A DNA stretch of 64,000 bases, from positions 1 through 64,000 of the forward strand of contig JAPFDT010000001.1 of the NCBI GenBank assembly GCA_026169815.1. Direction: 5' to 3'. The stretch is from Pseudogracilibacillus sp. Its GTDB lineage: Bacteria > Bacillota > Bacilli > Bacillales > Amphibacillaceae. Positions within the stretch are counted from its first letter, which is position 1; each line of letters starts with the position of its first letter. Shown piece by piece: positions 1-64,000 of the stretch. The translations under genes and the position numbers were made by a program. The notes beneath the pieces were generated by a model. It ran no database searches. It was given only the letters and a program-made list of their open reading frames with translations, and was not told the DNA's origin.

Positions 1-116
1 AATTTTGCTCTCCCGCTTTGAATTTTGCTCTCCCGCTTTGAATTTTGCTCTCCCGCTTTGAATTTTGCTCTCCCGCTTTGAATTTTGCTCTCCCGCTTTG
101 AATTTTGCTCTCCCGC
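1..116. repeat. Tandem repeat, 20-bp unit AATTTTGCTCTCCCGCTTTG, about 5.8 near-perfect copies, truncated by window start
   Basis: Direct reading: five identical 20-mers from 1 to 100 and a partial sixth, ending at the metE terminator. Confidence 0.97.
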
Positions 117-118
117 AG

Positions 119-153
119 AAAAAAACGCCGCGAATGGCATCGCGGCGTTTTTT
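119..153 (-). terminator. Rho-independent terminator of the methionine operon
   Basis: AAAAAAACGCCGCG-AATGGCAT-CGCGGCGTTTTTT hairpin with flanking A/T tracts just 3' of metE. Confidence 0.9.
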
Positions 154-164
154 CTCTCACAACT

Positions 165-2456
165 TTATTTTGTTTCATTAACTAGCAGTTCTTCACGTGT
201 TGCTTTTGCTGCCTCGACCATTACTTTTAATGCGTCGATTGTTTCGTCTTCTTTACGTGTTTTCAGTCCGCAGTCAGGATTCACCCAGAATTGTTTTGGT
301 GAAATTGTTTGTAGTGCACGGTCGATATTTTGTTTAACTTCATCGACTGCAGGAATTCTTGGACTATGAATATCATATACTCCTAAGCCAATTTCTTTTG
401 TGTACGTGTTATCCTCAAATGTAGAGACTAACTCTCCGTGACTTCGGGATGTTTCGATTGAAATAACATCTGCATCAAGTGCGTCAATGCAATCAAAAAT
501 ATCTTCGAAGTTCGAATAGCACATATGCGTATGAATTTGTGTATCGTTCTCGGCTGTCGCAGTTGCTAAGCGGAATGCGTAAGCTGATACGTCTAAATAT
601 TCATCCCATTTCGCATGATCTAATGGTAAACCTTCACGTAATGCTGGCTCGTCAACTTGAATGATTTTAATTCCATTGTCTTCTAATGCATTAATTTCTT
701 TCTGCAATGCTAGAGCAATTTGTTTCATAATATCATAACGTGGCGTTGTATCGTGTACAAATGACCAGTTTAAAATTGTTACTGGTCCTGTTAACATTCC
801 TTTTACAATACGATTTGTTAATGATTGTGCATACACACTTTCTTTTACTGTAATTGGACCGTCCCAAGAAACGTCACCGAAAATTAATGGTGGCTTCACA
901 CAACGTGATCCATATGACTGTACCCAACCATATTCTGTCACACTAAAGCCGTTAAATTTCTCACCGAAATATTCAACCATGTCATTTCTCTCAAACTCAC
1001 CATGAACTAAGACATCAATATCTAAATCCTCTTGAATCTTAATCCAGCGAGCAATACTATCTTCGATAAACTTCTCATATTCAGCATCAGTAATTTCGCC
1101 TTTACGCCATTTTGTTCTCGTTCCACGTACTTCAGGTGTTTGTGGTAAACTTCCAATCGTCGTCGTTGGCAGTAACGGTAATTCAAATAATTTATCCTGA
1201 AGCTCAATTCTTTCTGCAAAAGGTGCGCCACGCTCTGCATCTTTTTCTGTTAAATTACTCACCGCTTTACGCACGTCGTCATTCGAACGGTATGTTGCTT
1301 GTAACTCATTTAACGCTGCATCAACTTCTGCAATGTCATCAGCAATTGCTTCACGACCTTCGTTTAATCCTTTTGTTAATGCAACAATTTCAGTGATTTT
1401 CTGATCAGCAAATGATAATCCACCTAAAATAACTGGATCGATTTTTTCTTCTAACGTTTTCGTTACTGGTACGTGCAATAATGTCGATGACGGCTGAATG
1501 ATTAATTGATCATCTTGTACGAATTGTTTAATCGTTTCTAATGTCGTTAATTTCTCACCAATGTCTGCTCGCCATACGTTACGTCCATCGACCACTCCTG
1601 CTGCTAATACTTTATCTTTCGGGAAGCCATATGTTTTTAATAACTCTAATGAGTCACCATGTACAAAATCTAGACCTAACCCTTTTACAGGTAATGCTGC
1701 AATACGTTCGTAATGAGATACCTTTTCAAAATACGTTTGGAAAATAATATTAATACCAGGTGCTTCTTCAGCAAAAGTTGCATATACTTTTTCAGCTGCA
1801 GCAATCACTTCTTCATCCACATTCGTTGCAAAAATTGGTTCATCAATTTGCACCCACCTTGCTCCTGCTTCTTGTAACTCTTGTAAAATTTGTACGTATA
1901 ACGGTGTGAATGTCTCAACTAAGCCAGCAAATTCATCTGCTTCGAATCCTTTTGATAATTGTAAATATGTGATTGGTCCTAGTAAAACTGGCTTTCCGTC
2001 AATGCCTAACTTTTCTTTCGCTTCTTTATAATACGTTAACGCACGGTTCTCAACTAACTCAGGTTTAGCACCATTTAGTTCTGGCACAATGTAGTGATAG
2101 TTCGTGTTGAACCACTTTGTCATCTCTGATGCAATCGCGTCATCTAAGCCACGTGCAATCGCAAAGTATGTATTGATATCGACTTTTCCTCCATCATATT
2201 CATAACGATCTGGCACAATTCCGAATGTAGCTGACGTATCTAATACATGGTCATATAGTGAGAAGTCACCAACTGGGATTAAATCAATTCCTTGTTCTTG
2301 TTGCTTTTTTAAGTTATTTAAACGAATATCGTCTGTTTTTTCAATTAATTCTGTTTGTGTAATATTACCATTCCAAAATGCTTCTAATGCTCGCTTCCAC
2401 TCACGCTTTTCCCCAATACGTGGGTACCCTAAATTTGAACTCTTAATGTTTGTCAT
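165..2456 (-). CDS. metE: Cobalamin-independent methionine synthase (5-methyltetrahydropteroyltriglutamate--homocysteine methyltransferase)
   Basis: 763-aa ORF with MetE motifs ([49 protein letters not shown]). Confidence 0.97.
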
Positions 2457-2521
2457 CTGTTGTTTCCTCCATTTATTTTCTTTTATTTTTTATAAAAAGT
2501 GCAATATGTGCACTGTACTTC

Positions 2522-4372
2522 TTATTGTAATAACGTTGCTGATGATTCATGTTCCACTGGTTTACCAGTTTTTTCATGTATATATTCGACTAACTCCACA
2601 CAAATGTCATAACGCATAAATGGTGTAATTAAATAAATACCATTAAAATGTTCTAACGCTGTATCAATTAATTCTTTTGAAATAGCAATACTTTCTGCCG
2701 TCGACTTTTCTCTATCGGCACCAGCTGCCTTCATCCGCTCACGGACTTCATCGGTCAACTTAATTCCTGGCACTTCATTGTGTAAAAATTCCGCATTACG
2801 TGTTGACGTTAAGGGCATAATACCAACAAAAATCGGTACATCAATTTGTGCTGTTGCTTTCTTTAGTTCAACAATTTTTTCCTTACTATAGATTGGTTGT
2901 GTTAAAATATAATCTGCACCACTTGCAATCTTTCTTTCTAAACGTTGTACAGCTCGCCCGACGTTCGCAACATTCGGGTTAAACGCAGCAGCAACATTGA
3001 AGTTCGTTCGTGCTCGTAATGACTTTCCAGAAAACGACAGTCCCTCATTTCCTTTTTTCATTAGTTCAATTAATTTAAATGAATTGACATCAAAAACGGA
3101 TGTCGCACCAGGGAAGTCACCAATTTTCGTCGGATCACCCGTTATCGCTAAAATTTCATTCAAACCAAGTGTGTGCAGTCCCATTAAATGTGCTTGTAAA
3201 CCAATTAAATTTCGGTCACGGCATGTTAAATGTACTAATGGTTTAATGCCGAGATTTTGTAAAATCGTTGCGACTGCGACGTTACTTACACGTGGTGTAG
3301 CTAATGAATTATCCGCTAACGTAATCGCATCAACACCTGCTTCATGTAGCGCTTTTGCTCCTTCAACATATTCTGTCATATCTAAATGTTTCGGTGCATC
3401 AAGCTCAACGATAATCGTATGACGTTCTTTCGCTAATTCCGCTAACGTTTTTCCAGCTGGAGCAGCTTCTGGAATAATCTCAATTGGTTCAGGTAATGTT
3501 ACTTCTTTCTCTGCTATTGGCGTTAAACCTTTTACGCCTTCTGCTAAAGCTCTTACGTGTTCAGGTGTCGTACCGCAACATCCACCGAGGAGACGCACGC
3601 CTTGATCGCGGAGATCTTTTGCCGTCGTTTTAAAATAATCTGGTTCATTCTCGTAAAATAGTACGCCATCTCGATAAGCTGGTAAACTCGCATTCGGGTA
3701 AGCTGCTAAATATGCTTTATCGAGTAGTGGCACAGTTTCAAGTGATGTCACCATTTGCGCTGGACCAAACCGACAGTTCACTCCAACAACATCTGCTCCT
3801 AAGTTTTCCAGTTGTTTTAATGCATTTGGTAATGTAATCCCACCTTCTAACACACCAGGTTCATGCATGGACACGTTCGTAATGATTGGTAAATCCGTTT
3901 CTTCTCGAGCAATTTCTAGTACTGTCGTTAATTCTTCTAAATCATAATATGTTTCTAAAATTAACCCGTTGACTCCTTCAAGCAATAAGCAATACAACTG
4001 CTCTCTGAAACTACGTTTAATTTCATCAAGTTCAGTATAGTTTTGCCCTCCGTGAATGCCACCAATATTTCCTAATACATATGCATTGCCGAGACTCGCC
4101 TTTTTCGCAATACGCACTGCTGCTTGATTAATCTTTTTCACTTCTTCTTCTAAACCATAACGTGCTAGTTTAATATAATTAGCTCCATACGTATTCGTCT
4201 GTATAATATTCGCTCCTGCATGAATGTATGCTTCATGAACATGCTGTACTTGTTCTGGATGGGTAATATTTAACTCATCAAAACTTCGATCAACCCCGTG
4301 TGAATATAAAATTGTTCCCATCGCTCCATCGCCGATTAAAATTTTCTCATCTAAATCGGTTAATAGACTCAT
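2522..4372 (-). CDS. yitJ: Bifunctional homocysteine S-methyltransferase / 5,10-methylenetetrahydrofolate reductase (YitJ-like)
   Basis: 616 aa; N-terminal Hcy-methyltransferase domain ([27 protein letters not shown]) and C-terminal MTHFR domain. Confidence 0.93.
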
Positions 4373-5496
4373 CCGTGTTTCACCTCCAATGTCGCAATAT
4401 GCGCTAACGCTTGTTCTAAGTCTTCGATAATATCATCTTCATGCTCAATCCCAACTGACGCTCGTAATAATCGATTAGATAATCCGTAAGATAAACGCAC
4501 TTCTTCAGGAATGTCCATATGCGTCTGTGTTACTGGATAGGTGAGGAAACTTTCCACTCCACCTAAACTTTCTGCAAACGTAAATAACTTTAACTGTTGT
4601 AAAAATGGTTCAACGAGCGCTTCTTCTGTTATTTCAAAACTTACCATCCCGCTTCGTCCTGGATAGTAGACGTCTGTTACGAGTGGATGTTGCTCTAAAT
4701 ACTCAACAACCTTTTTAGCGTTTGTTTCATGTTGCCTCATCCGTAGTGCCAATGTTTTCATCCCACGAATTAAGCTCCAACAATCGTAAGGACTCAAGAC
4801 AGCTCCAGCAGAATTTTGTAAAAAGGCTAATTCTTCTGTGATTGCCTCTCCTTTAGATATAACGAGTCCTGCTAACACATCATTGTGACCTGCTAAATAT
4901 TTCGTCGCACTATGGATGACAATATCAGCACCTATTTCTAAAGGCTTTTGTACATATGGTGTAAATAACGTGTTATCGACAATGTGTAAAATGTTATGAG
5001 CTTTTGTTATTTCACTCACTTTTTCTAAATCTGTCGTTTGCATTAACGGATTTGTCGGTGTCTCGATAAAAATTGCTTGCGTATCTTCTTCAATTAATTC
5101 CGCTAACTCCTCATATGATTTTCCATCCCAATAAGAAAATCTGAATCCATATTTTTCTTCATACACTTCAAACAATCTAAAGTTTCCACCGTAAATATCT
5201 CGTGAAGCGATGAAATGAGCCCCTTTTTCAAATAAGCTGAAAACAAGTTGCACTGCCGCCATCCCAGATGATGTCGCAAAAGCTCCATCGCCACCTTCTA
5301 ACTCAGCAACCGCCTCTTCTAACACATCACGTGTTGGATTCGCCGAACGCGTATAATCATAACCATCTTGCAGTCCGATATGTTCGTGACGAAAAGCTGT
5401 TGAAAAATATATTGGCGTACTTACCGCCCGGTGATGCTCATCACGACGATTTCCAATTTGTACGAGAAATGTATCTTGCTTACATCGATCAGTCAT
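4369..5496 (-). CDS. metI: PLP-dependent cystathionine gamma-synthase / O-acylhomoserine (thiol)-lyase, MetI-like
   Basis: 375 aa Cys/Met metabolism PLP enzyme ([40 protein letters not shown]); 4-nt overlap with the next gene. Confidence 0.9.
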
Positions 5497-5624
5497 GAAC
5501 TAATTTCCCCTTTCTAACTCCCTCAAAATATTTATTCCGTTATCATAGGAATATTCCTATTTTATAACTGATTGTATTTTCTAAAATTTCAATTTATTTT
5601 ATGTGAAGTAAACAGTTCATTTGT

Positions 5625-5750
5625 TTACTTATTAGTAGAATCAATTAACGTAATTTTTCCATCTGTTACGGTAATGACAACAGACCCATTAACAATTGCA
5701 TCGATATGTGCTTTCACCGTATCTAACGTACAGTCTGTAACATCACTCAT
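5625..5750 (-). CDS. Small DUF2292/YezD-like protein, 41 aa (not in supplied ORF track)
   Basis: Minus-strand translation MSDVTDCTLDTVKAHIDAIVNGSVVITVTDGKITLIDSTNK, purine-rich RBS (AAAGGAAAGATGAGAAG) upstream; lies between SAM riboswitch terminator and metI. Confidence 0.75.
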   Translation of the reverse strand: MSDVTDCTLDTVKAHIDAIVNGSVVITVTDGKITLIDSTNK

Positions 5751-5822
5751 CTTCTCATCTTTCCTTTCATCAACATTTTATACTTAAGTAGCACTAGCCA
5801 GCTATGTCAGATTTTTTCAATT

Positions 5823-5855
5823 AAAAAACCTCTTCTCACATAGTAAGAAGAGGTT
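5823..5855 (-). terminator. Terminator of SAM-I riboswitch expression platform
   Basis: AACCTCTTCT...AGAAGAGGTT hairpin followed on the minus strand by a T-run. Confidence 0.88.
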
Positions 5856-5870
5856 GGACGTTCGTATTCG

Positions 5871-5977
5871 CTCTTCTTATCTATCAGGCATTACGCTTGC
5901 TGGAATTGGCACAGTACTTCATAAGTCTGTTGCCGAGGCTTCAAAGGGCCAGTCCCTCCACCTCTCTGGATAAGAAT
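5871..5977 (-). promoter_or_regulatory. SAM-I (S-box) riboswitch aptamer
   Basis: Minus strand: TTCTTATCCAGAGAGGTGGAGGGACTGGCCCTTTGAAGCCTCGGCAACAG...TGCCAATTCCAGCAAG...TGATAGATAAGAAG, the S-box consensus elements. Confidence 0.96.
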
Positions 5978-6171
5978 TAATTTGTTATTGAATTGTAGAT
6001 ATAACTATACTGCTACCTTAATTAATTGTCAACCGTTATTATTATTTTCTGAAAAAATAAACATTCTGAATGTGACGTAAACGTTGTTGTAGCATGTGAT
6101 TGAGGGATTGGAAAAATTTAGTTAAAATTTGAATGAAGGAATGGGATGGAATGGAGCGAATCTTCCTTCCA

Positions 6172-6470
6172 TTGCGCGGATTTGTCGCTTTCTCGCGCGG
6201 TTTCACATCGCCTCGCGCGGATATGCCGCTTTCTCGCTCGGTTTCACATCACCTCGCGCGGATTTGTCGCTTTCTCGCGCGGTTTCACATCGCCTCGCGC
6301 GGATTTGCCACTCTCTCGCGCGGTTTAACATCACCTCGCGCGGATTTGTAGCTTTCTCGCTCGGTTTCACATCGCCTCGCGCGGATTTGTCGCTTTCTCG
6401 CGCGGTTTCACATCGCCTCGCGCGGATTTGCCACTTTCTCGCGCGGTTTAACATCGCCTCGCGCGATTTC
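6172..6470. repeat. Tandem repeat, about 41-bp unit (21+20 bp composite), about 7 copies
   Basis: Reiterated CGCGCGGATTTGTCGCTTTCT / CGCGCGGTTTCACATCGCCT with point variation. Confidence 0.95.
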
Positions 6471-6503
6471 AACACGAGTTGGAGTGATTTTTCATCATCT
6501 TCA

Positions 6504-6541
6504 CAAAAAAAGAGCTTCAGCTATCATTAGCCAAAGCTCTC
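6504..6541 (-). terminator. Terminator downstream of the pbuG-like gene
   Basis: AAAAAAAGAGCTTCAGCTATCATTAGCCAAAGCTCTC hairpin. Confidence 0.85.
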
Positions 6542-6548
6542 TCAATCG

Positions 6549-7838
6549 CTATGCACCTGGAAAGAAAATCATTTGCAAGACGAAAATAATTCCGAACACA
6601 TATAAGATTGGGTGCACTTCTTTTCCTTTTCCGCTTACGAGTTTTAATAATGGATATAAAATAAATCCGACCGAGATTCCTGTTGCGATACTTGATGTAA
6701 GTGGCATCGTAACAACGACCGCAAATGTTGGGAATGCTTCGTCGAACTCATGCCATTTAATGTATGCAAGGCCTGACATCATATAACTTCCCACAATAAT
6801 AAGTGCTGGTGCAGTAATAGCTGATAAAGATGAGATCGTCTCGACAATCGGTGAGAAGAACAACGCAACGAGGAATAACGCTCCGACTACAAGTGTCGTT
6901 AAACCTGTCCGCCCACCTACTGCAACACCGGAGGACGACTCAACATAAGCACTCGATGGCGTAGACCCTAACGACGCTCCAACCGTTGACGCTACGGCAT
7001 CTGCTGTTAAAGCTGCTTTTGCTCGAGGTAATGTTCCATCTTTCATTAAGCCTGCCTGTTCTGCGACACCTATCATTGTTCCCGTCGTATCAAAAATCGT
7101 CACAAGTAAAAAGGCAAAAACCACAGTATAAAGTGTATTTGAGAATACCCCGCCAACATCTAAATCAAATAATACCGGAGTTGGCGGCGCTGAAACGACA
7201 CCAGTAATATCTAACATACCTAAAAAATACCCGATCACACCTGTGACAAACATCCCGATAAATAAGGCACCTTTTACATTCCTGACAACTAAAATAACTG
7301 TCACAAGAAGTCCAACAATCGCTAATGCTGTGCCAGGATCACGCACATTACCAAATGCAACATATGTCTCTTCATTTGGTACGACAATTCCCGCCATTTT
7401 TAAACCTAAAAATGCTATAAACAAACCAATCCCCGCTGTAATCCCGAACTTCAATGGCGCTGGAATTGACTTAATAAGCACCTCACGTAACTTCGTAAAT
7501 GTTAATAACAAGAATAATAAAGCCGACAATAACACCGCACCAAACACAACTTGATACGTTACCCCTTCTGTCATCACGACACTGACAAAATATGCGTTCA
7601 TCCCCATCCCAGGAGCAATCGCAATTGGATAATTCGCCCAAAGCGCCATAATTAATGTCCCTACTACTGCAGAGGCAATCGTCGCAATAAACACTTGATC
7701 AAACGGCACTCCCGCCGCCGATAAAATCGTTGGGTTAACGATAATAATATATGCCATCGTTAAAAACGTCGTCATTCCTGCTAAAAGTTCTGTTCGAACA
7801 TCCGATCCCGCTTCTTTTACTTTAAAAAAATTTTCCAT
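6549..7838 (-). CDS. pbuG: NCS2 family guanine/hypoxanthine permease (PbuG/AzgA type)
   Basis: 429 aa multi-TM; MENFFKVKEAGSDVRTELLAGMTTFLTMAYIIIVNP, FDTTGTMIGVAEQAGL, GSTPSSAYVESSSGVAVGGRTGL. Confidence 0.92.
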   Translation of the reverse strand: MENFFKVKEAGSDVRTELLAGMTTFLTMAYIIIVNPTILSAAGVPFDQVFIATIASAVVGTLIMALWANYPIAIAPGMGMNAYFVSVVMTEGVTYQVVFGAVLLSALLFLLLTFTKLREVLIKSIPAPLKFGITAGIGLFIAFLGLKMAGIVVPNEETYVAFGNVRDPGTALAIVGLLVTVILVVRNVKGALFIGMFVTGVIGYFLGMLDITGVVSAPPTPVLFDLDVGGVFSNTLYTVVFAFLLVTIFDTTGTMIGVAEQAGLMKDGTLPRAKAALTADAVASTVGASLGSTPSSAYVESSSGVAVGGRTGLTTLVVGALFLVALFFSPIVETISSLSAITAPALIIVGSYMMSGLAYIKWHEFDEAFPTFAVVVTMPLTSSIATGISVGFILYPLLKLVSGKGKEVHPILYVFGIIFVLQMIFFPGA

Positions 7839-7909
7839 CTTTTTTTCTCCTACATCTTTCTATTGTGTGTATATAATTTTTTAGCTAAAAATCTAAGCTA
7901 AACCGCAAA

Positions 7910-7947
7910 ACGTGGAATACCCTCTCTACATAAAAGGTATTCCACAT
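7910..7947 (-). terminator. Inverted repeat, likely terminator after ddh
   Basis: GTGGAATACC...GGTATTCCAC hairpin; weak T-tract on the minus strand. Confidence 0.5.
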
Positions 7948-8015
7948 TACTTAGTATGATTTAATTCTACTTTCTCACTTTCATCCATTCTACTCTACAC
8001 CGTTACGCACAAATT

Positions 8016-8996
8016 TTACAAATATTTTTTTCTTAAATCAGCTGGACTTAATGGATGGATGTAACCAGGTCCAATATCATACACTGTTTTCGCTCCATAT
8101 TGTCCTTCTTTAGATAAACGATGTGCCGCACGCGCATAGCTAACAAGCACACTAGCTGTAAACTCCGGATTACTTTCTAATTTCAAGCTATACTCGACAA
8201 CTTGATTATGTCCGTCACCGGTTTTTCCACTATGAATAACAAAACCACCATGTGGCATTAGTGCATGATCGCGTTCTAACTCTGCTTCTGTAATAATATG
8301 GACTGTCGTATCATAATCTGCGAAATAATTCGGCATCGTTTTAATCGTCTCTGTCACTTCAGCCGCATCTGCGCCATCTTCTAACACTATATAACATTCA
8401 CGTTTATGACTATCCGTCTTATCTAGCGCCGGGTTCTCTCCACGACGTACTTCATCCATCGACTCTTCAGACGGCAATGTATATTGTACACCAGCCTTTA
8501 CGCCTTCTACACGACGAACCGCATCAGAATGTCCTTGGCTCAATCCTTTACCCCAAAACGTATAAGTTTTTCCTTCTGCTAAGACCGCTTCCGCCATCAC
8601 ACGATTCACCGAAAACAAGCCCGGATCCCAACCAACCGAAATGACATTCACCATCTTACTCTCCTGCGACACCTTATCCACCGAAGCAAAATACTCCGGA
8701 ATATTCGCATGCGTATCAAAACTATCTACTGTATTAAACAATTTTGCATAATGTGGCGTTTGTTCCGGCAAATCAGTTGCTGAACCACCACATAACAACA
8801 TCACATCAATTTTATCTTGAAAATTTTCTACTTCATCAATATGTACAGACGCCACATTCGGATCAATCGTCTCAACCGAACCACGACGTGAAAATACCGC
8901 CACTAACTCCATATCAGGCTGTTGCGCAATCGCCGCTTCTGCCCCGCGCCCTAAATTACCATATCCAATAATTCCAACTCTAATCTTCTCTGCCAT
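8016..8996 (-). CDS. ddh: meso-Diaminopimelate D-dehydrogenase
   Basis: 326 aa; IRVGIIGYGNLGRG, FDTHANIPEYF, SVGWDPGLFSVNR, FWGKGLSQGHSDAVRRVEGV. Confidence 0.93.
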   Translation of the reverse strand: MAEKIRVGIIGYGNLGRGAEAAIAQQPDMELVAVFSRRGSVETIDPNVASVHIDEVENFQDKIDVMLLCGGSATDLPEQTPHYAKLFNTVDSFDTHANIPEYFASVDKVSQESKMVNVISVGWDPGLFSVNRVMAEAVLAEGKTYTFWGKGLSQGHSDAVRRVEGVKAGVQYTLPSEESMDEVRRGENPALDKTDSHKRECYIVLEDGADAAEVTETIKTMPNYFADYDTTVHIITEAELERDHALMPHGGFVIHSGKTGDGHNQVVEYSLKLESNPEFTASVLVSYARAAHRLSKEGQYGAKTVYDIGPGYIHPLSPADLRKKYL

Positions 8997-9228
8997 CCTT
9001 CAGCCACCCCATCTTATACAATAATATCTCACTTCATCCTATCGTTTTTCCAGGAAAAGTGCAACGCAAACTTATCATATTTATACAAATGTCTAAATGA
9101 TTCATAAATATTAAATAATCGCCCATACTACCATGATGACAGCTCATAACTTTGGCACACGGCTCCTATTTTCCAGCGGAGGCTCATCCCACCAAAACTT
9201 CCCACTTCTTATGAAAGGAGGTCCAGTA

Positions 9229-9381
9229 ATGGCGAAAAATCCAAAAGGACCTGTACAAAAAGACAAACCTAATTTACCACAAAGTCCTAAACAACCATAC
9301 GGTGAACCATTAAGTGGCAATCACGAACATAAAATGAAACAACAGAAACGACAAACAAAAAGTGCAGGAAAAGGCATGTAA
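9229..9381 (+). CDS. Small acid-soluble spore protein, SspP-like (start corrected from 9133)
   Basis: AAAGGAGGT RBS then ATG at 9229; MAKNPKGPVQKDKPNLPQSPKQPYGEPLSGNHEHKMKQQKRQTKSAGKGM, with PEPLSG-like motif and basic tail. Confidence 0.72.
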   Translation: MAKNPKGPVQKDKPNLPQSPKQPYGEPLSGNHEHKMKQQKRQTKSAGKGM

Positions 9382-9401
9382 TCCCTCATAACAATAATTA
9401 A

Positions 9402-9447
9402 GTGAGATTTGACACATAAAAATGATATGTTGCGATCTCACTTTTTT
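9402..9447 (+). terminator. Terminator of the spore protein gene
   Basis: GTGAGAT...ATCTCACTTTTTT. Confidence 0.75.
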
Positions 9448-9614
9448 CATTAAAACTCCTCACTCGTAACACACCAGTTTAATCACGCAACAAAAGGTGC
9501 CATAAGTATTATTAGTGTTACAGAATAAGCAACTATAAACAAAGTCTATAAACTGTAAATAGAAAGGAAAAATAGTCGATTTAATCCATGTGTTTCCAGC
9601 CAAATGAATAATGT

Positions 9615-11258
9615 TTACGATTTTGCTGCTTGAGCAACCGAAAGAATGTCTGGACTTGTTCTTATTTCAATAACAAAAGTTTTATCACTTGCTAAAGCAG
9701 CTTCAAACGCTTGGGGAAACTGATTATTTTTAGTCACTGTTGCACCATGACAACCATATAATTTTGCCATCTCCACAAAATCAGGATTCGTTAATGGTGT
9801 GGAAATAACTCTTCCTGGAAAATGTATTTCTTGGTGATTTCTTATCGTTCCAAACATATTATTGTTAACAACGACAGCAATTACTTTTATATTTTCACGG
9901 ACAGCTGTTTCTAATTCTTGTGCTGTCATCATAAAGCCCCCATCACCAGAAAATGAAATCACAGTATCATTGGGACGCGCTACTTTTACCCCTAACGCTG
10001 CTGGCAGACCATACCCCATCGCTCCAGATGTTGGTCCAATATATTGCTTCTTATCTGTGTACTTAAAGTATCTAGCTAACCAACCATAAAAATTCCCTGC
10101 ATCACTCGTTAAAACGCTATTGTCTGAAATCATCTCCATTAGATTTGCAATAACATCATTCATTTCTGCATAAGACGTATCCCCATCTGCTGCTGGAACT
10201 GTCGAATGTGTTACATAAGCTTCACGTTGTTTTTTTACAAAAGCTTGTCTTGTATCATCTGTATTATTTTCTAAAAATGGTAATGCTTTTTGTAAGAACA
10301 GCTTCATATCTGACACGATAGCTTGATCAACTGGATAAGACTTGCCAATAGATCCTGCATCAATATCAACTTGAATAATCTCCGTATTTTCACCAATTAA
10401 TGTATAATCCATCGTCGACACCTGAGATAAACGCGTCCCTAATACTAAAACGACATCTGCTACTTTAATTTGTTGCAACAAATTAGGATTTGCTCCGAAG
10501 CCTAGCCATCCAGCGTAATTTTCATGGTAGTTATCCATTATATTAAAACGACGGAACGCTGAAACTACTGGAACTTGTAAACGTTCTGCCAGTAAAATCA
10601 ATTCTTCCTGCGCTTCTGAAGCGATAACACCTCCACCAGCAATAATAAATGGGCGTTCTGCTTGTTGAACTTTTGCAATCGCCTCTTGTACCGTTTGTTC
10701 ACTAGCTTCTGGAAGTTGAACAGCAGGCTTTTTACCTGGCTTATATACCGCTTTATCTTCTAACATGTCATGTGGCAAAGATACAACTACGGGACCAGGA
10801 CGCCCTGATCTTGCTTCATAAAATGCTTGGTGTAATAATTCAGGAATCCGGTTAACATCTTTTATTTCAATTGCCTTTTTACATAAATGACTGAAATATG
10901 CTTCAAAATCCACTTCTTGGAAGGCTTCTCTACCTAAAAATGAACGTTCTACCTGACCAATTAGAGCAACTAACGGAGTTGAATCCTGCATCGCAGTATG
11001 AAGACCAATAGATAAATTCGTCGCACCTGGTCCCCTTGTCGCCATACAAACCCCTACATCTCCTGTAGCCTTAGCATAAGCCTCCGCCATAAATGAGGCT
11101 CCACCCTCATGTCTTGTAGAAATTAGATCGATAGTAGAATGTTCATATAAACCATCGATAACGCCTAAATAGCTTTCGCCCGGAACACAAAATGCTTTCG
11201 TAACATTCTCTTTCTCCAGTACTTTTACGACGATATGTCCACCTAACATCTTTTCCAT
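9615..11258 (-). CDS. Thiamine pyrophosphate-dependent enzyme, acetolactate synthase-like
   Basis: 547 aa; N-terminal GESYLGVIDGLYEH..TRHEGGASFMAEAYAKATGDVGVCMATRGPGATNL; C-terminal GDGGFMMTAQELETAVRENIKVIAVVVNNNMFGTI (TPP motif). Confidence 0.85.
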   Translation of the reverse strand: MEKMLGGHIVVKVLEKENVTKAFCVPGESYLGVIDGLYEHSTIDLISTRHEGGASFMAEAYAKATGDVGVCMATRGPGATNLSIGLHTAMQDSTPLVALIGQVERSFLGREAFQEVDFEAYFSHLCKKAIEIKDVNRIPELLHQAFYEARSGRPGPVVVSLPHDMLEDKAVYKPGKKPAVQLPEASEQTVQEAIAKVQQAERPFIIAGGGVIASEAQEELILLAERLQVPVVSAFRRFNIMDNYHENYAGWLGFGANPNLLQQIKVADVVLVLGTRLSQVSTMDYTLIGENTEIIQVDIDAGSIGKSYPVDQAIVSDMKLFLQKALPFLENNTDDTRQAFVKKQREAYVTHSTVPAADGDTSYAEMNDVIANLMEMISDNSVLTSDAGNFYGWLARYFKYTDKKQYIGPTSGAMGYGLPAALGVKVARPNDTVISFSGDGGFMMTAQELETAVRENIKVIAVVVNNNMFGTIRNHQEIHFPGRVISTPLTNPDFVEMAKLYGCHGATVTKNNQFPQAFEAALASDKTFVIEIRTSPDILSVAQAAKS

Positions 11259-11385
11259 TTACCTTCCTCCATTTATTAAACATAGTTAAGTAATCTTTCA
11301 TTTCCCTTCTGCAAACTGTTCCTAACCTAATTGTATCATTAGGCAATCATTATATATTCATTACAAAAAATCTAATTACAAATAA

Positions 11386-11422
11386 AAACAGTGTTAGTGA
11401 TTTTTCTATCACTAACACTGTT
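11386..11422 (-). terminator. Terminator of the PAP2 phosphatase gene
   Basis: AACAGTGTTAGTGATTTTTCTATCACTAACACTGTT hairpin. Confidence 0.85.
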
Positions 11423-11447
11423 CAACAAACTTATATATTTTCTTAAA

Positions 11448-12161
11448 TTATCGATGTAAATACGTAAAATAACCTGACGAACGTTTCGGTTGATAAAAGA
11501 AATATAAACATAAAAAGAACCAACTAATCGACACAACAAAAGCGCCTAACACATCCGTCACAAAATGTGCATCCAACATTATGCGGCTTAACGCAACAGA
11601 GACAAGTAGCACAATATAAACAATCGTTGAAATTACTTTAAGCGACATCCTTCGAATCGCATAAATGGATAAATAAATTAAAAATAAGAAAAGAATCGTT
11701 GCCCGCATCGTATGCCCACTCGGAAAACTGTACGATTGCAATTCAAATGAATAATTAAATACCTCAATAAACTTCGCCTCATCACCCGGACGTGCACGCT
11801 GTACTAACATTTTCAATCCTAAGTTCAGCGCAACCCCACCAACTGACACGACAAAAAAGAAAAAGAAATGTCTCCAACTACGTTTAATTAATAACACTAG
11901 CCCAACTAACACAGTTACAATCATAATAATCTCACTCGATCCAATAACAGAAGCTATTTCCATCAACTTCTGCAACCAAGCAGCATTATTAGAATCCGCC
12001 CAATAGGCTACTGTCTCATCCATAACAAAACCAGAATTACCTGACGTAATAAACACAACCATTAAAAACAAAAAGAAAAATATTCCTGACGCTATTAAAA
12101 AACTTTTATTTCGTGAATTCATTTTCATCCATACCCCATATCTATTTTTGTTGCATACCAT
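11448..12161 (-). CDS. Phosphatase PAP2 family membrane protein
   Basis: 237 aa; KMLVQRARPG, SYSFPSGHTMRATI, SRIMLDAHFVTDVLGA (three PAP2 motifs). Confidence 0.9.
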   Translation of the reverse strand: MVCNKNRYGVWMKMNSRNKSFLIASGIFFFLFLMVVFITSGNSGFVMDETVAYWADSNNAAWLQKLMEIASVIGSSEIIMIVTVLVGLVLLIKRSWRHFFFFFVVSVGGVALNLGLKMLVQRARPGDEAKFIEVFNYSFELQSYSFPSGHTMRATILFLFLIYLSIYAIRRMSLKVISTIVYIVLLVSVALSRIMLDAHFVTDVLGAFVVSISWFFLCLYFFYQPKRSSGYFTYLHR

Positions 12162-12360
12162 TTCATTATTTTACAAGATTATTGAAGGATATACAATGTT
12201 TAATATGTTACATTTTAATGATAACTAGATTTACGGATACTTAACTTTATAATTTTTGTTTTATTTACTTTCTCATTACGAAAACCTTATAAAAATAACT
12301 TATCCATTATTTCTTTGCATATTTTAATATTCATTATATAATAGATTTTGAAACTTATTT

Positions 12361-12433
12361 GGGGCATTAGCTCAGTTGGGAGAGTGCCTGCGTGGCACGC
12401 AGGAGGTCGTCGGTTCAAGCCCGACATGCTCCA
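12361..12433 (+). tRNA. tRNA-Ala (anticodon GGC)
   Basis: Cloverleaf: GGGGCAT...CCTGC-GTGGCAC-GCAGG...TCGGTTCAAGCCCGA...ATGCTCC A; CCA not encoded. Confidence 0.95.
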
Positions 12434-12477
12434 TCATAAGAAAACACCTACAGATTAAGGTTTGTAGGTGTTTTTTT
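12389..12477. repeat. attL-like repeat: tRNA-Ala 3' half plus terminator, duplicated at 21981-22069
   Basis: TGCGTGGCAC(G/T)CAGGAGGTCGTCGGTTCAAGCCCGACATGCTCCATCA... plus hairpin AAAACACCT..AGGTGTTTTTTT shared with the distal copy with a few mismatches. Confidence 0.92.
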
Positions 12478-12838
12478 GTTATTTAATTTAATCTAGATTA
12501 ATAGAATAGATTTCTTAGAATCTCTAGCTGTTCTTAAAATAAATCAATAATAACATAAAAGATATCGTAAACGATTAATATTTTCTGATATTAACGTTTT
12601 GAGAAATACCAAGATGAATTTCATATATAATCAATCATGCTCAATCCAGCTATATCAATACTTCGCTATTTTATAAATGGATAAAGATTGATTAAAATTG
12701 ACTGAATTTAATAGTACTTGAACCAAAACGACGGATGTGAGTTGAATACAATATTAAACATTCTATTTAATTTTAGTCCAACGAGAAATTAGATTTTTAA
12801 TCTTAAGCAAAGGCGCTCGTTACCTGAATAAAGACTCT

Positions 12839-13606
12839 TTATTCAAATACAACCATTTCTCCAACATCTATAAATCCAAATCGTTTATAAATGTTTTTTC
12901 CGTCATCTGAAGCCTGTAATACAACTGGTTTCTCTTTGTCATTTGTTTGATTTAAAAGAAATTGAAACATTTCACTACCCAATCCTTTACCCCGAAAATT
13001 CTCTTTTGTCATCACATCGTAAATTCCATAACTATCCTCACTTTTTATTAATAAACCAGTAGTTACAGCCACTTTGTCTATGCATCCAATAAACAATTGA
13101 GTGTCTAAACCTAACTTTTTTTGTGAAAACTTATTAAAATAATCTTCTAAGGCATATTGCTCTGGTGTACCTTCAAATAGGCTTATAAACACCTCAATAT
13201 ATTTTGATAGTTCTTCCTTACTTTTCACTTGTGTGATAGTTAGTTGATGGGAAACTCTTTGCCCCACATAAAGCGTATTATCAAGTTTCATCATCACATT
13301 TCGTTCCGCCTCGTTTAAGCCATACTCTTGAATAAGGCTTGTCCAATCATCACTTATGTGACTATCATCCATCCAAATACTAAAGGGATACTCTTTTTTA
13401 TAAAAATAATCTAGTCCCTGTCTAACTTTGGATACATTTTTAATATTTGGGTTCTTTGACACTAATATATTAAACGTATCAGTGGGAACTTCTGTATTCG
13501 CTAAAATGAAATCTTCTTCATTTATCAGTTCTCCACTAACTGCTTTAGTAAATAATTTTAATTTTTCTTCGAGATTATTTATAACTAATTGTTGATCTGT
13601 AATCAT
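12839..13606 (-). CDS. GNAT family N-acetyltransferase
   Basis: 255 aa; C-terminal IYDVMTKENFRGKGLGSEMFQFLLNQ...VVLQASDDGKNIYKRFGFIDVGEMVVFE. Confidence 0.85.
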   Translation of the reverse strand: MITDQQLVINNLEEKLKLFTKAVSGELINEEDFILANTEVPTDTFNILVSKNPNIKNVSKVRQGLDYFYKKEYPFSIWMDDSHISDDWTSLIQEYGLNEAERNVMMKLDNTLYVGQRVSHQLTITQVKSKEELSKYIEVFISLFEGTPEQYALEDYFNKFSQKKLGLDTQLFIGCIDKVAVTTGLLIKSEDSYGIYDVMTKENFRGKGLGSEMFQFLLNQTNDKEKPVVLQASDDGKNIYKRFGFIDVGEMVVFE

Positions 13607-14052
13607 TTTTTTGCACCTTTCTATTTAATTAAGAGCTCTCAGTTTTATTATAGCGCAAATTAAATTATAAAAGAACAATGTTCACAGGATTTATATCCTC
13701 CCATAATTTTCAGAAAACATTAAGAGTACTTATTTTCTTTCTTCAACAATATGGCCAGTTTGCTGAAGAATGTTTTTATTAAAATCACTTAAATTTGTAC
13801 AATAAGCATAACATTCTCGGCGCCACAACCAATGAATTCATAGTTATGATTATTCAAAAACTTTGAAATGGTAAATAGTCTATCATTCACTGATACATTT
13901 ACTGTCATTAAGTGATAAATAGACATCACTTGTGATACATTTTTTGGTGGTAATTTGTTTCTGCAATGACATGAAGGTAAAAATTGTTCTTCCATTTACG
14001 AATTGATAAGAGCTTATTAAATATTTCTCTTTTAACCCGTAATATATCTTGA

Positions 14053-14081
14053 AGAAAAAAGGGAATGTTTCTCCCTTTTTA
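14053..14081 (-). terminator. Terminator downstream of the radC relic
   Basis: AAAAAGGGAGAAACATTCCCTTTTTTC hairpin on minus strand. Confidence 0.7.
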
Positions 14082-14222
14082 AAAATATCCTTTCTCTTTT
14101 AAACTGGTAAATTTGTTATTACTGCTTACTATTAAATGGTCAAGCACCTCAATTCCTAGTAGTTTTCCCGCTTCTACTAATCTTTTTGTAACGTTTATAT
14201 CTTCTATCGATGGTGGTGGATC
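14079..14222 (-). pseudogene. radC-like (JAB/MPN) C-terminal fragment
   Basis: Minus-strand translation [47 protein letters not shown], the RadC C-terminus. Confidence 0.92.
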
Positions 14223-14341
14223 ATATCAATAGTAATGTGTAAAAAACACTATAAAAGTAAACCTTTTACTTTAACTACATGTATTCAACGCATACTCATC
14301 AAATCGGAAATATAACGATAAAAAGAAACTTTATTCAAATT

Positions 14342-14372
14342 TTAAAGGGATAACAAATGTTATCCCTTTCTT
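14342..14372 (-). terminator. Terminator of cadCA
   Basis: AAAGGGATAACAAATGTTATCCCTTTC hairpin. Confidence 0.85.
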
Positions 14373-14387
14373 CTTTAAACAAAATTT

Positions 14388-16520
14388 TTATTCTTTACTT
14401 TTCAATAACCTTAAACTGTTTAGTGTTACAAGTAATGTTGCTCCCATATCGGAAAATATCGCTATCCATAGCGTTAACCAACCAGGTATAACTAACAGCA
14501 ATGCCACTAATTTAATTACTAATGAGAAGGTAATATTTTGTTTTATAATCGTCAAAGCCTTACGGCTTAAATTAATGGTATACGGTAATTGTCTTAAATC
14601 ATCTGACATTAAAGCAATATCAGCTGTTTCTAGTGCTGTATCAGTTCCAGCACCACCCATTGCCACACCAACAGTGGAAGCTGCAAGAGCAGGTGCATCA
14701 TTCACGCCATCTCCAACCATTCCCACACTTTTATGCTTTCCACGAAGTTCTTTAATGAAATTCAATTTATCTTCTGGAAGCAAATCTGCTTTAATATCTG
14801 AAACACCAACTTGTTTTCCAATCTCTACTGCTGTCCTTTGGTTATCACCTGTCAGCATCACTGTTTCAATTCCAATGCTGTTCAATTTACTGATGACATC
14901 TTTTGATGTTTCTCTTATTTCATCTGCCACTGCAATAAGAGAAAGGATTTCTTGTTCTGTTCCTAACACCATGACTGTTTTTCCCTGCGTCTGCATTTCA
15001 ATAATCTGTCGTTCTTGATTCCTTTCAATGCTTCCATGTACTTCTTCAAAAAGATTTGGACTACCTACATAATATAATTCATTATTTACTTTTGCTTTTA
15101 CGCCTTTACCTGTAATAGATTGAAAATCTTCAACCAATACTCCATTAAAGTCCAAACTGTTTTCTTCTGCTTTTCTCATAATTGCTGAAGCAAGTGGATG
15201 CTGTGATCCCTTTTCAATAGCTGCTGTAATAGTCATTAATTCATTTTCATTTCTACTATACGTTATAATGTCCGTTACGGCTGGAACACCTTTTGTTAAT
15301 GTTCCAGTTTTATCGAAAGCAATTGTTTTTAGAGCTCCTGCTTCTTCCAAGTGGATGCCACCTTTAATTAAAACACCATTTTTAGCTGCATTTCCTATTG
15401 CAGTAACTACGGCAACAGGTGTTGAAACAACTAGAGCACAAGGACAACCAACTACTAACACAGCCAAGCCTTGATAGACCCACATGCTCCAATCAGCTCC
15501 AAATAGTAAAGGGGGAACAACAGCGATTAAAAGAGCCAAGACGACAATAGCTGGTGTATAGTACTGTGCAAATCTATCGACAAACGCTTGAGAAGGTGCT
15601 CGTTCTGCTTGGGCTTCTTCTACCAAATGAATGATTTTTGATATCGTGGTATCTTCTACCTTTTTTGTTACTTTTACTTCTAGTAATCCTTCCTCATTCA
15701 ATGTTCCTGCAAAGACTTCATCACCAACAGTTTTGGTTGCTGGAACACTTTCTCCTGTAATGGCAGCCTGATTTAATGTCGATATACCCTGAATAACTGT
15801 TCCATCCATCGCTAACTTTTGACCAGGTTTTACGATCATAATATCGCCCACTAGAATATCTTCAACGTGTACTTGCATTTCTTCATTTCCACGACGAATT
15901 AGGGCTTCTTTTGGAGCAATATCCATCAACGATTCAATGGATTGTCTAGCCTTATCTACTGAATATCGCTCTAACGCTTCGCTTATAGCGAACAGGATAA
16001 CAACCATTGCCCCTTCTCCCCATTGACCTATCACCGCAGCTCCTAGAATGGCAATAGTCATTAGCGTATTCATATCGAACTTAAATCTGCTTAAATTTTT
16101 AAATCCTTTAATAAATAATGAATATCCACCAATTAAGATGGCTGCTGCAAAACCAATCGTTGGAAGAATATGACCTTCCCCATATTGCTCACCCAACAAC
16201 CAACTCATAACAAGCAATATAGCTGAGATATAAACTTTAATATTTGCTTTCTGTTTCCAAAACGATTCACGTTCTATTTTTTGTTCTTTTTCATCTCGAA
16301 TCTTTAAATTTTCAAAAGCACCTGCTTTTTCTAATTCCTCAATCGTTGTACTTCCGTGAACATAGATTTTAGATGCCCCAAAGTTTACTTTAGCATCTTC
16401 AACTCCTTGTAATCCTTTTACGTTATTTTCAAAGATATTTGCACAGCTTGTACAGGTAAATCCCTGAACTCGATAAGCTTTCATTTCTTGTTCCGATAAT
16501 TTTGCTTGTTGATCAGACAT
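14388..16520 (-). CDS. cadA: Heavy-metal (Cd/Zn/Pb) translocating P-type ATPase
   Basis: 710 aa; N-terminal FTCTSC HMA motif, [28 protein letters not shown]. Confidence 0.95.
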
Positions 16521-16881
16521 TTACTTTTCCTTCTTTCTCATGTTTTAATGCATTAACAAATAACTGTTCAACATGGTCATCATCCAGCGAATAAAACGCT
16601 AATCTTCCTTCTTTTCTAAACTTAACAACCCCTTGCGTATGAAGCGTGCGTAAGTGGTGGGAAGCATTTGCGACCGTGACATCAATAATATTTGCTATAT
16701 CACAAACACATAACTCTTCACCTTTTAACAAGGCAAAGGTAATTTTCGCCCTATTTTCTTCCGCAATAGCTTTAAATAATTGGGCAACACTAGAAATGTC
16801 TTCTTTCTCTAATTCTCTTTGTATTCGATTAACTTTTTCTTCATCATAACAATAAATTTCACAAGCATCTTTATTATTCAT
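16513..16881 (-). CDS. cadC: ArsR/SmtB family metalloregulator CadC
   Basis: 122 aa; [10 protein letters not shown], w[34 protein letters not shown]-terminal Cys residues DACEIYCY. Confidence 0.93.
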
Positions 16882-16898
16882 TTTCTCACTCCATTTCC

Positions 16899-16918
16899 AT
16901 TCAAGTCTCTACTTGATT
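16899..16918. promoter_or_regulatory. Candidate CadC operator (proximal)
   Basis: Imperfect palindrome ATTCAAGTCTCTACTTGATT upstream of cadC. Confidence 0.6.
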
Positions 16919-16943
16919 ATATTGTAGCCTTTCTACAAATAAT

Positions 16944-16963
16944 ATTCAAGTTAACACTTGAAT
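16944..16963. promoter_or_regulatory. Candidate CadC operator (distal)
   Basis: Palindrome ATTCAAG-TTAACA-CTTGAAT, resembling known CadC sites. Confidence 0.7.
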
Positions 16964-17013
16964 GAAAGGGAGTTAGATTTCCAATTACGAACAAATAAGA
17001 AGTATAATCTAGC

Positions 17014-17379
17014 TTAAAACAACTTCCCATATAATTTTTGAACTTGATCTTTTAATTGTTTATTTTCGTCCTCTAATGCCTTTATACGGCTTTTTAGTGT
17101 CCTTATTAACACTTCCTCTGAACGAGGGCTTTTGCTTTGTTTACGGGGAATTAATTCACTTATTTGCATCCCTCTCAAAGTCTCAATTCTATTTCTAATG
17201 TCTTTCTTTTTGTAAAGCCACGACTTTGAAACATTTGCTTTTTCAGAAACAGAATTAAAGTTAATTTTCTCTTTTTTAATTACCATCTCTGATATGGTCT
17301 TTTCAACTCTAATTCTTGTTTTCTCTGACTTCTCTTTTGAAAGTTGAATTATAGCAGTTGTATTACTATTTTTTGTCAT
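17014..17379 (-). CDS. tnpC: Tn554-family transposition regulator TnpC
   Basis: 121 aa; ISEMVIKKEKINFNSVSEKANVSKSWLYKKKDIRNRIETLR; adjacent to tnpB. Confidence 0.9.
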   Translation of the reverse strand: MTKNSNTTAIIQLSKEKSEKTRIRVEKTISEMVIKKEKINFNSVSEKANVSKSWLYKKKDIRNRIETLRGMQISELIPRKQSKSPRSEEVLIRTLKSRIKALEDENKQLKDQVQKLYGKLF

Positions 17380-17380
17380 C

Positions 17381-19293
17381 TTAATTCGTCTCCTTTAAGG
17401 AATGAATAATCTGCTCTAACCTATTTTTAACACGTTCGTTAGTTTCAATCTGACGCTGCCATTGATTCTGTTTAGCCCTATTTAGTATTTCCTTAGTTCG
17501 GTCTAAGTGCTCCTCATGTTCATTTAAAAAACTCTTACTTGTACAGAAATTCGTACAAGTTAAACAAGCGTTAGCATGAGGACAAGGTCCTGCAATTACT
17601 GGTAAGCGACAGTAGCCGTTAGGAAGAGCTTGTGCATTGATATTCTTTTTAAACCATTGAAGATCTGTATTGTCAGCTTCACTATTATCTTCGCTTAACT
17701 CCAGAATGCTTCCGTTATTCGTCACCAAAGTCTCCTTGAATTTTGTGAACTCTTTTTTTAGAGTTTCATCAAAGATATGAGCATACCTTGCGGTCATTTC
17801 TGGTGATTCGTGACCTAAAAACTTTTGAACAATATGCTGTGGCACTCCGTTGTTTATCATTCTAGTACCAACAGTATGCCGAAAGGCATGAGCATGAAAT
17901 CGAAAAATTTCTCCCTTATTATCCGTTATCTTTTCTTCATAAGCTAATTCATTTAATTTCACTCTAAAGGTATCCTGCTTTAATGGAGAGCCGTCTTTTC
18001 TTGGAAATAAATACTCACAGCCATTATCAAAGTCATCAGCTACCCTTTGTTCCTGAACGAGTATCAATGCAGCAATTTCTTTAGATATGGGAATGATATG
18101 TTCTTTTTTCATTTTCCACTGATAATACTTCAAGAAGCAATCCCCTTCTTTATCCGTAATAACACTACCTTTTTTCAACGTACAAAGTTCACTGATACGC
18201 ATTCCGCATTCTTGAAGTACCATAACCATAGTAGCTATATAAGGTTCTAATTTATCTAATTTCCCGTTTAATTGTTCAAGTACATGTTCATCAATATAAC
18301 GTGGTTGTGCCTTCGGCACTTTAGGATAATCTTCTTGAAAGATAAGGATCTTAGAAGGAGAATCATTCCATTCAAACCTTTGAATAGTAGAGAAAAAACA
18401 TCTAAAGTAGATATTCGTCCAGTTACCGTACTTGGTTTTAAACCTTTTAAATTAATTTCATTTAAATATTGCTCAACTTCTTTTCTAGTTAATTGATGAA
18501 TCCTTCGTATACCTTTACAATTTTTGTTTATAAAATTAAAAAACTCTTTTAATCTTGATGCTGTATCAACAACATGAGAAAAGCTACGTGTATTTAACAT
18601 TAATTTACAATACCGCTTAACTAATTCTTTAAAATAATCATTTTCAAACCCCTTGAAATTGATTGTGTATTCATAGGATGTTGGATTTACCTTATCTTCC
18701 GATAATGAAAGTTTTCTTCGATTCCAAACATCTTTCTCCCATTCTTCGCCGTCAAAATAGAAATCCTCATAGAACTCCATAAACTGTTTAAGATTAGTAA
18801 CGTAGTAGGAGTTCGCATATACAGGAATTTTTTTTTGATTTATATCAAGCTTGTAATTTGTAGTCGTAGTTTTTACACCTTGTTCTGCTAAGTAAGTTCG
18901 GTATTCCGTCAAAGCTTTTTTTATAGGTACGTCAGTTATAGATCTAATGTCAGGATATTTTAAATTTAAAAATCCCAACATTCGGCTTATCACTGTTCCT
19001 TTTCTAATCCAAACAGATTTTGCATTCCAAGTTCCATTATTTAAGTGAACATAATAAAAATATTTTAATTCTGTTTTTAACCAGATGTTTTCTACTTTAT
19101 CAAAGTTTACCCAACGATTTTTTAACGAAGGATTCTTACTTAACTCTATCGCACTAGGATGTGGGCAGATTCTTATATCCCATCTATCTGCTGCCCAAAA
19201 CCCTTGTAAGACACTAGTCATATCCGCTATTTTTTTATTAATCTCTGTGCTAGTGACAAGCTTTCGATTTGTTGCAACGCTTGGAAATTTCAT
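17381..19293 (-). pseudogene. tnpB: Tn554-family transposase B (tyrosine recombinase), split by a -1 shift in a homopolymer
   Basis: Two overlapping ORFs (18268-19293 and 17381-18319); frames join as ...[45 protein letters not shown]... if one T is added at 18393-18398. Catalytic [36 protein letters not shown] is present. Confidence 0.88.
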
Positions 19294-19295
19294 TT

Positions 19296-20381
19296 CTATT
19301 TTTCTCTCCCTTGTAGATACGCTTTATATTCATCTTTCATATCTTGATCTGAAAGATGAACGTACGTATCAAGTGTTGTTTGTACATGTGCATGACCTAA
19401 CCTTTTTTGTACGTAAGCAGCATCCCATCCACTTCTAATGAGTTCAGTGGCATGCGTATGACGTAACATATGGGCAGTGAAGGTAATCCCTGTCCGTTTT
19501 ACCAATCGCCTAATAAGGTCTAATACACTTTGGTATTTTAAAGGTTTCCCAAAATAAGATTCTTTGAGATTTATAAATATATAATCATGCTCTAAATCTT
19601 CTCCATATTCATGAACTAAATAATCGGTATATAAGGCCATTAATTCCTTGCTAACATCGATTGTTCGTTCTTTTCTAAGCTTAATATAAGCCCCGTTTCC
19701 ATTATGATCTCTTGGTGTGATATTAATCAGATTATCCCAAGGAGAAATATCTTCGATACGAAGAGATAATACCTCCCCAACCCGAAGTCCTCCTTCATAC
19801 ATAAGCATAATAAGCAGCTTATCTCTTTTTGTATGACATGCATCAATTATTGCTTTAACTTGTTTGTGTTCTAATACTTGTACAAGTTTCTTTTTGATCC
19901 TAAGCTTTAAAATATTTTTTTGATAAGATTTTCCTTTAGAAATATGGTGAAGAAATCCCTTGAAATTTCTTCCCCTTGCTTCTTTAGTCATATCTATAGC
20001 TTTAAAATCTCCTGTACGATTTAAATACTCTAAGAAACTAGTTACAGCATTAAGTATGGCATTAACAGATGTTTCTTCTCTTTTAGCCTTCTTTGGTTTT
20101 AAATCTATTACCTTTACATCCCCCGTCGGATTTCTTAACCATCCCACAAAGTTTGACATTTCCTCAAATTTTAAGTCTTCTAATTCAATTCCTCTCTGGC
20201 TCATAAATTCATAGAATAGCTTAAGATGGTAACAATATGTTTTAATCGTATTCGGTGCTTTTCCCGTATTATCCAAGTATTTTATGTATCTCTTAACCAG
20301 TTCTACCACTTCAAACTTTTTGTCTAGTAGTATGTATAATGGATATGGTTTTTCCTCCACAACTACTTTTTGAACTTTCAT
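19296..20381 (-). CDS. tnpA: Tn554-family transposase A (tyrosine recombinase)
   Basis: 361 aa; [62 protein letters not shown]. Confidence 0.95.
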
Positions 20382-20512
20382 TTCTCATCCTCCCTTAAAT
20401 ACTTTAACTCCTATAAATAATACCTACATATATTCATTAGTTAAAGCATTAAAATTAAAAAATCCTAAACTTTGAATACTTAGAGTACTCTAGTTTAGGA
20501 TACTATGTTTAT

Positions 20513-20620
20513 AATATCACCACTTGGATGCTGATGTGCCACAATAATACTTGCTGCATTATTAAGTATCGCTGATTTAAACACCTCACGTGGATGTACT
20601 ATTGCCCACTTTTTCTAGAT
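20513..20620 (-). pseudogene. radC-like N-side fragment
   Basis: Minus-strand translation [31 protein letters not shown]; an in-frame stop lies just upstream. Confidence 0.9.
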
Positions 20621-20759
20621 CTGCGATTGTATTCATATTATCTTTTAAATCATAGACATCATGTAGTGTTCCTAAAATATCTTTTTAACTTAAAAGGAAA
20701 GAAATTACAAGATCACCTACAAGCTAAAGCCTATGAATTTGAAAAAGTGTTCGTGAAAG

Positions 20760-21748
20760 GAAGTATTATCTTCCTGCAAAAGTAAAACCTGAAGAATTTT
20801 CTCAAAGTTGGGCTAATAATTGGTTAGTAAAAGAAGTAAGTAATAACATAATTATACTAAGATTGGATTCTCTTAAAAATCATATATTATCTATCATTGG
20901 ACATTTAAAGTTAGAAAAGATTACTAATTTTATGTTAGTTGAGTTAATGAATAACTTAACGAGAAAGGATAATCAGAAAGGAGGTTTATCAACTTCAAAT
21001 AAACAGGAAGTATATAAAGTGTTATCAAGCATTTTCAACCGTGCTGTTGACTGGGATATGCTTAAAGACAATCCAATGAAAGGAGTACTTATGCCAAGGG
21101 AGATAAAAGATCATGATAAAAAATAAATGTGTTACCGAAAGAGAAGTTAGCGCTTTAATGGATTTACTACGCAGTGAACCAGCACCATTTCATTGGTTTA
21201 TATTCATTAGATTAGCCATCGCTACCGGAATGCGTAGAGGTAACTATTAGGACTAGAATAGAAACATATTAATTTGGAAGCTGGTGTAATTGAAATAAAA
21301 CAAATTATTTCAAAACTAAAACTGGTGGACATGAACTAAAACCACCTAAATCTAATAGTGTGTGTACTATATCTATATCCGATATTATAGTTAACGATTT
21401 TAAAAAATATAAGTTACATTGTAAAAAGGAAAAGGTGAAATTAGGAAACCAATGGAAAGAAACGAAACACAACTAGGCTTTCTTTAGCAATAAAGGTATG
21501 CATTTCCATGTAGATACTCCCACAATGTGGTAGAGGAGATTTCTCAAAAGAAATGAACATAAACTCACTAGACTTCATGATTTACGTCATACATACGCTA
21601 CCTTATTAATAGAAAAAATGTACATGTCAAAGTTATTAGTGAAAGATTAAGACATAAGAAAATATCAACAACAATGGATATATACGGTCATAAAACAGAA
21701 AAAGTAGATAAGGAAACAAGCGAAAAACTTAATAGTGTATTTACGTAG
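20760..21748 (+). pseudogene. int: Decayed tyrosine integrase of the island
   Basis: Frame-broken pieces: YLDSLKNHILSIIGHLKLEKIT...FNRAVDWDMLKDNPMKGV / VTEREVSALMDLLRSEPAPFHWFIFIRLAIATGMRRG / LHDLRHTYATLLIE..ISERLRHKKISTTMDIYGHKTEKVDKETSEKLNSVFT*. Confidence 0.88.
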
Positions 21749-21760
21749 CTCAATCATTGG

Positions 21761-21797
21761 CTCAGGTTTATTTATATAAATCTGAGCTTTTTTACAT
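21761..21797 (+). terminator. Terminator after integrase pseudogene
   Basis: GGCTCAGGTTTATTTATATAAATCTGAGCTTTTTT. Confidence 0.8.
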
Positions 21798-21980
21798 TCT
21801 TAAATACTCCACATATCTTTCCCTATGCACGGAACATACACAAATCTTGCACAAAAATCTATAATAAGTGATTATACTCCATTACAAACCATTAGAATCT
21901 CCTTATGAGATAACCTCTATAAAACCTTTCATATCAACAATTGTTAATAATTGTTGTTAATCTAATTAAATGATAGAGAT

Positions 21981-22069
21981 TGCGTGGCACTCAGGAGGTC
22001 GTCGGTTCAAGCCCGACATGCTCCATCACAGGAAAACACCTGCAGATTAACGTTTGTAGGTATTTTTTG
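21981..22069. repeat. attR-like repeat: partial tRNA-Ala 3' half plus terminator
   Basis: Near-identical copy of 12389-12477. Confidence 0.92.
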
Positions 22070-22736
22070 TTTGTAAATTCATATCTAAAATATAGCAATA
22101 TACTGAATGCGATGTTACATTTTATGAATTGCTTGCTCTTGTTGATCACTACTAGCATCGAATAGCATCTTTAAATGAACAGACTAGCCGCTGTCCAATG
22201 CTGATTCGAAAATCCGTTGATTATTCGTTTTCACTTTATATGCTAAGGATATTGTGTTCTTCTGTCTTAATGTTCGATGAGCTATCAATTGCTTGATCAT
22301 CTAATTCATCACTATCTATTACTATTTCTACTTTGATGTTCAGTATCTTAAGATTTACTTGACACATCTTCTTCTACATTACCATATACAGAGAACCCCA
22401 ACACTATTGTAAATAATAAGAAACTAATAAAAGACATTCTTTTTAATATTTTTATCGTTACTTCTTCTACTTATGTAATTAACCTTTTTCTATAATTCAG
22501 ATTTTTAAAATTATCCACCTTACTTAATAATTAAATATATTGATAAATAATTCATAATATCTCTGCATTAAATATTTGTTTACCGTCTATTGATGTTGCT
22601 TTATCAGCAATTAGTTGAATAATAAACATCTTTTTATTGTGTACCTGCTAGTTGCTCTTCACCATACCTCTTTCGATATCTAGTCAATGAAACAGATTCA
22701 AATGTTTGGCACAAATCTACAATATCTTGTTATAAA

Positions 22737-22754
22737 ATGCCAATTTTTTGGCAT
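22737..22754. promoter_or_regulatory. Candidate activator (UAS) palindrome upstream of sigma-54 promoter
   Basis: ATGCCAA-TTTT-TTGGCAT, perfect 7-bp arms, about 50-70 bp upstream of the -24 element. Confidence 0.65.
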
Positions 22755-22805
22755 ATTTCTTCTTTCTAATGATATTAAACATTGTAATTACGCATTTTAT
22801 AAAGT

Positions 22806-22821
22806 TGGCATACAACTTGCA
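22806..22821 (+). promoter_or_regulatory. Sigma-54 (-24/-12) promoter
   Basis: TGGCATACAACTTGCA: GG and GC spacing exactly matches TGGCAC-N5-TTGCA. Confidence 0.85.
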
Positions 22822-22856
22822 TTAAATATAAGCAACAACAAAAAGGAGGAAATAAA

Positions 22857-23873
22857 ATGAAAGCAAAAGCAGCAGTAGTAAATGAGTTTAACGAAAAATT
22901 AGAGGTAAAAGAAGTAACAATAAGTAAGCCTGGACTAGGCGAAATTTTAGTGAAAATGGAGGCATGTGGGGTTTGTCATACAGACTTACACGCTGCACAA
23001 GGAGATTGGCCAGTTAAACCAAAACTTCCAGTTATACCTGGCCATGAAGGGGTAGGAATTGTAGAAGAAATCGGTGAAGGCGTAACATCGATTAAAGTTG
23101 GTGATCGTGTTGGAATTCCTTGGTTGTTTAAAGCATGTGGGGAATGTGAGTTTTGTCTAGCTGGAAAAGAAACACTTTGTATGGATCAATTAAATGGTGG
23201 TTACTCTGCGGATGGAGCTTTCTCTGAATATTGTGTTGCCTCTGCTGATTATGTGGCACGTATCCCAGAAAATGTTGATTCTGTTGAAATAGCACCAATT
23301 TTATGTGCTGGAGTAACAACATATAAAGCATTAAAAATATCTGGAGCTAAACCAGGTGATTGGGTAGCCATTTATGGAATTGGTGGCCTTGGACACGTCG
23401 CTTTACAGTATGCTAAAGCTATGGGATTCAAAGTCGTTGCCGTCGATATACAGGATGATAAATTAACATTAGCAAAAGAATTAGGTGCTGACTTAACGAT
23501 AAATGGTAAAAACACGGATCCAGTAGAGAAAATCAAAGAGGAAACAGGTGGGGTTCAATCTTCCATTAGTGTAGCAGTAACTAAAGTTGCATTTGAACAA
23601 GCATATCATTCCGTTAAACGAGGAGGATCTGTTGTATTGGTAGGATTACCAAATGATGAGATTCCTGTTCCAATCTTTGATACCGTATTAAACGGTGTAA
23701 GTGTAAAAGGTTCAATAGTTGGAACTAGAAAAGACATGCAGGAAGCATTACAATTTGCAGCAGATGGTAAAGTAAAAGCAATCGTATCAACTGCTAAGCT
23801 CGAGAACATTAACGATGTATTAAATGACATGGTACACGGAAAAATTAATGGACGTGTTGTATTAGAATTTTAA
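22857..23873 (+). CDS. Zinc-dependent alcohol dehydrogenase (AdhP/AdhT type)
   Basis: 338 aa; [30 protein letters not shown], zinc-binding [45 protein letters not shown]. Confidence 0.94.
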
Positions 23874-24032
23874 GTTGTTGTTACGTAAATATTTAAAAAT
23901 GCAATCTAGAAAAAGTATCTGTGCGTAACATTCTATCAGCTACAAATCCTAATGACCTAATGACAACAAGAAAATAAGATATAATGAGCATCTTCAAAAA
24001 CTAAAAAAATGTTAGCGTTACCAATCAACATC

Positions 24033-24062
24033 AAGGAGAAGTAACATTACTTCTCCTCTAAA
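24033..24062 (+). terminator. Hairpin between adh and aldehyde dehydrogenase genes
   Basis: AAGGAGAAGTAACATTACTTCTCCTCTAAATT. Confidence 0.6.
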
Positions 24063-24091
24063 TTATATTTCACTAGAAAAGAGGTAGAATA

Positions 24092-25609
24092 ATGATTTAC
24101 GAACAACCAGGACATGTTAATGCAGTAGTACAATTTAAAAAACGCTATGATAATTATATTAATGGTAAATGGACACCTCCTGTAAAAGGAAATTATTTTG
24201 ATAATCCTACGCCTGTTACGGGAGAGTCTTTTTGTGAAGTTGCAAGATCGACAAAAGAAGATATTGAACTTGCATTAGATGCTGCACACATGGCAAAAGA
24301 TGCTTGGGGTAAAACATCTCCTACTGAGAGAGCAAATATTTTATTGAAAATCGCTAATCGAATGGAAGCAAATTTAGAAAAATTAGCGGTCGCTGAAACA
24401 TGGGATAATGGGAAAGCAGTACGAGAAACATTGAATGCAGATATTCCACTAGCCATCGATCACTTCCGATATTTTGCAAGTGCAATTCGTACGCAAGAAG
24501 GAACGTTAAGTCAAATTGATAACGATACTGTAGCATATCATTTCAATGAACCATTAGGTGTCGTTGGTCAAATTATTCCATGGAACTTTCCATTATTAAT
24601 GGCAACATGGAAATTAGCTCCGGCACTCGCTGCTGGAAATTGTATCGTATTAAAACCAGCTGAACAAACACCGGCATCTATTATGGTCTTAATAGAATTA
24701 ATCGAAGACCTCTTACCTAATGGTGTATTAAACGTTGTAAATGGATTCGGTGTAGAAGCTGGTAAACCATTAGCTTCCAACCCAAGGATTCAGAAAATTG
24801 CTTTTACAGGAGAAACGACTACTGGACGTTTAATTATGCAATATGCATCGGAAAACATTATTCCTGTCACCTTAGAATTAGGTGGGAAATCTCCAAATAT
24901 TTTCTTTAAAGATATCATGGAAAAGGATGACGAATTTTTAGATAAGGCAATTGAAGGTTTCGTCATGTTTGCACTTAACCAAGGAGAAGTATGCACATGT
25001 CCATCCCGAGCTTTAATTGACACATCCATTTATGATGACTTTATAGAAAGAGCCATTAAACGTGTAAACATGATTAAAACTGGTAATCCATTAGATACGG
25101 ATACCATGATGGGAGCCCAAGCTTCAACAGAACAAATGGAAAAAATCAAATCTTACTTGGACATCGGTAAGCAAGAAGGTGCTGAATGTTTAACAGGAGG
25201 AGATATCAATCAAATTGATGGACTAGAAAATGGTTATTACATTAAACCTACCGTGTTTAAAGGTCATAATAAGATGAGAGTTTTCCAAGAGGAAATTTTT
25301 GGTCCGGTTGTATCTGTAGCAAAGTTTGAATCTGATGAAGAAGCATTAGAAATTGCTAATGATACTTTATACGGTCTAGGAGCCGGAGTATGGTCGCGTG
25401 AAATAAATAAAGCATATCGTTTTGGTCGCAATATTCAAGCTGGACGGGTTTGGACAAATTGTTATCATGCATATCCTGCTCATGCAGCATTCGGTGGCTA
25501 CAAACAATCAGGTATTGGCCGCGAAAACCATTTAATGATGTTAAGTCATTATCAACAAACGAAAAACTTACTCGTTAGTTACGCAGATGAAAAACAAGGA
25601 TTCTTTTAA
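24092..25609 (+). CDS. NAD-dependent aldehyde dehydrogenase (acetaldehyde dehydrogenase-like)
   Basis: 505 aa; [52 protein letters not shown] catalytic Cys. Confidence 0.94.
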
Positions 25610-25718
25610 ACTTTATTCTCAATCATTGTCTTGCATGAAATAGAATGAACGTCATTACTGTTACACAAAGTTTCATCATGTATTTGACTTTCTATCCTGG
25701 TAAGCAGTAATGATACTT

Positions 25719-27224
25719 TTACTGCTTACCTTTCTCTTTTAATAAATAACGCAACCGTCGATCTGTAATTTGTAACCGTTGTGCCGCTTCTTTACGATTA
25801 CCAATTGTATGTTGTAGTGTCTTTTCAATGTATGCACTGCCAATCATTTTCTCCAAGTTCTTTACACGCTCAAGAACCTCTTCTAATGGAACTATCGTGT
25901 CCTGCTTCCATATCGTCATTATTTCCTCTAACCATAATTCCATAAACTCATCGAAGTTTGGCGTAGTTTCCATCTGTTTTTGGCTATTGTTTCCTTTTAG
26001 TTCTTCGCTTTGGGAAAAATATGCTATATTATTTTCTGCATCATAGTCTCTTAGTAACTTAGGTAAATGTGCACTAGTAATGACAGTTTCATTTACATCC
26101 ATGAGTGATGTAGCACGTTTTATCATATTTGATAATTCACGAACATTACCTGGCCAATTGTAATTTTCCAATATTTCTATCGCCTGTTGTTGAAAAGTGA
26201 AAGATTCTTTATTTTTTTCCATCATGTGCTGTGCAATTGTCATAATATCACGCTTTCGTTCTCTTAATGAAGGAATGTGTAAATTGACAACATCAAGTCT
26301 GTACAATAAATCTTCCCTAAAACATCCCCGTTTTACTGCTTTACGTAGTTCAACATTCGTTGCAGAAATTATACGTGTATTGGTTTTACGTATCTCTTCC
26401 CCACCCACTCGCATAAAATCTCCCGTTTCTAATACTCGTAATAATTTAACTTGTGTGGCAGGAGAAGCTTCTCCAATTTCATCTAAAAATAATGTTCCTT
26501 TACTAGCAATTTCAAATACACCACGCCGTTCCTTCACTGCACCCGTAAATGCACCCTTTTCATGACCAAATAATTCACTTTCTAACATGGATTCCGACAA
26601 GGCGCCACAATTAATTCTAATGTATGGTTGTTCACTACGGTTACTTGCTAAATGGATGAAGTGTGCTAATAACTCTTTGCCTGTTCCTGTTTCTCCTTGG
26701 ATTAACACATTAATATTTTTACTAGCAATTTTAAAAGATAATGTTAACAATCGCTTAAGATTTTCTTCTTTTCCAAAAATAATCCCGCTCATTTGCGCTA
26801 ATTCTAAAATATTATTTTCAGCAGTAGTTACTTCATTTTTTAACAAATGATCAATCATCTTTTCAATTTCTTCTATTTCAGCAAACGGTTTTTCAATATA
26901 ATCACTTGCTCCTAATCTAATCGCTTCAACTGCTGTCTTTACAGTACTATATCCCGTCATAATAACTACTTTACATGCTGGCATTTTTTCATGCAATTTT
27001 TGCAGTAAGTGAAGTCCGTTTGTGTCAGGTAATTTGACATCTAGCATCGCCAACCGAAAAGCACGTCCTTCACATAACATATCAAAGTCTGCACCACTAT
27101 AGCCAACCGTCACATTGTGGCCGCGTTCTTCTAATAAGTATTTTAAAAAAGTCCCTACTTCTTTTTCATCATCAATAATTAAGATATTTGCCATTGCTTC
27201 CTCCATTATCCACTTTCTATACAT
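25719..27224 (-). CDS. Sigma-54-dependent response regulator (NtrC family: receiver, AAA+, Fis-type HTH)
   Basis: 501 aa; REC domain (DDEKEV..AMLDVKLPDTNG..KPFAE), GETGTGKELLAHFIH, GAFTGA, FLDEIGEASPATQVKLLRVLE, C-terminal HTH TIGNRKEAAQRLQITDRRLRYLLKEK. Confidence 0.95.
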   Translation of the reverse strand: MYRKWIMEEAMANILIIDDEKEVGTFLKYLLEERGHNVTVGYSGADFDMLCEGRAFRLAMLDVKLPDTNGLHLLQKLHEKMPACKVVIMTGYSTVKTAVEAIRLGASDYIEKPFAEIEEIEKMIDHLLKNEVTTAENNILELAQMSGIIFGKEENLKRLLTLSFKIASKNINVLIQGETGTGKELLAHFIHLASNRSEQPYIRINCGALSESMLESELFGHEKGAFTGAVKERRGVFEIASKGTLFLDEIGEASPATQVKLLRVLETGDFMRVGGEEIRKTNTRIISATNVELRKAVKRGCFREDLLYRLDVVNLHIPSLRERKRDIMTIAQHMMEKNKESFTFQQQAIEILENYNWPGNVRELSNMIKRATSLMDVNETVITSAHLPKLLRDYDAENNIAYFSQSEELKGNNSQKQMETTPNFDEFMELWLEEIMTIWKQDTIVPLEEVLERVKNLEKMIGSAYIEKTLQHTIGNRKEAAQRLQITDRRLRYLLKEKGKQ

Positions 27225-28852
27225 AACGGGAGCTGTAATGTAAATGAACTCCCCTTACCAGGCGTACTTTCTACAATGATGTTACCTTGATGCGATTCGG
27301 CAATCCCCAAACTAACCGATAATCCTAGACCTGTTCCTTTTCGAACTTGTTTCGTTGTAAAAAATGGATCAAAAATATTACCTCTTTCCTCATCACTCAT
27401 TCCTATACCATTATCACGAACTGTGACATAAACAAATTCCTCACATTGACTTGATTCAATTTTAATTTGCTTAGTTGATTCACGCTCTTTCAGTGCATCT
27501 TTAGCATTTAACATTAAATTAATTATTACTTGTTCAATTTGCTGGGCACTACCGTCGATTAGTGGCATCTGCTCAGCCAAATTCAATTCAACATAAATTT
27601 GGTCTTGCTCCATTTGATATCCAACCATACCTAACACATTATGAATTGCTTCATTTATCGAACATCGCTCAAATAAATATTCATCTTGTCTAGAAAAGGT
27701 TAATAGGTTTCGAATAATATTTTGACTTCTCCTTCCACACTCATAAATATCACGTAACAAATGAATTGTTGGACTATCCTCTTGTTCTTTTCGTAATAAT
27801 ATTTGTGAATTTCCTAAGATAGCTGTTAATGGATTATTTAATTCATGAGCAACACCGGCAGCCATCTCACCGATTGCAGCAAGCTTACTAGACTGCATAA
27901 TTTGCACTTCATATTGTCGTTTATTGGTAATATCGCGAACATAAACAATAATATGGAGTACTTTTCCCCTTTCGTGAAATACGGGATATGCATATACTTC
28001 ACAATATGCTTTATTAAACAGTTTCAACTCTTCATTAATTGCATTTTGCTCTTTTATACACCGTTCCATAATAGTTTCGGAAGGTACATTTTCTCCATAT
28101 AAAACATCATGTAAATTTAGATTATTTTCTTGTAAATGAAAAAAATCCTTCGCTGTTTCATTCGCTTGTACAATGTTCCCCTCTAAATCAACGAGAAAGA
28201 TTGGATCTTTTACTGCTGTAAATGTTTGCTCCCATTCATTTTTCTTTTGTAATACCTCCCTATACAGGCGAACATTTTCATGTGAAACGGCAATTTGATC
28301 TGTTAACTGTTGGAAGAAACGTAAATCATCAGCATCATATTCGATAACTTCATTACTGCCTAAACTAAATAATCCTATTATTTTCCCTTGTACATACATT
28401 GGAAATATAATCACCTGTCTTAATTCCAAATGTTTAAAAGGTTCGAGTTCAATATACGAATCAGTTTTATTTAAAATATAATTACGATATTTATTATCTT
28501 GTACCACTTCCCAATACAAGGAGTGGTCTTGTTGAAGGATTGGACCAATTTGTTGGTAACTATCGACTTTGGGATAAATTGTGTGAACATGTAATTGTTC
28601 TGATTCATAATGTAATTCAAATAATCCTAAATAACTAAATGAAAAGAATGGTCTCATTTTTTTCAAAATAAATTGCAATATATCATTCATTGACATTTCA
28701 ATATTAAAACCTTTCATTACATCATTAATAATTTCCAATTGAATGTTTTTCTTTTTCATTTCTGTCACGGAATTTTTTAATGCGACATAATAATTTCGTT
28801 TAGATGATTGCACACCTACGAGTCGATCAATCATCGCCTGTCTATTAGTCAT
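27206..28852 (-). CDS. Sensor histidine kinase with GAF and PAS domains
   Basis: 548 aa; GAF-like N-terminus, PAS (FLVDLEGNIVQANETAKDFF), H-box GEMAAGVAHELNNPLTAILGN, G-boxes GIGMSDEERGNIFDPFFTTK. Confidence 0.93.
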   Translation of the reverse strand: MTNRQAMIDRLVGVQSSKRNYYVALKNSVTEMKKKNIQLEIINDVMKGFNIEMSMNDILQFILKKMRPFFSFSYLGLFELHYESEQLHVHTIYPKVDSYQQIGPILQQDHSLYWEVVQDNKYRNYILNKTDSYIELEPFKHLELRQVIIFPMYVQGKIIGLFSLGSNEVIEYDADDLRFFQQLTDQIAVSHENVRLYREVLQKKNEWEQTFTAVKDPIFLVDLEGNIVQANETAKDFFHLQENNLNLHDVLYGENVPSETIMERCIKEQNAINEELKLFNKAYCEVYAYPVFHERGKVLHIIVYVRDITNKRQYEVQIMQSSKLAAIGEMAAGVAHELNNPLTAILGNSQILLRKEQEDSPTIHLLRDIYECGRRSQNIIRNLLTFSRQDEYLFERCSINEAIHNVLGMVGYQMEQDQIYVELNLAEQMPLIDGSAQQIEQVIINLMLNAKDALKERESTKQIKIESSQCEEFVYVTVRDNGIGMSDEERGNIFDPFFTTKQVRKGTGLGLSVSLGIAESHQGNIIVESTPGKGSSFTLQLPLCIESG

Positions 28853-28994
28853 TCCTAGTCCCCCCTATGATTCAATTATTAATGATATACACCTGTAACG
28901 ATAAATGATATGTAGATTAGTTGTAATCCTTATGTAATGCAAGTTCATTAAGAACTTCTATCACTGTATAGCTCTTTTTTAGAGTTTATGCTAT

Positions 28995-30152
28995 TTATAG
29001 TGCTTGGATAAATAATCGTTCAATATCTTGCTCTGTTATATCCCGAGGATTTGTAATCATACATGCATCCTCAATCGCATCTGCACTAATTTTTTTAGCA
29101 TCTTGTTTTGTTAACCCTAACTCACTTAGCCGTTTTGGTGCACCGATATCATGTGCTAATTGTTTTACTAATTCTACAGCATCTTGTCCTGAATCACTCC
29201 ATCTTTTTTCTTCTCCTGAAAGTAATGTTACAATCCGTGCAAATTTATCTGGTGCCGAAATATAATTAAATTCCATCACATGCGGTAATAGTATTCCATT
29301 TACATCCCCATGAGGTAATAAAAATTTCCCACCAATTGCGTGGCTCATTCCGTGTACAGCACCTAAAATAGCATTCGAAAAAGCTAAACCAGCCTGAAGA
29401 CTTGCCATCGCCATATTTTTCTTCGCCTCTTCGTTTAGTTTTGATGCGACGGATTGACGTAAATATTTTGCAACTAACAATATAGCGTTTTCTGCATGTA
29501 CATCCGTTAATGGTGTCGCCGCTATACTTAAATACGATTCAATACCATGTGTTAACACATCTAACCCTGTTGTCGCTGTTAATAAGGCACTTTTTGTACG
29601 CAATGTTTCTGGATCTATAATAGCAATATCAGGAACTAGTGACTTGGAAATAATCGTTAGTTTCTTGTTATGTTCCGAATCTAATATAATAGAAAACTGA
29701 GAGACCTCCGAACCAGAACCAGCCGTAGTAGCTACCATAACAAGTGGTGGTAACGGCATACTTATTTTGTCAACACCTTCATAGTCACCAATATCGCCAC
29801 CATTCGTTGCTAAAATTGCTATTGCTTTTGCTACATCTATTGCACTCCCACCACCAACACCGAGAATGGCATCACATTCTGCATTCAAATAATGAGCCAA
29901 CCCTTTTGTTACTTCAAAATCTTTCGGATTTGTTGTCAAATCTGAAAATACAGAATAACTTAAACCTACTTCATGACAACTTTGAACAACTAATTCTAAC
30001 CAACCAGATTCAACGACACCTGGATCTGTGACAATTAGTATTTTTTGAGCCCCAAGACGAATACAACTCTCGCCTACCTGTTTTATGGAACCGTTTCCAA
30101 ATATAACTTCAGGCATAACAAATTTATATACTTCCATGAAGATCCCCCACAT
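28995..30152 (-). CDS. Iron-containing (group III) alcohol dehydrogenase
   Basis: 385 aa; AILGVGGGSAIDVAKAIA, TTAGSGSEVSQF, ILGAVHGMSHAIGG. Confidence 0.93.
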   Translation of the reverse strand: MWGIFMEVYKFVMPEVIFGNGSIKQVGESCIRLGAQKILIVTDPGVVESGWLELVVQSCHEVGLSYSVFSDLTTNPKDFEVTKGLAHYLNAECDAILGVGGGSAIDVAKAIAILATNGGDIGDYEGVDKISMPLPPLVMVATTAGSGSEVSQFSIILDSEHNKKLTIISKSLVPDIAIIDPETLRTKSALLTATTGLDVLTHGIESYLSIAATPLTDVHAENAILLVAKYLRQSVASKLNEEAKKNMAMASLQAGLAFSNAILGAVHGMSHAIGGKFLLPHGDVNGILLPHVMEFNYISAPDKFARIVTLLSGEEKRWSDSGQDAVELVKQLAHDIGAPKRLSELGLTKQDAKKISADAIEDACMITNPRDITEQDIERLFIQAL

Positions 30153-30347
30153 TCTTATCGCTATATCCGCTTTATATTATGATACATTATACCATAATAT
30201 CTTATCATTGAACGGTTACAGTCGTATTTTTCTTAATAAGAAACTGTTCAGAGAAAAACAGAATTAAATATAACAAAACTCGAAAATCAGCAAGTACAGT
30301 TCTCAAATATACTTAAATCAACGCCTTACCTACATATATATAACATA

Positions 30348-30383
30348 CAAAAATCAGGAGCGGGCTCAACCCTCTCCTGATTT
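30348..30383 (-). terminator. Terminator of cstA-family gene
   Basis: AAATCAGGAG...CTCCTGATTT hairpin. Confidence 0.85.
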
Positions 30384-30398
30384 ATTTTTGTCAGTAGC

Positions 30399-31889
30399 TT
30401 ATGCAGCTATATCAACATCAGTTTCAACTTCATCTTTCTTATTGTTTCTAGCTTTCACAAAGAACATTACAGTTAAAATCACTGTTAAAATGAGTCCAAG
30501 AACATAGGATACATTTAAATCTAGGCGGAAGCCGATTTGTGCATTTAGAATATAGACGAATACCATATAAGTAATAAAGATTGCTGGGAACAAGGCAATA
30601 AAGTAATTTTTACCTTTAATAAATAAATACATTGTTCCTATCCACAAGGCAATCGCTGCTGTAGCTTGGTTCGCCCAAGAGAAATACCGCCATAAAATAT
30701 TGAAGTCAATTTGTGTTAACAAGATAGAGATTGCAAATAATGGAATAGCTATCGCTAATCGTTTCGCTACTTTTTTCTGATCTATTTTCAAATAGTCAGC
30801 AATAATCGAACGTGCAGCTCGGAAAGCTGTATCTCCTGACGTAATCGGAAGAACAATAGCTCCTAACACCGCAACTGTACCACCAACTGCACCTAGTAAT
30901 GTTATCGAAACTTCATTTACAACTGCTGATGGAGTTCCTGTATCAATAAACTCACTTAATGTTTGACCATCTAATAAACTCATCGCCGCAGCAGCCCAAA
31001 TCATCGCTATTACTGCTTCAGCAATCATCATACCGTAAAATACATAACGACCTTCCGATTCTTTTTTCACTGTTCTAGAAATAATTGGTGATTGTGTCGC
31101 ATGGAAACCAGATAAAGCTCCACAAGTAATTGTAAAGAATAAAATTGGGAAAATTGGTAGTTTTTCCGGATGCCAGTTTGATAACGTCATTTCTGGAATC
31201 GTATAATCGGAAAATAACAATGCCCCTCCAACACCAACTGTACCAATTAATAATATCGCTCCAAAATACGGGTATAGTCTACCGATAATTTTATCAATCG
31301 GTAAAATAGTTGATAAGAAATAGTAAGCAAAAATAACCGCTATTAAAATACTCAAACTAACTTTATGGTTTAATACAATTGCAAGTAATGATGCCGGTGT
31401 TGTTACAAAAACTGTTCCAACTAATAGTAATAATAAAAGTGCAAAAATGTTTACAATATGCTTAGAAAATTTCCCTAAAAACTTTCCAGCCAACTCAGGA
31501 ATATGTGCTCCCTTATTTCGGATTGAGATCATCCCTGTTAAATAATCATGAACTGCCCCAGCAAATATTGATCCAACAACAATCCAAATAAATGCAACCG
31601 GTCCAAAAAGTGCTCCCATAATCGGCCCAAAAATTGGCCCTGTACCTGCAATATTTAATAATTGAATAAGTGCATTTTTCTGTTTATGCATCGGTACATA
31701 GTCCACACCATCTTGGTTCGCATAGGCTGGTGTTTTCCGCTCATCATTTTTCGAAAATACCTTTTCAACGTATTTTCCATACGTAAAATAAGCGACGACT
31801 AAAAGTACAATTGATAATAAAAAAGTAATCATTTTTCCACCTCTGTCCCTATTGATATCGGTTTCATTGAAAAGTCTCACACTTCTCAA
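30399..31889 (-). CDS. CstA family carbon starvation/peptide or pyruvate transporter
   Basis: 496 aa multi-TM; IAGTGPIFGPIMGALFGPVAFIWIVVGSIFAGAVHDY, SGFHATQSPIISRTVKKESEGRYVFYG. Confidence 0.92.
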   Translation of the reverse strand: MRSVRLFNETDINRDRGGKMITFLLSIVLLVVAYFTYGKYVEKVFSKNDERKTPAYANQDGVDYVPMHKQKNALIQLLNIAGTGPIFGPIMGALFGPVAFIWIVVGSIFAGAVHDYLTGMISIRNKGAHIPELAGKFLGKFSKHIVNIFALLLLLLVGTVFVTTPASLLAIVLNHKVSLSILIAVIFAYYFLSTILPIDKIIGRLYPYFGAILLIGTVGVGGALLFSDYTIPEMTLSNWHPEKLPIFPILFFTITCGALSGFHATQSPIISRTVKKESEGRYVFYGMMIAEAVIAMIWAAAAMSLLDGQTLSEFIDTGTPSAVVNEVSITLLGAVGGTVAVLGAIVLPITSGDTAFRAARSIIADYLKIDQKKVAKRLAIAIPLFAISILLTQIDFNILWRYFSWANQATAAIALWIGTMYLFIKGKNYFIALFPAIFITYMVFVYILNAQIGFRLDLNVSYVLGLILTVILTVMFFVKARNNKKDEVETDVDIAA

Positions 31890-31961
31890 TAAAACGGTTA
31901 CAACTCATTATATAGTAATATTGGACAATGATTAACTTTTTTCCTTAGGATGTTAAATAAA

Positions 31962-31995
31962 GAGAATAACATGTCAAATGAATAGAATAATGTGT
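31962..31995. promoter_or_regulatory. Candidate LytTR-type direct-repeat operator
   Basis: AGAATAACATGT and AGAATAATGTGT, direct repeats exactly 21 bp apart upstream of the cstA-family gene. Confidence 0.5.
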
Positions 31996-32228
31996 GAAAG
32001 TTTTCGCATAATTACGCGAAAACATTTTATATCACGCGTCATTAACTAAAGATTTTTGTTTATTCCGAAGTGAAATGGAGGTGAAAAGGAATGGATTAAG
32101 TATTGAGCAATAAAGCATCTAAAAATCCTTTCACCTGAGTACGCACGACTGCAGAAAGTATCTAACGACTCAATTGAAGGATACTCCTAAGTTCAAAAAT
32201 TATTGCACACAATAGTAAGGGCTTAATC

Positions 32229-32957
32229 TCAAAGATCTAACTTCTTTTGTAATTCGCGTGCATAATTCCTACTCACAGGTAATTTTTCAGACCTGCCCGC
32301 AAGCTCCAATTCATATGCACCATTAAACCAAGGTGTTAGTTTAACAACATATTGCAAATTCACAAGATAACTTTTATGTATTCTAAAAAAATAAAAGGTC
32401 GTCAATCTATGTTCCAATTCTTTTAAAGAAGACCTCACTTCATATTCATTCGATTCTGTTACAATTTTGGCGTTTTTTCCTTCTGGAGAAATATACAAAA
32501 TATCTTCCACTAAAATATAGTCGATTTCTCCGTCTCTCTCTACCGCTAACTTGCCAAGTGGGTTCTGAGTTTGAATAGATACGTCCGGAAACAATCGCCT
32601 TTTAATTCGATTCATCGTCTGAGCAAGCTGATCCGGATTATATGGCTTCAACAAATAATCAATTGCATCAATCCGAAAAGCTTCAGTAGCAAATTGCGGG
32701 TAAGCAGTCGCAAATACAATAAGTGGCACTTTCTTTAGTCCCTGCAGTGAGTTAGCAACATCGATTCCACTCAGTCCAGGCATTTCCACATCTAAAAAAA
32801 CGACATCAGGTTGTAATTGGGTCGCCTGCACAATAGCAGTTTCACCACGTGCCACATCTCCAATTACGTCAACATTAGAAAATTCCTCCAACAGAAAAGT
32901 CAACTCTTCCCTAGCATATCGTTCATCATCGACAACTAATATACGAATCATGTGCAT
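32229..32957 (-). CDS. lytT: LytTR-family response regulator
   Basis: 242 aa; REC domain (DDERYAREELTFLL, VFLDVEMPGLSGIDVA) plus LytTR domain (FFRIHKSYLVNLQYVVKLTPWFNGAYELEL). Confidence 0.93.
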   Translation of the reverse strand: MHMIRILVVDDERYAREELTFLLEEFSNVDVIGDVARGETAIVQATQLQPDVVFLDVEMPGLSGIDVANSLQGLKKVPLIVFATAYPQFATEAFRIDAIDYLLKPYNPDQLAQTMNRIKRRLFPDVSIQTQNPLGKLAVERDGEIDYILVEDILYISPEGKNAKIVTESNEYEVRSSLKELEHRLTTFYFFRIHKSYLVNLQYVVKLTPWFNGAYELELAGRSEKLPVSRNYARELQKKLDL

Positions 32958-32970
32958 TCTGCATCACTCC

Positions 32971-34695
32971 TTATTTTTCAATACAAAATGAGATGGCTGT
33001 TCCAATTCCTTGACTACTTTTAATATTAAGTGCAGCTCGTTCGCCAAACGTCATGATTAGCCGGCGATTGACATTATACAATCCCATTCCTGTCCCTATT
33101 TCTGATTCTACTTTATCTTTCCCCAATTGCTGTAGCCGTACAGGGGAGATTCCTTTTCCGTTATCCTCCACCTGGATTTCAATAGCTTCTTGCACCTTGT
33201 GAATGGTTATTTTCACAAGACAATTTTCCTCTTTATCTTTAATTCCATGTTGGATTGCATTTTCGACGATAGGTTGCAAAGTAAATGGCGGAATCATTTC
33301 ATAAAGCAATGTATCATCAATTTCATAATTAATTGTTAAACGATCAATGAACCTTGCTTCAATTAATTCTAAAAAAGCTTTTACATGTAAAAGTTCTTGT
33401 TCAATCGTTATTTTATCCGATGATGTCCCTGTTACATTTTGGCGTAAAAAATAAGATAATGATCCAAGTAGCCTTCTAGCCTCATCCGGTTTTGTCCGGA
33501 TTAATGACATAACAATATTTAATGAATTGAATAAAAAATGTGGACTAATTTGTGATTGCAATAGCTTTATCTCTGTCTCTTTTGCTAAGTGATAAGCTCT
33601 GTCAGCTTCTGCAATTTCCAGTTGATTACTCAACAAATAACTAAGACCTGTTATGAATTCTATCGTAACATCGGTTATATCTTTTTCTGATGGGTAGTAA
33701 AACTTCAAAGTACCAATTGTTGTTTCCCTAGATGTCAATGGCGCAATAACTGCAGCACCTAAAGGACAATCATCATGATGACAATGCAATGTCCCGTCCC
33801 GAACAACGGTTAGTTTTCCCTTTTGAATCACCTGTTTCGTTTCTTCCGTTTGAATCATCACATTCGACTGATGGTGATCACTAGCTAGTCCAACATGTGC
33901 TAAAATATTTTTATCGTCTGTAAGGGAAACCGCATCTGGCTTGAGCTCGCGATATAATATATTACAAACGGCTAGCGTAGTTTCCTCGTTCATACCCTTT
34001 CGCAAAAATCCAAGCGTCTGATCTGCAATCCACAAAGATTTCTGAGCCTGTAGTGCGCTCATTTTTTCTTGTTCATTAATAACACTATGTACAATGAGCA
34101 TAAATAGTGCTGCACCAACACCATTGGCAACGATCATCGGTAATCCAATTACTTCAACTAATGCTAGCGCTTGATCTAGCGGCCTAGACAGTAGAAGGAT
34201 GAACCCCATTTGCATCGCTTCAGCCAACGCACCTATACCTAATGCTAAAACTGCTCCCGTCTTATTTTTCTTCCGATGAAATGCGCTAGCAACAAATCCA
34301 GCGATAATAGTAGAAAATCCACAAGCAAAGCCAGTAAATCCTCCAAGTGTCATCCGATGTAAACCAGCAATCAATCCAGCACCAATGCCGACCCGATATC
34401 CACCTAATAGTCCAGCCAAGACAACCCCAATGACACGCGAATTTGCGATAGCTTCACTTTCTATCAGGGACATCTGGACATTATTAAATTGGGAAGTAGA
34501 TACATCAAGCGCAGTTCCTAAATATGTTCCCGCAATTCCAAAAAATCCAAAAAACAAAACAGCAGCAAGTGACTGCTTTCCATCTAATTTATCATGGCTA
34601 ATCATATTTTTGAAAAATTGGAATCTCGTTAAAATGAATGCAACAGCAATAATGACTCCAACTCTTTCCAACATAATAATTAGTAAGTCGAACAT
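32971..34695 (-). CDS. lytS: LytS-like sensor histidine kinase (5TM_5TMR_LYT, GAF, HisKA_7TM-type)
   Basis: 574 aa; multi-TM N-terminus, LLQSQISPHFLFNSLNIVMSLIRTKPDEARRLL, GKGISPVRLQQLGK. Confidence 0.93.
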   Translation of the reverse strand: MFDLLIIMLERVGVIIAVAFILTRFQFFKNMISHDKLDGKQSLAAVLFFGFFGIAGTYLGTALDVSTSQFNNVQMSLIESEAIANSRVIGVVLAGLLGGYRVGIGAGLIAGLHRMTLGGFTGFACGFSTIIAGFVASAFHRKKNKTGAVLALGIGALAEAMQMGFILLLSRPLDQALALVEVIGLPMIVANGVGAALFMLIVHSVINEQEKMSALQAQKSLWIADQTLGFLRKGMNEETTLAVCNILYRELKPDAVSLTDDKNILAHVGLASDHHQSNVMIQTEETKQVIQKGKLTVVRDGTLHCHHDDCPLGAAVIAPLTSRETTIGTLKFYYPSEKDITDVTIEFITGLSYLLSNQLEIAEADRAYHLAKETEIKLLQSQISPHFLFNSLNIVMSLIRTKPDEARRLLGSLSYFLRQNVTGTSSDKITIEQELLHVKAFLELIEARFIDRLTINYEIDDTLLYEMIPPFTLQPIVENAIQHGIKDKEENCLVKITIHKVQEAIEIQVEDNGKGISPVRLQQLGKDKVESEIGTGMGLYNVNRRLIMTFGERAALNIKSSQGIGTAISFCIEK

Positions 34696-34926
34696 TAGAG
34701 GCGCCTCCTCTGACTCAAATTATGTATTAGTATACCATAAGAAGATATTTGACTCGCATAGAAAAAAACATTACCTAATTCTTACTGAGTTTCCCTGAAA
34801 TCTAGGTGAGTAGTTCCACTCCGTTTTGAGTGCTACTAAATTCAGGTAACTGCTTTCAACAATTTTGGTAACGTAATAATAACAAAATTGACGAATATCG
34901 TGAAAAAGATATTCGTCAATTTCGTT

Positions 34927-35142
34927 TCAATAACATCTTATTTCATATTTAGCTAAACTAATGATTTGCAGTGATGCTGTAAAATCAGCTGTTCTTTTAA
35001 TATTAGTTAAAGCTTCTTTTCGAATATAATCTATTAAAATTACCATTCCACCACTACTTGAACTTCCTCCACATGCTGCTAATACAACGACAATTAACAT
35101 TGATATGAATGCAAAAATCCCTTTTTTCATTTGGTCACACAC
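34927..35142 (-). pseudogene. Probable lipoprotein remnant (signal peptide fused to short C-terminal remnant)
   Basis: 71 aa MKKGIFAFISMLIVVVLAACGGSSSSGG lipobox then a short unrelated tail; too short for a solute-binding protein. Confidence 0.5.
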
Positions 35143-35154
35143 TCCTAATTTTTA

Positions 35155-36423
35155 TTATTTGACTATGCCACACCATTCTATAATTGATAAACAAATAATT
35201 TCAGCTGTTTCAAATACTTTATCCAACTCAACATATTCATTTGTATAATGAGCCATACTTGTCGTACCTGGTCCGAATATAATAGATGGGATATTACCTG
35301 CTTGCGTTAACAATCCACCATCAGTTCCCCATGTTGAACCAGCAAGTATAGGCTGTTCATTTTTTACTTCTTCGTATTTATCCTTTAATATCTCTAACAT
35401 TGGATGATCTAAATCACAACCACCCGGTGGTAAATGTATGCCACCCCATGTAACTGTTGCAGGATCCTTTTCGAATCTCTCATCTATCTCAGCTAAACCT
35501 TCCAACATTTTCTTAAACTCTTCTTTTGCTTCCTGCAATGTTTCTCCAGGTGCAACACCATACCTACCTTCAATAGTTGCAATTTCAGGAACAGAAGATG
35601 GGAAGTTTCCGGCATTAAACTGTCCTATATTTATTGGAATTGGAATAGGATTATCTTTATATAAAGGATCTTTTCTTAATGGTTCATTTCTTTTTTCTTC
35701 TAATTCTAGTATTTTTTTATAAACAAGCCATCCTTTATCAATAGCACTAACCCCTTCATACCGTGTTCCACCATGAGCTGCCTCACCTTTTACTGTTACC
35801 TTAAACCATAATGAACCTTGCTGTTGTGGAAAGATTTTCATTTCGCTCGGTTCAGGTACAATAGCAATGTCAGCATGATAGCCTCTTTGAATCGCCGACA
35901 AGGTTCCGGCTCCGCCAGTCTCCTCTTCGATAACGCTTTCATAAATAACATCACCTTTTAATTCGATACCTAAATTTATAATCGTTTCTAGCGCTATTAA
36001 AGTAGATACATTCCCTCCCTTCATATCTGTGGTTCCACGACCATATAACTTTCCATCTTTTACAGCGCCTGAATATGGATGATCTGTCCATTTGTTCACG
36101 TCACCTTCAGGCACTACATCGATATGACCATTCAAAATGACTGAAGGACCTTCACCCTTCCCTTTTAATACACCTACTACGTTTGGACTGTTATCATAAT
36201 TATCACGAAGCGGATTGAAAAATTCACTCTTTGTTAACTCTTCATAATCTGGATCCCACACATCTACTTCTAAACCTTTACTCGTTAATCTATCTGCAAC
36301 TATTTGTTGAGCCTTTTTTTCATTTCCAGTAATCGTCTGTTCTTGCACAATTTTTTGCAAATACTCGATATAATCCTCCTTGTTTTTAGCGATGTTTTCT
36401 TTTACTTGTTCATTCAATGACAT
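35155..36423 (-). CDS. M20 family metallopeptidase (ArgE/DapE-like deacylase)
   Basis: 422 aa; VILNGHIDVVPEG, YGRGTTDMKGGNVSTL, VIEEETGGAGTLSAI, WGTDGGLLTQAGNIPSIIFGPG. Confidence 0.9.
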   Translation of the reverse strand: MSLNEQVKENIAKNKEDYIEYLQKIVQEQTITGNEKKAQQIVADRLTSKGLEVDVWDPDYEELTKSEFFNPLRDNYDNSPNVVGVLKGKGEGPSVILNGHIDVVPEGDVNKWTDHPYSGAVKDGKLYGRGTTDMKGGNVSTLIALETIINLGIELKGDVIYESVIEEETGGAGTLSAIQRGYHADIAIVPEPSEMKIFPQQQGSLWFKVTVKGEAAHGGTRYEGVSAIDKGWLVYKKILELEEKRNEPLRKDPLYKDNPIPIPINIGQFNAGNFPSSVPEIATIEGRYGVAPGETLQEAKEEFKKMLEGLAEIDERFEKDPATVTWGGIHLPPGGCDLDHPMLEILKDKYEEVKNEQPILAGSTWGTDGGLLTQAGNIPSIIFGPGTTSMAHYTNEYVELDKVFETAEIICLSIIEWCGIVK

Positions 36424-36619
36424 ATGTAAACCCCTTTCTACTTGTATCTTAGCTAATATTTCCTTTTACTAATTATCGACAATTCAACTTAAGCGCAATA
36501 CTATAATAGCGCTTACAAATTGTCAATAAATTTTTATAATTCGAATATTGTTATTGTTTTATTCTACTTTTTTATATAAAATGACTATTAAATTATTTTA
36601 TAAAAGGAGTGTAATTTAT

Positions 36620-37603
36620 TTGGATAAAATTATTGCGTATACACGTGTTTCTAAATCAATAATAGAGTTATTAGAGCAATCGTATGATGTAATATACTTT
36701 CAAAACTATGAACAATTAGATGATCCTTTATTTAAAAAGGAATTACAAGATGCAGTAGGTATTATCGGTTTAGAATTAAAAGTAAATCAAAAATTACTTC
36801 AACATGCACCAAATTTGAAAATTGTCAGTAATGTATCCGCGGGGTATGATAATTTAGATTTAGATGCCATCACTAAAGCAGGCATTTTAGCAACAAACAC
36901 CCCAAACGTTCTTACAGATACAGTCGCCGATGCAATGGTTGGCTTAATGTTAGCGACGTCTCGCAGAATTCCAGAATTACACCAATTTGTCCAACAAGGT
37001 AAATGGAAAGAGTATTTACAAACAGAATATTTCGGTGTTGATATGCACCATAAAAAAGTTGGTATTATTGGACTTGGAGGAATTGGTGAAGCTATTGCCA
37101 AACGTTGTCATTTTGGTTTTGACATGGATATTCTTTACCACAAAAGATCAAGAGATTTAGCGGTTGAACAAAAATATGATGCTAGGTTTTGTAGTTTAGA
37201 AGATTTGTTAAAGGAATCTGATTTTATTGTATTAATGGTTCCAGCAACAAAAGAAACAGAAAAGATGATTAGCACAGAACAATTCAAACTAATGAAAAAA
37301 AGCGCAATATTTATCAATGGATCTCGTGGTATAAATGTCGATGAAGAAGCACTTTACAAGGCCATTATCCATCAAGAAATATTAGCTGCGGGACTAGACG
37401 TGTTCGATCAAGAACCTATCGATATGGATAACCCTTTATTACATTTACCTAATGTCGTCACAACACCTCATATAGGGGCAGCAACAATCGAAAATGAACT
37501 TGCCATGTCTACTTTAGCAATGAAAAATCTTACCACTGGTTTACAAGGTAAAAAACCACCTAATTTATTAAATGAAAAAGTATGGGATTTTTATGAGAAA
37601 TAA
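36620..37603 (+). CDS. D-2-hydroxyacid dehydrogenase (glyoxylate/2-ketogluconate reductase-like); TTG start proposed
   Basis: KVGIIGLGGIGEAIAKRC NAD motif, NGSRGINVDEEAL, PHIGAATIE; AAAAGGAG RBS about 11 bp before TTG at 36620. Confidence 0.88.
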   Translation: MDKIIAYTRVSKSIIELLEQSYDVIYFQNYEQLDDPLFKKELQDAVGIIGLELKVNQKLLQHAPNLKIVSNVSAGYDNLDLDAITKAGILATNTPNVLTDTVADAMVGLMLATSRRIPELHQFVQQGKWKEYLQTEYFGVDMHHKKVGIIGLGGIGEAIAKRCHFGFDMDILYHKRSRDLAVEQKYDARFCSLEDLLKESDFIVLMVPATKETEKMISTEQFKLMKKSAIFINGSRGINVDEEALYKAIIHQEILAAGLDVFDQEPIDMDNPLLHLPNVVTTPHIGAATIENELAMSTLAMKNLTTGLQGKKPPNLLNEKVWDFYEK

Positions 37604-37681
37604 GCTTGATGGAAAATTATTTTCCTTTTAGACTGCGCACAATGTCGACATTCGACCTTCATGAGATAGGTAGTAAATAAA

Positions 37682-38115
37682 AATGGTTACTTCATTGATA
37701 CAATGGATATCATTAACCCCGCAATAAATGAAATCATTTCCAATGTTTTTTATGATGGAACAAAGGAAGCTCAATTAGCAGTTGAAGCAGCAAACGCTGC
37801 CTTCGATAGTTGGTAAAATTTAACTGCCTATGATCGAACTAATATTTTAAGAAACTATTTTGCATTAATTATCGCTCTCGAAGAGGAACTAGCAAAATTA
37901 ATGCCATTAGAAATGGGAAAACCGATTACAATTATAGAAGAAACCAAGCGGAGTCCTTGCAGCGATTTACCCCTTGGAATTTTCCAGCGGCAATACTGAC
38001 AAGAAAGATGGGCCTGCCTTAGCTGCTGGTTGTACTATTGTCATTAAACCATCACGAGAAACACCTTTAACAGCGATTAAATTAGTCGAAATCGCCGAAA
38101 TAGGATTGCCTTTAA
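37682..38115 (+). pseudogene. Aldehyde/succinate-semialdehyde dehydrogenase pseudogene
   Basis: Frame-broken DIINPAINEIISNVFYDGTKEAQLAVEAANAAFDSW*...LAKLMPLEMGKPI...LPLGIFQRQ...AAGCTIVIKPS-like segments with stops. Confidence 0.85.
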
Positions 38116-38183
38116 AAATCATAAGTTCACCGTCTTTCACCATATAATAGATCCTAACTCATCCTTAGATTCTTGTTCATTTT

Positions 38184-40052
38184 CTAAAATGCACCTGCTC
38201 CACCGCCGCCTGAGCTTGAACCTCCAGATGAGCTACTTCCACCATCTCCACTTGATGAATAGATAGACATATCTCTAATGGAATCAAGGACAAAATCAGT
38301 GTTAGCTAACATGACACTATTTACTTTTAATTTTTGCATAATCTCTTCTTGATTAATTTGTTTGGCATATTTTTTCCCTTGATTCAGCACAATTGCATGT
38401 AAGAGACGATTTTCTATAATAGTAGTATCAGTGCCTACGGGATATTTCTGTTCGCGCATTAATTCACTCGCTTTATTAATCGCTTGTTTAATAGGAGCAA
38501 CCTCGTCCGTCCAATAATAAGCTGGGATACTTAGACTAGCAATAAGTGTAATAAAATAAAAAACAACGACCCAAACACCTGCACTATACATAGAAAAATA
38601 TAGGATACTTAAAGTGGCTATTAACACATAATAAAAGAATAAAACGAATTTATTTCGTGAAAATATAATAGCAATTAATGTACTTAATCCGATCGTAATT
38701 TTTAAACCTAATTGTTCCGTTGGAGTTAGGAGGTCAATCGTAATAAAATAATAAAAAACACTACTAGAAATAAGGACAAATAACATAGATATCCATTTGT
38801 ATAATTGATATGGATGACGTACATGCTGATAACTATCTCGCTTTAAAACGAGCTTTTTCCACTCTTTTATTTGGCTTTCAAATTCTTTTCCTTTCTTTTT
38901 CCGTTTCTTAACTGCTTCTGTTTCGTCATCGATAATTTCTTCTAAAGCAAACCGTTTTACTCCATCTGACCCTTCTGTAAACAGCCAATCTTGTAAATAC
39001 TGATCTGCTTCATCTATTTCTTTCGAATGATCAATCCAAGTAAAACGCATCGTTGATTCAGTTTTTCCTTTATTCGAAGAAACTTTTTCAATCCGGATAA
39101 TCCCTCTTGTTTTTAATGAAAACAATGCAGAGATAACAGCTTTATCATTTAACTGGAGAAATAGCGATTCGATATATTCGATAAAAAACAAATCCGTATT
39201 CTCAAATAGTTGAATTAATGTCGCTTCATCATAATCTTCTCGTTTACGAATTGGATGGATATAAATATTATAACTAGTAATAAAAATAATAAATACTACG
39301 AGCATCATAAGGATAATTTTTAATGTGCTAAACCGCTCCGTTAAGTGAGTCGCCCGATTTTGCCAATCATTTTCTTCCTCTAACGTCTGAGCAAGCATAC
39401 TTTCATTTTCTGTTATGTCCATTTCAGATAAGAGAGAGCTTGGGAAAAGGAAGGTCATATATGAATCTTCCTTGGCGGGTAAAAGATCATTTGTATAAAC
39501 TAATGCATTCGTATATTCCTCAATAGATCCATTACCCTCTTCCCGTAAAAATATATGTAAATCATCCATGTTTACTGATTCTGGCAGTACAATCGCGATC
39601 ATTAAATCGTTTATATCTGTTTGATTATCTTTGTTAAAGAAGCTATAATGCAATTTTCCGATGTCCTTATATTTTTCAATTGACCCATGAATCTCATATG
39701 TATAAAGAACTGTTTTTGTTTCATCTTGAGATTTTGTATAAATTTTATATTCGTGATTTTCTAGTTCTGTTGATAATTGTTGAACATCATCTGCATCGTC
39801 AATAGACTCAAGGTCATGACTAGGCAGTAAATAAGCATTAAAATCGCTTGTACTTGATTGTATGTCACGAGTTAAACCATCAAATGAACCATCAAAACTG
39901 TACGTATATCTTTCTCTAACATTTATTGTCCCAGATTCCGTAATATAGGCAAATATCGATACTTTATCAATAGTATAAGAACGATCCTCGCCACAAGAAA
40001 CGAGCATGATCATAGAAAGAATGATTGTTAAAAAAGCGACTACTTTCTTCAT
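38184..40052 (-). CDS. DUF2207 domain-containing membrane protein with Gly/Ser-rich C-terminus
   Basis: 622 aa; N-terminal lipobox-like LVSCGED, DUF2207-like extracellular domain, TM helices, tail SSSGDGGSSSSGGSSSGGGGAGAF. Confidence 0.8.
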   Translation of the reverse strand: MKKVVAFLTIILSMIMLVSCGEDRSYTIDKVSIFAYITESGTINVRERYTYSFDGSFDGLTRDIQSSTSDFNAYLLPSHDLESIDDADDVQQLSTELENHEYKIYTKSQDETKTVLYTYEIHGSIEKYKDIGKLHYSFFNKDNQTDINDLMIAIVLPESVNMDDLHIFLREEGNGSIEEYTNALVYTNDLLPAKEDSYMTFLFPSSLLSEMDITENESMLAQTLEEENDWQNRATHLTERFSTLKIILMMLVVFIIFITSYNIYIHPIRKREDYDEATLIQLFENTDLFFIEYIESLFLQLNDKAVISALFSLKTRGIIRIEKVSSNKGKTESTMRFTWIDHSKEIDEADQYLQDWLFTEGSDGVKRFALEEIIDDETEAVKKRKKKGKEFESQIKEWKKLVLKRDSYQHVRHPYQLYKWISMLFVLISSSVFYYFITIDLLTPTEQLGLKITIGLSTLIAIIFSRNKFVLFFYYVLIATLSILYFSMYSAGVWVVVFYFITLIASLSIPAYYWTDEVAPIKQAINKASELMREQKYPVGTDTTIIENRLLHAIVLNQGKKYAKQINQEEIMQKLKVNSVMLANTDFVLDSIRDMSIYSSSGDGGSSSSGGSSSGGGGAGAF

Positions 40053-40102
40053 CTTTACCCACCTTTTACTTCATAAAGATACAATAACATCTTGTAAAAC
40101 CA

Positions 40103-40534
40103 TTAGGCATCTTGCTTAAGCCAATATTTTATCATTACGCCAACTACAATACCAAATACGGCATGTGCTACTACCCAATATAGCCAAGAGATAACAGACG
40201 TAGCACTCGGTGGCTGATTCGTTAGTGCGGTTAAAAAGTAAAGCATCCCACTTCCAGCAGTAAATACAATAACATAAACAGCAATGTGTTTTTCTAATTG
40301 AACGATTTTTGCAAGGTGAAATAAACTGACGACACTGACAAAACAGAAGACGAAATGAAATACATATCCACTCCCATTTATCTTCTCGACGTTTTTCAAT
40401 AACGGAATATAATCCATATTAAATAATAAAATATAAGCATCATTATTTAATGTTACTTGAACTACCTTCAAAAACCCTGCCAAAACAGTGCCAGAAACAA
40501 TACTTGTTATGAGAAGTTTATACAATAACCGCAC
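40103..40534 (-). CDS. Small integral membrane protein, possibly YagU-like
   Basis: 143 aa, four predicted TM segments. Confidence 0.5.
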   Translation of the reverse strand: MRLLYKLLITSIVSGTVLAGFLKVVQVTLNNDAYILLFNMDYIPLLKNVEKINGSGYVFHFVFCFVSVVSLFHLAKIVQLEKHIAVYVIVFTAGSGMLYFLTALTNQPPSATSVISWLYWVVAHAVFGIVVGVMIKYWLKQDA

Positions 40535-40560
40535 CTTTTCACCACCACTTCTATTATTAG

Positions 40561-41007
40561 TTAAGAAGTAACAAAATCCCCACCATCTACGTGAATCGTT
40601 TGTCCAGTCATGTAACTAGAATCAGAAAAAGCTAAAAAGACATAAGCAGGTGCATTTTCTGCTGGTTGCCCACGACGTTCTGCAGGTGTATCTGCTCCAT
40701 GTTGTTCAACCTTTTCCTGATTAAATGTTGCAGGAATAAGCGGCGTCCAAATCGGACCTGGTGCAACCGCATTTACTCGAATTCCCTGATCAGCTAAATT
40801 CAACGCTAATGACCGAGTAAAGAAAGTAATTGCTCCTTTCGTTGCTGAATAATCCATTAATCCTGGAGATCCATTATATGCCGTAATGGAAGAGGTGTTC
40901 ACAATGACATCGCCTTTTTGCATTTGTTTCACAGCAGCTTGTTGGTCGATTTTTTCATATTTATCTTTTTCCCTTGTTGCAATAGAATAAACGCACAGTA
41001 TTATCAT
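40561..41007 (-). pseudogene. SDR family oxidoreductase, N-terminally truncated
   Basis: Has YSATKGA active-site motif and C-terminal half (NAVAPGPIWTPLIPATF, MTGQTIHVDGGDF) but lacks the TGxxxGIG Rossmann motif. Confidence 0.75.
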
Positions 41008-41061
41008 GTTTAATAAAAAAAGACGATAGACACAAGATGTATCTACCGCCTAACTATTTAT

Positions 41062-41979
41062 TTAACTTGCCGTTTCCGTTTCTTGCGCTTTTCTTCCTTT
41101 AAAGAACATGTATGTCATTGCACCTAAAATAATGACATAGCCTATTAAGCTAAATATATCCGGACCTTCGCCGAAAAATGTAAAACTTAAAATTGTCGTA
41201 AAAATAACCGTCGAATAGGTGAATATTGAAATGTCACGAGCAGGTGCATATTTATAAGCAAGTGTAATCCCAAATTGCCCTACTGTCGCAAATAAACCTG
41301 CTAATAATAAGTAAAGCAACTGCCCACCTGTCATTGGTTCATAAAACATAATTAAAAACGGTAATAAAACGACAGTCGAAAAGAACGAAAAATAAAATAC
41401 GACCGTATAAAACTTTTCTCTATTTCCTAACACACGTAATAATGTATAAGCTGCCGCTGCAAATACTGCTGATAATACCCCTATTAAATATGGTATAAAA
41501 TCAACGGATACAGAAGGTTTTACGATGAAAATCATCCCGATAAACGCTAACACAATGGTTACCATTTGAAACGGTAAAACTCGCTCTTTTAAAAAGATAG
41601 CTGAAAAAATAATTACTAAAAAAGGACTCATTTTATTCAACATATCCGCATCTGACATAACTAAATGGTCAATCGCATAAAAGAGAAATACAATCCCCAA
41701 TGTTCCAAATATCGAACGACCTAATAAAACAAGTTGGTTCTCACGTTTACCAAACAACCGTTCTTTATTATATACAACTAAAATAAAAGCAATAATTGCA
41801 GAAACAAAATTTCGGAAAAACGTCTTTTGAATCGAAGGCAAATCCCCTGCCAATTTAACGAATAACGTCATAATTGCAAAGCCAATAGACGATATTAACA
41901 TTAATAAAATACCTTTTACAATATTACTCACAAACACACCTCTTATTTTCTTTATCATAAAAAAGCGTGTAGAGTTCAT
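41062..41979 (-). CDS. DMT superfamily (EamA) transporter
   Basis: 305 aa, about ten TM segments; FAIMTLFVKLAGDLPSIQKTFFRNFVSA, FLKERVLPFQMVTIVLAFIGM. Confidence 0.88.
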   Translation of the reverse strand: MNSTRFFMIKKIRGVFVSNIVKGILLMLISSIGFAIMTLFVKLAGDLPSIQKTFFRNFVSAIIAFILVVYNKERLFGKRENQLVLLGRSIFGTLGIVFLFYAIDHLVMSDADMLNKMSPFLVIIFSAIFLKERVLPFQMVTIVLAFIGMIFIVKPSVSVDFIPYLIGVLSAVFAAAAYTLLRVLGNREKFYTVVFYFSFFSTVVLLPFLIMFYEPMTGGQLLYLLLAGLFATVGQFGITLAYKYAPARDISIFTYSTVIFTTILSFTFFGEGPDIFSLIGYVIILGAMTYMFFKGRKAQETETAS

Positions 41980-42007
41980 TTAAAATGTCATTTCTACACG
42001 CTTTTTT
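41959..42007. terminator. Hairpin with A/T flanks between the DoxX and DMT genes
   Basis: AAAAAAGCGTGTAGA...TCTACACGCTTTTTT. Confidence 0.85.
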
Positions 42008-42010
42008 CAT

Positions 42011-42370
42011 TTATTTAGCTTTTTTATCTTGTCGCGTTTCATTATAACTAAGTAAATTTAATCCAAAAAGAGTGAGCGCAGATTTTGCTCCTTTAACTCC
42101 ATGTCCTGCTTTTAGATGTTTAAATATTGCACCACCAAGTACGATATTCAATAATACTGTCCCAATTCGTACAAACTTTCGTCCGAAAACAGATAGGAAT
42201 AAGAACATTGCCCCAAGCATTTCAATAATACCAACTGCTCGCATTGAATTTCTGGATAAATCAAATTCACTTTCAAATACTTGTGCTGTTTGTTCATCAT
42301 TTTTCACTTTAGGTAATGCGCTTTTTACTACTTTATTCGCTACATAACCATTCACTGTATGTCTTAACAT
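42011..42370 (-). CDS. DoxX-like family membrane protein
   Basis: 119 aa; RAVGIIEMLGAMFLFLSVFGRKFVRIGTVLLNIVLGGAIFKHL. Confidence 0.65.
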   Translation of the reverse strand: MLRHTVNGYVANKVVKSALPKVKNDEQTAQVFESEFDLSRNSMRAVGIIEMLGAMFLFLSVFGRKFVRIGTVLLNIVLGGAIFKHLKAGHGVKGAKSALTLFGLNLLSYNETRQDKKAK

Positions 42371-42582
42371 GTAAAATCTCTCCTGTATTTTTAAAGTCTA
42401 ATTATAGTATGACCGACAGAAAAAATATTACACGATTTATCTTTCTAACACAATAAAACTGCTTGTAGGAGTCCGTTTACGTAGTTATAAATTGAATGAT
42501 AAAAATCACTCTCTATCTCTCTCTAAATCTATGTTTTGTGTTGACAGATTAGGGAACGACTTATAAAAAGGAGGTGTTGAAA

Positions 42583-43008
42583 ATGTCTGAGAAGTCTTTA
42601 TATGAACGTCTCGGTGGTATTTATAACATTGCAGCAGTTGTCGAACACTTTGCTAACGCGCTAGCAAAAGATCCAGTTGCAGGAGAAAACTCTTCCAATC
42701 CTTTTCTCAAAGATTGGTATGCAAATAAATCTTGGAGGGCACCTGGATTCATTGTATTAACTACTTTATGGGTTAGCGAAAAAGCTGGTGGTCCTTATAA
42801 ATATGTGAGCACGATTCCTAATGAAGCTAGCTTAGATTTAGAACCAACCCATTACGACATGAAATTAACAGAAGAGGAATTTAATGCAGCAGGACAAGTG
42901 TTAGCTACTATACTCGATCATTTTGATGTACCAGAAAAAGAGAAAAATCAAGTTCTTGATGCCTTCACTGCTCATAAAGATGAAGTCATTAGTGGAACGA
43001 TTAAATAA
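42583..43008 (+). CDS. Group 1 truncated hemoglobin-like protein
   Basis: SLYERLGGIYNIAAVVEHFANALAKDP, SEKAGGPYKY, PTHYDMKLTEEEFNAAGQVLATIL; AAAGGAGG RBS. Confidence 0.82.
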   Translation: MSEKSLYERLGGIYNIAAVVEHFANALAKDPVAGENSSNPFLKDWYANKSWRAPGFIVLTTLWVSEKAGGPYKYVSTIPNEASLDLEPTHYDMKLTEEEFNAAGQVLATILDHFDVPEKEKNQVLDAFTAHKDEVISGTIK

Positions 43009-43077
43009 ATAGAAAATATCATACAACATCTTTCACTACTATATGAATTAAAAACGCTACAAGACAATCTACAAAAA

Positions 43078-43116
43078 TAAAAAGGCACTACTTCCGCAAA
43101 TGGATAGTGCCTTCTT
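43078..43116. terminator. Hairpin between convergent globin and CBS genes
   Basis: AAGGCACTA...TAGTGCCTT. Confidence 0.75.
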
Positions 43117-43151
43117 CATTCATTGTTCAAAAATTTAGCTAATATTATACT

Positions 43152-43607
43152 TTACTCACTCGCAAATAAATGGTTCATAACGTCTTTTCGGGAAACGATA
43201 CCGACAAGTTTTGCCTCTTCATCAATAACTGGCAGACGTTTTATTTTTTTCTTTGTTAAAGTTTTTGCGGCAACTTCTACCTTTTCATGTACAGCAATTG
43301 TTTCTACATCTTCTGTCATCACTGTTTTTACATAACGTCCCATTGATTTTCTTACATCTCTCAAATATTTATTCGGATCACTTAAATAAATAATGCCACC
43401 AAGTATTTCTAAAAACGCAGGTACTTCTACTTCAGCATTATGTTTTAGAAGGTCACCTTCTGTAATAATCCCTGTTACATACCCTTCATTATCTACTACA
43501 GGTAGTCCACTCAAGTCATAATTGTTAAGTAATTTAGCGCATTTTTCCACCGTATCTTCTTCTGCCACTGTAATAACTTCTTTTGTCATAATATCTCTTA
43601 TCAGCAT
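43152..43607 (-). CDS. CBS domain-containing protein
   Basis: 151 aa with two CBS repeats (MLIRDIMTKEVITVAEEDTVEKCAKLL, TVMTEDVETIAVHEKVEVAAKTL). Confidence 0.92.
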   Translation of the reverse strand: MLIRDIMTKEVITVAEEDTVEKCAKLLNNYDLSGLPVVDNEGYVTGIITEGDLLKHNAEVEVPAFLEILGGIIYLSDPNKYLRDVRKSMGRYVKTVMTEDVETIAVHEKVEVAAKTLTKKKIKRLPVIDEEAKLVGIVSRKDVMNHLFASE

Positions 43608-43744
43608 TGAATCATCTCCAGTTCATGATATAATGTTGCTTTTTCAAGTTGATATGTAAGTGTTACAAATTAAATAATCTATCTAAATAATATCACTTAC
43701 TCCATTTGATTGAAAGGCATTGCAACACTATATAGTGTAAAACT

Positions 43745-45481
43745 TTAAGCTAATTGCTGATTAGCAAATGTTCGATATAAAGGATGACAACCAAGTAGTT
43801 CTTCATGAGAGCCTTTTCCAGTAATCGTTCCACCTTCAATAAAGATAATATTATCTGCATGAACTATTGTAGACAACCGATGAGCAATGACAAAAGTTGT
43901 TCTACCTTTCATTAACTCTCCTAAAGCTTTTTGAACGATAATTTCCGATTGACTATCCAAACTTGCTGTCGCTTCATCCATCATAAGCAGTTTTGGATCA
44001 CGTAAAAAGGCTCTAGCTATTGCAATACGTTGCCTCTGTCCACCTGATAACTTCACACCTCGTTCCCCAACTTCTGTATCAAGACCTTCAGGGAATGTAC
44101 GAATAAATTTGTCTGCATAAGCCATTTTAGCAACTTCCCAAAGTCGCTCATCCGAAATACTCTCCGTATGCTCTAGTCCATAGCATAAATTTTCTCTAAT
44201 AGTTCCAACCATCATTGAACTTTCCTGTGATACATAACCAATCTGATTGCGCCATGTTTTCATTGATAATGTATTTACCGGCGTATCGCCAATGCGAATC
44301 ACTCCTTCAGTCGGTTCATAAAAGCGTTCTATCAGGCTAAACATCGTTGTTTTTCCACCACCACTAGGACCTACAAAAGCAACCATTTCTCCAGGATTAG
44401 CCGTAAAAGATACATCATTAATAATCGGTTCATTTGCTTCATATGCAAAAGAAACATTCTCAACATGTATTGGTTTATTTTCAATGTTTTCCTCTATACC
44501 TACTTGTTCTTCTTCTAATGGTTCTTGCAATATACTTACAATTCGTTCTGTCGCTCCTTTTGCTTTTTGTAATTGTGTAAAGAACATCGCAAACGTAGTG
44601 ACAGGCATAATAATTTGAAATAAATAGAGCAAAAATGCAACAAGAGTTCCTGTAGTCATTTCTCCACTCGCGACACGCATTCCACCATATGCAATAATAG
44701 CAACAATGACAAACATGATGACAAATTGTATCGTTGGAGCAATTAAAGCAAATATGCGTGCTTCCCTCAGACCATAGAATAACAAATTGTTAATTCCAGA
44801 TAGCCCTTTTTGTTCTTCTGTTTGTTCAGCTGTAGATGCTTTCATTAAGCGAATATCTCCTAATGTCTGTTGTACATTACCACTAAATATTGCTGTTTCA
44901 TCTTGTAAGTCACGTGATATTTTAGCCATCTGACGCCCTAAAGGTAACATAATCATAATCGTTAATGGAACGGCTATGAGCATGATTAAAGTCATTTTCC
45001 AATCCATAATAATCAATAAGGTAACAGCGCCAATGATGGAAATAATACCTGTTATAAATTTAGGGAAATGTTCAGAAATTAAATCTTTCACGATGTTTGT
45101 GTCATTTACAACACGACTAACAACACTTCCACTTGCTCTTTTATCAAAAAACGGAACAGGTAGTCGAAGTAGTTTCAACCACATTTTTTCTCTTAAACTG
45201 GCGACTATTTTTTGCCCTACTGCTGTTAATAAATATAAGGATAAACCACTTATTAACGCTTGAAATATAAAAGCGACTCCTATCGCAACTAAAAGTGGAG
45301 TACTTAAAGTTGATACTGAAAAATCATCCACTAAATTCTTTGTTAATAATGGGACGACAAGACCTGCTAATGTTGTAATAATACTTGTAATTAAGCCGAT
45401 TATTAACATGGACTTTGGTATATTTGTTGATAACATCAACGAAAAAAACTGTTTTAATCCTGTTTCTTGTTTATCTTTCAT
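43745..45481 (-). CDS. ABC transporter ATP-binding/permease (BmrA-like multidrug exporter)
   Basis: 578 aa; TM domain, Walker A GPSGGGKTTMF, LSGGQRQRIAIARAFL. Confidence 0.92.
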   Translation of the reverse strand: MKDKQETGLKQFFSLMLSTNIPKSMLIIGLITSIITTLAGLVVPLLTKNLVDDFSVSTLSTPLLVAIGVAFIFQALISGLSLYLLTAVGQKIVASLREKMWLKLLRLPVPFFDKRASGSVVSRVVNDTNIVKDLISEHFPKFITGIISIIGAVTLLIIMDWKMTLIMLIAVPLTIMIMLPLGRQMAKISRDLQDETAIFSGNVQQTLGDIRLMKASTAEQTEEQKGLSGINNLLFYGLREARIFALIAPTIQFVIMFVIVAIIAYGGMRVASGEMTTGTLVAFLLYLFQIIMPVTTFAMFFTQLQKAKGATERIVSILQEPLEEEQVGIEENIENKPIHVENVSFAYEANEPIINDVSFTANPGEMVAFVGPSGGGKTTMFSLIERFYEPTEGVIRIGDTPVNTLSMKTWRNQIGYVSQESSMMVGTIRENLCYGLEHTESISDERLWEVAKMAYADKFIRTFPEGLDTEVGERGVKLSGGQRQRIAIARAFLRDPKLLMMDEATASLDSQSEIIVQKALGELMKGRTTFVIAHRLSTIVHADNIIFIEGGTITGKGSHEELLGCHPLYRTFANQQLA

Positions 45482-46573
45482 TTAAATCTGACTCCTTTTA
45501 ATGTCTCGTTGTTGCAAAAAGGTAATATAAAAAGTGGTTCCAGATTCATCACTTTCTACCCGAATAGAAGCATCATGAAGTGTTAATATTGTTTTTACAA
45601 TCGACAGACCAAGTCCACTTCCACTCTTATGACGAATTCTCGCTTTATCCGCTTTATAAAACCGTTCAAATAAATGCATTTTCTCTTCTTCTGAAATACC
45701 AATACCTGTATCCGCTATAATGACAGTTACATTCGCTTCATTTTCAACAAGCTTTAGCGAAATTTCCCCTGCTTCTTCCGTAAATTTAATCGCATTGTTA
45801 ATGAGGTTAAACCATACTTGATTTAACAGTTCCTCATCAGCAGTTAGCCAAGTTGGAGGCATATCAAGTTTCATATCGATTTGCTTTTTTTGCCATTGAG
45901 GTTCACATGCTAGTACTGTATGTTGCAATTGTTGATCCAAACGATAAGTATTTAATGTAAAATCATGATTTTCTGATTCTAAATAAGTCAACTTTAAAAG
46001 ATTGTCACTAATATTGGATAATCGTTTACTTTCTGTTTCAATAATGGTTAAATAATGATTTCGCTTTGTCTTTGATAAGTTATTGTTTTTTAATGCACGA
46101 GCAAATCCACTAATGGACGTGAGTGGAGATTGTATTTCATGAGAAACATTCGAAATAAATTCTTTCCTCATCTCTTCCACTTGCCCCAAATCCTTTGCCA
46201 TTTGATTAATATGATCAACTAATTGATTATAAGGATTATTTGGATTGTCGTGACCATCCATTTTTTCAAGCTTAATTGTAAAATCACCTGTTGCTATTTG
46301 TTGAATCGCATCTGTAATAGATTGGAAAAATTGTTCATGTCGTTGTCCCATTTTTTTATTGAAACGACTGACAATGTACATGGTGACAAAAAATAATACG
46401 AGCCCTCCAATCGATGTCATGATTTGTTGCAACCATACATGAAGGTTCATATCCCATTTATCATAAAGATAATTCAATATAAAGTAAGCAGCCGACCAAA
46501 ATATCGATAAGAGAATAATCATAAGGAAAAGCATACCTATGCGCATAAAGCGCATTTTCCATTTTTGATTCAT
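45482..46573 (-). CDS. Sensor histidine kinase (HAMP, HisKA)
   Basis: 363 aa; EFISNVSHEIQSPLTSISGFARAL, FERFYKADKARIRHKSGSGLGLSIVK. Confidence 0.93.
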   Translation of the reverse strand: MNQKWKMRFMRIGMLFLMIILLSIFWSAAYFILNYLYDKWDMNLHVWLQQIMTSIGGLVLFFVTMYIVSRFNKKMGQRHEQFFQSITDAIQQIATGDFTIKLEKMDGHDNPNNPYNQLVDHINQMAKDLGQVEEMRKEFISNVSHEIQSPLTSISGFARALKNNNLSKTKRNHYLTIIETESKRLSNISDNLLKLTYLESENHDFTLNTYRLDQQLQHTVLACEPQWQKKQIDMKLDMPPTWLTADEELLNQVWFNLINNAIKFTEEAGEISLKLVENEANVTVIIADTGIGISEEEKMHLFERFYKADKARIRHKSGSGLGLSIVKTILTLHDASIRVESDESGTTFYITFLQQRDIKRSQI

Positions 46574-47244
46574 GGAAGTATCTCCAATCGATAACCGAGA
46601 CCGTGTACTGTTTTAATTTGGAATGTTACTTGTTCACTTTTGAATCGGGTTCGTAAGCGTTTAATGTGTACATCAACTGTTCTCTCGTCTCCCTCATAGT
46701 CAACACCCCAAATTTTTTCAATTAATTGTTCCCTTGTAAACGTCTGGTTCGGATAACTAGCAAGTAAAAATAATAACTCAAACTCTTTAAGTGGCAAAAC
46801 ATTATTTTCTCCAGCTTGAATAACCTCATATGTTCTTTTATTTAATGTTAAAGAACCTAGTTGAATAGTTTGCGATATGGATATTTGATATCGTTTTAAC
46901 AAAGCTTTAACCCGTGCAACTAACTCTAAAGGTTCAAAAGGTTTCACTAAATAATCATCTGTACCGATATCAAACCCTTTTAACTTTTCACTTGTTTCCC
47001 TTTTAGCTGTTAGCATTAAAATTGGAAAATCATAGAAACGAGTTAACTCCTTACCTAATTCCCAGCCATCCATATTCGGCATCATAATATCAAGAATAAC
47101 TAAATCAACATGAATGGTTTCTAACTTTTCCAAAGCTTTTACTCCATCCGAAGCTTCATGTACAGTAAAGCCTTCATTCACAAGCAATACATGAACTAAT
47201 TCACGAATATGCGGATCATCATCTACAATAAGTATATTTGTCAT
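46570..47244 (-). CDS. OmpR/PhoB-family response regulator
   Basis: 224 aa; VDDDPHIRELV, VILDIMMPNMDGWEL, C-terminal wHTH; 4-nt overlap with the kinase. Confidence 0.95.
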   Translation of the reverse strand: MTNILIVDDDPHIRELVHVLLVNEGFTVHEASDGVKALEKLETIHVDLVILDIMMPNMDGWELGKELTRFYDFPILMLTAKRETSEKLKGFDIGTDDYLVKPFEPLELVARVKALLKRYQISISQTIQLGSLTLNKRTYEVIQAGENNVLPLKEFELLFLLASYPNQTFTREQLIEKIWGVDYEGDERTVDVHIKRLRTRFKSEQVTFQIKTVHGLGYRLEILP

Positions 47245-47530
47245 TTTCTCCGTCCTTTTTTTACAAAATTATCAGATAAGCTCATTCTTTTATTTCCATT
47301 CCTTTAATCACTTAAACATACTATGAATATGTCATTTAAGCGACCTTACGAACTCTTTTCTTTCTTCTACAGGCAAAGTATATCCAAAAGTTATGAACTC
47401 ATTATGAATAATCAGCTTTTTAATGATAGTTTCTACAAAAATTAGTAGCTGTAATACTATCCATGAATGATTACAGCAGAATGTAAGCATATAAATAACA
47501 TGAAAATAATATTAGCATGATTGTGTCCAA

Positions 47531-47567
47531 ACGCAAAAAACGCTACTATAATATAGTAGCGTTTTTA
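47531..47567 (-). terminator. Terminator after the SsuABC-like operon
   Basis: AAAAAACGCTACTATAATATAGTAGCGTTTTTAT. Confidence 0.85.
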
Positions 47568-47594
47568 TATATTCATATCTTTAAAGAAATTCAT

Positions 47595-48368
47595 CTACGC
47601 ATTCATAATTCGTTCTAAAATATTATTTTCTAGTAATGTTAATGAGGAGTCTGTAAATGATCGTGGTCGTGATGCTTCATTCTCAATATCAAGCGTAATT
47701 TCACCATCTTCAATTAATATAATACGATCCCCTAACTTAATGGCTTCACGAACATCATGAGTAACGAGTAGTGCTGTAAATTTTTGATCAAGCCAAAGTT
47801 TTTCAATTAAATTTTGCATTTCCATTCGTGTTAATGCATCTAAAGCACTTAAAGGTTCATCTAATAATAATAATGAAGGATTGTGCATTAAAGCACGAGC
47901 TAGTGCAACGCGTTGTTGTTGTCCGCCAGAAAGCTTAGATGGCCATTCATCTTTAAATGGTAATAGACCAACGTGTTCTAACGTTTTTTCCGCTTCTGCT
48001 TGCCAGTTTCCTCTTAAACCAAGACCAACATTATTTAAGACACTCTTCCATGGGAGCAAACGAGAATCTTGATACATCATTGTTGCTTTTGCTGGGGAGT
48101 TTTTAATTGGTATATCGTTAAAAGTAATGTCACCAGATGTCGGTTTTTCTAATCCTGAGGCAAGTCGAAGTAACGTACTTTTTCCACTCCCGCTTTTTCC
48201 TACTATGACGACAAATTGTCCGGCTTCAATTTCTAATGAAATATCTTGTAAAACAACCTTTTCACCAAAACTCTTTTGCACATGGTATAAATTAATTCGA
48301 ACTGCATCACTATTTTCCACTTTTTCTTTACTTCTATCTTCTAAAACATGTAAGGATGGTTCACCCAT
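47595..48368 (-). CDS. ABC transporter ATP-binding protein (SsuB/TauB-like)
   Basis: 257 aa; [51 protein letters not shown]. Confidence 0.9.
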
Positions 48369-48392
48369 TTGTTTGTTCCTCCTTATTTATTT

Positions 48393-49166
48393 TCACTGAA
48401 TGTAACTCTCATGCCAACTAAGCGCCCTACGTTCGCCCCAGCGAGCGAGCATATCCGCTAGTTTGCCAAACAATGCATACAAAATGATAGTAATAATGAT
48501 TATATCGGATTGCATAAATTCTTGAGCTGTCATCGCTAAGTATCCTATTCCCCTAGTTGTCGCTATTGTTTCTGCAACAATTAATGTTAGCCACATAATA
48601 CCCAGTGAGTATCTCAATCCAACGAAAATGGATGGTAATGCACCTGGAAGTAGAATTTCTCTAAATAGTCTCCAGCCTTTTAATCCGTACATTTTACTCA
48701 TTTCTATATATCCTGCATCAATATTCCTAATTCCATGAAGTGTATTTATATAAATCGGAAACATAACACCAATTGAAACGAGAAATATTTTTGCACCTTC
48801 ATCAATCCCAAACCAAATGATGACAAGTGGAACGAGAGCAAGGTTCGGGATATTCCGGACCATTTGTAACGACGTATCCGTAAAGTTGTAAGAAAACTTA
48901 AACAAGCCATTCACTACCCCTAGAATAAAGCCTATTCCTCCACCTATGAGTAACCCAATTAATGCTCGCACAATACTACCTTGCATATGATACAATAATT
49001 CTCCAGATGTAATTAATGTAAATGCACTTGATATAACCGTGATAGGTGCAGGAATCAATTGGGTTGATACCCATTCGTTCATGGCGATGAGTTGCCAGCC
49101 TACAATAAAGCATATTGGAATAACCCATGGGATAATTTGTTGTATAGCTTTTTTATTCATTACCAT
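48393..49166 (-). CDS. ABC transporter permease (SsuC/TauC-like)
   Basis: 257 aa; NIPNLALVPLVIIWFGIDEGAKIFLVSIGVMFPIYINTLHGIRN. Confidence 0.9.
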   Translation of the reverse strand: MVMNKKAIQQIIPWVIPICFIVGWQLIAMNEWVSTQLIPAPITVISSAFTLITSGELLYHMQGSIVRALIGLLIGGGIGFILGVVNGLFKFSYNFTDTSLQMVRNIPNLALVPLVIIWFGIDEGAKIFLVSIGVMFPIYINTLHGIRNIDAGYIEMSKMYGLKGWRLFREILLPGALPSIFVGLRYSLGIMWLTLIVAETIATTRGIGYLAMTAQEFMQSDIIIITIILYALFGKLADMLARWGERRALSWHESYIQ

Positions 49167-49175
49167 TCACCTCAT

Positions 49176-50165
49176 TTATTTTATTGGCATATATTCTGAG
49201 ACATCAATTTTTTCTGGGATTAAATCAATTTCATAATAAATATCTGCTTGCTTCTGTTGGGCGGCAATAATATCTTCGTCGATTAAATCTACCGCATAGT
49301 CACGTCGATTAATGGCAATTTCAATAATTTCACTGTCAATATCTAATGCTTCAGCAACAAGCTCTACAACTTCCGCTTTATTTTCATTTGCCCATTCGTC
49401 CGATTCATCAGTTGCCTCTAAAATTAGATTCACTAATTCTGGATGAGCATCATTAAAATCGACATTAGCATAATAAAATGTGCGATTCGGATAGTCATAA
49501 TCTTTACCTTCTGTTAAATTAATTGTTTCTAAGTCATATTCAGCCCCCGCAAAGAAAGGATCATACGTAGCATAGGCATCGATTTTATTCGTTTCAAATG
49601 CTGTTCGAAGTTGAGCCGAATCACTTAAATAAACCCACTCGACATCATCAACTTCCAAACCTGCATCTTTAATCGCTAAAACTGCTAAATAATGGTGATT
49701 TCCCCCTTTTAATGCTGCGATACTTTTTCCTTTTAAATCTTCAATCGACTCAATACCTGAATCGTCATGAACTAAAATTCCAACACCTTCTGGATTAGGT
49801 AGATCTGCTCCAACATATACTAATGGTTTACCACCTGCTTGTGCATTGATTCCTCCTCCATCTGCTGCATGACCGTAATCAATATTACCTGTAAAGAGTG
49901 CTTCTAATAATTTACCGCCATGAACAAACTCGCGCCATTCCACTTCATATCCTTCTGCTTCAAGCTTTTCTTCTAAAATCCCACTTTCTTTTAATATATT
50001 TAATGTATTTCCTTTTTGGTAACCTACTTTAATCACTTTACCTTCACTGTTTGCATTATCGTCATCCTTGTCAACATTTGCGCTACTTGTGCCACAAGCT
50101 GCTAGAAGAAGGACCGACAATGCAGTAATAATGCCTAATATTAATATTTTATTCTTATGATTCAT
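49176..50165 (-). CDS. ABC transporter substrate-binding lipoprotein (SsuA-like)
   Basis: 329 aa; lipobox LLAACGTSS; KVGYQKGNTLNILKESGILEEKL. Confidence 0.88.
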   Translation of the reverse strand: MNHKNKILILGIITALSVLLLAACGTSSANVDKDDDNANSEGKVIKVGYQKGNTLNILKESGILEEKLEAEGYEVEWREFVHGGKLLEALFTGNIDYGHAADGGGINAQAGGKPLVYVGADLPNPEGVGILVHDDSGIESIEDLKGKSIAALKGGNHHYLAVLAIKDAGLEVDDVEWVYLSDSAQLRTAFETNKIDAYATYDPFFAGAEYDLETINLTEGKDYDYPNRTFYYANVDFNDAHPELVNLILEATDESDEWANENKAEVVELVAEALDIDSEIIEIAINRRDYAVDLIDEDIIAAQQKQADIYYEIDLIPEKIDVSEYMPIK

Positions 50166-50239
50166 TTACTTTCCCTCCTCATTATTTAAGGTAATCATAT
50201 AATCTTACTATGAATTAGATGTAAAAAAATAAGCTAACT

Positions 50240-51049
50240 TTATTTCGTATTTATTTGATAATTACCTCCTAACAGTTCGAAAGTTTCCTTAACGTTCCCT
50301 AACAAATTGGCTTGATATAAACTATCTCCTCGTTCTTTCAATATGCTAGAAATCCTGCCTTCACCTATTGGACTTTGAAAGACTAAATTTCCTCCAGATA
50401 AGTGGAGTATTTGAATTTCTGCCTGTAATTGTTCATTAATAGTTACTTCACTCGCTTTTACATTCAGCAAGTCTGCCCATTTTGACACCGTTTCTTCTAA
50501 TTGATCAACTACAAATGTAAGATGTGAAAATGTTGCTTCAGAAGGATGGTCTGTAATAACGTTTCTGTTCGTTAAATCACTTCTTCGTTCCTCGTCACTT
50601 TCTTCCCATTCAATAATAAATGGTAGATCAAGAGATGCCTTTTCTTCTCCGACATATAATAACTTCCAGTTGATGACACTACCATCTGGTCTAGTGCGAG
50701 ATAGTGGAACTGGTCCTGTCACTGTAAGACCTTTTTCACGAAAATGTTCTGCCGCTGCTTCAATGTTTGTCGTTCGAATAGCAAATTTCGCAAATCCATC
50801 TTGGAAGTTATCTTTTACAACCTTTTCTAGTAAACTATGTCTTGGATGATCGATTTCCTTCAGCAATAATGTATCTGTTGCTCCTAAGAATTCGATATAA
50901 CTTAAATCAAAGTAACTTAATGTATTATAAGTACTACCTCTACTATGGGATCCACCTTCCACTGCATGGATTCCCTTTTCTTCTAAAACTTCAATCGCTT
51001 TATTCGGCTCTAATGTAAAATGTACAAGATGATCAAATTCAAAATTCAT
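50240..51049 (-). CDS. VOC superfamily (glyoxalase-like domain) protein
   Basis: 269 aa; FEFDHLVHFTLEPNKAIEVLEEKGIHAVEGGSHSRGSTYNTLSYFDLSYIEFLG. Confidence 0.82.
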   Translation of the reverse strand: MNFEFDHLVHFTLEPNKAIEVLEEKGIHAVEGGSHSRGSTYNTLSYFDLSYIEFLGATDTLLLKEIDHPRHSLLEKVVKDNFQDGFAKFAIRTTNIEAAAEHFREKGLTVTGPVPLSRTRPDGSVINWKLLYVGEEKASLDLPFIIEWEESDEERRSDLTNRNVITDHPSEATFSHLTFVVDQLEETVSKWADLLNVKASEVTINEQLQAEIQILHLSGGNLVFQSPIGEGRISSILKERGDSLYQANLLGNVKETFELLGGNYQINTK

Positions 51050-51068
51050 ATTTTTATTCCTCCATTTT

Positions 51069-52250
51069 TTAAAATAAATGATGTGCTACGATTTGCACAA
51101 ATGACTTTTCAATATTCAATAACGCTCTTTCATCAAAATCAAATTTCGGATGGTGATGTGGAAAATGAGTCGTTTCACTTTCATTCCGTGAGCCAACTTT
51201 AAAATATGTTCCAGGTCTTTCATTTAAAAAATAAGCGAAATCCTCTGCGCCCATTGCAGGAGTTAAATCAATGATTGCCTCTTTTCCAAACGTGTCTGAC
51301 AAAAGTTCGGCAACTGTTTCAGTTTCTTCTTGATGATTATTCAAAGCAGGGTAGCCGCGTAAATAATCGATATCATAAGATGCGTGTGCTGCGATTGTAT
51401 TACCTTTGACAATTGCACGTATTTCTTCTTCTATTTGATTACGTACACTATCTTCAAATGTCCGAACTGTTCCTTCAATCTTTGCTGTATCAGCAATGAT
51501 ATTAAAAGCAGTACCTGACTGAAATACCCCGATTGTAACAACTGCGGATTCTAATGGATTGATTCTTCGACTAACTACCTTTTGTAAAGATGTCACAATT
51601 TCACTTCCAACTACAACTGCATCGACAGTTGTATGAGGCATTGCTCCATGCCCACCTTTACCTTTAATATTGATTGTAAATTTATCAACCGCAGCCATAC
51701 GATAACCTGAACCTAAAGCAATTTTACCTAATGGTATGTCAGAAGCAAGGTGGGCACCATACACATAATCGACTCCGTCCAACACGTTTTCTTCGATCAT
51801 AAACTTTGCTCCACCTGGTGGTTTTTCCTCCGCATGTTGGAAAATGAATAATACAGTTCCTTTTATTTTCTCTCGAAAACGACTTAACGTTTGTGCTGTT
51901 CCTAATAATGCAGCTGTATGACCATCATGACCACATGCATGCATAACACCTTTATTTAATGATTTATACGAAACATCCTTTTCATCTTGAATTGGCAGGG
52001 CATCAAAATCAGCTCGAAGTGCAATTGTCTCCCCTTGTTCTGAACCTTTCAAAATACCGACTAATCCATTCCCACCAATACCTGATTTTACCTCCAACCC
52101 AAACTGAGTAAGTTTCTCCGCAATAAACTTTGCCGTTTCTGTTTCTTCAAAGGAAAGCTCCGGATGTTGATGCAAATATCTCCGCCAATCGCTGACATCA
52201 TTAAAATTATAATTAAGTTCTGTGAAAATATCCTCTTGAACTGTTTTCAA
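51069..52250 (-). CDS. M20 family amidohydrolase
   Basis: 393 aa; LRADFDALPIQDEK, HACGHDGHTAALLGTA, KGKGGHGAMPH, MGAEDFAYFL. Confidence 0.92.
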   Translation of the reverse strand: MKTVQEDIFTELNYNFNDVSDWRRYLHQHPELSFEETETAKFIAEKLTQFGLEVKSGIGGNGLVGILKGSEQGETIALRADFDALPIQDEKDVSYKSLNKGVMHACGHDGHTAALLGTAQTLSRFREKIKGTVLFIFQHAEEKPPGGAKFMIEENVLDGVDYVYGAHLASDIPLGKIALGSGYRMAAVDKFTINIKGKGGHGAMPHTTVDAVVVGSEIVTSLQKVVSRRINPLESAVVTIGVFQSGTAFNIIADTAKIEGTVRTFEDSVRNQIEEEIRAIVKGNTIAAHASYDIDYLRGYPALNNHQEETETVAELLSDTFGKEAIIDLTPAMGAEDFAYFLNERPGTYFKVGSRNESETTHFPHHHPKFDFDERALLNIEKSFVQIVAHHLF

Positions 52251-52472
52251 TTAAAATTCCTCCATTTCAATCCCGATTAAATTGATGTGATTAATTATAT
52301 TATATGGCTTACCAAATAAAATGCAAGCCCAAAATTACCAAATTTTATAAAAAATTCCTTTTTATCAATAAATTATTGTTTCGCTTCATTAAATGATCTT
52401 TTAAATAATTTACACATTTATTTAAAACAAAGTAAAATAAGTATAACGTTTGATTAAGATAATTTAATAAAA

Positions 52473-52512
52473 AAAGCTGCAAACCAATTATGTTCGGTTT
52501 GCAGCTTTTTTC
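52473..52512. terminator. Terminator hairpin
   Basis: AAAAAAAGCTGCAAACCAATTATGTTCGGTTTGCAGCTTTTTT. Confidence 0.85.
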
Positions 52513-52518
52513 TAACCT

Positions 52519-52640
52519 TTATTCAAATAATGCAGGATAAAATCCTTCTGCTAATTTTTGTAATCCTAAAGATACTCTTACGTTTTCTGTTGTATCTTCT
52601 ACAGCTGCTGCAATTGAATGTTCGGTGATAAGTTAAAATT
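52519..52640 (-). pseudogene. Orphan C-terminal gene fragment, family unknown
   Basis: Minus translation EHSIAAAVEDTTENVRVSLGLQKLAEGFYPALFE* immediately before a terminator, no intact start. Confidence 0.5.
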
Positions 52641-52654
52641 GAATTAAAACAGTA

Positions 52655-52681
52655 AAAAAAGCCTAGGTATAGGCTTTTTAA
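52655..52681 (-). terminator. Terminator of the CaiB-acyl-CoA dehydrogenase operon
   Basis: AAAAAAAGCCTAGGTATAGGCTTTTTA. Confidence 0.8.
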
Positions 52682-52717
52682 TGGATGATTTTATCACTTT
52701 CTACTATTAATATTTCT

Positions 52718-53908
52718 TTATTTTTCCCATGCTGGTAACATGTTATTTAATCGCTTATCTGTTCGATACCCTAACACATATTCTGCTTGTAAAATCGTAT
52801 GAATTTCACGTGTTCCTTCATAAATAACTGGCGCTTTAGAATTTCGTAAATAACGTTCTACAGGATATTCATCAGAAAAACCATAAGCACCATGGATTTG
52901 CACAGCATCATCTGCTGCTTTATTGGCAAAATCACATGCTTGCCACTTTGCAAGTGACGTTTCTCTCGTATTCCGCTTTCCAGCATTTTTTAACTCTCCT
53001 ACACGATATACGAGTAATTGACTCATTTGATAACCCGCTTCCATTTCAGCAATCATCTGCTGAACGAGTTGATGTTTACCAATTGGTTTACCGAACGTTT
53101 CTCTTTCATGACAGTATGCGACACTCGCTTCTATACAAGCAACAATTTGACCAACCGCTCCTGCGGCAACTGTGAATCTTCCGTTATCAAGTGATGCCAT
53201 CGCAATTTTAAATCCTTCGCCTTCTTCACCGAGTAAATTTTCTTCTGGAACCCTTACATTATCAAAAAATATTTCTCCTGTATTTCCAGCTCGAATTCCC
53301 ATTTTCCCTGCAATCGCTTTTGAAGAAAAACCTGCAAACTCTCTTTCAACAATAAAAGCGGAAATTCCTTTATGTTTTTTTGACTTATCTGTGTAAGCAA
53401 ATACTAAAAAATTATCTGCCTTATCGCAAAGTGAAATCCACGTTTTAGAACCATTTAAAATATATTCATTACCTTCTTTTCTTGCTGTTGTTTGCATCGC
53501 CGCTACATCGGATCCTGCTCCAGGTTCTGTTAAACCGAATGCACCTAACTTTTCTCCTTTCGCTTGTGGTACAAGATATTTTTGCTTTTGTTTTTCCGTT
53601 CCCCACTGGAGAAGAGACATACTATTTAATCCAATATGAACAGAAACCGCCGTTCGAAAAGCCGTATCTCCTCGTTCTAGTTCTTCACACAAAATCGCAA
53701 GGGAATTGTAATCCATCCCACTTCCTCCATATTTTGCAGGAATACAAACTCCCATAAACCCCATTTCCGCAAGTTTACTATCCATTTCCGGATCATAAAA
53801 TCCTTGCCTATCCCATTTAGAAATATGTGGCATAATTTCTTTATCTACAAAATTTCTTGCGGTTTTCTTCAACAGTTCTTGTTCCTCAGATAATTCAAAG
53901 TTCATCAT
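52718..53908 (-). CDS. Acyl-CoA dehydrogenase (glutaryl-CoA dehydrogenase-like)
   Basis: 396 aa; LGAFGLTEPGAGSDVAAMQTTA, GAYGFSDEYPVERYLRNSKAPVIYEGTREIHTILQAEYVLG. Confidence 0.9.
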   Translation of the reverse strand: MMNFELSEEQELLKKTARNFVDKEIMPHISKWDRQGFYDPEMDSKLAEMGFMGVCIPAKYGGSGMDYNSLAILCEELERGDTAFRTAVSVHIGLNSMSLLQWGTEKQKQKYLVPQAKGEKLGAFGLTEPGAGSDVAAMQTTARKEGNEYILNGSKTWISLCDKADNFLVFAYTDKSKKHKGISAFIVEREFAGFSSKAIAGKMGIRAGNTGEIFFDNVRVPEENLLGEEGEGFKIAMASLDNGRFTVAAGAVGQIVACIEASVAYCHERETFGKPIGKHQLVQQMIAEMEAGYQMSQLLVYRVGELKNAGKRNTRETSLAKWQACDFANKAADDAVQIHGAYGFSDEYPVERYLRNSKAPVIYEGTREIHTILQAEYVLGYRTDKRLNNMLPAWEK

Positions 53909-53909
53909 G

Positions 53910-55058
53910 TCAGCTCCTTTTATTTAAAATCTCCTCATTATGTTCTCCTATATCAGGAGGATATTGACGAAATGTAACAGGGGTTCTAGATAATTTTAGA
54001 GGACTACCTATCATATTAATTTTCCCTGCTGTTGGATGTTCCATATTAATAAACATATGACGCGCTTCTAGTTGTGGATCATGATACACTTCTTCTAAAT
54101 TTTGAATCGGGCCACAAGGTATGGAATGTTGATCACATAACTTTTTCCAGTGGGCGATTGAGTATTTTAAAAACTCCCTTTGTAATATGGGAATTAGAGA
54201 GCTTCTATTTGCGACTCGGTTTGGATTCGTACGATATTTATCATTATCTGCTAAATGAGGGATCATTAATATGTGACACAATCGCCTAAACTGATCATCA
54301 TTTCCTACAGCTATCACCATTTCTCCGTCACTTGCGATAAATGTTTGATATGGGACAATATTTGCATGGCGATTACCTAATCTTTGTGGAATCTGTTTAC
54401 TCATTAAATAATTACTCCCTATATTAATGAGTGAGCTCACAGCACTATCATATAATGAGAGATCAATCTTCTGCCCTTTCCCTGATCTTGTTCTTTCTAG
54501 TAATGCTGCTTGAATACCAATATTCGCATATAATCCTGTCAGTACATCGACTATTGCTACTCCAACCTTTTGCGGTTCAGAACTTTCCTCTCCGGTAATA
54601 CTCATCAATCCACTCATTGCTTGAATAATATAATCATAACCTGGTAGTTCACTATAAGGTCCCGTTTCTCCAAATCCAGTAATAGAACAATAAATTATTT
54701 TGTTATTAATTTTCTGTAATACATCATATGAGATTCCTAACTTTTCCATCGTTCCTGCTTTAAAATTATTAATAACAACATCTGCTTCTTTTACTAATAT
54801 TTTCACTTGCTGAATCCCTTTTTCTGACTTTAAATCTATTGTGACACTTTTTTTATTCCGGTTAGCTGATAAATAATAAGCGCTTACATTCCCTTGAAAA
54901 GGTGGTCCCCATTTTCTCGTTTCATCTCCTTTTTCTGGAACTTCTACCTTTATTACTTCTGCTCCTAAATCACCGAGAATCATTGTACAATAAGGACCGG
55001 CTAATACTCTTGATAGGTCAAGAACTTTAATTCCTGCTAAAGCTCCTTGCATCGTCAT
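53910..55058 (-). CDS. CaiB/BaiF (family III) CoA-transferase
   Basis: 382 aa; LAGIKVLDLSRVLAGPYCTMILGDLGAEVIKVEVPEKGDETRKWGPPF. Confidence 0.93.
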   Translation of the reverse strand: MTMQGALAGIKVLDLSRVLAGPYCTMILGDLGAEVIKVEVPEKGDETRKWGPPFQGNVSAYYLSANRNKKSVTIDLKSEKGIQQVKILVKEADVVINNFKAGTMEKLGISYDVLQKINNKIIYCSITGFGETGPYSELPGYDYIIQAMSGLMSITGEESSEPQKVGVAIVDVLTGLYANIGIQAALLERTRSGKGQKIDLSLYDSAVSSLINIGSNYLMSKQIPQRLGNRHANIVPYQTFIASDGEMVIAVGNDDQFRRLCHILMIPHLADNDKYRTNPNRVANRSSLIPILQREFLKYSIAHWKKLCDQHSIPCGPIQNLEEVYHDPQLEARHMFINMEHPTAGKINMIGSPLKLSRTPVTFRQYPPDIGEHNEEILNKRS

Positions 55059-55269
55059 CCCACCTCCTTAATATAAAATAGCCAGTTCAAAACAACACAG
55101 AACACAATCTTCTTGTTGTTAACAAGAGAAAGATTGCCTGGTTATTTGAACTGGCTTTTACTTACTGATTCCACTTTGATATAAAGTTGAAAATAAGCTA
55201 GGCAGTTTTTCATTACGTTTATAATTACATCCTAACTTATTTCACGAATTTTGTAAATAGTTAATTAGT

Positions 55270-55986
55270 TTAAACCGATACATCTACTTGTAAAAAATTA
55301 GCTAATTGTCCTTTACGCTTATCAAGGACAATTTGTTCGTGATGAATTCCTTGTTCTTCAAGTACTGCGATATTTTGCAGGAGGAATTCGTCGCTCCCTA
55401 CAATATAGTAAAGTGCGTCTTTATCTGCTGCTAATTTTTTCACTTCATCATAATAGTCTTGACGATTATCTACAAACTGTGATGTGAATTTTTTGTCTGA
55501 TGCTGATGTGAAAATATCTTGGAACAAGTAATCTTGTGATGAATCAACATTTAAGGAATGGATGTGATTCACATTGTCAGGACGATCAAAGTAATCTAGT
55601 ACGAGTGGTCTAAATGTGGCTAAACCAACGCCTGCAGATAGTAAGTACACATGTTTAGCTTCTCTTTTCAACGGTACATTGGAATGTGTTTTGAAAATCG
55701 CTACATAATCGCCAATATTATGTGATCTTAATGTTGCTTTAAATTCAGAGCAATCTTCCTTAATTCTCGTTGTAATTCCAATTGAATTTTCATTTGGCAA
55801 TGTTGTGATTGACATGTGACGAATGAGACTGCGGTTTGGTTTATCTCCGGCATTGAAGCCTTCAAGTGCAAAATGAGTATGTGCACCTTCTTCCCATGTA
55901 AAACCTTCCGGAAGTTCGAGATAATATGTTTTTACCTCGGGTGTCTCTTCAACGATATCATTTATCTTAGTCCAGTATATTTGCAT
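55270..55986 (-). CDS. FAD/NAD(P)-binding oxidoreductase (ferredoxin-reductase-like)
   Basis: 238 aa; NRSLIRHMSITTLPNENSIGITTRI, YLLSAGVGLATFRPLVLDY. Confidence 0.82.
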   Translation of the reverse strand: MQIYWTKINDIVEETPEVKTYYLELPEGFTWEEGAHTHFALEGFNAGDKPNRSLIRHMSITTLPNENSIGITTRIKEDCSEFKATLRSHNIGDYVAIFKTHSNVPLKREAKHVYLLSAGVGLATFRPLVLDYFDRPDNVNHIHSLNVDSSQDYLFQDIFTSASDKKFTSQFVDNRQDYYDEVKKLAADKDALYYIVGSDEFLLQNIAVLEEQGIHHEQIVLDKRKGQLANFLQVDVSV

Positions 55987-56031
55987 CTTACATTCTCCTC
56001 ATCCATAGTAAGTATCTATTATCTACTATAC

Positions 56032-56050
56032 CATAATGATAATCATTCTC
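56032..56050. promoter_or_regulatory. Fur box
   Basis: CATAATGATAATCATTCTC, close to GATAATGATAATCATTATC, in the oxidoreductase promoter. Confidence 0.85.
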
Positions 56051-56085
56051 AACTAAATGATTTTTGGAGAGCGATTTTATAAAAT

Positions 56086-56445
56086 TTAACACCCTACTTC
56101 CACTGCTGCGTTGACGATATACATTAAATCATTTTTATCGTTTTGGTCTTCTAAATATATACCACTCGTTGTTGCCATCCCGCCTTGCATCACTTCAACT
56201 GTTACTTCGCCATATGGAATTAAACGTTTAATTTTATCGTGATCTAACGTAGCTAAATCTTGAGGTATTGCTAACTTTACATTTACTTTCATCTTATTTA
56301 AATCTTCATTTGGAAGTAATTTACGAATACCAGGCATAGAATTATAATGAATCGCGTCTTTCACAGCACGAGTTGCCGCTTCATTTACATCTTGTCCATG
56401 TACGTCGATTCCAGTTCCTGTTTCAATAAAAATAATTTCTTTCAT
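56086..56445 (-). CDS. Lin0512 family protein
   Basis: 119 aa; MKEIIFIETGTGIDVHGQDVNEAATRAVKDAI, EVMQGGMATTSGIYLEDQND; 4-nt overlap with thiM. Confidence 0.85.
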   Translation of the reverse strand: MKEIIFIETGTGIDVHGQDVNEAATRAVKDAIHYNSMPGIRKLLPNEDLNKMKVNVKLAIPQDLATLDHDKIKRLIPYGEVTVEVMQGGMATTSGIYLEDQNDKNDLMYIVNAAVEVGC

Positions 56446-57284
56446 AACTGTTCCTCCATCACATTAAGTTTTGCTTGCATGGCTATTATTTCATCTGTTA
56501 AAAAATATAACTGATCTAGAAATGCTGGAATAAACGAGCCTGGTCCTGTCGCCCTTTTCATCGCTTCTTCTGCCGCTATACCGTATCCGGCTACCGCTCT
56601 TGTACATGCATCGTACATATCTCCTTCAGCTGTACTAACAAAAGCTGCAATAATCGAATTCAGCGTACATCCACTAGCCGTTATATTTTGTAGCATCTCA
56701 TGTCCATTTTGACACAGTATTGTCCTTTGTCCATCTGTAATGACATCTGTTTCACCTGTCGCAACTACTATCGTATCATATTTTTTCGCTACTAATTTCG
56801 CTATAGCTGGATCGTTTTCTGCAAGCACGTTATCTGGACTAACTGTTTTATCTAACGCATTACCTAAAACGGCAATTTCACCAGCATTGGCACAAATTAC
56901 AGCTAATTTTATTGTGGAGAGAATTTCATGAATGACAGTTGTTCGAAAAGTTGTTGCACCAATCGCAATCGGATCTAAAATAACTGGAACACCTGATTCA
57001 TTTGCTGATTTGCCCGCTAGCAACATCGCCTCAGCACGTTCTTCTGTTAATGTTCCAAGATTTAACACAACAACGTCTGCATGTTGGGCCATCTCTACCG
57101 CTTCTCTTGGTGTATGAGACATAGCCGGGGATGCCCCTATTGCAATCAACCCATTGGCAGCAAAATTAGTAGCGACTTCATTCATTACGTTAAAAATAAG
57201 TGGCGATTCTTGTTTTATGTTTGTAAGATAGCTCATTATATACTTCCTCTCTTTTTTCCAATTTTTATAATTTACTAATGACAC
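56442..57284 (-). CDS. thiM: Hydroxyethylthiazole kinase
   Basis: 280 aa; PLIFNVMNEVATNFAANGLIAIGASPAMSHTPREA, ITASGCTLNSIIAAF; likely start at internal Met (MSYLTNIKQ). Confidence 0.95.
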   Translation of the reverse strand: MSLVNYKNWKKERKYIMSYLTNIKQESPLIFNVMNEVATNFAANGLIAIGASPAMSHTPREAVEMAQHADVVVLNLGTLTEERAEAMLLAGKSANESGVPVILDPIAIGATTFRTTVIHEILSTIKLAVICANAGEIAVLGNALDKTVSPDNVLAENDPAIAKLVAKKYDTIVVATGETDVITDGQRTILCQNGHEMLQNITASGCTLNSIIAAFVSTAEGDMYDACTRAVAGYGIAAEEAMKRATGPGSFIPAFLDQLYFLTDEIIAMQAKLNVMEEQL

Positions 57285-57918
57285 ATTTCACATTATCGGC
57301 TTTCGTAATTGCTGAAATGACAGACACACCATCTGCACCCGCTTCTAGCACTTTGTGAGCATTATCTGTTGTAATACCACCAATTCCTACAATAGGTAAT
57401 GATGGGAATTCCTTTCTCAGTGTTTCAATCCACTGTAATCCAACGGCATCTTTTGCATCTTCTTTTGATAATGTCGGAAACACAGCTCCAGCTCCGACAT
57501 AATCGATTAAATCAATCGGACTTTGTGTTAATTCCTCTCTATTTGAAATAGAAAGTCCAATTATTTTATTAGGAAACCTTTTTCTAATTTCCTCAACAGA
57601 CATATCTCCTTGTCCTACATGAATACCATCAACATTTAGGACATCTACTAAATCAATATCATCATTAATAAAAAATGGTACATTATGATCCTGGCACATC
57701 GCCCGTAATTGTTTACCTAATGTTAACTTTGCTTCTCCTGTCAGTGCTCCTGTTCCTTTTTCCCGAAATTGAAATGCTGTTATCCCTCCTTGAATTGCTT
57801 CATCAAGTATATCGACAGGATCTCGTTTACAATTTTGACTGCCCATAATAAAATATTTTCGTAATAGTTGTTTGACTTGCATTATACTTTTACTCCTTTT
57901 GCTATTCTCGGTGCCCAA
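57265..57918 (-). CDS. thiE: Thiamine phosphate synthase
   Basis: 217 aa; FQFREKGTGALTG, FFINDDIDLVDVLNVDGIHVGQGDMSVEE, GIGGITTDNAHKVLEAGADGVSVISAI. Confidence 0.95.
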   Translation of the reverse strand: MGTENSKRSKSIMQVKQLLRKYFIMGSQNCKRDPVDILDEAIQGGITAFQFREKGTGALTGEAKLTLGKQLRAMCQDHNVPFFINDDIDLVDVLNVDGIHVGQGDMSVEEIRKRFPNKIIGLSISNREELTQSPIDLIDYVGAGAVFPTLSKEDAKDAVGLQWIETLRKEFPSLPIVGIGGITTDNAHKVLEAGADGVSVISAITKADNVKCVISKL

Positions 57919-58691
57919 TGATTTGTCGGACCACTCCCATGCCCGATAGCTAAGGAATGTCGAATTGCAAGTGTAATATATTGTTTTGCCAATGCAACTG
58001 ACTCAACTAACGTATTTCCTTGGCTTAAGTAAGCAGTCATAGCCGCCGATAATGTACAGCCAGTTCCGTGTGTATTGTCTGTTTCTATGCGCTCAGATGA
58101 AAAATCATAAAACTCACTGCCATCATATAAAATATCGATAGCTTCTCCTTCCATATGTCCACCTTTTACGAGGGCTGCTTTAACTCCGAACTCTTTAACA
58201 ATTTCTTGTGCTGCTAAAGTCATTGCATCAACTGTTTCTATTTTTCTATTAAGTAAATGTTCTGCTTCTGGAATGTTAGGCGTTACAACTGTTGTGATTG
58301 GAAGTAGTTCATCCCGAAGGAAAACTCGTGCCTCCTCGTTGATTAACGTATCTCCACTCGTCGTCACCATTACGGGATCCATGACATAAGGTACGGTCAG
58401 ATGTTGTATTTGCTCTTTTATTAATTTCATCATATCTACATTTGCAATCATTCCTGTTTTAAAAGCATGAACAGGAATATCTTTTATTACTGCATTGAGT
58501 TGTGATTCAATCATCGAGAGCGGTAAATGATGGACATCTTGCACACCCATTGTATTTTGCGAAACAACAGAAGTGATCACAGACATGCCATAACTTTTCA
58601 ATTCCTGAAATGTTTTTAAATCGGCTTGAACCCCTGCTCCCCCTGATGGATCTGTTCCAGCAATTGTAAGGACAGATGGTATAAAATTCAT
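57882..58691 (-). CDS. thiD: Hydroxymethylpyrimidine/phosphomethylpyrimidine kinase
   Basis: 269 aa; LTIAGTDPSGGAGVQADLKTFQEL, NTHGTGCTLSAAMTAYLSQG. Confidence 0.95.
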   Translation of the reverse strand: MNFIPSVLTIAGTDPSGGAGVQADLKTFQELKSYGMSVITSVVSQNTMGVQDVHHLPLSMIESQLNAVIKDIPVHAFKTGMIANVDMMKLIKEQIQHLTVPYVMDPVMVTTSGDTLINEEARVFLRDELLPITTVVTPNIPEAEHLLNRKIETVDAMTLAAQEIVKEFGVKAALVKGGHMEGEAIDILYDGSEFYDFSSERIETDNTHGTGCTLSAAMTAYLSQGNTLVESVALAKQYITLAIRHSLAIGHGSGPTNHWAPRIAKGVKV

Positions 58692-58748
58692 ATTTATTTT
58701 CCTTTCTTTTAGTTATATTTTATTGTGATTCCTTTTCTTACAAGTTAG

Positions 58749-59246
58749 CTATCTTTGTTCTAACGGTTGTAATTTCGTTGCTTGTTTAACTCGGACAACG
58801 ATTACCCAACCAATTAATGCACCTGAAATACTACTAACTAAAAATGACGGCATAAAGAAGAAAGCGCCAAATGAATTTCCCATTAATAATTTCGCAAATG
58901 GAATAGAAAATAATGATGCTATTACTCCCGTTCCAAGGACCTCTCCTATTACTGCCCATCCTGATTTTTTAAATTTTTTATATAAATAACCGGCTAACCA
59001 TGCACCAATCATTCCACCTGGGAAAGCGAGTAATGAACCAAGCCCTAACATATTTCGTACTAAGCCAATCATAAAAGCAATTACTACAGCTGGCCCTGGA
59101 CCAAGTATGATTGCTGCTATGACATTCACTGCATGTTGAACAGGATATGCCTTAGCAACCCCTGCAGGAAACCAAAGAAACTGTGAACCTAATGTTCCAA
59201 TCGCGACTAATACTGCCATCGTCGTAAGTAAACGTGTTCGATTCAT
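58749..59246 (-). CDS. thiW: Energy-coupling factor thiazole transporter S component ThiW
   Basis: 165 aa; FPAGVAKAYPVQHAVNVIAAIILGPGPAVVIAFMIGLVRNMLGLGSLLAFPGGMIGAWLAG. Confidence 0.93.
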   Translation of the reverse strand: MNRTRLLTTMAVLVAIGTLGSQFLWFPAGVAKAYPVQHAVNVIAAIILGPGPAVVIAFMIGLVRNMLGLGSLLAFPGGMIGAWLAGYLYKKFKKSGWAVIGEVLGTGVIASLFSIPFAKLLMGNSFGAFFFMPSFLVSSISGALIGWVIVVRVKQATKLQPLEQR

Positions 59247-59263
59247 AGATCATTCTCCTTTAA

Positions 59264-59302
59264 AAAAATAATCGAGCCAAGTCACTATATTAGACCTGGC
59301 TC
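59264..59302 (-). terminator. Terminator of TPP riboswitch upstream of thiW
   Basis: GAGCCAAGTC...GACCTGGCTC with A-tract on plus strand. Confidence 0.8.
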
Positions 59303-59319
59303 GGATAATTAACCTTGCA

Positions 59320-59420
59320 TTTTCCGACTACTTCCCTCCGCTAGCATTAACTAGATCAGGTCCTTTAGGGTCGGAAAGAATAAACACCTTCCTCTCAGCC
59401 CGTCATAGGCACCCCTAGTA
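59320..59420 (-). promoter_or_regulatory. TPP riboswitch (THI element), upstream of thiW
   Basis: Minus strand ACTAGGGGTGCC...GGCTGAGAGGA...GACCCTAAAGGACCTGATCTAGTTAATGCTAGCGGAGGGAAGTAGTCGG. Confidence 0.96.
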
Positions 59421-59483
59421 GTACTTACTATTTTTTTATTGTTATAAAGTGTTACGTTTTTTCTATGAAATGTCATACAAATT

Positions 59484-60170
59484 TTACGAGTATGCTAATT
59501 CCTTAACAGGCCATGTTGAGATATTTTCTGCCATATCCCAAAACATATATTCAAAATAGCTTGTGCGGACAAAGATATCTTCTAATCTTTTAAGTTCATC
59601 CTCTGACTTCGTTTTGGATATATCGTTTATTAAAGCTTTACAATCCTCAGCAATTTTAGTGAATCCTTCAGATGAATACATTTTTACCCAATCTCCGTAT
59701 AATTCATGTTCTAATGCTCCTGGCCATTTAGCTAAGGTTTTTCCAATCCAATTATAACTCCATGCACATGCGAGTACTGCTGCAATCGCATTCTCTACCC
59801 CACCTCGTTGCGATTGACTGATCATATAACTCGTATATGCTGTCATTGTTGCCGAAGGTTCGGTTTCTTCTAACTCTTTATTAGAAATTCCAAACCTTTC
59901 TGCATATTCACGGTGTAAATCCATTTCAAAATTCATCGTTCCGTGTAATAGATTGGCAAATATAGTCATCGTATGTAAATCATTTGCCTTTGAACTTCCT
60001 ATAGCAAATACTCGAGAATATTCAATCAAATAAACATAATCTTGCTTCATGTAATGAATAAATTTTTCCTTATCTACTGTACCTTCTCCAATTCCTTTCA
60101 CAAATGGATGTTCTAAATAACTATTCCAAACAGGTTCTATAGCTTTAAACAATCGATCTGTAAACTTCAT
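59484..60170 (-). CDS. tenA: Thiaminase II / aminopyrimidine aminohydrolase
   Basis: 228 aa; HPFVKGIGEGTVDKEKFIHYMKQDYVYLIEYSRVFAIGSSKA, AVLACAWSYNWIGK. Confidence 0.95.
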   Translation of the reverse strand: MKFTDRLFKAIEPVWNSYLEHPFVKGIGEGTVDKEKFIHYMKQDYVYLIEYSRVFAIGSSKANDLHTMTIFANLLHGTMNFEMDLHREYAERFGISNKELEETEPSATMTAYTSYMISQSQRGGVENAIAAVLACAWSYNWIGKTLAKWPGALEHELYGDWVKMYSSEGFTKIAEDCKALINDISKTKSEDELKRLEDIFVRTSYFEYMFWDMAENISTWPVKELAYS

Positions 60171-60319
60171 CTTTATCTCTCCTAAACACTTATTATCATA
60201 ATTAATTGAGTTAATGAATCAATTTCATCATTACTGACTATAACCTCAAACACGAACTTTACGTTTGATAATAACTAAAAGATTAATAGTTTATCAAAGA
60301 TACCTCCTTTACATATAAA

Positions 60320-60356
60320 CAAAAAAGACTACATCCCCGTGTAGGAATGTAGTCTT
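60320..60356 (-). terminator. Terminator of TPP riboswitch upstream of tenA
   Basis: AAAAAAGACTACATCCCCGTGTAGGAATGTAGTC. Confidence 0.85.
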
Positions 60357-60384
60357 AAGTTAAGTTCATACAATATACTTTCAA

Positions 60385-60484
60385 TATTCGACTACACTTC
60401 CCCACGCTAGTATTATCTAGATCGGGTTCAAAGGGTCAGAACTAACAACATGTTCTTCTCAGCCGCATAACAGCTCCCCTAGTG
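60385..60484 (-). promoter_or_regulatory. TPP riboswitch (THI element), upstream of tenA
   Basis: Minus strand ACTAGGGGAGCTG...GGCTGAGAAGA...CTGACCCTTTGAACCCGATCTAGATAATACTAGCGTGGGGAAGTGTAGTCG. Confidence 0.96.
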
Positions 60485-60693
60485 TTCTTTATTTTATTAA
60501 CTTTTCATCATTATCGTAGCATATAAAATAATATTGTAAAGAGTATTTTGTTAATAATCATTATTTTCAGTTTTATTTTTGCTATTAAATAAGGTTTTAC
60601 CTTACTTTTATCTAGTCTATATCCAATATCAAATTGTAACTATTTTTTATATACTCTTGACAAATTTTAAATCCTGTGATGAAATGCAATGTA

Positions 60694-60721
60694 TGTTAAC
60701 CTTATTTTTATATGGTTAACA
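60694..60721. promoter_or_regulatory. BirA biotin operator
   Basis: TGTTAACC-N12-GGTTAACA inverted repeat upstream of bioY. Confidence 0.88.
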
Positions 60722-60741
60722 ATAAAGTGGAGGTGTTTAAA

Positions 60742-61338
60742 ATAAGTAATCAAAGTAAAGTTTTCAAAATTGCATTTGGAGCTATGTTTGTCGCGCTAAC
60801 AGCTATCGGAGCTAATATCACGTCTATTGCTCCATTCCTTGTAGTCGGTGGTGTTCCAATTACACTACAAACCTTTTTTGCGGTGTTAGCTGGTTTAGTT
60901 TTAGGTAGTAGATTAGGTGCCTTTTCTATGTTCGTATATATGATGGTAGGTCTAGTCGGTGTACCTGTTTTTGCTCAATTTAAAGGTGGAATAGGTATGG
61001 CTCTTTCACCTACATTCGGTTTTATATTATCGTTTATCCTAGTCGCATACGTTGCAGGTAAGATTAGAGAAGTGAACGCTTCTTTGCCGTCATATATTAC
61101 TGCCGCATTAATTGCCATGTCTATTAACTATATTTTTGGGACGAACTGGATGTATTATGCTTATCAATTCTGGTTTGAGGCACCAGAAGGTTTTTCTTAT
61201 AAACTAGCATGGTTATGGATGATTCCACCTTTACCAAAAGATATTATTTTAACAGTTGTTGCTGGTACATTTGCATACCGCCTAAAGAAACATGGAATTC
61301 TTATACATGCACCTAACTTAACGAAACAAAGTGCATAA
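60742..61338 (+). CDS. bioY: Biotin transporter BioY (start revised from 60712; probable AUA or other non-ATG initiation)
   Basis: FKIAFGAMFVALTAIGANITSIAPFLVVGGVPITLQTFFAVLAGLVLGSRLGAFSMFVYMMVGLVGVPVF; strong RBS GGAGGTG at 60729-60735, 6 nt before ATA. Confidence 0.85.
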   Translation: MSNQSKVFKIAFGAMFVALTAIGANITSIAPFLVVGGVPITLQTFFAVLAGLVLGSRLGAFSMFVYMMVGLVGVPVFAQFKGGIGMALSPTFGFILSFILVAYVAGKIREVNASLPSYITAALIAMSINYIFGTNWMYYAYQFWFEAPEGFSYKLAWLWMIPPLPKDIILTVVAGTFAYRLKKHGILIHAPNLTKQSA

Positions 61339-61371
61339 GCAAAAATAATTTAAAATAATAGGAGTGTTTTT

Positions 61372-62379
61372 ATGAATAATTGGGGAGATTTAGCCGATAA
61401 AGTTCTAAGTGGGCATGAAGTTATCCTGGATGAAGCTCTATCTATTTTACAAGCACCAGATGACGATATTTTACGTATAATGGATGCTGCCTTTAAAGTT
61501 AGAAAACATTATTTTGGTAAAAAAGTGAAGTTAAATATGATTATTAGTACAAAAACTGGTAATTGCTCTGAGAATTGCGGTTATTGCTCGCAGTCTATTA
61601 ATTCAACAGCTCCAATAGAGTCATATTCCATGATGACGAGAGAACAAATCATTGCCGGAGCAAAACAGGCTAATAATTTACAAGCGGGAACATATTGTAT
61701 TGTTGCCAGTGGTCGAGGGCCGACAAACCGTGAACTTGATCATATAACAGGTGCGATAAAAGAAATAAAAGAATCTTATTCTAATATGCGTATATGTGCA
61801 TGTTTAGGCATTTTAAGAGATGGACAAGCAGAAAAGCTAAAGGAAGCGGGAGTCGATCGCTACAATCATAACTTAAACACGTCTAAATCACACCATGACA
61901 ATATAACGACAAGTCATACGTATGATCATCGAGTAGAAACGGTAAGTAAAGCAACTAGCGCCGGTATTTCTCCATGTTCTGGTGTCATTGTTGGCATGAA
62001 AGAAAGATATGAAGATGTATATGAGATGGGTAAGGCATTAAGAGAATTAGATGTTGATTCTATACCCGTGAATTTCTTACATGCTATAGATGGAACAGCA
62101 CTTGAAGGAACAGATGAACTCACCCCATTATATTGTCTAAAAGTACTCGCCTTATTCCGATTCATGAATCCTACTAAAGAGATTCGGATTTCTGGAGGTA
62201 GAGAGGTCAATTTGCGTTCATTACAACCTTTAGGGTTATTTGCTGCTAATTCTATTTTTATTGGCGATTATTTAACTACTGATGGTCAAGAAGGCAATAA
62301 TGACTTTAAAATGTTAAAAGATTTAGGTTTTGAGATTGATTACGATAATGCTGAAGATAGAGAAATAGTAACTCAGTAA
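61372..62379 (+). CDS. bioB: Biotin synthase
   Basis: 335 aa; radical SAM motif CSENCGYCSQS, GPTNRELDHI, YNHNLNTSKSHHDNI, ISGGREVNLRSLQP. Confidence 0.96.
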   Translation: MNNWGDLADKVLSGHEVILDEALSILQAPDDDILRIMDAAFKVRKHYFGKKVKLNMIISTKTGNCSENCGYCSQSINSTAPIESYSMMTREQIIAGAKQANNLQAGTYCIVASGRGPTNRELDHITGAIKEIKESYSNMRICACLGILRDGQAEKLKEAGVDRYNHNLNTSKSHHDNITTSHTYDHRVETVSKATSAGISPCSGVIVGMKERYEDVYEMGKALRELDVDSIPVNFLHAIDGTALEGTDELTPLYCLKVLALFRFMNPTKEIRISGGREVNLRSLQPLGLFAANSIFIGDYLTTDGQEGNNDFKMLKDLGFEIDYDNAEDREIVTQ

Positions 62380-62463
62380 TCTAAATAACATAACGAATCT
62401 ATCTTATTACTTAAACTATAATGGATAAAATAATACTCTAACTTAGTGAAAGGATTTTTATTC

Positions 62464-62793
62464 ATGAATAAAGACAATAGCATTCTTGTTTATGGTGCAA
62501 CAGTTGACCAGGAAACAAGATGTATTCATTATCATACACGCAAGGATATTATCGCTATTAAATTTCGCTGTTGTCAGAAATATTACCCTTGTTATCAATG
62601 CCATAACGAGTCAGAAAATCACGCCATTCGTGTCTGGAAGAAACAAGAGTATGAAGAATCAGTTGTCTTATGTGGAGTATGTAGACACCAATTTTCCATC
62701 ACTGATTACATAACTAAAGGACAATGTCCACAATGTAGATCAACATTTAATTCAAATTGCTCGCGACACTTTCAGTTATATTTTGAGATGTGA
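62464..62793 (+). CDS. CHY zinc-finger protein
   Basis: VDQETRCIHYHTRKDIIAIKFRCCQKYYPCYQCHNE...CGVCRHQFSITDYITKGQCPQCRSTFNSNCSRHFQLYFEM. Confidence 0.92.
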   Translation: MNKDNSILVYGATVDQETRCIHYHTRKDIIAIKFRCCQKYYPCYQCHNESENHAIRVWKKQEYEESVVLCGVCRHQFSITDYITKGQCPQCRSTFNSNCSRHFQLYFEM

Positions 62794-62797
62794 AAAA

Positions 62798-62828
62798 AAC
62801 CTGCGAACAAGTCTCGCAGGTTTGATTG
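62798..62828 (+). terminator. Terminator of CHY zinc-finger gene
   Basis: AAACCTGCGAACAAGTCTCGCAGGTTTG hairpin. Confidence 0.8.
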
Positions 62829-63054
62829 ACTTTATTCAGCTTTCAAACATTAAACATACTATTACAACTTACGTTTATTTAGTAACTCGACTTTCACAAA
62901 CAGTAAACCAGTTTAAAACGATACAAATACTAAGCTACTGCACATCAAGCTCCCTAACTTGACGGCTTCAATTTAAAATAGACTGCTACATAGTTTAGAT
63001 AAATTGTGAAGTAACTGTATCATGTAAAATATAATTAAAGAATGTGTGCGCAAA

Positions 63055-63242
63055 GATTCGCTGCGGAATAACACTACGCTTTCCGCGGGCAACACCTCAA
63101 CTACCTCAGAAACAAAGCCCGTTTCTTCGGGGATTTTCGGTTGTTGCGTTCCGAAGTACACGATGTACTAGTGTCGACGTTGGTCACAGGACGTGACCGA
63201 TTTTAGTCGACCCGCAGGAGTCTTCGTGTTATTCCTTCGCTA
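63055..63242. repeat. Dispersed palindromic Bacillaceae-type repeat, copy 1
   Basis: Outer inverted repeats GGAATAACAC...GTGTTATTCC; inner CGCTTTCCGCGGG / CCCGCAGGAGTCTTCG; further internal palindromes. Confidence 0.75.
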
Positions 63243-63432
63243 TGTTTGATGCATTGAATGTTAGAATATACTTTAACTTAATTTTTTCTTAAGTATGCAG
63301 AATGTTATAAACCTTTTTCTTTTTAAGATGTTATAAAATTGAATATAATATTCTTAATTAAATAGCGAAAAAACGAAATACAGTCACTGAAAAAGCAATT
63401 ATAGTTAATAAAACTAGAAAAATAAACACATA

Positions 63433-63548
63433 GCAGTCCGAATATATGGAGACTCCTGCGGGAAGGAAGAGTCTATCAAGACCCCGCAAGGCGTAAGCCT
63501 GAGGAGACTTGATACTCGCCCGCGGAAAGCGGAATATATTCGGACTGC
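63433..63548. repeat. Dispersed palindromic Bacillaceae-type repeat, copy 2
   Basis: Outer perfect inverted repeat GCAGTCCGAATATAT...ATATATTCGGACTGC; core GGAGACTCCTGCGGGA..CCCCGCAAGGCGTAAGCCTGAGGAGACTTGA..CGCCCGCGGAAAGCGG. Confidence 0.85.
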
Positions 63549-63772
63549 GATTGCTATTCTCTAATTAACTAATATAAACAACACCTTTTTCAGCCCAATA
63601 GAATGCGCAATGTTTTTGTGATATTGTGACGCAGTATCTGTCTACTACTCAGTAATTTACCTTAAAGCCAATCGATATATTAAATATTTGATTAAGCTTT
63701 GTTATATGGGTGCGAAAGTTGAGTTAATAACAATACTCTACCTTTTGACGATGCAAGGGATCTTTATTTAGC

Positions 63773-64000
63773 TCACTTTTGCAGCTCTGGATGTTGTTGA
63801 TGATACCAGTTACCTAGAAGCCTTAATACGACAAATTGCACAACAATACCGATACCTAATAAAACAAACGCATTACCTACAATCGTGTAAGCTAAATATA
63901 ACATTCCTGAAATAACAGCCGTTACAAGTGCATAAGGCATTTGTGTTTTCACATGGGCTATATGGTCCGACCCTGCAAAAATCGATGCCATAATTGTCGT
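63773..64000 (-). CDS. C-terminal portion of NhaC-like Na+/H+ antiporter (5' end beyond window)
   Basis: MASIFAGSDHIAHVKTQMPYALVTAVISGMLYLAYTIVGNAFVLLGIGIVVQFVVLRLLG; reading frame continues to the window edge. Confidence 0.6.
   Translation of the reverse strand, partial: TTIMASIFAGSDHIAHVKTQMPYALVTAVISGMLYLAYTIVGNAFVLLGIGIVVQFVVLRLLGNWYHQQHPELQK

Follow-up and report, generated by a model that had tools for sequence, protein, structure and literature searches.

DUF2292/YezD/OscA proteins probably constitute a new family of minimal RNA-binding antiterminators, which, on comparative sequence grounds, would use a 21-nt RNA hairpin to govern a scattered sulfur-starvation regulon, each of the two protein subtypes recognizing its own type of loop; these proteins would often be made under a SAM riboswitch, giving a relay from riboswitch to protein to RNA. 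One gene of this family lay in the 64,000-nt stretch of Pseudogracilibacillus sp. DNA analyzed here (contig JAPFDT010000001.1, positions 1 to 64,000; the window). Taken by itself, the window gene is a modest and diverged representative of a family already known, and the notable result is the family-wide pairing of protein and RNA. The explanation as a whole, composed of a diverged DUF2292 gene in the window, a family of hairpin-binding antiterminators, and decay of the window copy after loss of its target, is favored to the same fairly likely degree.

The window operon was located on the reverse strand and displayed the following organization: a putative sigma-70-type promoter-like site TTGACA-N17-TATAGT (6004..6032; 11/12 matches in a consensus scan), a SAM-I (S-box) riboswitch aptamer (5874..5976; RF00162, 93.2 bits against a gathering score of 44.4, E 4.8e-21), the downstream intrinsic terminator of this riboswitch with a 13-bp stem plus T run (5827..5855), the purine-rich stretch AAAGGAAAG read from the sequence as a probable RBS (5759..5767), the 41-aa ORF (5625..5750), metI encoding a cystathionine gamma-synthase-like protein as operon gene 2 (4369..5496; 66–83% identity to full-length orthologs of the genus), and a gene named from sequence resemblance as yitJ-like, encoding a bifunctional homocysteine S-methyltransferase/methylenetetrahydrofolate reductase (2522..4372) and overlapping the end of metI. 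The 41-aa ORF is the first gene of this SAM-I-controlled metI–yitJ operon. A perfect 9-bp inverted repeat AAGTAAACA-N7-TGTTTACTT (5606..5630, reverse strand) was read across its stop codon, a place taken in related loci by the KRF codons, with the attenuator farther along; the repeat had no T run. Besides, a 41-bp GC-rich tandem repeat (GCGCGGATTTGTCGCTTTCTCGCGCGGTTTCACATCGCCTC; 7.2 copies) occupied 6174–6469, in the interval that separates the promoter of the metI operon from a permease gene, and two TPP riboswitches and one Bacillaceae-1 RNA were found at 60382–60490, 59316–59426, and 63155–63222.

The ORF started with ATG and encoded MSDVTDCTLDTVKAHIDAIVNGSVVITVTDGKITLIDSTNK. Its residues 8–40 matched PF10055 (DUF2292) with E 4e-5 and 23.5 bits against a gathering score of 22, a margin of 1.5 bits; this was the only Pfam match of the ORF and the sole DUF2292 match in the window genome, while the NCBIfam OscA model NF033785 did not match the window protein. 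The family residues YGS, TVHDG/VVQDG, Q, and EK.RF/L were replaced by NGS, TVTDG, L in place of Q, and a stop codon before KRF; in an alignment with 24 canonical members, the hydrophobic core was kept, and the near-invariant H29, Q35, E40, and K42-R43-F44 were lost. AlphaFold2 predicted a helix (residues 3–18) plus a beta-hairpin (residues 22–40) in both the window protein (pLDDT 79) and a canonical member (pLDDT 77). No significant PDB or viral match was given by a fold search of the DUF2292 models, nor any match by a PDB sequence search, so a lone helix plus beta-hairpin lends RNA binding no structural support. Sulfur genes, metI and the yitJ-like gene, followed downstream as elsewhere in the family. 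A DUF2292-family ORF was present between the SAM-I terminator and metI in five of the seven genomes of the genus, while in the other two (G002 and G006) metI directly followed the terminator; hence the gene is genuine, is no recent arrival, and can be dispensed with. The closest ortholog, in G004, shared 63% identity (26/41) with dN 0.31 and dS 1.34 (saturated), giving dN/dS of about 0.23. By its sequence, the window ORF is thus a genuine but diverged member of the DUF2292/YezD/OscA family. The initial annotation had described this ORF with its RBS-like stretch between terminator and metI, assigned it to DUF2292, and placed it under SAM control, all of which was borne out, and the high dN/dS named there as a sign of non-conservation was not seen.

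Of 61 relatives, 20 contained DUF2292, as did 159 of 401 Bacilli genomes. Nearly all loci inspected at close range were adjoined by sulfur genes (cysH, sat, cysC, metI, yitJ, metNP, ssu, and FMN reductase), and relatives with the order SAM/DUF2292/metI exist. A conservative motif scan detected a SAM-I core within 800 nt upstream of at least 51 of about 180 DUF2292 loci, and Rfam confirmed SAM-I at 10 of the 20 first-searched loci (the window included) plus L054 and L064. Canonical Bacilli relatives matched NF033785 with E down to 1e-9 and 20–38 bits, all those tested being below the cut-off of 85 bits. Canonical proteins tended to have basic C-terminal tails, and 174 of 179 were Cys-free from the beta-hairpin onward, which suits a protein made in sulfur starvation. 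Two subtypes were distinguished, His (TVHDG) and Gln (VVQDG), and some genomes harbored both. In Pseudomonas, OscA is described as needed for Cr(VI) resistance and as part of the sulfur starvation response (Viti 2009, as related in PMC2996968 and PMC3596284). In B. subtilis, yezD comes after a sulfate transporter gene (PMC7953295), was grouped with yitJ, yrrT, ytlI, and tcyN in the expression table of a ribosome-profiling study (PMC3862929), and gave no survival phenotype upon deletion in deep starvation (PMC6385201). The earlier statement that the family has no established function stands only in part, since OscA is a genetically studied sulfur-starvation protein (NF033785); the sulfur role suggested there is supported. 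YezD genes without sulfur neighbors were carried by Priestia plasmids (L195 and L197, 4001–4198), and CRISPR-DR2 repeats adjoined a locus of an Rrf2-like regulator, DUF2292, and a substrate-binding protein (L022, 2732–3094).

The hairpin was first seen as GCCGATTAGACAACTAAAGGCATCT followed by a terminator in the DUF2292–metI gap of canonical genus members, and it recurred adjoining DUF2292 genes across Bacilli; the conserved-block search worked with a single canonical protein as the start, while a mixed alignment did not. Its 21-nt consensus NNC-GA-YYRG-[AT]CNA-CYRR-A-GGN was composed of 3 bp, a GA/A asymmetric internal loop, and 4 bp closed by G-C around a loop of 4 nt ([AT]CNA) or 5 nt. An overlap with the 5' arm of a terminator was seen in 150 of 195 distinct copies, where shuffling gave an expectation of 3.1: the final GGC of the hairpin was shared with the start of this arm, making the two structures mutually exclusive. 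The minimum-energy fold was the terminator in 148 of these 150 (medians −21.5 kcal/mol for the terminator and −6.5 kcal/mol for the hairpin), and the hairpin would therefore need stabilizing. As far as sequence and folding go, it is built like an antiterminator whose formation depends on assistance. Some upstream copies had no terminator; among these, the copies in DUF2292's own 5' leader at L066, L068–L070, and L010 had none overlapping, which suggests a second, perhaps autoregulatory, use. In the leaders of relatives, covariation accompanied the terminator overlap: six of seven pairs changed on both sides in a 33-sequence alignment, a figure biased by selection because pairing was required, and when the search pattern ignored the stems, full pairing was seen in 41 of 52 distinct matches, and 89% of pairs were formed (shuffled sequences: mean 70%, maximum 75%); on the opposite strand, only one of ten was fully paired. 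Gathering and relaxed searches of Rfam 15 returned nothing credible at the hairpin, apparently an RNA family without a name and absent from Rfam. Two other identities were tried and rejected: (i) a leader peptide MCRLDN* inside the hairpin, ruled out because related elements alter the peptide and keep the pairing and (ii) the 'PyrR' labels placed near SAM riboswitches in a B. methanolicus transcriptome paper, which are probably unrelated, as T-boxes carry them too and Rfam 15 gave no PyrR at these loci.

Protein and hairpin were strongly associated across genomes. Among the 401 Bacilli genomes, 136 had both, 23 DUF2292 only, 3 the hairpin only, and 239 neither (Fisher p 7e-78, the genomes not being phylogenetically independent); collapsed to genera, the counts were about 58/12/3/70 in the same order (p 4e-24), and among the 61 relatives they were 17/3/1/40, the lone hairpin-only match falling within a PTS-like coding gene. 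At least 8 of the 23 DUF2292-only genomes (G046, G090, G145, G243, G286, G316, G403, and G410) were search misses with the hairpin beside the gene. The hairpin model was trained on copies adjoining DUF2292 genes, which biased adjacency counts and left genome-wide presence/absence unbiased. Hairpin copies unlinked to DUF2292 preceded genes for O-acetylhomoserine sulfhydrylase, NtaA/DmoA-type and SsuD-like monooxygenases, and sulfate-binding protein, together with metN, cysH, cysJ, and metE-like, ssu, and arylsulfotransferase-like genes; hairpins so far from DUF2292 imply either a factor that acts in trans or a shared ligand. Two tandem hairpins at L298 (G156:C4) preceded an enzyme gene (product beginning MLKDIYRNPVVLTDSYNPSHHRLKINGDWE) that was not obviously a sulfur gene. 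The loop type also followed the protein subtype: in cis, 25 of 28 copies next to Gln-type genes had 5-nt or A-rich loops and 95 of 97 next to His-type genes had [AT]CNA-like loops (p 8e-21), and for unlinked copies the numbers of 5-nt/A-rich and [AT]CNA-like loops were 5 and 2 with the Gln type and 2 and 39 with the His type (p 2e-4); like the co-occurrence figures, these are associations, not independent by descent. The hairpin was not found at the two alphaproteobacterial DUF2292 loci checked, and OscA there may therefore act otherwise.

Given the coupled presence and absence, the unlinked copies, and the match of subtype and loop, DUF2292 is the best candidate for the hairpin-binding factor, and from these patterns we infer direct binding. 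The protein would bind the 21-nt hairpin, binding would stop the terminator from forming, and the sulfur genes would be turned on; where a SAM riboswitch governs the DUF2292 gene, a low SAM level would increase the amount of protein and thereby relay the signal to unlinked sulfur genes. It is possible, although rather unlikely, that the hairpin is instead sensed by a small molecule, a tRNA, or another protein and that DUF2292 is a mere member of the sulfur regulon acting elsewhere, for instance in sulfate or sulfonate uptake, as could hold for OscA, given the sulfur and chromate phenotypes of its mutants, for which the accounts cited above give no mechanism. Some DUF2292 genes indeed had no adjoining hairpin, but a mere member should be absent from many hairpin-bearing genomes, and it was absent from 3 against 136; moreover, the loop type tracked the protein subtype for unlinked copies too, and 21 nt is small for an aptamer.

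With DUF2292 taken as the antiterminator, the window copy is probably a relic still carried in the metI operon. Neither the covariance model nor the exact pattern detected the 21-nt hairpin in the window genome, while matches were obtained in four members of the genus, and the window genome yielded neither cysH nor sat (ATP sulfurylase). The attenuator hairpin would thus be invisible in the window because it was lost there. The three weakest DUF2292 matches were those of G000, G064, and G347, and the hairpin was absent from all three genomes (p 0.003). In the course of events proposed here, the window lineage would have lost assimilatory sulfate reduction and all hairpin copies, and the protein would thereby have lost its target and its conserved surface residues, surviving either as a relic or in a modified role at metI. 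The disappearance of sulfate reduction is not by itself enough to account for the decay, because G005 was also without cysH and sat, yet kept a canonical protein plus the hairpin. Partial decay after loss of the RNA target is the simplest reading of these sequences, although the protein may have changed its role. That the ORF is an untranslated remnant, a pseudogene left open by chance survival, is doubtful: the loss of the conserved H, Q, and KRF, the narrow Pfam score, the hairpin-free genome, and the two genus members without the gene at this site are all in keeping with it, but the frame was open behind an RBS-like stretch, the hydrophobic core was kept, and the identity of 63% with a dN/dS near 0.23, below 1 relative to G004, argues against a plain pseudogene.

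The proposal of the initial annotation that the protein is a small regulator or a chaperone of the biosynthetic enzymes fared differently in its two halves: the regulator half gained from the pairing with an RNA attenuator hairpin, and no evidence for a chaperone role was found. DUF2292 proteins do share operons with metI, yitJ, cysH, and metN, but their neighbors include many unrelated enzymes and transporters, and the constant companion was the RNA hairpin, making it improbable that they serve methionine/cysteine enzymes as small chaperones or regulate them directly. Least plausible is a leader peptide or upstream ORF attenuating metI, suggested by a short ORF placed between terminator and metI, as the ORF matches a family of 45–65-aa proteins found outside SAM operons too, is free of Met/Cys codon runs, and has no terminator after it in the window. 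If the hairpin-binding antiterminator reading is true, an extra, SAM-riboswitch-linked regulatory layer would be added to sulfur control in Bacilli, and Rfam would gain an apparently missing family. OscA/YezD/DUF2292 proteins occur widely and have ties to both sulfur starvation and chromate resistance, and a short RNA partner overlapping a terminator makes their action assayable by binding and termination.

Compared to known systems, the window copy resembled DUF2292/YezD (PF10055) in its match above the gathering score, its helix plus beta-hairpin, and its sulfur-gene neighbors, but it lacked the H of TVHDG, the Q of ITQI, and the C-terminal KRF and ended at 41 aa. OscA (NF033785, Pseudomonas) belonged to the same superfamily, had a sulfur-starvation role, and had a model matched by canonical Bacilli relatives; the relatives tested nevertheless scored below 85 bits, and the window copy had no NCBIfam match. 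No paper linking DUF2292, YezD, or OscA with RNA was found in the open-access library searched. For bacilli, Naville and Gautheret (2010; PMC2965389) described an attenuator without a name in front of both a sulfonate transporter operon and an unknown gene; this attenuator may be the same element as the 21-nt hairpin, and in the part of that article considered here, no DUF2292 link was made and no family defined. SAM-I (S-box) control extended to the window operon and to no fewer than 51 DUF2292 loci, while the 21-nt hairpin was separate, lying downstream of or apart from the riboswitch. The BglG/LicT/SacY antiterminators recognize RAT hairpins, contain CAT and PRD domains, and serve a sugar regulon. 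DUF2292 differs from them in being a tiny protein without CAT or PRD, in its RNA sequence, and in a regulon of sulfur rather than sugar; by analogy, its proposed mode would resemble theirs in a weak hairpin laid over the 5' arm of a terminator and in a protein gene within its own operon, sometimes flanked by hairpin copies (L010 and L014).

Follow-up and report, generated by a model that had tools for sequence, protein, structure and literature searches.

The window is the whole stretch of 64,000 nucleotides analysed here. It includes two convergent units, one composed of adhP and exaC and the other of genes for an iron-containing alcohol dehydrogenase (Fe-dehydrogenase), a histidine kinase and an NtrC-type response regulator. 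Two of these genes went unremarked in the earlier note on this DNA: that for the Fe-dehydrogenase, co-encoded with the kinase, and the exaC-type gene behind adhP. The features of the locus are as follows.

22697–22710, no strand: weak enhancer-like copy TTCAAATGTTTGGC, matching 8 of 10 specified positions, its centre 42 bp (4 helical turns) before that of the main palindrome
22718–22731, no strand: possible very weak middle copy TACAATATCTTGTT, matching 6 of 10 positions, its centre exactly 21 bp before that of the main palindrome
22737–22754, no strand: putative main enhancer (upstream activating sequence) with core GCCAATTTTTTGGC at 22739–22752, conserved in relatives
22806–22821, + strand: sigma-54 promoter (-24/-12), TGGCATACAACTTGCA, read directly from the sequence; predicted start about 22832
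22857–23873, + strand: AdhP-type zinc alcohol dehydrogenase (NCBIfam AdhP; Pfam ADH_N and ADH_zinc_N; solved alcohol dehydrogenase relatives include 1rjw)
24031–24056, + strand: hairpin GGAGAAGTAA-CA-TTACTTCTCC, a strong inverted repeat between adhP and exaC
24092–25609, + strand: acetaldehyde dehydrogenase of the ExaC type (NCBIfam ExaC), probable second gene of the target unit
25699–25730, no strand: terminator-like hairpin shared by the two convergent units
25719–27194, - strand: NtrC-type response regulator with receiver, sigma-54 AAA+ domain with GAFTGA and Fis-type HTH; annotated ORF extends to 27224
27206–28852, - strand: histidine kinase with N-terminal helix, GAF, PAS, HisKA and HATPase domains
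28775–28822, - strand: kinase N-terminal motif LVGVQSSKRNYYVALK, residues 11–26, candidate docking segment for the Fe-dehydrogenase
28995–30152, - strand: iron-containing alcohol dehydrogenase encoded with the kinase, nearest to ErcA

The products of adhP and exaC exceed the curated cut-offs of their families (NF006940, 427.1 bits, cut-off 344; NF050026, 980.3 bits, cut-off 900). The two genes are separated by 218 bp, and because the hairpin lies within this gap exaC may be transcribed differently from adhP; no sigma-54 site of its own was found upstream of exaC. Candidate roles for the hairpin are a partial terminator or a processing site. A similar hairpin (GGAGAAGG/CCTTCTCC) occupies the equivalent position between the genes in locus L059; the structure would thus seem to be conserved and might adjust how much of each enzyme is made relative to the other. 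Three tyrosine-recombinase genes (361, 341 and 312 aa) occupy 17381–20381 on the - strand, some 2.5 kb upstream of adhP, in a layout that may resemble a Tn554-type tnpA/tnpB pair. The 341- and 312-aa genes overlap, as though a frameshift had split a single longer recombinase gene.

A receiver-bearing NtrC-type regulator and its kinase had been reported at this locus, and both were confirmed. The regulator combines a receiver, Sigma54_activat with GAFTGA and a Fis HTH, and its gene adjoins that of a cognate HisKA kinase, as is typical of the NtrC type. The annotated start is probably 30 nt too early, since relatives begin at MANILIIDDE, i.e. at 27194. The best NCBIfam models are ntrC (363.9 bits, cut-off 558.6) and AtoC (360.9 bits, cut-off 714), and scores this far below the curated cut-offs place the protein outside both equivalog families. 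In the closest relative, L009, GAFTSA replaces GAFTGA in the sigma-54 contact loop. The 3.0-Mb genome (59 contigs) encodes one RpoN and four full-length sigma-54 activators, of which only the regulator in the window carries a receiver; the other three, as read from sequence, have PAS domains (two) or a receptor-like N-terminus. Bacillus sigma-54 activators, as known from B. subtilis, mostly lack receivers.

Direct reading bears out the strict sigma-54 site that the earlier note had placed ahead of adhP. TGGCATACAACTTGCA has GG at -25/-24 and GC at -13/-12, giving the GG-N10-GC spacing within TGGCAY...TTGCW, and ends 35 bp before the adhP ATG at 22857, which is preceded by a good ribosome-binding site (AGGAGG, 22844–22849). 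The window contains two strict matches to TGGCAY-N5-TTGCW, where shuffles predict 0.2, and the whole genome 15, vs 3 with a reversed control. RpoN-dependent transcription from 22806–22821, starting at about 22832, is predicted.

The inverted repeat at 22737–22754 (ATGCCAA-TTTT-TTGGCAT, with 7-bp arms) was likewise found ahead of adhP as reported. Its significance could not be accepted from the window alone, because perfect 7-bp inverted repeats are frequent in this AT-rich DNA; the window holds 61 with 3–8 bp spacers, and in 22 of these each arm has 3 or more G/C. The repeat gains its significance from conservation among relatives. It is also the only strict match to TGCCRA-N4-TYGGCA in the genome that adjoins a strict sigma-54 site. 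A wider regulon in this genome was considered and rejected, as strict sigma-54 sites are absent from the contig (C50) that carries the only other perfect palindrome, at position 16617.

De novo analysis of 44 adhP upstream regions returned the palindromic motif TGCCGAAATTTCGGCA. When GCCRA-N4-TYGGC was counted with at most 1 mismatch and at most 200 bp upstream of the sigma-54 promoter, it was present before adhP in 43 of the 44 Bacillales-type loci (33 without mismatch); the fixed-pattern control of 200 shuffles gave a mean of 0.7 and a maximum of 4. The same pattern precedes only 5 of 70 genes for iron-containing alcohol dehydrogenases and 1 of 23 aldehyde dehydrogenase genes. A sigma-54 site is found before adhP in every Bacillales-type module locus that has this gene except L090; such sites before Fe-dehydrogenase or aldehyde dehydrogenase genes in module loci are occasional and weak.

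Distances from the centre of the site to the promoter cluster at 47–49, 57–60, 68–70, 79–81 and 89–90 bp, and with a single site taken per genome this helical phasing has a Rayleigh p of ∼1e-10 to 1e-12. NtrC-type activators characteristically have enhancer palindromes in phase with the promoter, and the phasing is as expected of a looping activator obliged to face the polymerase. Many relatives carry more than one copy of the site, and a spacing of exactly 21 bp between copies is over-represented (z 5.4). In the window the three copies are centred at 22703.5, 22724.5 and 22745.5, i.e. at 21-bp spacing; the first two are weak, the middle copy being by itself indistinguishable from chance, and the main palindrome lies at the weaker end of the motif range (18.8 bits).

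The link between regulator and site was examined independently of gene neighbourhood by counting co-occurrence across genomes, using 80 regions that lie upstream of adhP homologues, drawn both from genomes that have the regulator and from genomes that lack it. Promoter and site occur together in 37 of 43 regions from regulator genomes vs 1 of 37 from regulator-less genomes (Fisher p 2e-15, a value that, like the one for phasing, overstates independence because the loci share descent and some upstream regions belong to both sets). The six misses among regulator genomes comprise four second paralogues, one more distant copy (G300) and one genome, G478, in which the reading frame of the regulator is broken and the site is degenerate. 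A genome without the regulator (G249) lacks the enhancer and has kept a sigma-54-like site. The sole exception in the other direction is G316, which has promoter and site and in which no regulator was found.

The promoter, the site, their phasing and their dependence on the regulator across genomes are shown by comparison. The kinase-driven sigma-54 control of adhP put forward in the earlier note has strong comparative support in the near-universal site and its co-occurrence with the regulator. We give a probability of about 0.87 to the reading that the kinase and NtrC-type regulator drive adhP-exaC through the palindrome and the sigma-54 promoter. The kinase would phosphorylate the regulator, which would then bind the GCCRA-N4-TYGGC palindrome, probably assisted by the weaker copies lying whole helical turns away. 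The bound regulator would remodel sigma-54 RNA polymerase at 22806–22821 and switch on adhP together with exaC, if the two are co-transcribed as predicted. AdhP and ExaC would convert a short-chain alcohol, the presumed inducer, to the aldehyde and on to the acid (acetate). The Fe-dehydrogenase, a less certain element, may form part of the sensor by docking on the N-terminal LTGVxSSKxxYYxELK helix of the kinase.

Two other explanations for the adhP promoter were weighed. Since an AAA+ domain and sigma-54 are common to all such activators, one of the two PAS-type proteins or the protein with the receptor-like N-terminus might act here instead. Each of these three has its own strict sigma-54 site within ∼2 kb, and across genomes the palindrome co-occurs with the receiver-type regulator, which makes their involvement very improbable. 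Equally improbable, and rejected, is a palindrome that serves as an intrinsic terminator hairpin or as the operator of an unrelated repressor, with adhP read from a sigma-A promoter: a scan does list 22737–22754 as terminator-like and a weak sigma-70-like match lies at 22748–22776, but no plausible + strand gene end lies just upstream, sigma-70-like matches are no commoner than in shuffles, and conservation that is phased and regulator-dependent is unexpected of a terminator.

A profile built from five regulators recovered 80 loci. About 45 are of the Bacillales type, with the order Fe-dehydrogenase, kinase, regulator and mostly with adhP and/or an aldehyde dehydrogenase gene alongside, in Siminovitchia, Anoxybacillus, Geobacillus, Neobacillus, Peribacillus, Metabacillus, Shouchella, Domibacillus, Lysinibacillus and others. 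Geobacteraceae have the trio of Fe-dehydrogenase, kinase and regulator with no adhP, and some Clostridia have kinase and regulator with no dehydrogenase. The earlier note expected such a regulon to be uncommon, a view that did not hold: the regulator is present in 48 of 397 genomes of the order, although among 159 genomes of the family to which the window belongs only 5 have it at ortholog level. The Bacillales would have an alcohol switch of the two-component sigma-54 kind that is widespread and has a defined enhancer, and the adhP promoter might serve as an alcohol biosensor in thermophilic hosts, e.g. Geobacillus and Anoxybacillus relatives. No published description of this switch was found in the open-licence literature. 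A Geobacillus paper on adipate and butanediol mentions a gene cluster, perhaps the one described here, that includes a sigma-54 regulator and an iron-containing dehydrogenase.

Side variants of the site were seen in two groups. In four Clostridia loci (L103, L105, L115 and L131) that have neither the Fe-dehydrogenase nor adhP, the same enhancer and sigma-54 promoter directly follow the regulator gene and precede iron-sulfur/flavin oxidoreductase-like genes; judged by sequence, regulator and site are unchanged and the regulon is different. In Aneurinibacillus (L076 and L088), the Fe-dehydrogenase start is preceded at 28–29 bp by a perfect enhancer palindrome that has no sigma-54 site beside it, and autoregulation is possible.

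The locus resembles several known systems in part. Like NtrB/NtrC and AtoS/AtoC it has the receiver-AAA+-Fis architecture and phased palindromic enhancers, but its regulon and sensor are different and its scores are far below the curated cut-offs. As in Clostridium, where sigma-54 (SigL) and the dedicated activator AdhR act before alcohol dehydrogenase genes (PMC6615313, PMC7017808), an alcohol dehydrogenase gene lies behind a sigma-54 promoter with its own activator; the AdhR enhancer is TGT-N10-12-ACA, in contrast to GCCRA-N4-TYGGC here, and receiver-type sigma-54 activators make up only ∼10% in Clostridiales (PMC6615313). In Pseudomonas, ErcA and ErcS (yiaY/PP_2683) are both required for induction of alcohol oxidation, a residue of the dehydrogenase matters, and contact between dehydrogenase and kinase was proposed by modelling (PMC12997753). 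The window shares with ErcA/ErcS the co-cistronic iron-containing alcohol dehydrogenase and histidine kinase, the presumed role in short-chain alcohol oxidation and an ExaC-type aldehyde dehydrogenase in the cluster. ErcA/ErcS has a hybrid membrane-associated kinase, a LuxR-type output regulator and PQQ dehydrogenases, whereas the window has a kinase in which the Pfam scan found no membrane domain, an NtrC-type regulator with sigma-54, and zinc AdhP. When plasmids were searched with the kinase, its N-terminus or the dehydrogenase, no Pseudomonas-like ErcA/ErcS pair was found.

ErcA, a regulatory protein of Pseudomonas resembling alcohol dehydrogenases, is the best model for the Fe-dehydrogenase of the window, and all 19 relatives match it. 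The score of 470.8 bits is below the NF041833 cut-off of 550, so that orthology to ErcA was rejected on the model; another Fe-dehydrogenase of the same genome reaches 414.6 bits. The position of the gene next to a histidine kinase gene is as for ErcA. The expected metal ligands D198, H202, H267 and H281 are invariant in the 19 aligned proteins. The protein is a candidate for a role in the induction of alcohol oxidation. The kinase itself is best matched by AtoS (257.4 bits), far below the cut-off of 646.

Few portions of the sensory half of the kinase are as well conserved as the N-terminal motif. L(T/V)GVxSSKxxYYxELK occurs in all 65 kinases with an Fe-dehydrogenase in the locus vs 3 of 9 without (p 5e-7), and two of those three are on contigs of less than 4.3 kb. 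A motif-first search of 398 genomes of the phylum fetched 32 regions, 22 of which include the dehydrogenase, usually directly upstream. At least 2 of the remaining 10 have it just beyond the fetched stretch (compare L119 and L126), and 3 have neither dehydrogenase nor regulator, so that the link is strong and not absolute. AlphaFold2 (41 homologues) predicts a helix at residues 2–12, a break at G13 and a helix at 14–48, followed by GAF, PAS and the kinase core; confidence is low for residues 1–20, which would be in keeping with a segment that binds a partner.

Similar N-termini were found outside the Bacillota. Two actinobacterial HisKA_3 kinases beside the same dehydrogenase start with LTGLRSGKSSYYPQYR and LTGVRSGKGTFYPQFR and score 11–15 bits with the N-terminal profile, compared with at most 1.9 in 1000 shuffles; as two sequences, they are suggestive of a shared motif. 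In Mycobacterium, growth on methanol and propanediol requires MnoSR, whose genes adjoin that of a putative propanediol dehydrogenase (PMC11303327). MnoS/MnoR differs from the window in its HisKA_3 kinase, non-sigma-54 output and methanol dehydrogenase target; related plasmid loci resemble the window in having an Fe-dehydrogenase, a kinase with a similar N-terminal motif and a regulator nearby.

How the alcohol is sensed admits two readings. In the first, to which we give just short of an even chance, a catalytically competent Fe-dehydrogenase is the sensor, docks on the LTGVxSSKxxYYxELK helix and relays alcohol/NADH turnover, the helix being a portable docking element carried by two or more classes of kinase (HisKA with sigma-54 output in Bacillota and Geobacteraceae; HisKA_3 with non-sigma-54 output in Actinomycetota). 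In the second, distinctly possible though we lean somewhat against it, the GAF and PAS domains of the kinase sense alcohol, aldehyde or redox state directly, and the Fe-dehydrogenase is merely a co-encoded catabolic enzyme. The presence of those domains, kinases of the same family without dehydrogenase in Pelotomaculum/Desulfosporosinus-type loci, and the retained metal ligands, from which the protein is perhaps just an enzyme, are consistent with direct binding. The high conservation of the motif, its tracking of the dehydrogenase, within loci and in the motif-first search, the similar motif on actinobacterial HisKA_3 kinases beside the dehydrogenase, and the requirement for a similar Pseudomonas dehydrogenase in induction (PMC12997753) argue against direct binding. 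Whether alcohol is sensed via the kinase or the co-encoded dehydrogenase is a question raised in the Pseudomonas study (PMC12997753) that is now testable, as the motif supplies exact residues for mutation in Gram-positive relatives that are tractable and non-pathogenic.

Further contexts of the motif were also seen. In L347 and L351, motif-bearing proteins have two tandem LTGV-like repeats, with neither Fe-dehydrogenase nor regulator nearby. By sequence inspection, in the Thermacetogenium-like loci L360 and L366 a motif kinase and sigma-54 regulator are followed by tungsten aldehyde oxidoreductase-like and hydrogenase/NuoEF-like genes.
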